A DNA stretch of 64,000 bases from Sipunculus nudus (Eukaryota; Annelida; Sipuncula; Golfingiida; Sipunculidae): assembly GCA_026874595.1 (NCBI GenBank), contig CM049319.1:13233601-13297600 (forward strand). The letters run 5' to 3'. Made by a program: the position numbers and the translations under genes. Each line of letters begins with the position of its first letter. Position 1 is the first letter of the stretch. The notes beneath the pieces are model-generated. The model searched no databases, had not been told where the DNA came from, and saw nothing but the letters and a program-made list of their open reading frames with translations. This document shows positions 1 through 64,000 of this stretch, piece by piece.

Positions 1-660
1 TTCCGGAATCTCTGCCCCGCCAAAATCATCTAAATAATTTATCACACTGAAACCCATCCGGTTAAAAATGTGCGATACTGCATTTGTTGTCTTTTGACAT
101 GCTACAGCCGCTGAGCGCAGTCCCATAGGTAGAACCCTATCCACATATAATTTTTAGTCCCATCTATATCCCAACAGGTGAATATCCCCCGGATCTACGT
201 GTAATTGCCGGTAGGCTCTTTTCAGATCCCTTTTGAACAATAAACAGCCCCTCCCCCTCTGCTTAACCAGATCGATCAGATCATCTACCGATGGATAAGT
301 AAGTTCTGAAGTTTCCCCCAAATAAGATTGCTTGGGTATCCCATCATTTACTGATCTACCCGGAGGAAAGCTCAAATCTACCACTATACTTCTTTCCGTA
401 CTATCACTCTTGGGAACTGACAATAAAGGAAATGTAACTATTGGAAACACAAATGGGCTTTTCTCCAAGGGTCCCAGAATTGCTCCATAGCTCTGCTCTT
501 TATCAATATAATTAGGAACATCCTTTGAATATATTGTCGCACTTCTATGATTAGCACCTGAAGATAATGGCGCTATGTCTAACTCATAGCCTACTGGCCA
601 ACCAAAAAAATCACTTTCCGAATCCCCCTGGCTATCTATCTCCTCATTGGAATCTGCCAT
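1..660 (-). pseudogene. DIRS-like retroelement reverse transcriptase, broken fragment
   Basis: Minus-strand reading starts with ATG at 658-660 and is open for 168 codons to an in-frame TAA at 154-156. The same frame then stays open for 51 more codons to the window edge, so one nonsense change interrupts an otherwise continuous domain. Visible features are a VPKSD...VDLSFPPGRSVNDGI block (residues about 82-108), the motif-A region FKRDLKRAYRQL (about 142-153, Asp145 being the likely metal ligand), and after the stop a LPMGLRSA block and the catalytic YLDD box at bases 25-36. From memory, the VDLS-PPG-SVNDGI and YLDDFGG signatures are typical of DIRS-type (tyrosine-recombinase) retrotransposons of invertebrates. 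RNase H and recombinase parts, if present, lie outside the window. The copy is inactive as read. Confidence 0.8.
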
Positions 661-663
661 TTC

Positions 664-771
664 TTACGGCTCTGTTTCTACTTTCTGCGTCTTACTATCT
701 TCATTAATTCCTTTGTCAGTATCTTTTTTTTTACTTTTCTTAGAACCCCCTCTTCCGTCTCCCGGGGCCAT
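664..771 (-). CDS. Small lysine-rich ORF upstream of the RT fragment
   Basis: A 35-codon minus-strand frame starts MAPGDGRGGSKKSKKKD and ends with TAA three bases before the ATG of the RT frame (TAA-GAA-ATG). It is basic and low-complexity. The close spacing suggests it is the 5' coding part of the same retroelement, or the N-terminal end of the polyprotein separated by a frame-breaking mutation. It could also be a chance frame. I do not recognise a domain. Confidence 0.3.
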   Translation of the reverse strand: MAPGDGRGGSKKSKKKDTDKGINEDSKTQKVETEP

Positions 772-1857
772 AATGACTGAGTTTCACTTACTCTAAAGAA
801 GCTAGTGCGTCACAACAATTACAAACACAAAATTATTACAAGTAATATATACAAATGAGCCGCCCGTTTGCCACAAATTTACCAATATATACAATAAATA
901 TATATCTATAAATATATATCTGCTTTTAATATGAGTAATCCAAAACGATATAACAAATTCCAGTTGCAAAAGCTGAACAAAATACGGTACCTGACCTTCT
1001 TCGATGTTTAGTGTTAGGAGGCAAACGGGCAACTGACGCAATTTCTAAACCTTTCTCTACCCGTGGTTTTTTTCCCGCGGGGACGTCAGGTGGGGATTAA
1101 CAAACACCTATGACGCTGTTGTTAGGGACCTTTCAATGTTTAAACCACGAAATATTGTGACGCCAATACATAAATTACACCCGGACATCCTCAACAATGT
1201 ATGAGTGATGCTCACCAACGTACTTCCGTGCGATGTGCAACAAACCATGTTTGAGCACCAGCGTATGTGTTCCTCGCTAAATTATAAAATTTAAAATATT
1301 TCATTTTAAATATTCACACTTGGTGTGCAGCTAAAGTTGTGTGCTTTCAGTGCTCAATATAGCATTTTTGGTCTCCAACTGGCACACTTTAGCAGACAAA
1401 TTTTCATTATCAGTTCCTGGCTTAAATACCCTTTCGTCCATTCTCCCTATATACACCTCTCACCGAGTTTGAAACTCGGTTTTTATAATATTTACTTTAT
1501 TTTTCAAGCATTTCACTTAGTTTCTTTTCAGTTACTGACCTGCCTGGCATACTGTCAAGTTCTTCTTCACAACAATTAAGAGAATGACAGTTAATATTCT
1601 GTTTTCTTTGTTTCAACGAATGATGAATCTGAGGAGCTACTAGATAAACCTGACCTCATACGTTTTCTTCTTCACCGTATGACATGCCAATACATTTCAC
1701 AAAAAAATATCATTTCTCCTCACTAAAGCAGGCCCAAGAGTTGATAAAGACTACATTTTACAAATAAACAAGTCACATATATAACAATTTTTCAGGAGCA
1801 TTAACATACCTCAGTGGCCACCTGGTCCCTTCAGCCAAAATGAAACAGGGTTCTAAT
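772..1857. other. AT-rich noncoding DNA, possible retroelement 5' flank
   Basis: No credible gene is visible. The GC-richer stretch near 1030-1100 may still belong to the retroelement at 1-771, but no terminal repeat partner lies in the window. A short 11-bp inverted pair, GCCCGTTTGCC (862-872) and its complement (1020-1030), is present; two copies of so short a match are not enough to call an element. Confidence 0.4.
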
Positions 1858-2252
1858 GTTTATTTTTTTAAAATATTTTTATTGTTGGAGGTAACCGCCT
1901 ACATTTTTTAATGCTAGCTTAACTATATATGTACATCTGCAGATTTCCATTCCGGTTTCGGACTATGTGACAGGACAGTATCACACGCTTCCTCTCATTT
2001 TATATCCTGGCGTTAACCAGGCCCGGTGACTACTGCACCTGCGGGCCCTGGGTTGGTAATCATACCATCGAGGACCCCCGTAAGGATCACTCGTTTGTGA
2101 GTGAAACACGGCCGTTGGGAACGACCTTCCCATTAAGCCTGCAGTGCGTTGGGTGGGGGCCGACCGTGAAAAACTTCACCGCCTCGGCTGAGATTCGAAC
2201 TCACGATCTCCCGGCTTTGAGTCCTGCGTTCTACCCCTGAGCCACAGAAGCC
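1858..2252 (-). mobile_element. tRNA-derived SINE, full copy with target-site duplication
   Basis: On the minus strand the element begins GGCTTCTGTGGCTCAGGGG, a pol III A box, with the B box GAGTTCGAATC about 35 bases further on (about 2188-2198). A non-tRNA body follows and ends in an A-rich tail (T-rich on plus at 1859-1870). It is flanked on both sides by the 10-bp direct repeat GGGTTCTAAT (1848-1857 and 2253-2262), the expected target-site duplication of a LINE-mobilised SINE. Its length is about 395 bp. A shorter, older copy of the same body is at 2836-2962. Confidence 0.85.
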
Positions 2253-2835
2253 GGGTTCTAATATTAGGTACAGCTGTACTGAGAGCAGGTTTGAATAGGC
2301 ACTCAAATGTCCTGTGACCCTAATCCCTGCTATTGATATATTTTAAAATTGAGAAATTTACAAATAACTCGAATGTTTCAAGCTTTTCATATTTTAAACT
2401 TACAAATATTTAAAAACTATATTTAGATAATTAAGATTATGCAAAAAGTTTTAAAATTTTACTTGCCTTAAGATGTGAAATTTAAGATATTTTGGGAGTG
2501 CTCCCTGGCTGGCACGCCCCCACTGCTTCCATGCGCTAGCTGACCAACAAGAATGTTAAACCTTCTAAATTCCCTTTCTGGATCCGTCCCTCTTTGTCTA
2601 GGGAAGACATTACACCAACCGATTTCTGAAGTCAATTTTCATCGAGCGAGACTACAAATTTTACTGGTAACAAGTTAAAGAGAATGGGGGATTTGATTCT
2701 CGATTTCATAAATAGGTGTGAACCCATAATAATTACTTCCCATCAACAACTCGCCCACAAAAATAACTTACCATGCCTTAAATTTTTTATCTATTAAAAT
2801 ATTTAATGTAACCTGAGATTCTGCAAAAAACTGGG

Positions 2836-2962
2836 TTTCGTTTGTGAGTAAAACACGGCCATAGGCACAGCCTTCCCAAAAAGTATGCAGTGGAAGCCAG
2901 CCTTTTGATTCGAACTCACGATCCCCTGGCATCGTCTTGTATTTACCTCAAGACCACAGAAG
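2836..2962 (-). mobile_element. Truncated second copy of the same SINE family
   Basis: Bases 2838-2892 match 2091-2145 of the full SINE closely (cgtttgtgagt.aaacacgg and ..ccttccca, atgcagtg). The tRNA-like B box is again visible as gattcgaactcacgatc on plus, and the degraded A-box end follows (accacagaag). It lies in the same orientation, about 750 bp away. It is more diverged than the first copy and has no clear target-site duplication. Confidence 0.75.
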
Positions 2963-4952
2963 TAGATACTGTTTAAATTTTATCCTGCAGCAATACTACG
3001 GAAAATTATGCATAAAAAAGTCCACATATTTCACATCTATCCCTCGCAGAAAGTTCAGAACAATACTTCTCAGAATTTTGCATAATTTTTACCGGAATCA
3101 TCAGTCTGTTCCCAGCAAGAGCTGTCAACAGGAGTCATATCTGTTTGTACCTCGATGCACTTTGATGACCCCTGAGGACCGGATCACCTGAGCCACTTTT
3201 AATTACTCACGCCAGGTAGCGCAAACTGTATCGTTTTCTTTGTGTGCTTTTATACATTAATTCACGTCTTGATCATATGGTATCAAGACGATTTGATAAT
3301 ATTAATTGAAAATGAACAAAAAAAAGGACTAGGAAACAGGGTATGGTGCAGTGTAAAAATTCTTCTCCTCATTTGCAGATATTATTTGACCTAATACAAT
3401 AAACAAGGAAAAAGATTGTAAATCTGAAATGCAATAATCAACCCTTGTTCGTAGATAATTTTGTTATCAAGAAACTGACCCTCTCTCATAACCTAAATGC
3501 GCCTTTCATATAAACACCGTCTTCATACTACTAAGTATGTGGCAGCCACGCTTTCACAGACCTTGATTCAGCGAGCCGTTCTGGCGTCTATTTCATAAAA
3601 AATGAACACGCCTGCAAGTGTTCGGGCTGAATCCAAAACTGCCAATGGAATCTAATTAATGAAATGTAATAAATATACAATGTTCCCACGCCGTTTGAAC
3701 AAAACACGTGTGCACAGGAAACGGGGCAGGTTTATATGGCTTTATTTGAATGGTCAAATTCTCAATGAACTCCCTGCAATGCTAAACGTTTGATATAAAC
3801 CTCGCCCCAGACGTGCTCCGGTATCTGCGTAAAACAAGTTGCAAGTCATTTTATTATTATTTCAATTTATCCATTACTCATACACGAATATAGGTATTAA
3901 TATAAAACCATGTGCATAAAAAACTGCCGAGAATATGTTTATAAACGGTACCCTGTTGTAGTGCCTGTCTAGTGACTTGATTGTCTTAAATGCGTACATA
4001 TTTCTGAGCGTTTTTTCTGCTGTCTTCCAAGACGATATGATAAGAGTTATTGAGAACTCTGGATAGATACGGAAGGCTAAATATAATTAGAAAGTCACAG
4101 TCAGCCTGGGAGACCTATCGGGGATATCGTTCTTGCTGTATGTTTTTTTTCCATATTTATCCAGAAACAGTGTAGATGCAAGCCCAGAAAATTTCTTTTT
4201 CCAATAAATGTCATATATACATTCAGTCTAATTATAAATATTATGTCACGATCCGGTGGGATCACAGCAACACTGCAGCCAGGTCAGTTGTTTTTAACCA
4301 GATACATATAGTCTGTTCGCAACAGCCTTTTACAGTGCACGTGTAACACACATGCAATCACTCTTTAATTTTTTTTCTCTGTATGGAATTTGCTCCATTC
4401 CCAGGACAGCTGGACGTGGATTTAGTGACTTTTTTCTAAGACAATAAGACATTTTCTTCGAGATATATAAATATTATCTTTTTTTACATTATATTATATT
4501 TCGGCAGTCTCCGCTGTTTTTAATTTGAAAATTATACTAAGTACACGGAAATGAGTAAAACACTTTCAATTGTAGTATCTGCTGTTTAAAAGGTTTCAGT
4601 TTACATGAATGGCTGCTCTGAATTAATTGCTATGGTGATTGGATGTTTCATGAAATATTATATATATGACTCCAAAAAACTGTCTGTTTTGACTGAGCCA
4701 GGCATTTTTAGCTACAATGGTTCAAAGATAATGGTTTCTTTGTCTAATTACCAAATCATCCCAGAATTCAACGCAGTTAATTGTTATGTGTTTCTATGTT
4801 CTTTATTTCTCATCTCGGTGTCTGGAGGTATATTACACAAATTTGCCCTCGTATCTCAAGATCAGCGTATCTCAGTAGAGATTCTGTGTGTGTATGTCTA
4901 TCCGTATGTATGTCCAGACCTTAACTCGACACTACATTACATTTCCACTTAA
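2963..4952. other. Noncoding AT-rich DNA
   Basis: I see no gene, RNA or structured repeat here. Short open frames (for example 4605-4952) have no recognisable domain, no codon-like pattern and no splice context that would make them exons. Confidence 0.4.
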
Positions 4953-5196
4953 AGACAGGTCTATAGATAGATCTTCAAGATAGGACTCAAAATAGGTCTT
5001 CAAGATAGGTCCCAAAATAGGTCTTCAAGACATGCAGGTCTCAATATAGGTCTTCAAGATAGGTCTCACGATTAGTCTCAAGATAGGTCTCAATAGAGTC
5101 TTCAAGATTGGTCTCATGTTAGGTCTCAAATTAGATCTTCAAGATAGGTCTCAAAGTAGGTCTCAAGATAAGTCTTCACGATAGGTCTCTACGATA
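4953..5196 (+). repeat. Minisatellite of TAGGTCTTCAAGA / TAGGTCTCAA units
   Basis: About 240 bp is built from roughly 12-13-bp monomers alternating between 'ataggtcttcaag' and 'ataggtctcaa', with scattered substitutions. The two monomer types suggest a higher-order unit of about 25 bp. The copies have diverged from one another, so it is not a recent expansion. Confidence 0.85.
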
Positions 5197-7848
5197 TTAT
5201 CAATATAACAGTCTTCATTCAGGGTAAGGAATCCAGAATCTAGAGTTCACAATTGAATATACTGCAGTCCACGCTGCATTCCCAAGGTTTCAGAACATCG
5301 GGAGCGAATGTCTGCAGTCGCAGACGGCCTTTTTAATTACAGGATCCCGTGTAAGGTTGACTATAGCTGAATCACAATATCTATTGATTTGAACTGTTAT
5401 ATGCCACAAGAGAGACAGGGAAAGAGAGAAACAGACAGACAGACAACGATAGAATTGAAAGAAATGGTAAGTCGAAAAGGCTTCAGGAGGGTTTATTGTA
5501 AAACGGCCATGCTGCGTGAGACTAATAATACAACCTATAGATCAACAGGTAAAGAGTGACTAATCTGAACACAGCCACAAGACACAGCGTATAAATATTC
5601 CTGATGACGATATATTAAATACACCAGATGAACCCTCTGCCGTCCGCAATTTGATGCAAATCTTATCAGTAATTAAACTCTGTTACCTCATTTTGAGTGT
5701 TACTCACCTGCAATACGCCCTAGTCTACACAGACACGTCATATTGTAAATATCAGTTGAGTTTTTTTCCTTTTCTACTCAAAATGACATATACATAATAA
5801 GGAACGTAAAATGCCTTTGCAATAGTTATAAATACCCCTCCCCTTCTACATACCGAACCTGAATATGTTCAGAGATGATTGATGTTGATAGAAATCCCTT
5901 TTACCACCAAAATAACGGCATCTTTTGGTCGCGAACCGCACTGCGTGTTCGGGCCAGTCAGAGAAGATTCACATGCATGCATTTAGTAATAAACCAGATA
6001 TTGCAGATTAAAAAAGTAATACAGCTTCCTAAAAATCAGTGAAGCTTGCAGATTTGACCAGAACGGAGCAAACGACCATTACCCGCAATGCGCATGCTCG
6101 GTTAACGATTCTGTTGATTGAAAAAGGTTGAATAGCCATACGATGTTTTTCAGATAATACTTTTAAACTCCTTACTGTAAGTACACCCGGAATGTAATAT
6201 GATACTCAACAAAACTTTAGGAGAGCAGGTAAGGTCTTTATTATATTCCGGTAAGAAACTTTTTATGGAAAATTTCGGTTATTTCATACCATCAAATGTT
6301 AATAATATGTAAACTTTTATATGACCTGTTTTATATAAATACAGAATCGGATTTGCAATTAATCCTGAAACATATAAAACAAACAATGAAGCATTTTTAA
6401 AATAAGGGGGAAACACAAAAATATATTCGATTTGCTATATTCTCTAAATCTAAAGCATCAGAGATCTGATACAAAAATACGACATAAAATGCAAATTCCA
6501 GTCAACAGAGAATACGATATAATAAATGCAGTTACCAGTCCACAGAGGTTGCCTCTGCCACCTGCATACTACTTGTTTCCGAGGGGTTTGAATTTCTGTT
6601 CTGTGGCTGTCAATGATGTCACTGATGTAAAACTCTTTAAAACTATTAAAAAGATTGACAATAAAAGCACACACTTTCAAACCTGAAACTAAAATGAACA
6701 ACATGAAATATTCATGATGTGCGATTGAAATTAGTCTTTGTTTTCATATTATTATTGATTGTCAAAAGATTTTGCCACCAACAAAAGGTCACCGTGGTAT
6801 TCTGGATATCAGGTCGGAGTGATTCGATAATTACTATAAGAGATAAATTCACTGAAAGAAAAGGAATAAAGCATATTAGGGGTGGAGAACTGGTGAGATG
6901 CCAGGCACATATGTAGCATTGTTAAGTCACAATAGGTCACGTCACAGGAGCAGTGTAGGCCGGTCTGGGGATAACCTGGCGGAGAATCACGAGCGAAAAA
7001 CTAATAAACGCTTCCTGCATTTCCTATTGTCCAACAAAATAAACTACAAAGCGCAATATTCACGACAGAGATTGGATGAGTTGGTTTGGTTTTGCCAGCA
7101 AGGCTAATCAGACCCGCTCTGACAGTGTCAAATAAAGTCACACGTGTTCTGCCACAGTGCTGGCAGATTAGCACCATTTACCGGCTCTGTCGCAAATGCG
7201 CATGCGCGAATTCAACTGTCGTCTGCCATCCGTGCTTAACAGGGTGGCAAAGCTCAGCACTGTGCTCCCAAAAGGGCGAAGAAATAGGCATTTTAGTCCC
7301 ATAGATTGGTTATATGTAAGTGATGGTTTGTTTACTGTGATCTCATAGGAATTCAGTGTTCATCCTGCAGTAAAACTTCCATACCTGATTTTACAAGGAA
7401 TGTAGGTTGACGCAAAGTTTGTGACCGAAATATTCCACCATGATCAACTAATCCCGCGTAAAAAAAATTAAAAACACAGCCAGGGTATCATCCTAAAATA
7501 TCTCTTTGGTCGTGTTATCGGCAGTCATGATATTTTGAAGTTCTCAAGATATTAAGTATTACGCTACAAAATAAACTATACCCATACAATAGGCCTATAC
7601 CCATGCTATAAAAATTCTAAACCCAGCCATGATGATCTGATTGATGCGCTTTATAATTACTGATAATAAAACAAATGTATTACACAATGGGGGCTTATAT
7701 CCATTTTTTTATGATTTTCAGATTACAACGTGGTCAGTCAGCGCAGGTTTGGCCTTCATTAGGCCTATATCTAAAGAGTTCACAATAGTTTAATTAACGT
7801 TATTCATTTGATCCGAGGTTATGATATACATGTATACATACATATACA

Positions 7849-7851
<3 letters not shown>
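5197..7851. other. Noncoding DNA with NRF1-like palindromes
   Basis: No gene can be supported. Bases 7080-7270 are less AT-rich and hold overlapping short open frames without recognisable domains. The palindromic motif TGCGCATGCGC occurs at 7197-7207, a shorter TGCGCATGC at 6089-6097, and another full copy lies at 10470-10480. Confidence 0.35.

Positions 7852-7899
<48 letters not shown>
7852..7899. repeat. (TA)n microsatellite
   Basis: About 24 uninterrupted TA dinucleotides directly abut the palindromic element that starts near 7900. Confidence 0.95.
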
Positions 7900-7903
<4 letters not shown>

Positions 7904-7996
7904 AATAGAAAGAACTAAACTAGGTCTTCTGCAGGCTAATTAGCTTCGTACCACACGCTCAGAGCGTGTGCCACTCTTCAGATGTTGTAGCCTGAC
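7900..7996 (+). mobile_element. Palindromic dispersed element, copy A
   Basis: The segment is shared with 19743-19840: 'agaactaaactaggt.ttctgca', then 'taatta', 'ttcgtaccacacgctc' and 'cttcagatgttgtagcc'. Both copies carry the hairpin CACACGCTC-A-GAGCGTGTG (here 7952-7970, 9-bp perfect arms). A (TA)n tract lies immediately 5'. It is probably a non-autonomous DNA element; the superfamily is not identified. Confidence 0.65.
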
Positions 7997-7999
7997 ATC

Positions 8000-10900
8000 A
8001 TAACACCTTACAAAAAGCTGACTACCATACAGTCTCTCCGTGACCTTCTCACTTTGCGGCCAGCAGATAATGGAGACCATTGTCACAATTGAGCAGTCTC
8101 AACGGACTCTATGATACGGGATGATATTTATTTTTAGGGCTTAGTCTATGACCAGTTTGTGGCTATGTATGCTTTATATACAGCAATATGATATAAGAAA
8201 GATAGGAAGCCTGCCGCTTTTCACGTTTTATATATCCAGTGCTAATCCTAAAACTAAACCTGTAGTTAAGACATAAGCTTCCAAAGACTTTGTCCTATAC
8301 CCCTGGAGAAATACTTATAAAATAGTGTCTTTTGATTCTTGTTAACGAGGGTTTCAAATTTGCGATATTCGACGAAAGGGAAATGAGCACGACCATAAGA
8401 ACTTCGGGAATATGGCGGACGCCTTATCCACACAGGTCAACAGTCCTTTAATATACAGCTTCATTTGCGCCTCGTGCACGTTATCTATGTTTGTAATACG
8501 ACCTCTGGAAAACTACAAAAGTTTCCTTTGTAATAGATCGGAGTCTTGTCTATCTGAATAGTTTGGGATTAACGTGGATATCGGCAGGGATTTACTCTGT
8601 GTAAATGGTTCGCAATATTTGTGGACAAACCACAGAGATATCAACCCGATGTGGTTTTATCACAGTTTTAAACTCAGGTCGCAAGACCTATACCAGCAAC
8701 AGTGGCATGAAAGCGTTTCAAATCCGTCGGTGTGCGGATGTTATTCTTTTTTTAAGACAGAATATTTTGTGAACCTTATTTAACCTTGTTGAGAAAAATC
8801 GTGGCCATTATGTAACTAATTGGACTTAGGTGATGAATTTCACTATATGTTTGAATGCCAATGTTTCAGAAACGAACGATTACAGTATATTCCCAGGAGA
8901 ATATTACGGTTACCAGACGAACTAATGATGTACGAGTAATTTAATACAATTCGTTGTCTCCCACGAATAGTGATATATTTTGTTAGTTTTTTTTTAACAC
9001 TGAGCTTATTGCCTCCTCACAACTATATTAATGTATCTGAGTACTCATATACTGTTAAAAAGGTGTGAGAAATAAACTATGTCTATGTCTATGTAGCGAC
9101 GAAACTCAAAAGTAATAAATCAAATAGTATCAGATTTATATTTTCTGCCAATAATAAACAGGATCCTCGTCAAATTACTAAGATTTTGAATAATCAATAT
9201 TATATATTATAATTTTAAAATATCAAATGATCAAAATAATAATGGCAGATAACTTTATGATAACTTTTCGAAAGTGTTTCCTTCGGAAAAAAACTGAAAA
9301 ATGAAAATCGCTCGAACCCTAGATTATGAAGCCAACAAAACTATTAGATTTTTTTGAGATTATATCAATTTTATTTATTGTGATAAGAAAATGTACCAGC
9401 GGGTTGATGATGTATTTATTTATGTTCGTCTGAGTGGGTCGCTGCCTGGTCATATATTTATACATAAGTGTAAAATATGAAGCATAAAGTTGCTGCAAAA
9501 GTATATAAAGTGTCACCGCCCGAGTGCTAGCTATGACCTAGGCGTGTCGTCTGGCGGTGTTTAAGCCAATGCCCCCAGCGAGATTTATCTGGATTAAATC
9601 CCGTGTCAAGATATAAGCAAACAGTATTCGTCATTATTGGCAAGTGTCGAAGAAGGCGGACTGTTCGGAAAATCCATTAGCTCTGACGTTATTTGTTCCT
9701 GGTCATTAGCACGATGAGTAAGCTTAATACAGCCACTAGCACCGATATGGATATTTACACCGATTAGTTTTTATAGCAGTTGTCGATATGACGTGATTGT
9801 AACATGAGCAGTTCAACTTGCCCCGGGATGTCGGTAAAACTGAGAAATTATCACGGACCTGTAACGGTTAGCGTATTTCGCATGGAGTTTGATTTGCAAG
9901 AAGTAACTGCAAACGTAAATTTCCCTTTTGCAAGAAGTTATTTTAACTCGAAACCATTAAGGGATTGTGGGAATGGCGAATTTTATTTCTCAACTTCAAA
10001 ATGAAAATGTGGTCAAACTCCAGCAAAAACAAAAAACCTTCTATGCACATCCTTCCAAATATTATTTATTTTATCAAATTTTTGAAACAACAAAAAGCCT
10101 CGAAACGATTGTGTTCCAACATTTAAATGCGCTATATTCAATCTCCTCATTATACGTATACGCAAGCTAATTAAAAGCCCAAATGCATTAAGGAAAATGA
10201 AAGTCTTTTCCCAAATCCCTAAACGTCAGTTTTACGATTAGAAACAAAATGGATAATGATAAAATGCTTAACAGACATTTTGACGCTGTGGTCATGCGGT
10301 CTATCATTTACATCTGCTATGATCAGTCCACAGGTAAAGATTAAAGAAGACGTATACTCTTAAATCAGAGCTTAGCTTTAACAGGTTACTAGCCTCTGTT
10401 TTCTGATTTCTCTCAACAAAACCTGCGATGCTGGCTCACCTGATCACAGCAGGTGACCATTCCATAAAATGCGCATGCGCATAGAACATTTCGTTGAATT
10501 AGGCATGTTACAAATCTTTCTCTGTACATATGCATTTTTTTCACTAAAAGTGATAATGATATCACAAAGAATATAATCATAAGGTGCTTTTTAATGAATA
10601 AAAATTGCCTGTTATAAATTATACATCAATTTTTACAGAAACTTTATCAAATACAGTTAAAATATATTTACGAAATTTTCAGCAAAGGAAAAACAATTCA
10701 ATTCATAATTATTAGTGCTATACCTCATATTAATGTAAATTGCTCTCGAGAACCGCTTTTAGAGACAGAAAAATAAAGAAAAAACAGAGCAATTCTCTGA
10801 GACAAATAAAGAATCTTTATAGAGTCCCTCACAAAGTGTGTTTTAGCGATTAAATCACGGGACATTGCAGGAAAGCAGACAAAAGCGAAAGGGGGATGTG

Positions 10901-13226
10901 TATAATACTGATATGAAAATTACGGCCACAAAAAGATGCGACAGAAACTCTTGCGTAACCAGGTGTTCCTACCTTAACCACTGTAACCTGGCCTGATCAG
11001 GTCGATATACACACTCCTAGGGTTCCCAAGTATTCCCTTACGCTCTTGAATGAAGCCTTTTTGACCTGTTGTCATGACAATTTGCAATCGTTCTGCTCCA
11101 TGGTGGACTTTCTCCAAAGAAACGCTAAGGTTTAATTGAATAAAAAACCAGAGGTTGTCAAAGGAGCAATCGGCATACCTAGCCGCCTGTTACGTCAGCC
11201 GAGGATTATTACTAGGTCAAGGAGAGAAGGACTGAGCGTTCAGTTGATTAAAGGTTGGGAAAATTCGCTCCAGGAAGTGAGGCTGATTTTCTAGAAATAT
11301 GAATTAGCAGGGAAACTACTGGGAGAAATGAGAGAAAAGCGGGAAACGTACATGTATGGTATTCTTGTAACGGAATGAAGGGAAATAATGTTGCAGTGTG
11401 GATTAAAAGAGAAATAAAATAATCCAAACACAATCACCCACGACACCTAGTGCAAATCAGACGAACCAGGGTTTTGGATAGGGTGAAAGTGACCTTTCAG
11501 CTTCTGCACATATGCAACCAACCAGCTTAAATGATATTGTTTTCTGGTCTTCATCATTGGCGAATATACCGTGTTTACTAACAGCTTGTTGATAAACAAG
11601 CTATACGCCGGTAACAGAGGAGTTATACTAACTTTTCATAGCAACAATTACGTATAGTTTATTTAAAATGTACCCTGAGTAAGCAGGATATCACATAAAG
11701 TTTACAGAAATGGTACGTAAATAGCTGGCTTTAAATTCTTAAAACATGTGCTGGTTTATGATGCTTTGCTGGTTTGTACAATATCTTATGTTAACTTCTT
11801 GCATGGTTAGTTTTGTAATATTCTAGACGCGTGGTAACATATATGTACCTCGGAGAAGTGTGTGTTTTAAGGGGCCAAATCACCTATAAAGCATGTTGAA
11901 TTAACGCTAAAAATAGCTTGTACAATTTAAAATAAATTTGTATCAGCCAAAATATTGCCCTGAAAGCGTTTGCTTGCTCCTTTAAACGAATGTTAAAAAC
12001 AGTGGAACGGGCGCGATGGCAGATGTAAACAAAAACAAACACGTGCATCGACGGGCCACAGTACGTGTCAATCAGAAGATACCCTGACTGGCTTGGCCCA
12101 AAAATGTAATACATGTTCCCACTGGCTGAAAAAGTCGCGCATTGCGGCTCGCAATCGGACCTCCGGGATGACAGACTTGGTATGGACATACGCGGACTGT
12201 GTTTACAGACACGCAGAGCCATAACAAGGTGTTAAACAGCCGTGTGCGAGGAAATCAGACTGTGTGTTGGGATGGTTTTGTTGTATAAAGCAAACTGAAC
12301 CTACCTACCTACCTGAATATGTCCCTTTAAAAGTAAAAGTTGTATTAGTACACAGAATTTATGTTTTGTGTCAAGAAAATATGTACATGAGGAATAGTAA
12401 AATTGCTATCTTTGTGCATTTCCAAAGGATAACCCATCTTACAAAAATTCCAAAATCAAAATACAGTATAAGTAACGGCAAAACTACTATGCAGAATCCA
12501 AATGGACACTGGCATCTATACGATGGTGTCTATAAAAATCTTGTCATGCGTAATTTATTGTTACAACCCACTCTTTAGATTACAAATGAAAGCATGTCTC
12601 CACTATTGTATTTCTGTTTCAATACCGAAAATGTATGAATCACAAGATTATTTCACGAAAACACAAATGAATATGAGAGACATCATGAAGACGTTATTAG
12701 ACTCATCACGAAGCAGAGAGAAAAAGTGCATTCCTGCGGAGTCACAAGTCTTAATAAAAGTGATTCATTTCTATGAGATATTCCTCTGTATAGATTCAAT
12801 GTTCCTTTTATTTCTATTGCACACCTTCCGGGGGCACACCCTCCAGTGTACACTCCCATATTTAACCGCAAACTTAAATGTCCTTCTCGTCATAGCAGAC
12901 TTGCCGAGATTATCACTCAATTTATCATCTTAGAAATCCATCTGGAAGGCAAACCGATCAATGGAATTCTACGACTGTTCGCGCCAATGCACTCTATGAC
13001 CTCCACGAAGCACACGCCAAAACGACTTCCGTTTTTTTAGTGTAATATATACACGAAGTAGCGTTTCTGTGTAATATTGCATCACCTAATATTGGTACTT
13101 AACGGACCATATGGATGGGTCTAGGAGGTTTCCTGTTTATAATGTTCTTACCTCATGTGGCCTGCAATGACAGCGCACTTTGACAGATGAAGCACTTTTG
13201 ACAAAGCTACCATATGTTTGTGGCGT
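8000..13226. other. Noncoding AT-rich DNA
   Basis: No gene is recognised. Open frames at 11884-12222 (minus) and 12264-12933 (plus) have no domain, start context or splice-bounded structure I can defend. A short inverted pair TCACCTG/CAGGTGA lies near 10437-10457, next to the NRF1-like palindrome at 10470. Confidence 0.35.
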
Positions 13227-13440
13227 AGGGGCAGATCCAGAACTTTGTGATGGGAGGAAGTTACTGTTTACAACAAGGGACTTATACTCTTTAATATTTC
13301 AAGTGAGGTCAATATTTCCAGGAAGGGGAATAAAAAATCCTTGAAGAAAAAGCTATTTCTCCCGGTACTGGGGGGTTTAACCTCCTACTAACCCCCCCCC
13401 CCCCCCCCCCCACGGCTCCCTTCTCCTATATCAGCCCCTG
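13227..13440. mobile_element. MITE-like element with GGGGC(A)GATCCAG-type ends and poly-C core
   Basis: The left end reads AGGGGCAGATCCAG (13227-13240). The right end, reverse-complemented, reads CAGGGGCTGATATAG (ending 13440). About 213 bp lies between, including a 20-base C run at 13392-13411. The same right-end motif (ctggatc.gccccctg-like) occurs at about 14536-14552 and 25178-25195, so this is one of several related elements. No clear target-site duplication is visible. Confidence 0.55.
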
Positions 13441-14472
13441 TTGTGTACTGGTTTTACTGACCTTTGACCCCATCTGACCTCATTTTAGTGGCGCTATAGA
13501 AGGAATTTTTCCAATGTGATTCAAGAAGAAAGTATTCGTTGTCTGTCAGTACGTGCAGCCAGGCACTAAGAACAAAGTGTTCTCTATGAACCCAATATGC
13601 TCCCTAACAAAACCCATAAACTATTCCCTTTCCTTCTGTTGTTTTCGTTTATCACAATTGCATATGGGAAACGTTATGGTGCATTTTAGGCTAACATACA
13701 TATCAGTAAGAGGGAGATGTGCTCTGTTGCGATAAAACAATTGGCAAAGCTCTTAACCACACATGATTATAGAGTTGATTTGCCTGGGTCAGGCTGCAGT
13801 CGGAGCTGGTCGAAATATATAAAACTGATTATTCTAATTCCCCAAAGATTTTTTTCAATAGTCATCTGGTCCAGTGAACACTTTAATTTTGAAATAAACA
13901 ACTTTATTACTACATAAGGGTACATCCCTGGAGGTTATATGGTTAAAAATCCGGCGTTCTAGAAAGAGCATCCAGTTATATTTTAGCTCAGACAATTTTA
14001 ACTTTGTTCTCTTCAATCCGCAAACATTCATTGGTCCTCCATGTCTCTTGTTTTCTCATTACCAACATCCACGTTGCGATTTTTTACTTGGTAAAGTGAG
14101 GTTTACGTAATCACAGGTACTTCACACGATTGTCAATATCTTTTACAGATTTCGTGTGAGTGATCTCTCAAGCAGTTTTCTTGGATGCAATTTCTACTTT
14201 ATAAGGTTACGACCATACAGGATGGAAGACACTTTGTATTTAGTAATCGGATGTAAATACCATATGCTAAACTATTTTATAAACTTGATGCTTTAGCGGT
14301 TTTTTACTAATAAGAGTGCTTGTTAAGTACTAACACAGCCAAGCCAATGATATATAGGCTTAGATTAACATAGTCAACGATGTTGTTCTCAAGTTCGTTC
14401 CCATCCTAATTCTATGGCCTTTGATAGGTCTGAAAAAAAGGTCTGAAACCCTTGAAAAATGTCGCAGCGGCT

Positions 14473-14555
14473 AAAAAAAAAAAAAAAAAAGGGGGGGGGG
14501 GGGGGGTCCGGATCCCCTGGACCCCCCCCCCCCCCTCTGGATCCGCTTCTGCGTA
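14473..14555. repeat. A18-G16 run and perfect G14TCC/GGAC14 hairpin, remnant of a poly-C MITE
   Basis: Eighteen A (14473-14490) are followed by sixteen G (14491-14506). Bases 14493-14509 pair perfectly with 14519-14535 (17-bp arms, 9-base loop), then 'ctctggatccgcttctg' resembles the terminal motif of the 13.2 kb element. The G run could also form a quadruplex. Confidence 0.7.
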
Positions 14556-15069
14556 AGTTACATTGGCATTGGCTGTCGTTGCCGGTCAAAAATATATGTA
14601 ATTTATAGGGTTTAGTCCCCATTTCAGCTTGTACAATTCACATATGAAATAAGAAATGGTATATGCATGGGAAAAAACGCCGTTCTGGAAAAGAGCTTTC
14701 GGTTATATTTTCGCTCAGATGTCTTTTCTTTTATTCTCTTTATCCCGCAATCACTCGTGTCATCCTTTATAATTCTTGTTTTTCTCATCATCATCTCCAC
14801 TGGATGTTTTTAACGCGTAATTACATTTACAATTGACGGCATGTTTTACAGATATTATGTAAGTGATCTCTCAACATTTTCCCTTGATGTGATGTCTGTT
14901 TTATGAGGTTACGACCATGGAGCGTACAGCAGACAGTCTGTACTGGGTGATGGGATGCAGATACTCTATGTTTAACCATATGAAAATACCCATACTTGAG
15001 CGTTGTTTACAAAACAAAGGCGCCTGTGAAGTACTTGCTTAACTTGCTTAAAGTCCTCAGATCAGGAAG

Positions 15070-15126
15070 AGGTGTGTGTGTGTGAGGGTGTGTGTGTGTG
15101 TGTGTGTGAAAGGGGGGGGGGGGGGT
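15070..15126. repeat. (TG)n followed by a G run
   Basis: Two TG microsatellite blocks are separated by 'aggg' and followed by a run of about 14 G. It is low-complexity DNA with no gene context. Confidence 0.85.
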
Positions 15127-16391
15127 CTAGGCCACAAACATTTGCGGACCAATGATCGTTTTCTCTCTTTCTCCTCCTCGTTCTTTGAAAGTTGAGCAGA
15201 TGACAGATTCACTCCCAATCAAATTTAGCTTTTAAAAAATCATCAGACATGTAAAGAGTTGTTTGCTGTCATTTTGGTTGGTATATATAAAGAATGTTAC
15301 CTCACTGGATAATGGAAGAATCACGTAAAATTGGCAAATTAAAAAAGTGCTAGGCTTTAAATTTTAATAAATTTTAAAAATTAAAATCTGGTTTTTTTTA
15401 CAGAGTCGTTTACCATTTACCTAAATACGAAAATGATGTTACCCTTAATCTTCAAGGAATAAAACCGTATTTTATCAGAATCAAAAGTGGCGGCAAGATA
15501 ATTCAATGGGGTTACAAATCAAAGTGTGGGAGAAATACAGAAAACTTTAACTTTAGAATGGAAAACTTGCACTATCGTGGAAAAACAGTGCAAATATAAA
15601 ATATTTAACATTTGTGTGTTTCAGATTATTGCCAATTTGTTAAGGAAACGCTAAATTTTTACATGCTGTACTAAATGCTACACTTTTGAAGCTACATTTA
15701 AAATTTGATATTTTAAATATTTTTTTTTCATTATTGATGCTTTTCTGTCAATCTATTACTAGTTATTCTCTGTTCACTGTTTTTGCGACAAATGTAAAAT
15801 TTCTATAACATATGACCACAAAAAAAGATGACTCAGGCGGCAGATTCTGAGAGTTTGTCAAGATATTTAAAAATAAATGATTTCTTTTGTAATTTCTTTT
15901 ATTATCGCTTTACCACGGCCATGCACTTTCGAATACAATTCTAAGAGTCGCCACACCAAGAATTACATTTTCTACTGACTCTAGAAACAAAAATATGGAG
16001 CGAATAGGGTTATCCCAGTCAAAACAAAATACACGAAGGTTTGAAAACTTGCGGGAAGGACACAAAAATAATTCCTGAAAAAAATGAATAAGAACAACAT
16101 ATAGTTTTTTTCCATTTTTATTGATACTTTTTGATAAAATAGGAGTAGCGATTCCGTGAAAAAAATATTTTCTTGGTGTGCTCTGACCACAAGATATGTA
16201 CATATATATATGATCTGCCCTTCATAAGATCTGTTTTATCGTCTCTCATCCATCATTGATCTGTTAACTATCATTGAGCATTGAACCCTGTCCTCGAACA
16301 GTATTTTGAACTGTCTTAGATATCCGTTCTTTGGATATTTATTATTGTGCCCGTCTCTGCTTTTTGCTTTTTATGTCTTCCTCTTCACATA

Positions 16392-16440
16392 TACAGTAAA
16401 ACATTGTATATCCGAAATTCGTTTATCCATAAATAATCTT
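16392..16440 (+). mobile_element. pogo/Tigger-like terminal sequence (fragment)
   Basis: TACAGTAAAACATTGTATATCC followed by gaaattcgtttatcc is the style of a pogo/Tigger terminal inverted repeat (TACAGTaraACctcg...tatccg). The opposite end was not found nearby, so it is a solo or degraded end. Confidence 0.4.
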
Positions 16441-17894
16441 AAAATTTAACCAGACAGACCTTTAATAATATATCCATTCAATATAAATGAATAAAATATA
16501 ATATAAACATATGAAAATTTAATATAAAAATATGCGCCAAAACAGGGTTGCATTACGAATTTTCTTTTGAATCTGAAGATACGGCCGGTTCCAGGACCTT
16601 TTACACATGTAAATATGTATATTTTTTTTTAGTTCTGATGGCTGTTTTAAATACCAGTAACTGTCACTGTCCTCATTCTGCTTTGCAAAATTTTGTCAGC
16701 TTTGAGAATAATTAATCCTATACTCTTCATTTGAATATTCGTATTCTGGTGACTGCTTTTATTCAGGAGTACTTAAAGACTTTTCTCATGTAAGGCTAAT
16801 ATTCAAACTTCTCGCAGACTGAATTTTTCAATTTTATAAAATATTGCGTCGATTATGGATTTTTGCCACTTTCTTAACTATCATTGTCTTTGAACTAATG
16901 TGAAAGTAAAGCAAACAAATTTTAAATCCATTTTTGTTCAATCTGAAATTATTAAAATTAAATATCATATCAAATTTATATTAAATATCAATGACATCGT
17001 CTACTGTTGTAAAGGAGCAAACAGAAACATTTTAATTTAGTTTAATATAAAGCCATCAAAAATGATGAAAATATGATGAAATATTAGAGGCTCTTCATCT
17101 AAACATTTACCATAAAACAGAATGTTCTGTTGGCCCTGGATAATATATTCTATTTGGTTTAATATTTAAAAAAAAAAATAGTTGCTTTCATGGAAAGAGG
17201 TTTTGTTTGCCATGTATTGGAAAAAGGTTGTATCTATAGAAAATGTTGGTCTGAAACAAAGTATCGCTGAATGATTTTTTTGCACATGAGGCATTAGTGC
17301 TTTATTTTCTATTTGAACACAGCAATAAAACATGAAAGTCAGTGACAGAAACACAGAGTCTGTTAGCTTACGTCTGTAACTCTTGTTATTAACCTGACAG
17401 GGTATAAGAGGGCTCTTCAGTCTAATTCCTCACACTTATAAACAACATAAACAGCATTACGGCAACAACTACCATATGCGTTAATCTGCTTAATATTATT
17501 TGCAACTTTTTAAAATTTAGTATAATAGTTCAATTTAACATATTTAACATAAATATAATAAATCTTCATTGAAAGGAGTGCTTTGCAAAGTTTGTCTGAG
17601 TATTGTGCGAGTTATTGTTGCTGAACAAGGTCCTTGAGGACTAATGGCCATTGGCTGAGTGAAGGTAACCAGACAGACCAATATACAGTGATGGCTCAAA
17701 CGGTAAACCCGTTAACATGTAGTTATAAATTACCTCAAGCGTGCAGAACAGACTGGGTCCATGCGATTTTGTCGATCGGTACGGACATATAACTTTTGAG
17801 AATAAAACCCTGGGTAACGATTCATCAGCATAAGCTTTCATTTATCTCACTTTTTGTCTTTCTCTTTGTTGTTCAATCTATTTTTTATTATCTG

Positions 17895-17919
17895 TCTCTC
17901 TGTCTGTCTCTCTCTTTCT

Positions 17920-17959
<40 letters not shown>

Positions 17960-17960
17960 G
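17895..17960. repeat. (CT)n(CA)n compound microsatellite
   Basis: TCTG/TC repeats run into a pure CT tract and then CA repeats. Nothing else is visible. Confidence 0.9.
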
Positions 17961-18426
17961 ATGATATCCTTTCACGTAAACACATGCAGCACATTAGTAC
18001 AGCAGGAAAAACAAACTAAACTCAATTAGTCGGCCGATGTTTATATAATTGTTACTGTGACAATACGTTTAGTTGGATATATATTATAACTCAAGGATGA
18101 CACCAGTTTCATCGACATTATAAATCGTCCGTTTGTAATATGCATCTGTATATTTCCTTTATTACATAAATATCACAATACATGGGCAACAAGAATTGTA
18201 GACTCAGCCTATATATATTCCTCCGCCACGATTCTAATTAAACTTGTGTTCAAAACAAATAAAAAAATATGCTTCACGGATCACAAACTCTATTTTTTTA
18301 CCACAGTCACACGTATGTAACAAAGGTGGTCCCTAATATTAATAAATAGTCCTAGATTAAAGGATTGCCCTATTCAAAATGGAATAATTCCTTGAATTAA
18401 ATATTTATTAAAGTGATTCTGACAAC

Positions 18427-18443
18427 CTCCCCCCCCCCCCCCT
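18427..18443. repeat. Poly-C run
   Basis: About 15 consecutive C. A G-rich stretch 'aagggggggggggcag' is 170 bp downstream (about 18606). Both are probably worn remains of the poly-C/G element family seen at 13.4, 14.5 and 25.1 kb. Confidence 0.7.
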
Positions 18444-19742
18444 CAATTTAAAAGGTTGTTTCCAGTGTTTTATTCTAACCTTTCACAAAATAACATTAAA
18501 ATACTTTCATAACGATTTGAGTAAGGTTGCTACTAATCCAACCAACCAAGAGAAAAACATAAAAGCCTTCTAGTCTGACGGGGGTATAATAACCCGGGAT
18601 GTGCAAGGGGGGGGGGGCAGATTGGGGGGAGCAGTCGCAAAAATAATAGTAATATCTGAATATTTGCTAGGGGCATATATTCAAACACTTTATTTTGTAT
18701 TTTCCTTTTGAAAGTTCAAGTTGGAAATTAAAAGTGGAAAATGTTTCATTTTTATTTCATATCATGCTCAAAATTTTGTACTTTTCCATACCATAAAGTC
18801 AGTTACTCGGAATGGTGTGGACTTATTGAACGCATTTTGATGTATGACATACCAAACCCTGTGTGATAATTGTTTTAAATAGAAATAGGCATATTTTCGC
18901 CATATTTTCTTTTTAGATTCACAGGAATTTTATTCGCGTTTATGTTTTCATACAGATCATATTTAACATTTATAACAGCCAAACACGTCAGTCTCGGTGT
19001 GCCGGTACATGAAATTTTAATATTCATCTTTAAAACGCATTTTTCAATTATAAAATTGGTCCGAAGGTATCATCCCGTCATAAACCCCTTTTCTATAAAA
19101 AGAAATTAAATTCATATTAGGCCGAATCACATATACATATTTTAACCTGGATCATTTATCTTCTAATGTTATGTATGTGTGGATGAAGAAATATTCAATA
19201 TTTCAGTAGTACATTCTAATATTAGCAAAAATTCTGATTTTTTTTTACAGTGCAATAATTAAAGCATTTTGCGGATTTTGGCGTGGTCCAAAATAAGGTT
19301 AATCCACACTGACTCTGCAAGTACACTGCTCTTTGTAAGCAGACTCTCTCTGCAGATAATTTCTTACATGGACGCAGTGCTTTCGTGTCGCTTCCCCGCC
19401 CTCATTTCTACCAGTTTCTCGAAAACGCTCATGGGGGCTGCCATTTTGCGTACACACTGAACTCCGGATGTCAAAGTTATGTGTTTTCTGGTAGTTTATT
19501 TTAATGAAAGGGTGAACAGTGATGAAATTAGTAAGCAAGAAACTCAGGCCTGCCAAAAAGTAAATGGCTAAAAAAAGGGTGAGTAATCTGGGAAAAAAGA
19601 GTAGCCTTCTTTGAAATAAAGAGTAAAAACAAACTGAATAAAGATGTGCTTCGCATAATAAGTATAGTTGTATATAGTCATCATTTGTTGCAAAAACTGA
19701 TTGCAGAGTGTTCGATGGGTGACCAGAGCATTTCTATGTTGT

Positions 19743-19888
19743 ATAGAGAGAACTAAACTAGGTTTTCTGCATGCATTTCATGACTAATTAATTTCGTACC
19801 ACACGCTCAGAGCGTGTGGCACTTTTCAGATGTTGTAGCCTTCAGATGTTAGGCTACAACATTTGAAGTCATGAAATGCATGCAGAAA

Positions 19889-19890
<2 letters not shown>
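19743..19890 (+). mobile_element. Palindromic dispersed element, copy B (foldback)
   Basis: This is the same family as 7900-7996. Here a complete nested palindrome is visible: perfect 23-bp outer arms at 19762-19784 and 19868-19890, inner 11-bp arms TGTTGTAGCCT (19831-19841) and its complement (19851-19861), and the GC-rich hairpin CCACACGCTC-A-GAGCGTGTGG (19799-19819). It is followed directly by (CA)n(TA)n. Non-autonomous foldback/MITE is the best reading. Confidence 0.7.
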
Positions 19891-19935
<45 letters not shown>

Positions 19936-19942
19936 CATACAT

Positions 19943-19974
<32 letters not shown>
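19891..19974. repeat. (CA)n(TA)n microsatellite
   Basis: CA repeats grade into interrupted TA repeats and abut the foldback element on its 3' side. In copy A the TA tract is on the 5' side. Confidence 0.95.
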
Positions 19975-19980
<6 letters not shown>

Positions 19981-20649
19981 TTTCATTGAACAAAGAGAAA
20001 AGAGTAATTAGCGTCATTTTTTAGAAAATCCTCAAAATAGAGTGACTCTTTTAAAAAGAGTAATTTTGCAAGCCTATGACTGCTGATGAAAATGATCTTG
20101 ATAAGCAAATTCATACTTCAAGGGATCTCTAATTTTGAATTCTTAAGATTTAAATATTTAAAAATTTCGAATAACATATATTGCTCCTTTTCACTGATGT
20201 ACAGAGGCTATATTTAACTTTCTCATCTGCCTGCTGCTTACGTTAAACGTTTAGGTGCGTTAATTATTTAGTTTCATAATGCATTATTGAGAAATACATG
20301 GTTGAAACGTAAGCCACACATGATACACACGTGACAACATTAAATTTATATCATAGAAGGGAGTGGAGTGGGAAGGTAAACATGCCTCAGAACAATTGCT
20401 TCAATTCAACAGGAAATTACATCTTTAAATTCCAGTATGCGTTCTAAATTGGTGTGTTAATTGATATTCTTATAATTAATCCATCGTAATCACGTAGAAT
20501 ATGCCTGCGAACACATTGTCTGACTTTTGTGTGTCTGACTGTCAGAATCGCTCTCTGTCTCTCCTTTCTCTCTCTCTCACACTCTCTCTCTCTCACTCTC
20601 TCTCTCTCACTGAATTTGCCTATGTTGACGATGTACACAAATATGCGCC

Positions 20650-21030
20650 ACTAAACCAACGATTTTACAACAAATTCTATTTTCCAAGAAATTTAACTAT
20701 TCTGTACATATTTATCTGAGAGAGAGAGAAACATAGCTATTGTATCAGACTTCTTATGTACCCCATCGGACCCCATTATTTGTCAAATTGTTTAAACCCA
20801 AACCCAGGATTTTCTCAGTATATTTAACTATTATGTACACAATTATCTGTTGATATATACCGCTTTTGCGAAATATGAGAGAGAGGATGAGACATGGCTA
20901 ATTATCGGACGCTAATGTATCGAACCCCTTTATATGTCAAACGATTTAACAACAAAATTCTAGATTTTTTTCCAATATAATTGACATTCATGTGCATAAT
21001 TTTTGTTCATATTCTGCTCTAGAGAAATTG

Positions 21031-21097
<67 letters not shown>

Positions 21098-21400
21098 GTG
21101 GGGGTTAGTAAACAGGCAGAGGTAAATTTCCTATCAGTACGAAGAAGCCGATCGACGTAAATATCTACGTTAGTTACATCTCCCATCTATAGATAAAATA
21201 TATAGATATAGATATGTTTAAATATCTATGTATAGATATGTTTAAAAAAAATTCTTGGAAAGCTGGTTTGTGTTATTAATATTTGGCGTCCTCAATGAAT
21301 ACCGACCATGACCAGGTTCTTTTTGCTTCTTGTCTGTCCTTCTTTCTTAGTCTTTCTTGCTCTCGCTAAAACAGCCCTATCCACCTCTGTATAACACGGA

Positions 21401-21476
<76 letters not shown>

Positions 21477-21590
21477 CGGGTAAAGTATCGGACCCTATTA
21501 GTTTAAATAGTTTAAAATCAAAGATTTTTTCGAATGTATTTTACTGTTAAGTACATATTTATTTGTTCATATCTCTGGCTTTAGAGAAAC

Positions 21591-21656
<66 letters not shown>
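20650..21656 (+). repeat. Degenerate ~150-bp tandem satellite with embedded (GA)n tracts
   Basis: A recurring block runs through this region: 'a.attctagatttttt.caatat..ttgac', then 'tgtacat..tt', 'ttcatat.tctg', 'agagaaa.tg.gagaga', GA tract, 'tatcggac', 'gtcaaa..gttt'. It can be followed from about 20660, 20805, 20950 and 21510. In the later units the short GAGAGA has grown into pure GA tracts (21033-21093, 21403-21474, 21594-21656). The open frame at 21563-21934 is this GA tract read as Arg-Glu repeats and is not a gene. Confidence 0.7.
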
Positions 21657-21659
<3 letters not shown>

Positions 21660-22948
21660 CTCGCAACAGAAAAAAAACCAGAACTGAGTTTCATGTTTAC
21701 TTTTCACAGGATCTACTGCTCAGCTGTAAGAGACAAAACAGATACGGTTACACAGAGAGTCCGCCTGGCCCAGACAGCCCGGGCTGTGTCATCTTTAATA
21801 TCAGATATAAAGGCGGTAAAAAAGGGCCACTGAGGGCAGATCATGTCACCATGGTGTCTGTTGTCGTAGTTGTCGCGTGGGAACAGGATAAAATGTTACA
21901 CCAAATTCTGCGCAGAGAAAAACAGTTAACCTGAATTTAACGTATTATAGGCTTTGCCTGATGCAAACACCATTTGGTAGTTTAATTTTTTGTAGATAAA
22001 ATTGACTGGTAAAATTCAATAGGGCCTTAAATGTCCCTTAATTTAAACATTTAACCTTCTTATTTGTAACACCGTTGTATTAACAGTTCAGCTGTATAAA
22101 GATACAAACTCTCCAAACACTAACTTAATTGTGAAAAGTGATATACAAAATGTGGTAACCGCATTTGTAATTCATTTGGCCGTTAAAATTTAAAAAAATT
22201 AAAATTAAAATTCAATTCTTTCTCAGGAGAATAAATGATGCACCGAAACAGCAGTCACTCAACAATTGTCAAACATTTTAACATTCTTTCTATGATCGGG
22301 CATTCATGTATTCTTTAATTATTGGACTTATAACCTAACCATACATGTTTGATGAGATCCAATAAGGCACAATATGACTGAAATGAGTCTGTTATCGTTA
22401 TGCTTACACCATTATACATAATAATAAACTGATCCGTTAAAGAAATAGAGATATCAAATATTTTTTCTTCGCATTTTCAAAGGCGCGGCCGCAAGTGACG
22501 TACATATCAACTTGCGTGAAATCATCAATTGTACCCTATTAAGTTTGGAGAAACCATTTACAACGGTAGGCCTACACTCCCGCCCATAGCGTGACTAAGC
22601 GAAAATCACAGGACGCTAAGACGTCAAAGATATGTTGCCAGAACCAAAACAAACGTCTGTGTACCAACTTAACCTCACCACTTCAATAAAACACTGTCAT
22701 TATCTTATCTTCTGCAGTGTGGAAATGCCCCTGATAGTTTCACAGACGCCTTTGAACGTCATTTGCTTGCCACTTGGTGCGGAATTCTGGTGAATGAAAT
22801 ACTGTGGCGTGTAGAAAAAAAAGGACATGTACTTAAGCGTTCTATGCCAGGCATGCGGCCTTATGTCAGCGAGTGTAAATTAAGTGCTATGTATTTCTGC
22901 TGAGTTAGCATTATATATCAAATTTTTAGTCTTCTTCATCTTCTTCTA

Positions 22949-22990
<42 letters not shown>

Positions 22991-24994
22991 GTGTCTCGGT
23001 CTGTCTCTGTCTCTCCCGCCCCCCCCCTCTCTCTCTCAACAACCATGTTACTATATACTTTAGCAAACACACTGTATAGACCTAGTGCAGAATACATTTA
23101 TACGTTTAAGTACATACATCCATACATCCATATATAAATGCATACAAACATACATATATACATACACACGTACACACAAACATATACATACATAACGGTT
23201 TAAGACACAACATATCAAGTGATCATTGAAACTTTTGACCTCTAGATATAACCTTTTGGGTGCATTTGCATATACATTGCAAGTTTAACTTCCCATCCAA
23301 AATCGTTTGCTTATGTCACAGTAACTCCGCAATCTATTCTAAAGTTACTTTCGAAATTTTTTCGTTTTTAAATTGGCCATTGAAAACTGTAATATTTAAA
23401 TTTAAATATTCTTTCGAAAAGTTAAATTAAGTAGCAACGGAAAAGAAAATTAATATAGTAAAATGACTCCGGAAATCAACATTGACTTCTTGAGGATCCC
23501 CGAAGCTTCATAAAATGTAAGCTGACTACTAACATTTTCCCGTTATTCGAAATATTTCTTTAATTCCATTTTTTAATTAAAAACATAGACCTAGAGTTTC
23601 TTAAACAATACATTTTAAAGGTATGACATAATTTGATTTAAAGTCGTATTAAAACCATCATTGTGATAAACTATAGACACGTAAAATGGAACTAAAGGGG
23701 ATTTGAAATGTATGTAAAAATAAATCACACAGTTCAGCTATACAAAAAAATTATTGTAAACCAAAATCTCACTGCCACATTTATAAAACATATATAATTA
23801 CTTTCTTGCCACATATTTCGAAAATTCACCAAAATGAAACTTAATATAATTCCTCAATCGAAAATGGGTCACGTCTGGACAAAATGAAATCGAAAGAGTA
23901 TTTATATTTGTGGTAAAGAAAACAACCAAAACCTGGTTTGCTCATTCCCTACAGTATAATCTTTTCCTGTACGATGTCACGATCTTATTTTCTGATATGT
24001 GAATAAATTATTTATGTTCTGTGGCACGTGTACAGGATTGCTGAATCGTACGTGTTCGGACCGGAAGTCTGACAATTATCATAACTCACACAGTTTGTAT
24101 TTTGGAAAAAAGAAATGGATACTGTGCTGTAAATAGCTCTTAGTTAGATGTATATCCGCTTTTGGGTCAAACCTGTTTGATGGAATTACCATAAATTTAA
24201 TGAAACTGATCGCAGCCTTTCGAAAGCAGACGACAGGGTTTTACGCGGGAGATTCTGGTCATGCGCAGTGCTCGGTTTTGCATCTGGCGGTGCCACAGGA
24301 GTAGAATACTAGTCAATAAAATATTGGAAAGTGATGAAGCAAGCAAGATCTTCTCTGACAGTTATATCATATTAATACAGATTTTACCCACCTTGCATAA
24401 CCGAAGCCCTAATTTATTTTTCCATCTGGTTGATGGGTTGCAGTCATAAAAACTTGGCCTCGTTATATATTGTAAACACACACGGTTAGACATGGTTTGT
24501 TTGTTATATCCCCCAAACACCGTGGGTTTTAGTGATAGAATACACCAATCACTCTAGGACCATGTTTGTGTTTTCCCATGACATGCCATGTACAAAAAGC
24601 TTATGCTAACAAAATGGTGCTCATATTAATAATAAAAGTCGCAGATTATCTCCGATGCTCTGTTTCTGTGAAAAATAGCAACCTGCGTAAGTAGACTTTT
24701 CTGTCGAAGACATGGCTATTTATTAAACATGTACACATTTTTACATTATTTATGATATTTACAGAATAAATGTCATATAACGAATAGCAGATTTCCCTAC
24801 TTCACGCACATCAGGTTTGCTATCATAACATTATCTCTAAGTAGGATATAAGTTTCACGTGTACAACTAGGAAAAGCAAGGCTTTTAACTGAAAATGTTT
24901 GACATGTGTACATGTTTTAAAGACTACACCTTGATATAAAGTTGACCATGTCTCTTGAATCGAGACAAGGATTTTTTAAAATGTCAATGAAAAG
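21657..24994. other. Noncoding DNA with a (CT)n tract
   Basis: No gene is recognised. CT/GTCT low-complexity sequence lies at 22955-23037. A less AT-rich stretch at 24230-24310 (containing catgcgcagtgctcgg) is the only compositional feature of note. Confidence 0.35.
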
Positions 24995-25197
24995 CAGTGT
25001 TCTGGATTTTAAGCGGGGGTCCAGGGAAAACCTCACTTTTTTCTGCCGCCGTCACCTTTTTTTCAGACCAATTTTGCGACCTTGACCCCCCCCTTTTCCG
25101 GACCTACGGTCATACCTTAAGGCTTTGTCATTAGTCCTATCGGGTTGGACCCCCCCCCCCCCCCCCTTTTTTTCCTAAATCCTGGATCGGCCCCTGT
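24995..25197. mobile_element. MITE-like element of the poly-C family, degraded
   Basis: It ends 'cctggatcggcccctg' (25180-25195), matching the terminal motif of the 13.2 kb element. It contains C runs at 25087-25093 and about 25150-25167. The left end 'gttctggattttaagcgggggtcc' is a weak inverted partner. The ends are too worn for a certain boundary. Confidence 0.45.
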
Positions 25198-25396
25198 AGC
25201 AAAATCACGATCATAAAAACGTTAGTTATAAAGGATAAACGGTTAAAAAAAACGGTATGTCCAATTCCAAAAACAAATTTCAAAGATCGAATACATTTAC
25301 TCTAAACCTGATTTTGCCAGGTTCTAAAAACTTGGGTAAGCAGTGAGAAATATATCTTAATATCTTAAATACAATTAAACATATATGTATTTTCAC

Positions 25397-25460
25397 AACA
25401 AAGAGAGCCAATTATGGAATCGAATCCCAAAGCTCTGTCCATTAACCGGTGTGCTCTTAC
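25397..25460 (-). mobile_element. tRNA-derived SINE head, fragment
   Basis: On the minus strand GAGCACACCGGTTAA (A-box-like) is followed about 30 bases later by GGGATTCGATTCC, a good pol III B box (25417-25429). The tRNA-like cloverleaf is not complete, so a tRNA gene is unlikely. Confidence 0.5.
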
Positions 25461-25895
25461 TTTTTTCTACTAGACTTGGTAGAATTATGGCATTTTTGTG
25501 AGGTGTGAGGAAAATGATTCTATTGTCTTCAGAAGTGATATAACCACCTTTAACATGTGTATTAAAAAACAAATGGCGGAACTTTCATTGAAAGACTCAA
25601 TTTTAATGTCTGAGTTTGCGTTTTGAAATTGTAGCGCTTTGATTTGGACAATAACGGGATCTCACTCCGCATGATTTCACGGTCACGGCGCACTGTTAAG
25701 GTGGGAAATAATGAAATTAATGGAAGAAATCAAGCATATTATGTCCATCAATAAATAACAAGGTGTTGCCAAAGAAATTACACATTCACAATAATGTTTA
25801 CCTACGTACAGTATGGCGCATTTTCTTCAAGCCTATTTAGTTTGCAATGTTGATGTGAACGCCAAAGAAGCTGATGAACACCGGTGCACTTAACA

Positions 25896-25911
25896 CCCCC
25901 CCCCCCCCCCC
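25896..25911. repeat. Poly-C run
   Basis: About 16 consecutive C in otherwise AT-rich DNA. Confidence 0.8.
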
Positions 25912-27322
25912 ACATGACTAATTAGTTTAAAAAAAGAACTCATGTGAATCCGCCATTGACCCCCGGAATTCACGTTGTTAGAGACACGATGAGAGTAGAG
26001 CTGCGTTGCTTGTTGTTCTAACAGATTTTTCTTGCAAATACAACATAGATTCTTGCAGAACTACACATATTGCACCATGCAAATATTTGAGTGTACGGTG
26101 GAGACCTCTGGTGGAGGAGTTCTCCATATATACTAAACGTAAACTGTATAGTTAACAACTTTGTTCTGATGTACGGCAGAACTTGAATTTATAAAAAAAG
26201 CCTTGGTTTCAAAGTTAAACATGCAAACATTATCTTGTCATTGTATTCTTGCTTCACTTAAACTCCGGTTCCCTGGGCACGTACAATATAAATGTATAAT
26301 CAACCAAACATAAAATCATATAATTGAATAATTTTTCATTTATTCTTTAAATCAACTGGGAGGTAAAGATAGAAAAATGTGTATATACACAAACTACTCT
26401 CATCCATGCATTCATCGCTTAAAAAAGGCAAAAGAACAATCGATATTTTATGACCAGGGTCTTGTTTTTCAAATGCAAAGTCCATAAGTCCATATAGATG
26501 TTTCTGGTGATATAGCAGTATAATTGATTAGATATATGAGACTAAACATTTAATTCCTTCGAATTTTTTTAGGGAACCATGGGCACATTATAAAGGACGG
26601 TGAACGTCCCAAGGTATGTTCTTGAAAAAAGAAATACACAGAAACACATATCACACAGAAAGGTATAAAGAAAATTATTAACGGTAGGAGACTGTAGCAT
26701 GTATGTCTTATAGTTATAAATATGGTTTGAGCGACACCAAAAAAATCAAAGAAGAGACAAGAGAACATATTTCGTGGATATTGCAAGGACCTGTTAAAAT
26801 ATAAATCGAATTTTTTATTTTGTAGAATCAATCTAGATTTAAATGTGATCAGTTTATATAGTGTGAAGGGATAAAGCAAAATCACAGGACAAAAGGATAT
26901 ACTTGATATGCTGTTACTATACAGGAATTAAACATATATTTAGATATAGATTTTATATATTTTAGTTATGTAGACTAAATCTCAATAGTAACATGCTCTA
27001 CCCTATGGACGAAGTGACCATGCTCAAATGCACTTGATGACCCCTTTTTCATTAGCAATTGCAGGGTAATCGATTTTTTTTGGTCGTTCATAACGGTGAA
27101 ATAGGATTTTAAAATGAACATTAACAAACGCCATCTTCCTACTTCTTGCACCTAAATTGATTTGAAATTTATAAATGTAAAATATGGAAATTGAAAATAA
27201 TGAGACCACATTCTTTACGAGATGCAGTAAATCCTAGTAAAACTATTGAAACAAAATTAATAACAACAATCAAATATCATCAATAAACAACACTTTCACT
27301 ACTTTAATTCATTCATAAAATG

Positions 27323-27324
<2 letters not shown>
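25912..27324. other. Noncoding AT-rich DNA
   Basis: No gene or structured element is supported. The minus-strand open frames at 26550-26885 and 27024-27209 are Phe/Ile/Lys-rich translations of AT-rich sequence. Confidence 0.4.

Positions 27325-27388
<64 letters not shown>
27325..27388. repeat. (AT)n microsatellite
   Basis: About 32 uninterrupted AT dinucleotides, 700 bp upstream of the promoter at 28.1 kb. Confidence 0.95.
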
Positions 27389-27390
<2 letters not shown>

Positions 27391-27519
27391 AAACAATTAA
27401 ACAACGTTTATTTTTAGTAAAGTCAAATATCCTATCATCACTGAATGGGTATAAGATTTTTTTTAATGTGGGAAAGGGCTCAGTTACCTGTCCAAGAATA
27501 AAGTCGGGTGTCTCACAAA

Positions 27520-28110
27520 TGACGTGAAACCTTCGAAAAATCCTATAGCAACACGTTTAAGTGAAGATAAACCGGCAAAAGGGTGTCTAAATCGGGAGAT
27601 ACTTGTTAACTTAGCAAATATTCTCAAAGGCTCGAGGCCAAAAATGTAAAACTTTACCCTGTGGAGATAAGGCATAACACTACCCACGCTTATAAATTCA
27701 TCAGCACACCCTCCCCCACTCAGTCATTCGGTGAGTTTCCAATTTGGCCCGACACGGCCATTACGCACAGTTCCGCTTCGTATCCGAGTATTTGGCGACT
27801 AACTGCTTCTATTTCGCGGTTACTGGCAGCCTTAAGTGCTTGCCCTGAGAGAAAGACCTCATATCAGCAGCCCGGTGCTTTAGCTATTACTCCAGCAGTT
27901 ATCTGCGAAAGCTGTGAGAGTTGCAGAGATACGGTGGCCCCACCCAACGATCCCATCCCGGATTATCACCAAGGCTAGCCGGTGCTCTGTGGTTCATTTC
28001 TAAAGTATTAATGCGCGTCCGCTCACGTCATCCGTTGTCGTGGGCGGGATCTAACAGAATGCTAGCCAATCAGCGGCCTCGACGACCACGTGGCCAAATG
28101 TATATATAAG
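27520..28110 (+). promoter_or_regulatory. TATA promoter with CCAAT, GC, E-box and CRE-like sites
   Basis: Ordered core elements are visible: CRE-like TCACGTCA (28023-28030), GC box GGGCGG (28042-28047), CCAAT box in GCCAATCAG (28066-28070), E-box CACGTG (28087-28092) and TATATATAAG (28101-28110). The complement of the CRE-like octamer, TGACGTGA, is also found 500 bp upstream (27520-27527). The region is markedly less AT-rich than its surroundings. Spacing predicts transcription start near 28,131-28,135 (the A in 'ccactgc' at 28134). CRE and E-box sites are common at promoters of regulated neuroendocrine genes, which fits the peptide gene downstream. Assignment to that gene is inference. Confidence 0.65.
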
Positions 28111-28133
28111 CGGCAGCGTTCCACAGGGAAAAC

Positions 28134-28287
28134 CACTGCACGAGAACGGCGGGAGTTAAAGAAAGGAGTAACAATTAAAAGCTCGCGAAGGAAAGACACA
28201 AGAAATCTCCAGTGGACCCTGTCGCCTGCCCGTGAAAAATCCGAAGAGGTCGTTTGAAACTACTTTGAAGTCTGAAGAAAAAGTTAG
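28134..28287 (+). other. Putative 5'-UTR exon 1
   Basis: This runs from the predicted start downstream of the TATA box to the strong splice donor TTAG|GTGAGTG (28287/28288). The 154 bases are purine-rich and contain no ATG, as expected for an untranslated leader. It is the best 5' exon for the secreted-peptide gene, whose first coding exon (53656) has only five untranslated bases before its ATG. The implied first intron is 25.4 kb. The start site is a spacing estimate. Confidence 0.5.
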
Positions 28288-29759
28288 GTGAGTGTTCTTT
28301 CTTCTAAAACATGGGAGTACATTTATTTTTACTGGGTTGTTTCATGATTATCTTTGTCGTATTTTTTGTCTGAAAATTCGAACATTATATTGTGTTATAT
28401 GTACCTTTAGATTCGTTTTTCATATTTTTCCACCTTTTCCTTTTTTTCATGTAACTTATTATTACATAACTTTGTCTAGAATCTCTTCATTTGACTCCTT
28501 GTTAAATCAGCATGTGATAAAAACAATGTGCTTAGTTTTCTTTCCTTTCGTGGAATTTCAGTAACATTCTGTGAAATGCGCGTTTAATTACCGTCTTATG
28601 CTTTCTTTTCTTATTACTATGCAGTTTATTAATAAACATACCTATAAGGTTCTTCTAGAACAAGGTTGGTTGGCTAAATAAACAAATGTCATTGAACCAT
28701 CATTAATAGGAATAGTTCAATGAAGAAAATCAGAGAAATTAGCCAGACCTCAGATTTTTAAAGTATTTTCTTGAATTCAAACAAAGACAGATATAATTGA
28801 AAACCAGGCATCTTTAAGAGAAATTGTAAGACTGCAACATATACATAAAAAATCATTATCAAAAACGGCTTGACTGGCAAAGATAAGTGTTACTTTAACT
28901 ACTCTCCCAGGCTCTCGTTATAAAAACAAAAATTACATAGTATGCAAAAATGTGAAGAGTGGCCTTCAAGGTATGAATAAATTTAAACATTTTCACGTCT
29001 CCAGCGTAGTGATCACGATTACTATAGTTCATGTCTCCGAACTAGAATCTTAGATATAATAGTTGGTTGTGATTTTTATATTAGCAAATGTTTTCTCGAG
29101 CGATTAATTTTAAGTTTCCAGTTAAAATACAGTTTCAGTTGGTAGCTGATCTATGTGTTAATCTTGAAAGTTGTTATCGTCATTTCACAGGTGCGCTTGT
29201 TTCTTTAGTTGTAGATATAGTATTTGCTTCTCCTGTTAAAATATGTGTTTTCAGCTGTCTTGCCTATATATGGTCATACATGTCTCCTGAGTGCAGGGTA
29301 CATTCTGGATGTATATGCCAAGCAATACTTTACTTTAAACTTTTCCCTTTAAATTTGACGGATGAATGTTCCAGATTCCAAGGATCTTAAACTTTTTAAT
29401 GTTCGTTTCTTTTACTAGATTTTATTGTGTCCGTTTATAATACAGATCATATAATATTATGTCATTAGTTCCAGGAATGTGATTAGTTTTTGTAATAATT
29501 CTTAGTATATTCCCAGAGCCAGCTATCGTAAATCTTTAACTTTTTGTTTTAAAAGAGTGATGCACATTTTTGCGGGTTTACGAACAGGGCATGTATATTG
29601 ATATATATAAGAATATATTCATGACAGAATATAATCCCGGCACGAGCCCTACAACCATATGTGAAATCAGCTGCCATAGAGAAAACATACCAATATAAAG
29701 ACATTTATTTTTAGAATTCCTTCTACCCCGAATTACAAAGAAACTTTGGTAACTGTTGA

Positions 29760-29760
<1 letters not shown>

Positions 29761-29794
<34 letters not shown>
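29761..29794. repeat. (CT)n microsatellite
   Basis: About 16 CT dinucleotides. The Arg-Glu-rich start of the minus-strand frame at 29578-29796 is this tract and is not a gene. Confidence 0.95.
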
Positions 29795-29797
<3 letters not shown>

Positions 29798-30999
29798 AAT
29801 TGCCTTGGTTAACATTTGCTGCCATACACATGTAATTTGACCTCAGATTAGTTGGTCTGTGCTAATCAAAGTTAACCTGAGTCAAATCAACATTACCTTT
29901 CTCGCGCAATAAATATTTTTCATCACACAAGTGACATATGTTGGAGCCGACTGATAGCAGTTGGTCGGGTCCATTACATTGACACAAATAGATCGTTTAT
30001 CAAAAGAGATAAAATTAAAAACAACATAATTAAATGTAAGGTTACGTAAGGAAAGTCCATTAAAACCCGCAGTGCTGGTTTACTGGACCTAGAGGATGAC
30101 TGTTACCAGGTTTGAGTTAAGCTGTGTATGTTAACCTCAGAATGAAACAACATAAAATATAATCAATAATGGTCTTCTTTTTTTCTAAATATATCAAATT
30201 TCATACGATTCTACCAGTTCATGTTTGCCGAAGTTTTGAAATGTTGATAAGAAAGATTGAAATGACTTCAAATTTTTTCTAGTCTGCAGCTTTTCACATT
30301 GCGAGTGTGTCTAGCTATTAAACTGTTTTGAAGGAGTTAATCGCCTCCCTTTTGTGTAATACAACTCATAAACCTTTATCTACGTATTTCTTACGTGGGT
30401 AGAAACTTACGGGTTGAGTCAGACTAGGACATTCCTGTATGATATACAAAGTGCAAGTATCACATGTGTAAACATGGCTCAGCCAACATTGATTAAGACT
30501 GGTGCACTACCGGTTCTTCTCGGAGAGACCGTCTGTGCTGTTTTCACAGCTTGCCATCTCTTGTCCCCTAATGACATGGCCATCAACGGTCCCCTGTGAT
30601 GCCGGGATAAACTGATGCCAGAAAGCATAGCTGTCTTGTAATCTTCAAATTTATTTAAAAACTCAGAGAAAGTTTGGCCTAGGCCAGCACCTGTCACTGT
30701 CAAATTTTGAACTCACTCCAAGTGTATACCGGCTCCATGAAGATCGAGGCGCGCTATAACTAGCTGACTGGAGTCAGACCGACAGTATCCAGACTGCACC
30801 AAAATAATGGACTCATATATTTCGTTACTTTTCTTGACCTCTATAGCACAGTTTATTACCTAAATTATAGCCTGATATTATCGTTTTATACTCTCTGGTG
30901 ATGTCTTTTGTTTCAAGCTTAATGGCCGTCATTTCTCGGGCCTATTCATTCTTGTAGCTTCTCTAAGTCCAAGCAACAGCACAATAACGGCCAGGAGAT

Positions 31000-31112
31000 G
31001 ATTTGCCTGGTTTCCATGACCAGTAACCCTGTAGTCCTGTTTGCATTACGTAACCTTGAAAGCGCAAGTCCAGCGTCCTAGGCATTTAACCACTTAGCCT
31101 AAAGCAACGTTT
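31000..31112 (-). mobile_element. Possible tRNA-derived SINE fragment
   Basis: The minus strand reads TTAGGCTAAGTGGTTAAATG, an A-box-like segment (31088-31107 region), then CTAGGACGCTGGACTTGCG, resembling an anticodon arm. A clear B box is missing. Similar 'GGACTTGTAGCC' wording recurs at 38.5 and 51.2 kb. Confidence 0.35.
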
Positions 31113-31439
31113 AACATCTGCAATATATTTTTAGTAACGTAATGTATATTTACTTCTTACAAAAGTAAAAATGAGAATACACGAATCAACGCATAATGTC
31201 GACCAGTATAAAGTCACTAATCAATAAATCATAGTTTCCCTGCCATACACGGCCAGCTTTAGTCACATTTTCGTATACACTCAGGAAGTTTTGCCACATT
31301 CAGTCAGCAGTTACTCATCTTTGCCTGTATGACGAGAATCCTTAGGTGCAAGACATGCCTTGATAAACACGGAGTCTGGACCTCCATAAAAGCCAGGATC
31401 TTCCCAAAACTTTAGCCAATTTTCCTTTCCCATGGGCTA

Positions 31440-31498
31440 CTGTCTCTCTCCGTCTCTCTCTTTCTCTGTCTCTGTCTGTCTCTGTCTGTCTGTCTGTC

Positions 31499-31549
<51 letters not shown>
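31440..31549. repeat. (CTGT)n/(CT)n microsatellite
   Basis: Mixed TCTC, TCTG and CT repeats run over about 110 bp. Confidence 0.95.
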
Positions 31550-31551
<2 letters not shown>

Positions 31552-31976
31552 ATATTGTTGGTTGAGAAATTTTGAAAATATTGTTTGACGAAGAGACTAT
31601 CAAAGGTAAAGAGAGGTAGTGTTTATAAGATAATGACTATGATTAAATCGATAAAAACATTCTTTATTATTATTATATGTTTATATTGTAAAAGAATAAT
31701 AATAATTTCTCAGAGGCACACTGAGCTCTCGGAGAATGTGAAGTTCCGGTGGGGCTACGGTATTAAAGAATATAGATGCCTTTGGGCCGGAGGTATAAAA
31801 AATCTTAATGCCGGCGAACCGATGGTATTAGCTTTCATTGGTGTTGACTGTTTTTCACAGAGTAAGTTCAGCCCTGTGTTTATTATTATAAGATATTCTG
31901 TAGATGAAGACATTACGAAGTAAATAAGGCTAGATCAACATCCCGATCCGCCAAAACATGATCACGCATCATCGAA

Positions 31977-32033
31977 TACTACTACTACTACTACTACTAC
32001 TACTATAACAACAACAACAACTGCTACTACTAT

Positions 32034-32070
<37 letters not shown>

Positions 32071-32099
32071 TATAATAATAATAATAATAATAATAATAA
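31977..32099. repeat. Compound trinucleotide repeat (CTA)n(CAA)n(CTA)n(TAA)n
   Basis: Successive CTA, ACA, CTA and ATA/TAA trinucleotide blocks run for about 120 bp. Confidence 0.95.
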
Positions 32100-33040
32100 A
32101 TCAACGCCAGATAGCCAATGGCTCATTCTTTCACACATATTCATTAAATGGTTTAAGAGATATCATCTGGATAAACAAACAGATAAACAAACAAAAAGTC
32201 TGGCAATGGTGAAAACATAACCTCCGTCTTCGACTTTCCTCTAAAACCGGAAATGGACGCGAATGATCAGGAGTTTCCCATTATATCGCCCACTCATATT
32301 GTTAAGTTTCTCATCGATCCTGGACAGAACCGCCGCTTCATGACAAATCAGGTGTCAGACCTGATAATCACTCGACCACTGGGTAAATTAACTGTTTTAT
32401 GCATGAAGTTTGTTTCAGTCAGGAGCTAGTGACAATACTCACGACTCACAAAGACACATATTATCGCTTTATTATCTTCAATAATCCTCATCATCAATTG
32501 CAGGTGTTCTTTACAGACACGCCTATTTGTGTCATTACCTCTATTCTCTTCGAAGTTCATATGAACAGAAGATCATGATTCGATCGTAAAGGTAAACACG
32601 CAATGGAAATCGAAACCTTTTGTATATACCAGAAGGCATGACTGCCCATTTAAAGAGATAAATACATATTTTAGCATCTTTTAATTGAATCGATTTATAG
32701 ATCCTGACGTAGCTACCATTCTCCTGGCGACGTGTGCTCCAAATGTCACCAGCCACGTGGTTACTTGGACAAACGCTGCAAATTTTCACTGACGTGAGGC
32801 TACGTTAATAGTTTCATGCCATTTCGAGCCTGGTTCGTTTCAACTGATTTCCAAGTCCGTTACCTATCAGGCTTGATATATCTAAAAGGCCGGTCATTAA
32901 TTAAAGGATCCGCTCTTTCTATTTCAGTTAAACTCAATTTGAAGAGTATATACGACGGCGTTTATAAATCCTACGGTAAATAACGGGCCGTACAAACTAA
33001 TTAGTAAACACGATGCTTACAATCGTTTGATTCCTTACAC

Positions 33041-33042
<2 letters not shown>

Positions 33043-33091
<49 letters not shown>
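33043..33091. repeat. (TA)n microsatellite
   Basis: About 24 TA dinucleotides, with no palindrome on either side. Confidence 0.95.
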
Positions 33092-33094
<3 letters not shown>

Positions 33095-35663
33095 ATGTAA
33101 GAAGCAATATTTTTCCTTAAAATAACTAGCGGCAAATCTAACCGTTAATTTATTTAAGGATTTTGGGTGAAGTCCGCACGAGTTGAAATATTTCAGTTAA
33201 GTAATTGGACATTCTAACCTCTCAACCACCAACTGGACTGGCCGTACTATTAGTATATCAAGACCATTCATGACTTTCTGTCTGTCGCACTGATACATCA
33301 TATCCAGCAACGACAGTTTGTCTCTCAACACTGTGAAAAGACGATAGCCATTAAGTGGTCACTAAGTTAAGTTAAGGTGACAATACTCGCAACATTGCAT
33401 TCATTAATAAATGATTAAAGAAAGCCTTTTATGATTAACAGCATTTGTCAACGAATTAATATATATGTTTTACTGGATAAGTCAATTGCCTGTTGTACTG
33501 TCTACTAACTTAGGATGAAGGTATTAAGACGATAAAAATGATATTTTGTTATCAAGCCCTCTGGATTTCAGGATTTTTAGACACGGGGTTAGGAATAATC
33601 CAGAAGTCATAAATTGTCGTTAAGGCATTAGAGTGAATCTCTTAGGATCTAACGCGATTAAATCATACCATTGAGGCACCGGCATGAGGCACCTTCAGTC
33701 AATATCTTAACATTGATCGAAGTTATAGTATCAATATAAAATACAGCTGTCCAAAAGAAAACCAGAAGCATTACGTTGAAATTGTCAGATATTTACCTGT
33801 ACAAAGAAGGGGTTCAAATGCTACATTTTACGGTTTAAATTGATGGTCTTCGGAATTCTAATGTTGAACAAGCCTTCAGCAGAGATTTTTATAAACAATG
33901 TATAAACTGAATTTACAACTTGGAAGATTTCTCCGCTTACTATTGGAAATCCAGTCTTTAACAATCGAGTGAGCAAATCGTTTTATTGATAAGGTCGCTC
34001 GCTGAAATGCTCAATGGCTAAAAAGGGGTATTTCTTCTAGCTTTCAGTAAAAAAAAAACTTTTTTTCGGAATTCCAACATTGTGCTATTGGGTGTCACCC
34101 AAGCCACATTACGGGCCGTGATGACAAGTATTTCGAGTGGCCCCACCCGCGTTTTACCAAGGAATTCAATATCGCCTCTCACTCTCCAATGAATTAGAAA
34201 GAACATCCATTGAATGCTGATCTAATGACAACAAACGTACTTCAAACGAGAAGCAATCACTCGCTCTCCGAGGACCTTCCCAGAACCATTTAAACGCCTA
34301 TTGTGCCTTTTTATATTTACACAGCTAAGAGCTTTGCTCTAGTTTGTCATATGTAGCCGTAACCTTACACTGTTAAATCGGGAGGAGCTGCCTCCTCAAA
34401 TAATCGTGTACCCAGCTCTCATACCGCGGGTACTCTATATTTAGCGTAGCTGTCCCTCGTTTAAAGTTTGATGACGCGCCGTCTGTAAGCTGACTTTCCT
34501 TTAAGCTCTTCCATACAGCATCAAATGTTGTGTACAAATGAACGTAAGTACATGTCGTGAATGCGGTTTAGGATTGTATTTTAACTTAAAGGCTTTGCAT
34601 ATACCTGAGTGAGTGTTAAATAAACGTTTTATAAACGAATTTGAATTTCCTTACGATGTATTTTCATTAGGATAGCGGTTCCAAAGTTTATGAGGTCACA
34701 ATAAATTTTCTAAAGAGTCACAAAGAGACAAAATTAGGAAGATTTTACTTACATGCAAATCTGTGCTTCTTTTTTTAAGAAAACGTGAACACTTTGATTC
34801 GCAACAAAAGCACTCAAATGTTTACCAGCCATTAAAGAAATGCAACGCAAAGCCCTTTTTTCCCAGATTATAAAATGATGCACTAACTTAGGGAAAGTAG
34901 CTGGTAATTTGGGAAATTTCTAAATCCATAACTTAAGCCTCACACCTAAAATAAATAAAGGTTTACAGAAGACAATTTTTAACATTAAATCCGCTCACCT
35001 TGATACGAGTGAGGATTCTGGGTTCCAGAAAACTGCCCTGCAATGGCCACAAATCCTCTTGCAGGTATATTAGGACGGTCAATTTAATATTAGACCTTGA
35101 AGAGTAAAAACAAAAATCAAATGTATGGTAAACGATATTGCATGTGCGGAAAGTAACCCATCAGGCATGTAGGGATGTTTATTAATATACTGAGATATAA
35201 TGGAATTTATTTTTTTAATTCGCACTTGTTATGTGTTGTTAGAAAGTACAAAAACATATGTAATGATGCGCCTGGTTTATTTCAAATGACAATGTTTTTG
35301 TGTACCTAAAGCAGTTGTCAAAAATGACAACAAATATATGCATCCTCGCCGCTCTTTTATATTAGAGGTAAAAAGTGCCACCAGGGTCTAACCATGTTAT
35401 CAAAAGAGCAACTGCCAACAGTAAAAACGCCGCTGTTAAAGGCAAGGCTTCCGTGAGACAGCATGCCTTAGAAATCCTAGTAAAATGCCTTTTCCAGTAT
35501 CATGCGCAGAGATATTCTAATACAATGTACTATCAATATCCACTGGAACAAAGAAGACAATTTCTTTTAACATAATCTTCCGACCACTGGAAAGCCCCAT
35601 TTGTCGATTCAGTACCTTTCCGGTACAAAAAAGGTTTTAAGTCGTAACATTTTTCAGTGATGT

Positions 35664-35829
35664 GGTCGAGTCCGCACTATCCGAATCCGAGTTTTTGAGG
35701 TTGGGCGCAGGTCCGAGTCCAGGCCACTCGAGTCCGAGTCATTTGGAACTCGAGTCAAGTCCGTGTCCATGCAGGCCACTCGAGTCCGAGTCATTTGGAA
35801 CTCGAGTCAAGTCCGAGTCCGAGTCATTT
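35664..35829 (+). repeat. GAGTCC minisatellite with a 52-bp tandem unit
   Basis: The region is a patchwork of ACTCGAGTCCGAGTC-type hexamers. A 52-bp unit starting 'caggccactcgagtccgagt' is tandemly repeated at 35720 and 35772 with near-identical sequence; remaining parts are shorter 'gagtccgagtcc' units. The Ser/Glu-rich open frame across it is repeat-encoded. Confidence 0.8.
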
Positions 35830-36060
35830 ACAAATAGCCTTAAAGAACAATATGAAATGGAAATTTCAGATTATCGTGTACATTTAAAGTTGGTTCACAC
35901 ATGATTTAACCAAAAAAGGTTAATTACATTTAAAGCTCCCAATACTGAGCAAAGCTTGGTATATACAGTGTTATTATTTTGTAATATTCTGTTAGTAGTT
36001 CGCACATATATATATTAGTGTTTATAATATGTTACATAGTCATTTTTTCTAATGGATTGA

Positions 36061-36185
36061 GATGGACACGGCCTGATTTCTCGGGTCTTTACCTCAGCGT
36101 CCCAGTACAGGACTCTCTAGTCCAAGCCCGGACTCGATTCCTACATTCCTGGCATTTCTCTCCCAAGTAACCTTGGGATAATGTA
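36061..36185 (+). mobile_element. Possible tRNA-derived SINE, degraded
   Basis: 'cctcagcgtcccagtacagg' and 'ctctagtccaagcccggactc' followed by 'gattcct' resemble an A-box region, anticodon arm and B box (GGACTCGATTCC) in the right order. No poly-A tail or target-site duplication is seen. Confidence 0.35.
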
Positions 36186-38489
36186 ATAATCTTTTATAGA
36201 TACAAAATTACATAATTACAAGGCTTTTTTCCAGGATTCAGTCAAGAAACGATCACGTAATCTATACTCATATGTTTTTATTTTTATTTTTAATTTAATA
36301 TGTCGCAGACAATTCAAGGCATTTTTTTCTCCAGAACAGGAGAGCTGTCCAGGCCTCCGTTTGTAATTCGATACAGATTTGTCGTGACTATCTTTCGACT
36401 TGAGGCCCGGAGCAGTGTTTCATTGTTAAACAAGTCTATTTATACCGCAGTTTTGGTGGCAAATTATGAGTTATAGAAACAAATATGTCTATGTAAAACT
36501 AAAGACAGACATAAAATTCTCTCCACGCTACCATCTTATTAAATCGACACAGCAAGCAAAATGACTGATATTATTATGTCTAAAATGAGAACAAAAAACA
36601 AGACATCATCTCCACATATAAATTAAATCAGTAGAAAACAGGGAGAAAAATCTCCGGATAACGTCGGTTCTTCACAGAATGTCGATTTAATTACAGAAGC
36701 TATAGCAATATTCGTTTTACGGAACATTTGTGATAAAATCAATGTATAACGACCTTTAGAATATGTCAGCAATACAGATTAACGTTACCTATGTGGATTA
36801 ACATGATTCTAGAGTCATTTCCCTCTTTAAAATTTACTGTTTTTTTTGTATTATCGATAACAGTATATTTTATTTTTTAAAGAAACGGGGGTGATTAGTA
36901 CTTTTAAATACACAAATGAGCAATATTTCTAAATATACTACATTTTTTTTACGCTTTCGAAAGTAGGTCTCAACAATTAACTGTACAAGGTACACATAAT
37001 TTTGGGAAAACAGTTTTGATAATTAAGTTGACATTAAAGCGTTTCTTGTTTTTCCATCATTTTATTTTTAAGGAACCAATGAATCTTTTAAATACGTCTC
37101 ATTATGTACACATGCAAAAAAATTAAGCATTCCAAATATATGTGTATTAAAGGACAAAACGAAATGTTTCATTTAGCCAAACCTTTTTATTTTGGTTGGG
37201 AAAAACGTAGTAGCCTCCACCTCTGTGACTCATTTTACCAGGAACAAAAATTAACATGTCAAACATCTTTCTGTTTGCTTTGGTATTTATAGTCGTTGAG
37301 TTTTCTACATGCCTTTTGCACGATGATTAGAGTTTAAGAGAGAAATAATGCATTGTGCTTACTTCCGCCAACTACATGAAAATATTATGTAATCATCTCT
37401 GTTTGTTTTTTTTTGTCAACACATCTTAAACCATAATAGACGAATTTCAGTTAAAATTCATGGATGTTTGGACAATATCTGCTGGCAGTCAATAATTGTA
37501 GATCTGCTGTGAATAGATTGAAGATCAAATTCACCCGTTATGGGCCTGAATCCAGCCACATTTTTCTTTTACTAAAATTACTAAAAAAAAGTTGTAAAAG
37601 CACTAAAATGTCCGGTTCCGACGGTCTAATGTAAAAACTCTTATTTAAAAAAAAAGAATATTTTCTTTTTATTATTATTCCAACATTTGTTTTGGAAACT
37701 TTAGTGATATGACGCCACGAACAAACAGCGACCTTTTTTAATATTGAATGGACATAAGTTGTTGGTGTTAGAGAGTTTAAATTGTTGTTAGAGGTGTACT
37801 TTTGTTCCAAATGACTCACACCTATAGGTAATCTGCTGTTTGGCTCACGAGCGGTTAGTCTGACGGACCCTCGCGAGGTGCCATTGCACGTCTGTTGTTC
37901 TTTCAAATGTGGAGAGTGGATGAAATCTTTATTATCAGTGTGGGCGACAGCCGCCTATAATAGATAATCCAGTAACCCCTGCCTACGAAACTGTTAATCC
38001 CGTTAATCCCATAACCCATAACATCTGAGATGTAATGAGCAGAAATAACATGTATTCTCTCCTGTGACAAATGGTGTGCTCATTCACATTGTTTATCGTG
38101 AGTTGTATTAAACATTGAGAAAATTCCACGATAACATCTGTAATTAAACCCGTTATACACTGAGGATTTCTGATTCCAGAAATGTGACCTCTGTGGCGTA
38201 TAGAATTAAATATTCGTGCGGTTCACTAGTGTACGGCGAGACAAAATGTGATCGGAATACCGGTACGGGTATATGATACATACCAAGTGCTTTTAGGAGA
38301 GAAGTCTCCAGACGCTAAATTTCATTACGGAATGGTATGTTGAAGCGATGCATGAAATTGAAGTGTCTTATTTGAATTTCAAGACAGCAATCTGATTTTT
38401 GATAGCGACAAGCCTCACTGTAAATAATATTATATTCCACAGGAAAATTCACGGATACATCTTATAGATGGAATAATGTTGGAATTGAA

Positions 38490-38560
38490 ATATACTGGTA
38501 AGGGTCCTGGACTTGTAGCCTTATGGCATTCGTGTCTCGTTCGAATTAAACCCTAAAGCC
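38490..38560 (+). mobile_element. Possible tRNA-derived SINE fragment
   Basis: 'ctggtaagggtcctggactt' is followed by 'gtagcc', and CGTTCGAATTA (38538-38548) is a recognisable B box. Spacing fits a tRNA-like head. The sequence is too diverged for a tRNA gene. Confidence 0.4.
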
Positions 38561-40354
38561 TTATCCATGGTCTTATACACAAGTTCGCGCTCTCCTCGCG
38601 CATTTGCGATTCCTTGTGTCCATAACATCATTTAATGTATCAGTCTCTACATGTAACGAATATCAAACATTTCATTTGAGAAAAGTAGTAAAACTTCATT
38701 GTAAAAAAAAACAGATAAATTATATTTTGGTTAGTCGCATACTTTGGCGTGTATAATAATATACTATATTCTAGTAGCGATATATCGCCCGGTTTCTTAA
38801 TTTTACCGCTAAACTTCGGGTCCAACCCAAAGCTCAGCAGTAGTTCATTGTATGGGCACAAGAAGCACACCTTTTTTACGCAGCCAGCGCATTCGGAAAT
38901 AGAATACATAGTGAACACAGCCTTTTATTTCACACAAAGCCACTAGATTCGAATCACAGGAAACTGTATCCACATGGCCGTTCCATTTGGACATGACCAA
39001 TTCATTGAACCGTCAAACACTTAATGGAGATTAATGTTTTGCTAAGCCTGAGGAAACTCTACGGATCTGGCCAAGGCATTAGGACATAAAACATTGTACT
39101 GACGTTGCCAGTGCATTGGGCATGAAAAAAGCACTGTACTGGAAATGCAGTTGGACGTCAGAAACTGTCCGAACGCAGCCAGTGCATTGGGACATGAGAC
39201 TGTACAAACGCAGCCAATGAACTAAATGATCATATAAAAATCACGTTACAGAAATCTGTCTGCGTGATGACGCGCAAATAAAATTAAGGAAAGACCTTGA
39301 AAACTCTAGCAGTTGAATTATACTGTTGGTATGGAGAATTAACCTGGCAAATACCATAAGCAGGTTTTATGTTCAAGCTTAATACATGTATATTAAAGTT
39401 GTTAGAGAAGCGGGCATAATATGAAACAACAAGTCTGTACCGGTACTGGTAAAATTCCACATTTGTGTCAGCAATGGGACACCGCCAGCATACACAATAC
39501 AGCCTGACATAGAAAGAAACCATACCAAGTAATCACACGCGGCAGTCGTTATCTAGGACAGTCTTCTCCTTAGATTAAGCAGTGGGTTTTCCCTCTCACC
39601 CGGTGACACCGAGAGAAAAAAACAGAACTCATCTCATTCGTGTTATACTTCTCAATATGCATTTATTTATCTCTCTCTGTTGCCCGTTGAAACTCAACAG
39701 AAGTAGATAAGGAACATCTGCATACGTTTCATTATGGGTATGTGGAGAAAATAACAAATACCTGGCGAGAAGCCGAGTCCGGGTTATTCGTACCGAGTAT
39801 TCGTGTCCAAAATTAAATTCTGTTCCATCCTCTAAAGCCAAAAAGATTTGTTGCTAGGAAAAATTTTACTAGTAAGTTTTTAGTAAGCAAAATGGTAATA
39901 TAGGGTAGAAGATTAAGGAAAAGAAGAACACACATTTCAGAATATTAAGAAATATATTTATTTTAGAATATGATAAATCAGTCTACAGTATACAACATAT
40001 TAGCAACCTATGGCAGTCAAGGTCATAGAAAAACAGCCCCAGCCAACAGCTGCTGATTGATGTCATGTAAACAACTTTAAAGATATGACCAGCCAAGAAC
40101 AATGTGGCTACTCTTGCAGGAGCACATCTGATCTGCAAGATCATTGGAAAGAGTAAAAAAATCTTGAAACAAAAACAAGAGATTTGTTTAAAATTCTTGA
40201 TTGCAGTCGTCACTTAGGGAATATTGAACTTAAAACACTTCTGAAGGAATGTTTATACCTCAAGCATTGCTTATCTAACTCTAAAAGACATTAACAGTAT
40301 CAATGAATAAAATAATTAACAGAATTGTACTATTTGGCCCTCCGCCGCCATGAT

Positions 40355-40510
40355 GCCAGTATAATTATCAAGTGGACGGTTTTGGCGAAACCAAAACTGA
40401 AACCAGTACCGAGGCGATTTCGCAGTTTCTCAAAAACCAGTTTCGGTTTTGCTATTATTAAGTGAACAGTTTCCCGGAAGTGGCCGAAACCGAAACCAGT
40501 TTAGAATTTT
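40355..40510. repeat. GAAACC-rich imperfect palindromic repeat
   Basis: Variants of 'gaaaccgaaaccagtt' recur on both strands (caaaactgaaaccagt, aaccagtttcggttttg, gaaaccgaaaccagttt), giving imperfect inverted repeats over about 150 bp. The element type is unknown. Confidence 0.45.
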
Positions 40511-41098
40511 CGCGTGGGCCCTTATAGGAATACACTGGTTCCAGCTCACCTTTTTCCCCAATGCTCGCTCAATATTTTCCCCAGGGTTACAGCAATAGAA
40601 GAACAGAACGCTTTATCTGAAAATAATTAATAAAGTAAATTAAATCAGGATTTATAACAAAGGGTTAATTTTCAAGCTAATATTACAGTGATCTCTTCTA
40701 TATGCGAATACCAGAGCAACATAAGCTGAGCACTGAACATATCAAAAGTATCAAATTCAAGATATGATCTGTAGCCAAAGAACAAAGGGGTCAAATATAA
40801 AGCAGGGTACCGATCTGAAGCGAATTGCAGTCAGCCTTTGTATTGTACAACCATATCATTACTTACACGGCCTAAATGTAACTGGTTTTTACTGACCCAG
40901 TAATGAAAGAATGGGCCAGTCCTGGAGGTCAGCATGTACAGACATTCGCCTCGTCTGCATCTTAGAACACCGCATTGTGGGTAATGTCTGCATAGAATAT
41001 CGGTCTCGCGTTGCTCCCCATATCCTGTTTCAGCTAGAAATTAGATTTATGCGGATGAGGGAGGAGTTCAGCTAAGAATGATAAATATTCTTGAAAAC

Positions 41099-41100
<2 letters not shown>

Positions 41101-41136
<36 letters not shown>
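41101..41136. repeat. (TA)n microsatellite
   Basis: About 17 TA dinucleotides. Confidence 0.95.
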
Positions 41137-41139
<3 letters not shown>

Positions 41140-42602
41140 CCGGAGAGGACCAATAAGATTAGTTAGACCCGTGACATTAAAAAATAAGAATCAATACGAT
41201 TTCTGATGGTTTTAAATACTTGAAAAAATAATCCAACATCGTTCTAGCGGCCTTGTATTGAAATATTAAAATGTTCCAAGACAGAGGGTTTTACTATTTA
41301 CTTTGTAAATAGTAATGATTCGCTTCACGTTAACGCTAGACATGTCAGTCTACATGGTCGACTGCTATAGGAGTTCCACTATGATGAAGTCCATACCCGC
41401 TTTTGCTGGGAGAATCCTATTGACAGATGGTTATAGTTACGAAGAAAGTACGAATGTCATGTGTTAGGGGATGTTTTATTACCAGTGAGATGGCCATCAT
41501 CAGGACTCCCTGACGCCGAGCATGTTCAAATTAATTACAATGCAAAGTAACTGATAACACTTATTATTTTACTTCTCACGTTCGCCAGATTATTCTGAAG
41601 CTAATCTTGATTTTAGCCGTAACTAACTCGTTCTAGGCTCAGTTTGTCTTTTCGGATTTAAACTGCTGCAGGCCTACTGCTACACATAGGGCGTCAAACC
41701 ATCCTAGCACCGATTTATCTGTTACAAGATTTTTATTTTCATTCTTGTGGTAATCTACCATGATTTTAACAGCACCAAGAGACTAAACAATAGACTCATA
41801 TCAGTCTAGTATGAACTTAGGAATATCTCAAGGCATCTAAAGTAACAGTGTTTCCCGCTCAATATGATTGGGTGGTTTTCGCAGGTGTGATTAACAAGAA
41901 AATAAAATCAGGTGTGGCATCTGTAAAACTGGCAATTAAAACGAAGGTTACAATTAAATTTCTAGGAAATTTCTAGGATCGCTGGAAGAAAACATTCAGA
42001 AACAAACCCCTGTGCCAGCAGTGCTTAGTACCTATTTATCACCGTATTGAATTTAAGAGTCATTTAACATGTTTAAATTAATATATAAATACACAAAAGA
42101 GCAAATTGTCGGAAAATGTTGTCCCATTTTGAGATGTCAAATATTAATATGAGACGTTTTTAAAAGTAAATGGCTTGCTGAACACTGATAATTCATTTTT
42201 CAATGTGTTTTACGCTGATTGTTTTAAAGTTCTGATTACACTACATTTTTAAGGAATAGGTCCATAGCCTACTCGTGGCACTGTCTATTGATGGAGGATG
42301 AAAGTAATACAGTAATCATGATATGTTATTAAATATCATGCCTCCGGGAATTCCTGTTTATATTCACACGGTTAGGAGTAATTAAGAGGTCATTCTTTAT
42401 AGTGGAAAATCGGTTTACCATCCACCGACTCTCCCGGCCGATTCTTTCCCGTTTTTTCTTTTTTTTTAAATCGGTAGGATCGGTTGATGTAAGAGTGCTG
42501 CCTGTTAAGGTGCTGTCAAAAGTCGACTTAACAAATCATTGACAATGTCAAAGATTGATTCCGGGGAGGTTTTATAACAATTCATGAAAAAAATCGGCCG
42601 AT

Positions 42603-42654
42603 CTTTCTTTCTTTCTTTCTTTTCTTCCTTCATTTTCCTTCCTTCACAATTGAT
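42603..42654. repeat. (CTTT)n / CTTC low-complexity tract
   Basis: CTTT tetranucleotides pass into a looser CTTC-rich stretch. Confidence 0.85.
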
Positions 42655-44573
42655 TAAGATATAACGGCCATCCAGCAGACAAAACTAGAAGTGACAAAAT
42701 GACCCGAAAATCTGGTAGGGTGCACGCTAGGTGTTGCTAGGTGTACTGATATCTGTCAGCCGGTGGAATGTCATTGACCGGATTATTTATTTATTTTTTT
42801 TTATTGGCACATGGGAGGCGAATCCATGAGAAACTGTCGAGTTTCCCTTATTTTCTCTCTAAGGCCAATGGCTTAACTACTGCATCCTATCCTGTTAATT
42901 ACATTTCTTATGCATGTTTAATTAGTAATTTTGTCCATTTTTTGCTCATGGGCATCGGTTTTTTTTTGTAAGCGATATGTTCGATTAAATACAAGGTAAC
43001 TGGGATACCTGAAAGGTTTCAAGGCTAATAAAATCAATGAAATTACGACAGGAAATGACAAACTTTCAATATATGAGACGTGCATGGACGGTGCTAACCC
43101 ATTTTAATATTGTCCTGGCTGAAATAAAATATGCAGATAGAAGTTAAACAATAGACTTAAGAAAAATATCTTGGTTTTCAACTTGAAATAGTGAAAAAAA
43201 CTCGAGGTCTGTAAACACGGGAAAGCTATTCCATAAATGATGTTTTAAACAACCGGAGAATTTATTGTTAGAAGCACTGCTTATTTTTCTGACACACGAA
43301 ATTTGCTTGCATATATAGGATTGTTAAGGCTGCTTCAAATACAGCTTTCTTTTCAGATACATTTTCTGTTAATGCATTTCAGTAAATTATTTCTGGCATT
43401 CATTGATGTAAGATTATTAAAAAACAAGTCCTGCTCAGGAGAATTATGAGGTACATCTCTACGTGTTGACCAAAGTTAAGAGAGATTCATGTGTTGTTTA
43501 TAAGTTTTCCATAGGTTTGATACAGGTATGATGATATAATTAACATACAATTACCATTGATTTGAAATATTACGAATTATATCAAATCTCATCTGAATAC
43601 GTCAATACAGACAGGATTAGGGCAGATCGCTCTGCTCTAATTCATAAGAATGGTAACGTTTCATATTACATACAATTTAACTATTCTCCGACTTATTTAT
43701 TGCTTATTAATAACCATGTCTCGTTTGATCAACACACTGCCTAAGGAGCATGATTATGAAAGCACAAACCAAATTTATAAGAGTATGAATAAATGAATAG
43801 AATCAGCCTGAAATTTATTAATAATATCGTTAGTCGAGCAGAACTAAATGTAATTACAATTATCGGTAATCCTTTATTTCTATTCTATATTGTAACAATC
43901 AACATAATTTAGCTAACTATGCATGTACTTTTACTTTGAGACGTACTGATTTAATTATGGTTATTCATTTACATTCAGAATGAATACCAAAGTGTACATT
44001 TTCCAGTAACCTCTGCATTAATTGGATTTATCAAATGATTAGATTCTTTTAAGCGGACAAAACATTGATGTATAATTTGTTATACATCGGTCATAAAGTA
44101 CCTTTTGGTTCAAAATTTCCTAAGTAACAGGTTTGTTGCGTCACATGTGTTTTATTTAATTACTTGGTTAATTAATATATTATTTAAATATTTAAATTTG
44201 AGCTATTCAGAGCACCCAGTAAAATGGAATCTCGGTCTTTTTAGTGGACTTATGTTGAACTAATGACGATATCCAAGGACATTTGATTATGCATGGCTAC
44301 CATGTTCATGTTTCATATTAAAGTAAAATTACATAGGTAAACTTTATTATTTCATTTGAATTTATACTTTCAGGGGATCTAACATGAATTAAAATAACGT
44401 TTAGGTTTGTTTTAAACGATGAGATTAGATTTGCTAAGGCAACGCATATCTTATTTTAGAGCGTAGATGAACCCAAAATTTCGTAAAAAAAAAGTCCCTT
44501 TGTGACCTAGAAGCACTGTTTTATGTGGACCATTTCTGAGGTATAATATACGGTGGTATGTATCTATATACAA

Positions 44574-44690
44574 TGGAACCTGTCTGAAAGACCACCTGTC
44601 TAATAAGACCACCTGTATATTAAGATCACCCTTGAGTGAACTGAAAACATTCCCATTGGTTATAAATAGTCTGTCTAATAAGGCCGAAGA
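44574..44690 (+). mobile_element. Tigger/pogo-like MITE, copy 1
   Basis: 'ggaacctgtctgaaagacca', 'cctgtctaataagaccacct' and 'attaagatcaccc' match 53263-53403 almost throughout about 115 bp. The wording (AACCTGTCT..AAGACCACC) is the style of invertebrate pogo/Tigger-type terminal regions. The far end is not resolved. Confidence 0.6.
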
Positions 44691-45119
44691 AGGGATACGT
44701 ATTATCGAAAGGGGACATCTGCGTATTTGAAATGATATTTCAATTGAAACAAGACCAAAAAGTGGAATCCAGCTAAAATCAATAAGTGGGGTTATTGACC
44801 AAGTCGAAATCCAATCTAAAACATTATGAAGAAATGTGTCCCTATTTGGGCTTGTAAGTATATGACTATCTCTCTCTCTATCTGTATTTAAAAAGTGTAT
44901 GGATTTATTTCTGGAATATGATTTTAAGGTTAATATTTAAATTGTTTTCAAGAATATTAACCTGTATTTAGACTTTATAACACATACAGACACCGGAAAT
45001 GACACTCCGGTTAATTCCTATATAGTCGTGTCTGAGAAGTCTGTTATTGCAGAAACAAGACTGATGGGAAAATCCCTGACACGCCAAGCCCTAAACCAGA
45101 ATTTTGAACTCTGTCTGTT

Positions 45120-46396
45120 AGGAATTCGCGTCTGCCGACCAGATCACCTTCCGCGAGGTGCTAATGTGTCTGGGACAACGGCTCGCACGAGATCTTGTAC
45201 TCTCGCGAGACTTGTCCGAGAGTGCCAGGTGTCGCGTTTTACAACCTGCATGGAAATGCGAGCCATTGTTATTTTAGATGTATGTGCCTTAACCAGACTC
45301 TTCAAGATGTTTCTGGCTGATGAAGATGGGAGGAAAGAGATGACATCAAATGCTTTAAGCTCCGATGATAATACTGTTGATGTTATTGGTGGAGCGTGCT
45401 GAGGGATGTCAGAATCAGACTCGCAAGAATACGACTCTGCTGTTCAGGGTTTGTCGGGGTTTGAAACCTACGGCCCACAATGCAACTTGGCACACCTAAA
45501 TACCTCCGGTTATTTTGGTAAGGACGTCACGGAATAAGTAGTATTTTGTAAGCATGCTCAGACGAAATGTAAACATAAGGTGCTTCCTTGAAATATAACA
45601 CATTTTTATTTGAAGTTTGACACTTCAGACAAGTATCCCGGCCGTCCGTCCCACAATACCTTTCAGGTTGGTTTTGTTTTAAAATTACCTCTGACAGAAG
45701 GGTGGTCCAATTTATAAAATATAAAGCACACTATGCAGAATTTCACAAACAAGATTACGCTGGTTTGGGTCTGTTGTTTTGGTCACAGTGCCTCACCGGA
45801 AGAGGGTTGTTTTTAGCAGAAACGACCTCTGGTGGAAGGGTGATGCGATGGTCACTGCGCACACCTAACGGGTCATCGTCTATTTTGGGCCTTTCGCGAG
45901 GAGAAGACCCCAGCCAAGACCATTACTTCGTGCCTTTTTCACACAGAAATAAAGGGGAGTGGTCAAAGGTGGGGACAAGTGTAGAACAAACATAATAAAG
46001 CACCTTTTATTACCGTCACGGGAATAAACAAAGCAGTCAGGTAAATCTGATGTTATCGATAACAACACAATTTAAAACAAATCTTTATCTTAAAAAGTTA
46101 GAATGTCAATCCGTACAGTCAACTGCGGTTGCTTTATTTTTGTTCGCATGGTTTTAATTTGATGATATTCACAAATTGAAAATCTCGGGAATAAGATAAC
46201 CTACCAACTGAGATGGAAAAGAGAACTTAATACATCTGCACGAACGGATTAGTTATCGCACTTTGAAAAATAACCTAATGTGTAACCTAATGTGTGCGTG
46301 TTACCGGCTGTGATTTTATAGGCTCTGGAGCACCGAGACAATGAAACCCTCGCGAAACGTTCAATCTGAATAAATCGCGAAATCACAACCTCGCGA
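45120..46396. promoter_or_regulatory. CpG-richer region with five TCGCGA motifs
   Basis: TCGCGA occurs at 45203-45208 (inside the palindrome TCTCGCGAGA, 45201-45210), 45894-45899, 46350-46355, 46375-46380 and 46391-46396. TCTCGCGAGA is known in vertebrates as a promoter CGCG element. Here it could mark an unmapped promoter, or a repeat ('cctcgcgaataaaag' wording is repeat-like). Open frames at 45028-45402 and 45702-45995 lie here but show no recognisable domain. Confidence 0.25.
45413..45493 (-). repeat. Dispersed repeat, partner of 60338-60412
   Basis: Read on the minus strand, 'accctgaacagcagagtcgt' followed by 'attcttgcgagtc' matches 60377-60412 on plus with few changes. The similarity continues upstream through 'gttg.attgtggg'. 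The two copies are in opposite orientation. Confidence 0.65.
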
Positions 46397-46926
46397 ATAA
46401 AAGTTAAACAAAACAATCAGGCTGGATCTGCCTCCAAAATTTCAATATTTCATGTTCCACACTTACACGCCGCAGTTTCAGGGATATCGGTTCATAATTT
46501 TATCTGTAATCCCACTCAAAGACAAACAAAAGTACAAATTAACCCACTTCAAAACACGAGAGGACACATAGCCTCATTAACGAAGTAGTTATAAACATCT
46601 AACCAATGCAAGCTGCCTCCGCCATGTTTGCTTTAATTTATTTGGTCCATATTCTCATTTACATTCGTGCAAAAGGACTGCAAATTTGTCAGTATTCCTT
46701 GATGACGTTCCGGAATCCGGATCATGTTCCGGATCCGCACCTGGTTCCGCACCAAAATCGACTTATCGTTTCTTAACTGGCCTATTCCCCAAATAACCTG
46801 ACACTTTCATGAGATTATGTTCAAGATTGCTTGAGTTATGTTGTGAACAACACACACACCCACTCAGGAACAGATATGAACCCATATCCTACTTGCGGAA
46901 GCTAAACTGACATATTTTGGGTATAA

Positions 46927-47184
46927 GGCCAAAAAAATAAATAAAAGGTATGGTTCTCAGGCACCGCCCGCGTCAATTTTAATCCCCCGAATCAAAAATT
47001 TTGATTTTGATTTTTATCTTTCAAGAAGATAAATAATAAAATTTATGTAGTGCTTTTTTGCCTGTTTCATATGATCCCGGATCCCTGATTTTTATCGAAA
47101 CATACAAAAAAGGTTAAAAATAAATACCGCCCGCCCGCACTGATTTTCGAAAGAAGTGCCTGAGAACCAAACCTTTTTTTGGCC
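46927..47184. mobile_element. MITE with GGCCAAAAAAA TIRs and TAA target-site duplication
   Basis: The left end GGCCAAAAAAA...GGTATGGTTCTCAGGCAC is mirrored by the right end (complement GGCCAAAAAAAGGTTTGGTT then CTCAGGCACT). The left copy carries a 9-base insertion. The 258-bp element is flanked by TAA on both sides (46924-46926 and 47185-47187). A three-base T-A-rich duplication is typical of PIF/Harbinger elements, so that superfamily is the likely source. It has no coding capacity. Confidence 0.8.
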
Positions 47185-48910
47185 TAAATTACAGCATTTT
47201 CATAGGGGGATTCCACAAATTTAGGAAATCGTGAGAGAAACTACTTTCATCTTGGGGGAATTGTCATTTTGAAGAATAAATTAAACGAATTTAAAAGGGA
47301 TCATTAAGGAAACCTTTTAGTAAAAATAAGGAGTGTCTTCGAAAATAGCAGAGTGTTCGTCCTTTATCTTATCACTGTCAATCTCGATTTATAGATTTCA
47401 TAAACTTTTTGATATTCACTGGTGTACCCGCACCTACGCGACATCCGGTCTCTATCAGTTATATATCTGAAACTAAGTCTGAAATTCATACAAATGCCCG
47501 TAACATGTGTTCAGTAAACTCCTTTATGTAAAATTTGAAACTAGACACTCATTTATTCAAGTTCAAGTTTTTTTTTCAACCTCCAGCAGGAGGCCGGATT
47601 GTTTATGACCTTTCATTGGTAAGGGTTGGTACTCGTGACTGTATCCGGTTTCTGAAAATTAGGCTAAATGTACTTTTCTCGCCCAAAAGTAATTTAATAA
47701 GTAAATGATATCATATTTAATCTTGTTGTGAAGACGGCACGACTAAAGTACATGAAAATTGAAAACTAGAATATGCATCAACTCAGTTGGGATTTAACAA
47801 ATAGGAATCAATCCTGACATGAGCTGTGCACCTGTTTATGAATGTTTTGGACTGCTTAATTTAAATTCAAGTCCAGATTATATCATTATTTATCAATTGT
47901 AAATTTGTATACATAATATGAAGACTTCTCACACATATATCAAATCCTAGCCTTGTTGTTTATCAAGTAAAATAATTATTTTTCTTTAAACAAACTTCCA
48001 CGTAAGTTCAAATGCGACATCACTAAGTACTCAGTATTTGAGGCTTATATGTTACAAATGAAGTTTGCCTTTTGAAGATAATAGCGGATGCTGTAGTTGA
48101 CTTTCTTGATGAACCGAGGTTGAAGACGATGAATCTGTCTAAATAATTGTTTACTTCGAGCTCTGCGAGTTTTTCTTTATTTTACTTAAGCCAAGGAGGT
48201 CATGTTTTAACCCGTGTTTGTGAGTTTGCATGTTTGTGTGTTCTACTGAGTACCTTTTAGTTTCAATGAAGTGTACCATTTTGTGCGAGATTTGGCGGAG
48301 GTTTAACTAAATTCTAATCTGTAACTGTATATACCCTGGATTGTCCTACTAGAACGGTAAAGGCAACGGGGACTCGTGCAGTGGAGTAATTGCTGTTTTC
48401 CTTGTAATCTACAGCTTTTAGAAGGAAATAAGAGCCTTACATTACAGAAGGGAGTTCCCATCTCTTAAATGATAACGATGCTGCAACAAATTACTCACGC
48501 GATGCTTTCAAATATTAACACCCTTGTCGGTGTGCGATATCTGTGAAGTATGCTTCCTTATGTGAAGATTTGTAAAGAAACTAATATAGAGACTGGCCAT
48601 ATATAGCTAATATTGAATTCCAGCTATGAAACTTTCATTATCACTTTGAAGTTGCCAATATATGTCGGTTCCATTTGAAGACCTCATTTCTTATCATACA
48701 CAGTAGAAATTAAATTAAACACGACACAAGTTACCCATTCACTGGTGTTTTGTCAGGTCACCAATCTTAGAACAAGACAGTAAATTGGTATTTTCTGGAA
48801 ATGAAAACATATTAATAGACAAAACATATATATAGTATTACTTATTTAGGACTGTCTAAGCCCGCAAATAAGTATTCCCATCAGGAACACTTCATTTCCA
48901 ATTACACGCT

Positions 48911-48941
48911 GGCGGTCTGCCATGCCAATTGGCAGACCGCC
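48911..48941. repeat. Perfect GC-rich hairpin GGCGGTCTGCC
   Basis: GGCGGTCTGCC (48911-48921) is exactly complementary to GGCAGACCGCC (48931-48941) across a 9-base loop. The surroundings are AT-rich. Possible roles are an element end, a transcript hairpin or a binding site; none can be shown. Confidence 0.6.
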
Positions 48942-48975
48942 AAATCATGGGCTACTAATTGATCAATCTTCTTGA

Positions 48976-48988
48976 CACGTGACACGTG
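48976..48988 (+). promoter_or_regulatory. Two tandem CACGTG E-boxes
   Basis: CACGTG at 48976-48981 and 48983-48988 is separated by one A. It would suit bHLH-leucine-zipper factors. It is intronic if the gene model is right, about 4.7 kb upstream of the first coding exon, so a distal element is possible but unproven. Confidence 0.3.
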
Positions 48989-49432
48989 ACCAGACGGCCA
49001 TTTAAAATGGAATATTCATTCAACCTAGTTTTTTTTAACTCAGATGGCCTGACTGTTGTTTCCACGTCTGATCATTTCAATCAGCAGAGCAGAGGAACCA
49101 ATAGGAATAAGCAGGTCATATTCTGTACTTAGCATTAAGATAGACAGACCATCGCCATCATATCTGTCATCAAAACTCAATTCCTATCGACCTTTGCGCT
49201 TTCTGTGGTTTGCTGATGAAATTATAAACATGTTTTTGAACAGCTAAGCGAACTTTTAATGTTAATCTGTTTTGAGGTTTAGATATTCACTTCTACAAAC
49301 ACAAGGACATCTTCGACCCTCATTTAAATTACAGAAATATAAAACATGTCTTTGTAAGAAGTAATTTTGCTGATAAATAAGCATCTGTATCAATTGCTTA
49401 CCATCCCTTTATTAAAACAGGGAAAGAATCAG

Positions 49433-49433
<1 letters not shown>

Positions 49434-49486
<53 letters not shown>

Positions 49487-49508
49487 GGGGGGGAGTGGGA
49501 GAGAGAGA
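49434..49508. repeat. (GA)n with G run
   Basis: About 20 GA dinucleotides are followed by about 16 G and a second short GA block. Confidence 0.95.
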
Positions 49509-50490
49509 ACATTGAAATGGTTTGAAGAGAGTGATGTATTGTAGAATGGTATATTTAAATTCAATTTTTTTATGGCCGCTCTGTCTGGAGATTGTGGGCA
49601 AACATTCAGAAATCAGTTTTTACTCTATCAAATAACAAAGCACTAGAGGTATGCATTGTATGGAAGCAGTAAAAATCATGCCAGATGATTTCATTTTTTA
49701 ATTTTTAATTTACAAAATAATAGATCGAGATATGATTTTAAGAGTATGCAATTCTTAAGTTTCATTTTTTTGTTATCAGCTATAGGAACTGTTTAAATAG
49801 TTCTATATTAAGGAAGAAATTTGTGTGCAACCAAACTCTGAACTGGAAAGCGAAAACGGTCAACACAGCTTAATTTTTAAGGCGGATTTTCAACTTTAGT
49901 GATACTCTAGTGGTTAAGTACCAATTCAGATGATAAAATTCAGAAATGTAATCGATAAAACACCAGGAGATGCAAATGTATCGTTCCATGTCAATTCAGA
50001 ATGTATCATCTGTACTTTAAGCAGAATCACTGTCATCAATTAAAGTTTTTTTAACTCTATGACAATATTTCATCATTTATATGTAAGTGTTATAAATAAA
50101 AAGAAATACTATATGGATAAATCACATCAATTTGCCTTAGATTTCTTATTAAACGAAAACAAGTTAAAATGCCAAAAAGTGAAATACTGTTGTTAAGCAA
50201 TAGATAGGATATATCTCTGGATTTCACACTCTCGTTGGCCACTGTACCCTGCCGTTACATTTTAAATTAATGGACATTCCCATTAATAAGAAATGTCACT
50301 CAGATAACAGGAAGTCGTCCATCTCGGCCTAAGGGGTACAAGGATTTTAAACATACAGAAAAGTGTCTGCTCCTTAACAATTCACTTTGATGTAAAACCG
50401 CCACAGGGGGATGACAGACGCTTGTTCATGCAAGCCACAAAATCAAATAAAGCTGGCCCCTGCAAAGCTTAGTGCAAAAAACAAGTGCAT

Positions 50491-50506
50491 CCCCCCCCCC
50501 CCCCCC
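50491..50506. repeat. Poly-C run
   Basis: About 16 consecutive C; 'ggcccctgc' 35 bases upstream again recalls the poly-C element family. Confidence 0.75.
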
Positions 50507-51204
50507 TTCGTATGGTGGATGAAGATACATTTAAATGGCAAGTAGGCCGGGACTATGAGCTATATTCATGCAGATACTAGTTTTTTATTAATTGACTGTT
50601 ATCATATTCATTTTATGGGATTTAATTTAAATGACTGTTCCATGTTGTTTTGTGTTCACATTTTTTATTATTATTAATGTTTAATAAGGCCTCTTTTTTA
50701 AATAATGTTTCTCTTTATTTAAATGTTTATCAATTCATGTCAGAGCCATCGATAATCATATTGATTCATGCTAAGACCATTGATTATTCTGTCGTTATTT
50801 CGATTTATCGCACCGCCCGTGGAAGAAAAGCATTTATGTCTTCAAACTGAGGTAGGAAAATAGTTTCCATCAAACTACGTGTCACGGGCAGAAGTGCAAG
50901 ACAAATGTGATTTGTTTTAAGTGGCTGCCATTATAGTTTTATTCCGTGACGCCAATGTCTGACATAATCCTGGAAGCACTTCCTATATGCAACCCGGAAG
51001 TATTTTCATTGAGCCATTGAAGTGAATTTGTCCTGGTTAAACCAGGAAAGGTTAACATTTCCACAGGTATCAAGAAGAATAATGTTCAGCAAATCAACCT
51101 TGAACAAATAACTCTTACCTTCCAAGTTTAACTATACACTTTTCCTATCGATATTTTCTGGTAAACCTGTGATGTCTTACAAAATACGCAAAGTAGGAAT
51201 AAGT

Positions 51205-51262
51205 ACCTACCTATAGCGGTTAAGGCCTGCGACTTAAAGCTTGTAGCCCCATTATAACCATG
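51205..51262 (+). mobile_element. Possible tRNA-derived SINE fragment
   Basis: TATAGCGGTTAAGGC (51212-51226) is A-box-like, and 'tgcgacttaaagcttgtagc' resembles an anticodon arm. No B box is seen. Confidence 0.3.
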
Positions 51263-53262
51263 CCGACGGTAAATTAGGCGAAAGGGAACAATTTAAAAAA
51301 AAAAAAACCCAACGATAGAATGTAGAAAATAGAACCCGTTGATTTTGGTTTATCCCAAACCTTGTGAAGAAAACGCTTTACAGTTACATCAAAATTTTAT
51401 TTTGGCTCTGGGAAAAGCGCACTGGTAATTAAAAACAATAAAGTGCTGGGCTTGATCACTTTACCCGCGAATATGTCCTGTCTGGGGGCGTGAACTTTAG
51501 TATGATGATTGCGGAAAATAAAGTCCCAGTCATTGTTTGAAAAATATAAATGGCGTAGACGTTAAGAGCAAATAATTACAATCAAGGGAGCGTAACAAAT
51601 GTAACAGTTTTGAGTGCAACGGGTATTCATCAACTCTTATGACAACAAAATTTCAGAGACACATATAAAAAATTAAAGTCTAACTGGTTTTGTTTAACAA
51701 AGACTATGGTAGAATATTATGATAAGGAAAGGAGCCTTAATTTTGAGTAATATTTTTAGGTGTTTTCCCGAAAACGTATTCTAATAGAGCAAAAGAAAAC
51801 AGAATGGCATGTTAAATCTAGCGTGTCCAACCCAAACTGTAATAGAATATAATATTGACGCAAAGGAAAATTTTAATTTTCTTCTTATAAGATGCGATTA
51901 TATAGAAAGAAACCTCGTGATTAACATGTCTTAAGAAAAACTAACTATGATACAACGTAAAAATTACCTTAGGGTTATTATATAGCGTGTCTTCTTTTAA
52001 AATGAATAGTCATAGAACACAAGAGATAAGAAAATGAACAGTTATAGGTATTTATAACGTTTTTTTTAAAGGTGAAAATATACTGCTGTGATATACGGAA
52101 GAATCCTTCTAAACACTTACTATATTAGACCATTAGAGACACGGAAAGGAACCTTGAGCCTAATGTGTCTTCTTAAACAAAGACTACAATTAAACATCGG
52201 AGATACTGGAATTACCTCAATGGCTAAAAATAGTCTTAATAAACAATGACAATACAAAAAGGAGATACAGAACAAATCTTCCCAAGACTAACACTATCAG
52301 ACCATCAGAGATACGATATCTGATAGTTTATCATATCTGTTTATTTAAACACACAAAAACAGTAAAATATTACTTATCACATACAATGTCATGATTCCCA
52401 ATTTTCCGGGATCACGGCCACTATTAATAATCGTAAGTTGAGTCAGGTAACTTTATCTGATCCGCATAACCAGGCCAATAGTCTGCACTGCCCTGTCCAC
52501 GTTCTGTCCCGCCAATCTCTGGGGTAACTTTTGTCTTTTATGACTAATCCATTAGCGGCTTGGTCTGATCGCCGCGGGGTTTACCAATGTGCTTGAATCC
52601 CCGCACCCCTGGTGGCTGTTTACGGAACGCCCGGACTGGTAATGATTCCAATCACAATCTTGGCAGAGATCACAGCACTGAAAGCCTTTATTTTCTCTCC
52701 TGTTAAGATCTGTTGTCTGATACTCCGATACACAACTGGACATTCAGCACAAATTATGGATAGGTCACACTGATTCGGATATACAATGGAGCTCAAACAA
52801 CACTTTTTATAGTCGGACACTGCAATCATTTATTGTAACATTGACATGAATAATTTATTTAAATCAGTTTGCTATGATTATGGTAAATGTCTATTATGGT
52901 TTATGTCTAGGAATTTTTTTGATGAAAAAAAAAAATAATTATCTTGGTTTTTTTTTGTATTCATGGCAAAATTGGAAGAATATAAATTAACGATTGATTA
53001 AAAATATCTGGTTGAGTATCATCTGACTGGCCGTAAGCTGGTTCAACAAAAAAAATTGTCATTTTATATGTACATCGAGTTTATCAGGGGACCATGCAGT
53101 AATTAGATGACAATCCCACACAAGAGGTTTCACCGGGAGTTCAGTAATACATCTTGTCTTGTCACTGTCAGATATTACATTGTATGTCGTATACTATGCA
53201 GTAGTTAATTGCAAGCGCTGAGGAAATAGCCAAATTGTGGTACGCGGTGTAAAGGATACCGT

Positions 53263-53403
53263 TAAAACCTGTCTGAAAGACCACCTCTTTAATAAGACCA
53301 CCTGTCTATTAAGACCACCCCCGAGGGAACCGAAATCATTCACATTTGTTTAAACTGCCCTATCCAATAAGACCGCCTGTGAATTAAGACCACTTTTGGC
53401 CAG
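53263..53403 (+). mobile_element. Tigger/pogo-like MITE, copy 2
   Basis: It matches 44574-44690 ('aacctgtctgaaagaccacc', 'aataagaccacctgt.tatta') and extends further ('caataagaccgcctgtgaat'). It ends about 250 bp before the signal-peptide exon. Confidence 0.6.
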
Positions 53404-53655
53404 TCCAAGAGATGGTATAATTACACAGCTTTCACTCATTTTCTTTCGGCAAGAAGTTGGCAGAGGTCACAATCTTTTTTATCTGTTCGTACACCCAATA
53501 CCTCCAACGATTCTAAATTTCAATCACATTTCTTATAATGGTGTACACAAGAAAGAAGTTATTATAGGGTGGGTTATATTCTGGCCAATCCCCAGGTAAT
53601 CGAGAAGGTATGGGCCATGCATTGTATCTCATATATTTTTTTTATATCTTTTCAG

Positions 53656-53749
53656 GAACTATGCATAAGTTGCAGCTCGTGGGACTTTTGCTGGCGCTGA
53701 CCCTCTTTGTATCGGGGATTCTTGCCAGGTCTATACCAGATTTACCCAG
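53656..53749 (+). CDS. Exon 2: start codon and signal peptide
   Basis: The acceptor tract 'atatcttttcag' is followed by GAACT and ATG (53661), and the donor is CCCAG|GTAAGC. It encodes a short basic N-terminus, a Leu-rich hydrophobic core and ...SGILA-RS, a good signal-peptidase site after residue 22. The exon ends in phase 2. Confidence 0.75.
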
Positions 53750-56700
53750 GTAAGCTGTCACATGGACTGGTCAGTTTACATGACCGTTCGCAATCTTTGT
53801 AATAAAGGAAATGGACCTGGGGCCTGTTGCAATAACATTTTACTGGACTTAAGCCCAGTACGGGGCCTAAATACCATGATTACAATTGTGACGTCATAAT
53901 GGTTACCATGGTGACACACAGATGCCCCTGGGCTTAAGTCACCCACATGACTTAAGTCACCTTATTGCAACACACCCCAGTTCATTACAGTTGAAGGTTA
54001 GGTGGGGGTTCCTAATGAAAATGCTTGATACTGAATTTTCTTTGTAAGTTTGTTTTTTTTGTGTCCAAACATGGTTTAACATTTCCTATAAAACGTTATT
54101 ATTATAAAGTATAACGTTCATTTCAGTAAATTATTTAAAGAATTATCACTGTCTAACTTTAAACATTGGATTTGAGCAATATTCATAATATCAGTAATCA
54201 AAATACATGTATCAGTAGCAGTAGTAGCAGGGAAAGCAGAAATAGTAGTAGTAGTAGTAGTAGTAGTTTGTCCATACACATGATGAAAATGGTATTTAGT
54301 ATCTGCCCAAATCATCTAAAAAATGGGGTAGAATTGTGTTCAAATGACGATGTTCATGGAATGGCCGAAAGGGAAGAAAGAATAGACGGAAAGGAGGAAT
54401 GGCTACACAACATGAAGGGAGAAAATTACAAGGAAGGAACATTAAGATGACCACACCTGTCCAAGTATACCTGATGTTGTTTTCCCACCTTTAACTGTAA
54501 GCCCTCCCGCTCTCCTGTTCCACCCCCTCTCCCCTCTCCTCTCCCTCAACCTCCCCTGGGGCTTTGAATTATATAGTACAGTGCGATCTGCGTTCGGGTG
54601 TCTGGATTCGATTTTGGACACAGCGATTGGAGTAGGATTTACACGGTATGATTGGAGATAACACAATTGTATTCAAGATAGTATGATTCGTTACGGGATA
54701 ACATGAGTTACAATTTTTGTAATAAAAATACAGTCGAACCTCCAAATTACGGACACTGAGTGGACCGGACATTTTGCTCCCATTACAGGAGTGACCTTTG
54801 TAGAGAGGTTATAGATTTCGGGACCTACTTTCAAGAGACTGGTCGTAAGTGGCCGTAAATAGGAGGGGCCATTCGTACAGAGGTGTCCGTAAGGAGAGGT
54901 ACGTTCTACTTTACATGTAACAGTAGAGATAGTAGCAGTGATAGCAGAAGTTTAGAAGTAGATTCGGATGACATGATTTGGTGGAATTTCGATTTAAATT
55001 AAATAAAATATGGCTGTTTCATTGAATTACCGTTACTGCGGTATAAACTCTGCCGATACACGTTGCCTGCCACCAGACTCTCTCATCAGATAGAATCCTG
55101 TCTGGATGCTGTCGGAGTAATTTCGTGTCGCAGCGGACCTACCGAACCCTGACAAGTTCATATCTCAAAGTTTCACAAAAACCGGATGTTACTGGTCGGA
55201 TGTCGAAATTATGGGTACACCTCAAGTATATGAAAATCCTATCTATATATCAAATAAAGTGTAATTAGAATTAAAATTAGGTGAAAGGAATATAAGCTTT
55301 TATGACATTTGTCCACATTTGTTACAATAATTATAATATCAAAATATTATTCATATTTGTTTTTTTTCGCAAGAAACGCTTACACCCGTAATATATGGTA
55401 AAGTCAAATCAAGGATTTCCTCGGTCAGCTTAAGCCTTGGCTCTGCAAAAAACTCTCTAGTTTTGTTTTCCAAAATTCTAAATGAACATAGATAAATGGC
55501 AATAAACCTAAACAAAAAATTAAATAAAGTTTCAATTATCTCGATTACGTAAAGTGCTTTAAGAACAAAAAATCCTTCTTGCTATTACAGTTTTATTTCG
55601 CATGTGTCTTGTGTCGCGGTATCAGGTGTCACCTAATCAAGGCTTGAGACCTCTTAGTTTTCGGTATCATGTTGTGGTATGGTGTAGATTGACCTTTGAG
55701 ATTAAATATGACTCAGGTGCATTGGGTTTTTTTATAACAAGATGTCTTTACCATGTGGCAAAATTATTAATACATCCCATTTTTGAAGTTCCTCTCTTAA
55801 AGGTTGTCTTAAAGGTTGTCATATTTTATATTTGATTTATAAGCCCTTATATTTGACGTCAATGAAGGCTGACTACAAAATGTAAGTATTTTAAAAAATT
55901 ATAATATTAACTATTTATATAAATTTATAAAAAGAAGTATTATCTATCGTTTTTTAATTATTTGAAAAAAGCCAGAATTGTAAATAGAAATTCCACATAT
56001 ATTCTATTGACGTAAATTCGTTTTCTAAATTACCCTTATCTCGAGAATATAACCACTTCCGCTTAATTTGGTTCAACGTGATTGTAAAAGCAGTTAATCA
56101 AGCTTTGCGTTTCCTTGATTGTATTGATGGAAGTTCACGCACCGCGGAAAAGAGGTCACACGCTGAGTAACGGAACACGCTCTTGGCCATTACTGTTAAA
56201 GGGGAGCAAATTCAGAGAATCAAGTCTCAACTATAGTGTTCCGTATAAATCTGTTTTTCAAGGAAATGAATCATAGAGTTAAACTAGATTTAATCATACA
56301 CGTTCTCTCCTGCAGTTATTATTGCCGTTCGCAGCTGGTACCGAAAGTGATATGCGTCCATTCCGGTTCATAATTTTACCTCCCTAGAGTGTAGAAATGC
56401 AACTTTTAAATTAGGGTTAGTATTACTCCCGCCCCGTTGAGCATCGTTGCCCTGAACCTGCTGTTCCCTAAGTCCTAAATCCCATGTTTCCTTTTCAGTT
56501 TGATTAACCCATTTGTGGTTTAATAATGTATTTCAACTATACTTCGTCTGCTATGTAGAAGAGTTTAACCTTTCTCATAAAAAGAATAAGTACTATTTTT
56601 TAATTACTCGGCGCATGTCTGGATTTTTTCAAATGTGAACAAAACAACTTGTCAGCATCGTTGCCGGCATTGTTGATTTATAGAAACAGTATTGCGCCAG

Positions 56701-59700
56701 CTGGTTTAAGCAGTTTTTCAAGATTTCAGAAGATTGTTACAAACATTGCGTTGTAAGATTTATTATTGCAAATTTGCTTAGACATTTCCTATCCCCATTT
56801 AACAGATTGTCGTGAAATGAACATTTGTCTTTGACAGCATCTTTTTAATTATTTTGGTATAAATACGAAATAAAATGAGAAAGGTTTTACTCCTCCCTGT
56901 CATTGCATGTTATTTTCCACCTGTTTTGTTACCCCTTCCTTTGTTATCCTACCCATACCCCCTTCCTTGCAGACCTCGCCACAAGCGTCAGTGGGGCGAT
57001 TTCAGGATATCAGACAGAAAGGCTAAAGTTGGTCTGGCAAATAATTCACCCCGAGGCTGTGACGAAGTCGGGTGTGGCATATTTGACATTCAAATGAGGT
57101 AAGCACTGGTTACCATGGGAGCACCTGCCAAATTGCCAAGAGCAATTATGCCTTCATTTCATTTCTAAGTTGCGAATGTAAGCAACATTTTGTGTTTTAA
57201 CATTTTTAAAACTTAGAATAGGCTGCTTTCAGTCCATTTTTAATGTACTTCACAGAAAATAAAACCTGTCAAACTAAAAGATAGTTATATAATAACTGAT
57301 CATAATCGGTTTCTCTATAACTGGTCCTACATACACTTCACTTCTAGAACACAACCTCATTAGAGATATTTGATAGTTTAGGAAAATCTTGTAACTTGTA
57401 ATCCATAGTTGGCAACCGTTCATTAATCATGTTATAATGTACGCGAGCCAGCCTCAAACATAGTTTTTTCTTTTTAATTTAAGTCTAATTATTAGGACCA
57501 TTTACCTTTTCACAATTTAATCTTTAAATGCGATCATATTAAAAAAAAACAAATACACTATGTCATCACCTAGACACACAGAAGCTTATTTCAGAGGAGG
57601 TCTTGTATGTTACCTTAAATGATACATTAGACAAAGTAATTGATATGTTAATAAACGATTTCTTTGCAAATTTGTTATTTGATCCTTCAGAATAACGTAT
57701 ATTAGCTGTAAATGAACAAATCTAGAGTTAAACCTCTTATCTTTTCTTGAACAGACATGAACTGAATATGAAGGCATACTTCGGTGTGGTTGCTCTTGGC
57801 AACGCGGCCTGGATGCTTCTCCAGTGACGTGATACTTTAGACGACCGTTAATATTTCAAATGTCAATATGCACGCTCAGAAAAGTGTTCAGAAAGACGCT
57901 TTACCCATTATTTCACCATACTGTCGGATATTACCAGTCACAACAGTGAAAAGATTGAATGTTCCCTTAAGGCTAGGGAGGTGCAAGGTGGCGTGCATAT
58001 TTATATTTGCGAAATATTAGGTTGTCGATTTGCAGTATGAATTTTAGATGACGTCATCAATAACGTCGTCTGTGAACTGTGAAACAAGCGGCTGCCCTAC
58101 CTCTGATATATAAACCGACAGTTAACCGAAATATGGTGGCTGCCCAACCTCTGATATACATACCGAAAGCTAACCGAAATATAGCGGAACAAACACAGCA
58201 AATATTTATATAAATACATTTATCCTTTTTATCAATTATTTCAAAGGTTACAAAAAATATTTATGTTTTTCAATTTTTCAGAATATGCAAAACAAAAACG
58301 AGATAATCAAGCAAAAGAACTCTAAGAGAGTTAATCTTTGTTTCCATGGGTTCCTGTTTTTCATACATAAAGTTAGGTGTATAAAAATGATTGATTTGAA
58401 CTTGTGTTATATAAACGAGCCTTGGACTAATTTTGGTTGCGCAGTGATAGAGATTCCATGCACATGTTGATAGGCCGCTTGTTTCTAGGTCAACAATCTG
58501 ATGGTCATGTTATGTATGGTATTAACAGGGTTGACTTTGTAACTTCTATTACAGTGATCGGGATAAAAGAGCGGCCTCTGACCAGAGGATTGCGGAACTA
58601 CAAGCCCTGATGGCACTTTCAAAGGGCGCCAATACTGTGGTAGCCCATGGCCAAGTAAACCCTTACTACATGTGCGTAGTGATATTATAGCGATGGGCAT
58701 GCGCGTGGGTCAACCCAGACGGTAGAAAGTAGTTCGACACCTGTACCCACATCCTTACCTACGTGTACCCATGCACACCCTTACCTATTTATCGTTTCCG
58801 CAAACCTCGTAATTCTGTTACCGAGGACCTCAATTCAATGTTTATATTTCCTTTTCAGATATCCTCAAGTATGTTAAAAAAATCTTATTATTTTTATTAT
58901 TATAGTCTCCTTTCCTGATGTTCTTATTTTTATGCTTTAATAATACCAAAGCACCGGTTGCATCATGTGATCTTCCCGTCATCCTGTTCAGCTCCACCTC
59001 GTGACCTACCCGTAACCCTCCAGTACATGCACCACGTGACCAACATTTGGTTCAAATATGTGTACTATAGCCTTCTATTTTTGAAAAATGAGTCTTTCAG
59101 TTCAAGCATTTTTTTTACCGATCATAACCTGCCCATGATGTTACCTAGATGTTGAGTTGTGTCTTTTAGATAACCCAAACCACATGTACCTTTTGACCAA
59201 TGTTCTCCTATATATACCCACTGGTTGTACCCAAAATTCCTTTGTCGGCAGCAGACTTCCATCTTCACCCTGCAAATTTGTTTCCCTAACCTTGATGTTT
59301 AATTGTATGTTTATAGCAAATGCTAATATAGAATGCCAAGCTGTTTTATTTAATTCACATGATACATCAATTTAAGAACATGGAGTAATTGTGAACGGAA
59401 AGTCAGTAATAATAAAACGGTAATTTTACCAATGCAGCTACATATCTGCATAATTCGTCAAGATAACGTTTGTGAAGTGAAAGATACAAATGAATTGTGC
59501 TTCAGATAAACGTTACGTATTTCTGTGGATATTTTCCTGATGTCTTATGTAAGTACTGGGTATGGGTACATCGATTGTCTGATATGTCATTGTTCCGTAA
59601 TAATTCGAATGATCGACTGTCTTCTCAAATATTCATTCTCTACACTGTGCGGTTAATTAAAATGTTACTGTAATTACAAAATACCATCAGTATTAACTAT

Positions 59701-59964
59701 CATGAAAGAAAGTCATACAATTCATTGCAGGTGATGCATATAGCTGAATCTAACTCTCATCGCGTGCCAAGATTCTTAGGTCTCATCATACCCATTGTAC
59801 TCTGTAAAACTTTGGATGCATTATAATGGCCCTATTTTTTCACACTGTTCTTCAGTGGAAAGAGGAAACGAGCAGACGACAGTGGCGTGGACACAGAATC
59901 GACGCTCTACCGCCTCAAACTAATTGAGCGCATATTAAACGATCTGGAAGAGGAGACCTCGTAA
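53661..59964 (+). CDS. Secreted amidated-peptide precursor (neuropeptide-like), multi-exon
   Basis: Proposed coding exons are 53661-53749, 56973-57098, 57755-57823, 58555-58671 and 59856-59964 (stop TAA 59962-59964), giving 169 residues; without the third, 146. All four introns are phase 2 and GT-AG. The precursor has a signal peptide (residues 1-22, MHKLQLVGLLLALTLFVSG), RHKR (32-35), and a segment starting Gln36-Trp37 (possible pyroglutamate) with Cys59-x4-Cys64. DRDKR (96-100) follows, then a 34-residue helix-prone segment from Ala101 to Ile134, Gly135 with KRKR (amidation plus dibasic cleavage), and an acidic helical tail. This is classic prohormone architecture, processed in the secretory pathway to act extracellularly, probably on a GPCR. 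I do not recognise the family. The C-x4-C spacing recalls calcitonin-gene peptides and adrenomedullin, but nothing else supports that. Exon joins are inferred from splice signals only. Confidence 0.65.
53817..53980. mobile_element. MITE with 19-bp TIRs, in the peptide-gene intron
   Basis: CTGGGGCCTGTTGCAATAA (53817-53835) and the complement of 53962-53980, CTGGGGTGTGTTGCAATAA, differ at two positions. A second inner inverted pair GGACTTAAGCCCAG / CTGGGCTTAAGTCA makes most of the 164 bp foldable. The 'GGGGCCTGTTGCA' end is a style I associate with Harbinger/ISL2EU-type MITEs; no target-site duplication is clear. Confidence 0.75.
54212..54268. repeat. (AGT)n microsatellite
   Basis: AGC/AGT trinucleotides are interrupted by 'gggaaagcagaaa', then about nine pure AGT. 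The Ser-rich and Thr-rich open frames across it are repeat-encoded. Confidence 0.9.
54731..54911 (+). mobile_element. pogo/Tigger-like MITE flanked by TA
   Basis: The left end CAGTCGAACCTCCAAATTAC then GGACAC is mirrored imperfectly at the right end (complement AAGTAGAACGTACCTCTCCT then TACGGACACC). TA dinucleotides flank both ends (54729-54730 and 54912-54913), matching the TA target duplication of Tc1/mariner-pogo elements. It has no coding capacity and lies in the intron between exons 2 and 3. Confidence 0.7.
54914..56972 (+). other. Intron 2, remaining part
   Basis: AT-rich with no element recognised. No additional exon with both splice sites and a matching phase was convincing here, but one cannot be excluded. 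Confidence 0.4.
56973..57098 (+). CDS. Exon 3: KR site and Cys-loop peptide segment
   Basis: The acceptor is 'cccccttccttgcag' and the donor ATGAG|GTAAGC; 126 bases, phase 2 at both ends. It encodes PRHKR, then QWGDFRISDRKAKVGLANNS, then PRGCDEVGCGIFDIQM. Arg-Lys-rich stretches without a strict dibasic KR inside suggest one long peptide. Confidence 0.7.
57755..57827 (+). CDS. Exon 4: cassette or alternative terminal exon
   Basis: The acceptor is 'cttttcttgaacag'. Reading in the frame set by exon 3 gives HELNMKAYFGVVALGNAAWM, then LLQ and TGA at 825-827 of the 57 kb block (57825-57827). A donor CTCCA|GTGACG just before the stop (exon end 57823) would make a 69-base phase-2 cassette joining exon 5 in frame. 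So it may be spliced through, skipped, or end the protein. The donor is weak and no AATAAA is close behind the stop. Confidence 0.45.
58090..58185 (+). repeat. Two-copy 48-bp tandem repeat in intron 4
   Basis: 'ggctgcccTacctctgatat' at 58090 and 'ggctgcccAacctctgatat' at 58138 start units that stay about 85-90 percent alike through 'gttaaccgaaatat'. It lies between exons 4 and 5. Confidence 0.8.
58555..58671 (+). CDS. Exon 5: dibasic site and amidated-peptide core
   Basis: The acceptor is 'aacttctattacag' and the donor TACAT|GTGCGT; 117 bases, phase 2 at both ends. It encodes DRDKR, then AASDQRIAELQALMALSKGA and NTVVAHGQVNPYY. An alternative donor CAA|GTAAAC (58654) would lose the amidation frame of exon 6, so the downstream donor is preferred. 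Confidence 0.65.
58859..58868 (+). other. Candidate 10-base microexon
   Basis: ATATCCTCAA sits between a strong acceptor (tttatatttccttttcag) and a consensus donor (GTATGT). Including it would shift exon 6 out of the GKRKR frame and give a different, shorter C-terminus. It may be a cryptic pair of sites. Confidence 0.25.
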
Positions 59965-59970
59965 TAACAG
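59856..59970 (+). CDS. Exon 6: amidation/cleavage signal, acidic tail and stop
   Basis: The acceptor is 'cacactgttcttcag'. In the frame supplied by exon 5 it starts GKRKR, then ADDSGVDTESTLYRLKLIER and ILNDLEEETS, TAA at 59962-59964. AACAG|GTAGGG (59970/59971) is a possible donor directly after the stop, so a separate 3'-UTR exon is possible. Confidence 0.65.
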
Positions 59971-60337
59971 GTAGGGACCACCTGGTGAATAATTTATCAT
60001 TGCACGCTACATTATAATATTTAGTTGGACTTGCTCAAGGTTTACTCCATGATCCCCTTATTTTATGGCAAATTTAAGATCACCTTTCCGCCAGATGTCT
60101 CTACTTGAAACGAATTTCTTTTTGGTAAAGACTATGGGACGGGCGTGAATACATGTCTCAACTGTCAAACCTCAAAATCAAAATTTGTTACATTTCAAGG
60201 AAACCTCTTTCTATTTCACATGTGTATGCTTAGAGAATATTACTGATTACGTGAAGTCTTTATCTTAAAAACCCATATATGAAGGGTTACATTGCCCTCT
60301 TCCCTACATTGTTAACTAAGCCCCTGTTGCATGGAGA

Positions 60338-60412
60338 AGCCCTGTTGTATTGTGGGGGTCAGATTTTGACGCATGACCCTAAACAGCAGAGTCGTACTCT
60401 TGTGAGTCCGAG
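60338..60412 (+). repeat. Dispersed repeat, partner of 45413-45493
   Basis: 'accctaaacagcagagtcgt' followed by 'actcttgtgagtc' matches the complement of the 45.4 kb copy. It lies 370 bp after the end of the peptide coding region. Confidence 0.65.
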
Positions 60413-60568
60413 TCTGCGCAGTGAATTTAGAAATATAACAGCAAAAATGTAGATGTGCCGTATGACTTGGACAAGTCTGTAGAAAGATTTATATTTGACT
60501 ATACATTTATTTAAGTGTAACTAAATTTAATGCTGACTGGAATTCATTGCAACTCTGCTTTACAAAAT

Positions 60569-61322
60569 GTTATACTTTTGTGCTCGGATAAAGGTAAGGG
60601 TTAACAGAGGATGGATCGATTTATTTCTTTTTTTTTGCTCAATTATTTCGTTTGTAATATATTTTATATTATAATATGATAATATTATATTATAATAATT
60701 AATATCAATGTATATGACTCGTTTCTAATTGTATGCATTTATACTCGACAAAGATTAAAATATATTTTTAAAAACAGGCTTCAAATTAGTGTTGGAGTAG
60801 ATATGTTGCACCTCATCCCTTCTTGTTTTCGCCTTTGGTTCATTTCATGTTCATATCTGTTTCATACCATATTTAGATGTAGTATGCAACCCCCTAACAG
60901 ATGGTCATATTCAGGGTGATGCAGACACTGCATAATATCATTTTTGTTATACTTTTGTGCTCGGATAAAGGTAAGGGTTAACAGAGGATGGATCGATTTA
61001 TTTCTTTTTTTTTGCTCAATTATTTCGTTTGTAATATATTTTATATTATAATATGATAATATTATATTATAATAATTAATATCAATGTATATGACTCGTT
61101 TCTAATTGTATGCATTTATACTCGACAAAGATTAAAATATATTTTTAAAAACAGGCTTCAAATTAGTGTTGGAGTAGATATGTTGCACCTCATCCCTTCT
61201 TGTTTTCGCCTTTGGTTCATTTCATGTTCATATCTGTTTCATACCATATTTAGATGTAGTATGCAACCCCCTAACAGATGGTCATATTCAGGGTGATGCA
61301 GACACTGCATAATATCATTTTT
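60569..61322 (+). repeat. Perfect 377-bp tandem duplication
   Basis: 60569-60945 is repeated at 60946-61322. Reading both copies side by side, including a run of nine T and the TA-rich middle, I see no difference. GTT is present at the left start, the junction and just after the right end (61323-61325), giving 3-bp microhomology. It is either a very recent duplication or an assembly artefact. Confidence 0.9.
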
Positions 61323-62608
61323 GTTTGTCCCCAAATGATCATTCCAAGACAAGAAAGCAAGTGATCATTAATCATTAATCGAGAATTTCTTATACCAGCT
61401 CGAAATATTTGCTTACCACTGTTTAAAGGCCCATGGCACTCTGGTATACCACTGATGCACTTTCGTGTAACATATTTGCGCCAATACACCTTAGCAGACG
61501 ATAGAAATTTTCGTTTGTAATCTTGTAAAGATTTAAAAAAAAATCATGCTGTTATACTGCTGTCAACTGTGATTATACTCACCAAAACATGCCGCTCTAT
61601 TTTTTATATAAAACTTCGTGTTTGACCTTCCATATGTGTCTGACAGAATTAAAATGTAAACTAGTTTTCTTCTAGAAACCTTTTTCGTACGTCTACAAAT
61701 AATCATTTGTGATCGATTTACACAAAATGTTGAATCGATTATGCGGACGCAACGTGCTTAAATTATGTGTACAAACGACCAGTGGTCGATACGATGGATA
61801 AACAAATTATGTTCATCATACTTGTGACGTTGTGTAAAACTCTTTGACATGGCTTTTACAGCGTCTTTTTGAAGATTTTAATCATGTTAGAGCTCATGAA
61901 ATTACAAACGAAATTCTTTTGAAACATCCCTTTATGATTAATTATTCAAATTTCTTTAATTCCTTATGAGATCTGGACATGTAATGTTTGACATGACTCC
62001 GTATGACTCTGTTTTAGGGCTGCCAATTACCCGTCAACTAAACAAAAGTAATTGTTTCCTAATCCTGGTCCTAATTGGAGACATATTAGAGATTAAAGAG
62101 CCAAATCAAGAATAAAAATACCATCCTAAGAAGTCGTTAATGCGGTTATGTAATTTTGATTATCTATTTTCCCCCTTACATATTAATGGTCAAGAAATAG
62201 CTAACTTTGTGTTTCCATGGTAATTATTTCTTTACTATTGTACAGGTATGAAACTTAAATCCCTGTGAACATACATGCATTATGTTTCTCCGCCTGAACA
62301 GATTTATACAGTAGGTTTATGTTTCCGACCAACAAAACTAATTGTTTTTTTTTTCAATCATGCAGCTGCATAGAGTCGAACCAGTGATTAAAACAGAAAT
62401 ATAAAACGCCATCATGATAACTTAGATGAAAATAAATGGATTTCATGTGGAATATTTATTCTCCATACAATATCAACGTAAAGACACCTGCTAGCTTGCA
62501 GGTCCCAAGATAAATGCATTTAAATCTTCCTGCCATATTGACAATAAAGGACATAGACATATAGACTTTAATTCTCAACATCTTTAAATTACAAACTTTA
62601 AATTGTTA

Positions 62609-62610
<2 letters not shown>
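61323..62610. other. Noncoding AT-rich DNA
   Basis: I see no gene or repeat. AATAAA at 62543-62548 is one candidate polyadenylation signal but is far from the coding end. Confidence 0.35.

Positions 62611-62614
<4 letters not shown>

Positions 62615-62670
<56 letters not shown>
62615..62670. repeat. (TA)n microsatellite
   Basis: About 28 TA dinucleotides, 80 bp upstream of the foldback at 62752. Confidence 0.95.
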
Positions 62671-62674
<4 letters not shown>

Positions 62675-62751
62675 GTATTGTTCACATAGCGTGGATTCAA
62701 TACATCACGGTGATAGTGCTCTACCGTATGGGAGCGTTTATAAATAATTAA

Positions 62752-62846
62752 AGTACGGTTAGTTTGACTTCATCAGTTTGTGCGACAGATCGGTTTCGTG
62801 AGAGCAGCAAACTGATGTCGCACAAACTGATGAAGTCAAACTAACC

Positions 62847-62851
<5 letters not shown>
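62752..62851. repeat. Perfect 36-bp-arm foldback
   Basis: Bases 62752-62787 (agtacggttagtttgacttc...) are the exact complement of 62816-62851 across a 28-base spacer. A (TA)n tract follows without a gap (62851-62909) and another precedes at 62615-62670. No second copy is seen in the window. Confidence 0.9.

Positions 62852-62909
<58 letters not shown>
62851..62909. repeat. (TA)n microsatellite
   Basis: About 29 TA dinucleotides abutting the right arm of the foldback. The Tyr-Ile repeat in the minus frame at 62759-63001 comes from this tract. Confidence 0.95.
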
Positions 62910-62911
<2 letters not shown>

Positions 62912-63390
62912 GCATGGTAATCTAACAGGCCAATTATCAGTAAGAATAAATTGCTTTAATATTTGACTAAGATCTGTGACAGTTTGCATTATGATCTGCA
63001 AATACTAGAGAAATATTAACTTGAGAGCCGAAGTTTCCTTGGATATATTTGAAAAGGGTTAGTTATTTTTTTCAATAAAAATCTAAAAGGTTGCCGACTC
63101 CATTGGTTTACTTGTTTGTAATAATTTGAATGCAGGAAAGTTTAACTTTTGTAAAAAAAATTCACAGTTTAAATATAAAATATGAGATAGTTTATTTGAT
63201 GAAATTCATGGTATAGTCCTATAATCTCTGTGCAGCGAGCTATACGTTTTTTTTTAATATTCACGACCTCACCATCCAAAATACGTCACTATATTCGCCA
63301 CGTGATCAGTGCTTCGACATCACGTCTCAATTCACACATTCTACAAGCTAGTATCTGGTTTACATAAATTTTACATATAGTTATTATAAA

Positions 63391-63582
63391 TAACCGAAGC
63401 ACGCTCCATGGCCCAGGCGATAGCGTTTAATAGTGCCTAGAGGTGGAGGAGAGCCAAGAGAAAACCACCGGTCTATGACGGGGCACTACAAATTAAACCA
63501 CTCTCATGTTCATGCTGGGGAACGAACCCAAGCAGCCAGGGGAGATGGTCGAGCGTCTACTCCTCGACTTTCCTCGCCCCTA
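63391..63582 (-). mobile_element. tRNA-derived SINE
   Basis: On the minus strand GTCGAGGAGTAGACGC (A-box-like) is followed by GGGTTCGTTCCCC (B box, 63517-63529). A body containing 'ccggtggttttctcttggct' and 'ctcctccacc' comes next, a wording I recall from molluscan SINE bodies. The end near 63391 runs into AT-rich sequence. The boundaries are approximate. Confidence 0.6.
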
Positions 63583-64000
63583 TGTGATCGCTTACTCGGA
63601 CATTGATGCAATACCCTAACCTAACTCCTAACACATCATTTCTCTACAATTTATAATTTCAACAAACATTTGTCAAAGAATTGACTGGTTTTAAATACCA
63701 GATATGTACTGGAATTTGCATCAGACAGCACAGCTGACATCAAAATACAAAAACATTATTTCATTTCAGTCCTTGCGTGACCTGTATGACAACTTATATA
63801 ACAACTTGATGAGGATGCTATTTTTAAAGCAAATAATAAACTATATGTTTTACCTGAATCCCACCTGTGCCCATGTGTGTTACCTCTATATGTCAGTTTG
63901 TTTTTATTTTTATATCATGAGTGTATCCAATAAGTCAGAGAACAAAGACCTCATGAACACAATTTATCCCCATATAGATAAACATCCAATGCATATTTGG
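63583..64000. other. Noncoding AT-rich DNA
   Basis: Nothing recognisable up to the window edge. Confidence 0.4.

Follow-up and report, generated by a model that had tools for sequence, protein, structure and literature searches.

Gene structure and splice signals

Within the analysed window, a stretch of 64,000 nucleotides, five segments bounded by GT-AG on the forward strand join into a single frame of 169 amino acids followed by a stop (53661-53749, 56973-57098, 57755-57823, 58555-58671 and 59856-59964). GT-AG is present at all four junctions, and the joined exons contain neither stop nor frameshift. The features of the locus, with the evidence for each, are the following:

53656..53749, forward strand: exon 1, five UTR bases, signal peptide and start of the propeptide (MHKLQLVGLLLALTLFVSGILARSIPDLP..); frame, donor CAG/gtaagc (11.3 bits), hydropathy
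56973..57098, forward strand: exon 2, KR-QWGDFRISDRKAKVGLANNSPRGCDEVGCGIFDIQM, candidate QS-type-like mature-peptide exon with a C-x4-C pair; frame, phase, strong donor, likeness to exon 4
57755..57823, forward strand: putative exon 3 (HELNMKAYFGVVALGNAAWMLL); symmetric phase, weak donor
58555..58671, forward strand: exon 4, DKR-AASDQRIAELQALMALSKGANTVVAHGQVNPYY(I), probable PXXXamide/iPTH mature-peptide exon; frame, donor (5.8 bits), family marks, structural model
59856..59964, forward strand: exon 5, common GKRKR amidation/cleavage site and C-terminal extension ADDSGVDTESTLYRLKLIERILNDLEEETS; frame

The start codon, ATG at 53661, opens a signal-peptide-like sequence, MHKLQLVGLLLALTLFVSGILA, recognized by hydropathy alone, with a mean of up to 3.0 over 9 residues. 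Position 53656 lies directly 3' of a TTTTCAG acceptor; the first coding exon would thus contain a short 5' part, and an additional UTR exon is probably located upstream of 53656. At the other end, a donor-like CAG/gtaggg is found just 3' of the stop codon (TAA, 59962-59964), and the 3' UTR may accordingly be divided between exons.

All four introns are in phase 2. Exons 2, 3 and 4 could therefore each be skipped with the frame kept, and the five-exon join would be one among several possible transcripts. Donor quality varies: scored with a matrix of consensus frequencies, the donors of exons 1, 2, 4 and 3 reach 11.3, 10.4, 5.8 and 1.64 bits, respectively. The last value, for CCA/gtgacg, corresponds to the 75th percentile of forward-strand GT dinucleotides in 164 kb, and nine segments on both strands of the same 164 kb, exon 3 included, satisfy the limits that exon 3 itself sets. 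Left unspliced, exon 3 runs immediately into a TGA. Its nature is doubtful: it may be an optional cassette exon, an alternative terminal exon, or no exon. Considered as a third peptide exon, it was rejected, showing no similarity to exon 2 or exon 4 in shuffle comparisons.

About 30 kb of the forward strand were scanned for symmetric phase-2 exons of 75-200 bases containing a dibasic pair or [ST]D, limits of length and donor beyond which exon 3 falls. Besides exon 2, for which two donors were listed, and exon 4, the scan returned five other segments; by eye, these qualified through a dibasic pair or SD only and show nothing more of the family arrangement. In a count of exon 4-like segments, exon 4 itself was omitted, because its donor lies just below the rounded limit.

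The initial annotation had proposed five splice-bounded segments in one frame with a signal-peptide start, in an arrangement beyond chance. The single frame, the four GT-AG junctions, the hydropathy profile and the outcome of the scan are in agreement with this; as for the individual exons, 1, 2, 4 and 5 stand, while support for exon 3 is weak. Open segments joined by chance, or a dead gene, might account for a weak exon 3, but this explanation is very hard to reconcile with two strong donors and a fair one in matching phases, a signal peptide followed by the family's marks in the correct order, and an intact frame, and we regard it as extremely improbable.

Probable family of the predicted amidated peptide

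The dibasic regions, HKR-QW, C-x4-C, the 34-residue peptide ending in NPYYI and GKRKR, all listed by the initial annotation, are found in the joined frame. The 34-mer, AASDQRIAELQALMALSKGANTVVAHGQVNPYYI, is directly followed by GKRKR, and frame, cleavage sites and family marks support a gene encoding the precursor of a peptide hormone, with a predicted amidated 34-mer. The suggestion that the gene belongs to no named family and may be new does not hold, the 34-mer fitting the marks of the PXXXamide/QSGamide/iPTH family; "poorly described" was a fair characterization, since PXXXamide is named in just five papers of the literature searched, and searches with the precursor retrieved neither families from Pfam-A, at E up to 10, nor matches among PDB sequences.

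Members of this family are reported from molluscs, annelids, brachiopods, phoronids, nemerteans and arthropods (PMC8557429, PMC7224569, PMC8398477). Its marks, as given in the text of Xie et al., are a KR, a mature peptide, a GRR amidation site and a C-terminal extension; a Ser-Asp pair is highly conserved at positions 7-8 of the published alignment, and a Pro at -4 is described as "mildly conserved" in iPTH (PMC7224569). In the precursor, an N-terminal hydrophobic core, judged by hydropathy alone, corresponds to the signal peptide; KR precedes the mature peptide (DKR-AASD); Ser-Asp occupies residues 3-4 of the 34-mer (AASD); Pro is found at -4 (PYYI-GKRKR); and the glycine with two basic residues is followed by an extension (GKRKR and 30 residues).

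Similarity was measured against 14 C-terminal residues of the Tribolium iPTH, TMPVGGGRIDPGRI, other members being compared by description. The last 14 residues of the 34-mer align to them without gaps at a score of 16, matched by 28 of 100,000 and 65 of 200,000 shuffles. None of the 42 stop-free 14-mers bounded by G[KR][KR] in the six frames of the window reaches this score; among all 54,877 stop-free 14-mers of the window, 13 score at least as high as the 34-mer, and nine of the ten listed score higher. A presumed resemblance to vertebrate PTH was not counted as evidence.

Taken with the marks, the sequence makes it very likely that the gene is a neuropeptide gene of the PXXXamide/QSGamide/iPTH family, in the genome of an invertebrate, probably a lophotrochozoan. 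Class B ligands generally share similar length, helix and amidation, and the C-x4-C spacing is reminiscent of vasotocin, features which might point to vasotocin itself or to a different family of amidated class B ligands (DH31/calcitonin, DH44/ELH/CRF, PDF/cerebrin). This origin is quite improbable: the Pfam search gave no match, the two cysteines are encoded by exon 2 and not within the amidated 34-mer, and NPYYI-amide with AASD fits PXXXamide/iPTH rather than the Pro-amide end or the CxxxxCPxG motif of the alternatives.

In De Oliveira et al. 2019, PXXXamide is stated as not recovered in molluscs (PMC6425005); according to PMC8557429, these authors did publish such genes, as QSGamides.

Two proposed peptide exons and one amidation exon

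From its sequence, we infer that the precursor enters the secretory pathway and is cleaved after KR; cleavage and amidation at G-KRKR would release AASDQRIAELQALMALSKGANTVVAHGQVNPYYI-amide. Exons 2 and 4 would represent related peptide exons using a single amidation exon, exon 5. Exon 5 itself shows no similarity to exon 4 in a shuffle comparison.

Exon 2 carries the cysteine pair CDEVGC and opens with KR-x3-D-x-R-I in register with exon 4. In shuffle tests of exon 2 against exon 4, uncorrected and run after several comparisons, global and local alignments were equalled by 124 and 442 of 20,000 shuffles; N-anchored comparisons over 7, 12 and 18 residues, also uncorrected, were equalled by 1765, 122 and 17 of 100,000. 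The ungapped C-terminal comparison was not significant (18,149 of 100,000; 23,470 of 100,000 in the reverse direction), and the resemblance of exon 2 to the C-terminus of the Tribolium iPTH is weak (2,958 of 100,000). The similarity between exons 2 and 4 thus appears modest.

The exon 2 peptide is amidatable solely in a direct join of exon 2 to exon 5 (..IQMS-GKRKR). Phases and frames permit this 1-2-5 join, and differential splicing has been reported for the corresponding gene of oyster. We would claim a little under an even chance for the idea that splice choice of peptide exon 2 or 4 onto exon 5 yields either of two distinct amidated class B ligands. Joins 1-4-5 or 1-2-4-5 would give the PYYI-amide, and 1-2-5 a QS-like peptide ending in IQMS-amide, while a transcript including both exons would free the first peptide without an amide. 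As the 1-2-5 product ends in QMS-amide, and not in the C-terminal Gln-Ser-amide that the name QSamide implies, it would be QS-like only.

Alternatively, exon 2 may be a mere propeptide spacer of a PXXXamide gene, in which one transcript, with exon 3 in or out, produces one amidated peptide. This is a variant within the family assignment, and the probabilities of the two overlap. It agrees with exon 4 alone being amidated in the five-exon and 1-2-4-5 joins and with the missing C-terminal similarity; the start of exon 2 in the register of exon 4, its advantage over most shuffles, its symmetric phase and strong donor, and the differential splicing reported for the oyster gene (PMC8398477) argue against it. 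The spacer is a tentative but sizeable possibility.

No credible tandem copy was detected by tblastn within 100 kb downstream, the best non-self match listed having an E of 0.23 and containing a stop. Searches for a second genomic copy with exon 4+5 and exon 2+5 queries, at E up to 10, retrieved the gene's own exons only, with two matches each. The second-copy searches scored 2 and 3 candidates only and would easily miss 35-mers that have diverged; QSamide-like paralogues may therefore exist. Searches bearing on the host were also run. A COX1 family search gave 11 matches: nine on contigs of bacterial appearance, one on contig C123, bacterial-looking too by its translation, and a short piece on C5. 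A COX1 scan of GTDB species genomes kept 80 of at least 582 relatives, with no identity above 58%, and the molluscan haemocyanin domain was found neither here nor in the control genomes. These results do not mark the host as a mollusc.

Candidate receptor and comparison with known systems

A single-sequence model predicts a helix over residues 2-25 of the 34-mer (mean pLDDT 77.7). The 34-mer amide would be a mostly helical ligand, its target probably being a class B1 (secretin-type) receptor from "cluster B" (iPTHR), the group comprising PTH/GCG/PACAP receptors. Class B1 receptor exons are present in the genome: of 20 stretches (L044-L063), two, L046 and L050, were compared with PDB sequences, and their TM3 exons match secretin, calcitonin, PACAP and PTH receptors. 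For both, the secretin receptor is the best match and the calcitonin receptor the second, PTH receptors ranking lower.

What had been a hormone of unknown type becomes a testable candidate ligand for lophotrochozoan PTH-type receptors, a ligand-receptor pairing described as unproven in lophotrochozoans as of 2021 (PMC8557429). The gene may also provide a second model of the splice switch described in oyster; if so, the oyster-type arrangement would be an ancient way, conserved in this group of animals, of switching PTH-type signalling by splicing. The degree of novelty is modest: the family has already been published, as has, probably, the architecture of the gene.

Vertebrate PTH/PTHrP act on a receptor group related to that of iPTH (PMC8557429, PMC7224569), although, according to Xie et al., the identity of iPTH to PTH, PTHrP and Tip39 is below 12% (PMC7224569). 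The iPTH of Tribolium castaneum shares with the present precursor the signal peptide, KR, G-basic-basic amidation, C-terminal extension, SD and P at -4 (PMC7224569). The C-termini correspond as well, GRIDPGRI in Tribolium to GQVNPYYI here, with 14 residues compared. In the present gene, a second, related candidate peptide exon lies upstream.

QSGamide is a lophotrochozoan proneuropeptide family, which Thiel et al. clustered with iPTH; Platynereis and other lophotrochozoan QSGamides belong to the same family by description, while the QS-like product here would end in QMS-amide (PMC3890597, PMC8557429). A further parallel is offered by the QSamide3/PXXXamide gene of Crassostrea gigas, reported to produce QS-type or PXXX-type peptides via differential splicing. 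It shares the PxxI-amide end, a likeness drawn from the text description and not from residues; oyster relatives end in PYKIamide, PALIamide and PIKIamide. Oyster has two further QSamide genes, whereas no second copy emerged here from insensitive searches, and its transcripts named QS3-like/PYKIamide resemble the 1-2-4-5 join (PMC8398477).

Coding exons and their surroundings

The initial annotation had joined five segments into a peptide-hormone precursor. All are present, their exact boundaries (53661-59964, + strand) give one 169-residue frame with GT-AG at 4 of 4 introns, and the neuropeptide gene is real.

Coding segments of the joined frame (window positions)
53661-53749, + strand, exon 1 coding segment
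56973-57098, + strand, exon 2
57755-57823, + strand, putative exon 3
58555-58671, + strand, exon 4
59856-59964, + strand, exon 5

The joined precursor reads MHKLQLVGLLLALTLFVSGILARSIPDLPRPRHKR-QWGDFRISDRKAKVGLANNSPRGCDEVGCGIFDIQMR-HELNMKAYFGVVALGNAAWMLLHDRDKR-AASDQRIAELQALMALSKGANTVVAHGQVNPYYI-GKRKR-ADDSGVDTESTLYRLKLIERILNDLEEETS.

Donors were scored with a simple matrix built on general consensus frequencies, against + strand GT in 164 kb. Exons 1, 2 and 4 reached 11.3 bits (99.97th percentile), 10.4 bits (99.88th) and 5.8 bits (96.5th), and exon 3 reached 1.64 bits (75th); exon 3 is the weak member. Counting exon 3 itself, 7 segments of the + strand and 2 of the - strand fall within its limits over the same 164 kb; the limits of exon 2 pick out exon 2 alone on the + strand and nothing on the - strand. 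A scan of the + strand from 53.7 to 84 kb for symmetric phase-2 exons of 75-200 bases, containing a dibasic pair or [ST]D, returned both exon 2, for which it gave two donors, and exon 4. It also returned 5 further segments, which, by eye, passed through the dibasic pair or SD alone.

Shortly downstream of the gene, at 60568-61325, lies a 377-base unit in two tandem copies with 100% matches, either a very recent duplication or an assembly artefact. A 169-aa open frame at 154-663 (- strand) resembles, by eye, a retroelement reverse transcriptase fragment; Pfam, searched at E up to 0.1, gave no match for it.

The window belongs to a 68-Mb contig, in an assembly of 1.43 Gb and 153 contigs. Eight bacterial-looking contigs (C60, C61, C62, C66, C72, C74, C75 and C89, the last with two; loci L066-L068 are among them) carry nine COX1-family matches, whose frames run to 577-578 codons and whose scores are nearly the same, and C123 (112 kb, L069) carries another, different haem-copper oxidase. 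These contigs are symbionts or cobionts within the assembly; the L066 protein shows at most 58% identity to relatives (best 80 of at least 582, GTDB species genomes).

Family, predicted processing and receptors

Searches of Pfam and PDB with the precursor gave no match. As described in PMC7224569 (Xie et al. 2020), the precursor of iPTH, earlier named PXXXamide in Sepia, begins with a signal peptide, followed by KR, the mature peptide, a GRR amidation site and a C-terminal extension; SD near the start is highly conserved, P at -4 mildly, and the G-basic-basic site strictly. Exons 4 and 5 together carry these marks, SD being judged by nearness to the start. The C-terminal antigen printed there ends in the 14 residues TMPVGGGRIDPGRI; aligned ungapped from the amide end, NTVVAHGQVNPYYI scores 16 against this Tribolium sequence, with V, G, P and I identical and Q/R, V/I and N/D similar. 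This score was matched by 28 of 100,000 shuffles (65 of 200,000 in a separate run). Of the 54,877 stop-free 14-mers in all six reading frames of the window, 13 score at least 16 against Tribolium (maximum 23), and 0 of 42 preceding G[KR][KR] do so.

The peptide-hormone precursor stands; its description as unassigned, and perhaps of a new family, does not, given the iPTH marks and the alignable Tribolium C-terminus: the gene is very probably a new member of the known PXXXamide/QSGamide/iPTH family. Thiel et al. 2021 (PMC8557429) treat iPTH, PXXXamide and QSGamide as members of a single orthology group, paired with PTH/GCG/PACAP receptors, a pairing unproven in lophotrochozoans; the relatives in oyster go by the names PYKIamide, PALIamide and PIKIamide (PMC8398477). 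Judged by the family, a molluscan host is plausible; a search of the genome for the haemocyanin domain of molluscs gave no match, but neither did the control genomes, and the result does not speak against a mollusc.

Judging from the family, prohormone cleavage would occur at KR, GKRKR would direct cleavage and amidation, and the peptide would act on a class B1 receptor. AlphaFold2, run on the single sequence of the 33 readable residues of exon 4, predicts a helix over residues 2-25 (mean pLDDT 77.7, pTM 0.36); class B ligands are usually helical. The genome contains at least 130 7tm_2 matches, many with long single open frames. Twenty short exon stretches were fetched and 2 run against PDB; both match class B1 receptors, secretin receptor at the top, calcitonin next, PACAP and PTH receptors lower. 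By such matches, receptors of the right class (class B1) exist in this genome and may include one of the iPTHR subfamily. On contig C17, at 20.25-20.45 Mb, a 7tm_2 cluster includes at least 7 matches whose open frames span 791 codons and whose scores are nearly equal; these receptor-like genes form a recent tandem array.

Exon similarity and a possible oyster parallel

Exons 2 and 4 share KR-x3-D-x-R-I, and align by MAFFT at 35%, a figure raised because flanking KR and GKR are included. With flanks removed and exon 2 shuffled, the global score was matched by 124 and the local score by 442 of 20,000 shuffles; for the first 7, 12 and 18 residues, 1765, 122 and 17 of 100,000 were as good, all counts being uncorrected for several comparisons. 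The ungapped C-terminal comparison of the two exons was not significant (18,149 of 100,000; 23,470 of 100,000 in the reverse direction). By shuffle comparison, exon 3 showed no similarity to exons 2 and 4, nor exon 5 to exon 4; exon 2 resembles Tribolium weakly (2,958 of 100,000 as good).

All four introns are in phase 2, and exons 2, 3 and 4 are therefore cassette-compatible. Splicing of exon 2 to exon 5 is predicted from the frame to give QWGDFRISDRKAKVGLANNSPRGCDEVGCGIFDIQMS-GKRKR; in that case, QWGDFRISDRKAKVGLANNSPRGCDEVGCGIFDIQMS would be an amidated QS-like peptide. A splice-switch architecture is tentatively proposed, with confidence somewhat short of even. Such an architecture has already been outlined for oyster, where, according to PMC8398477, QSamide or PXXXamide arises from a single gene via differential splicing, one transcript being named QS3-like/PYKIamide. 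We infer a possible parallel from that description, by which the 1-2-4-5 join (numbered by coding exon) shares the form of the oyster QS3-like/PYKIamide transcript (PMC8398477).
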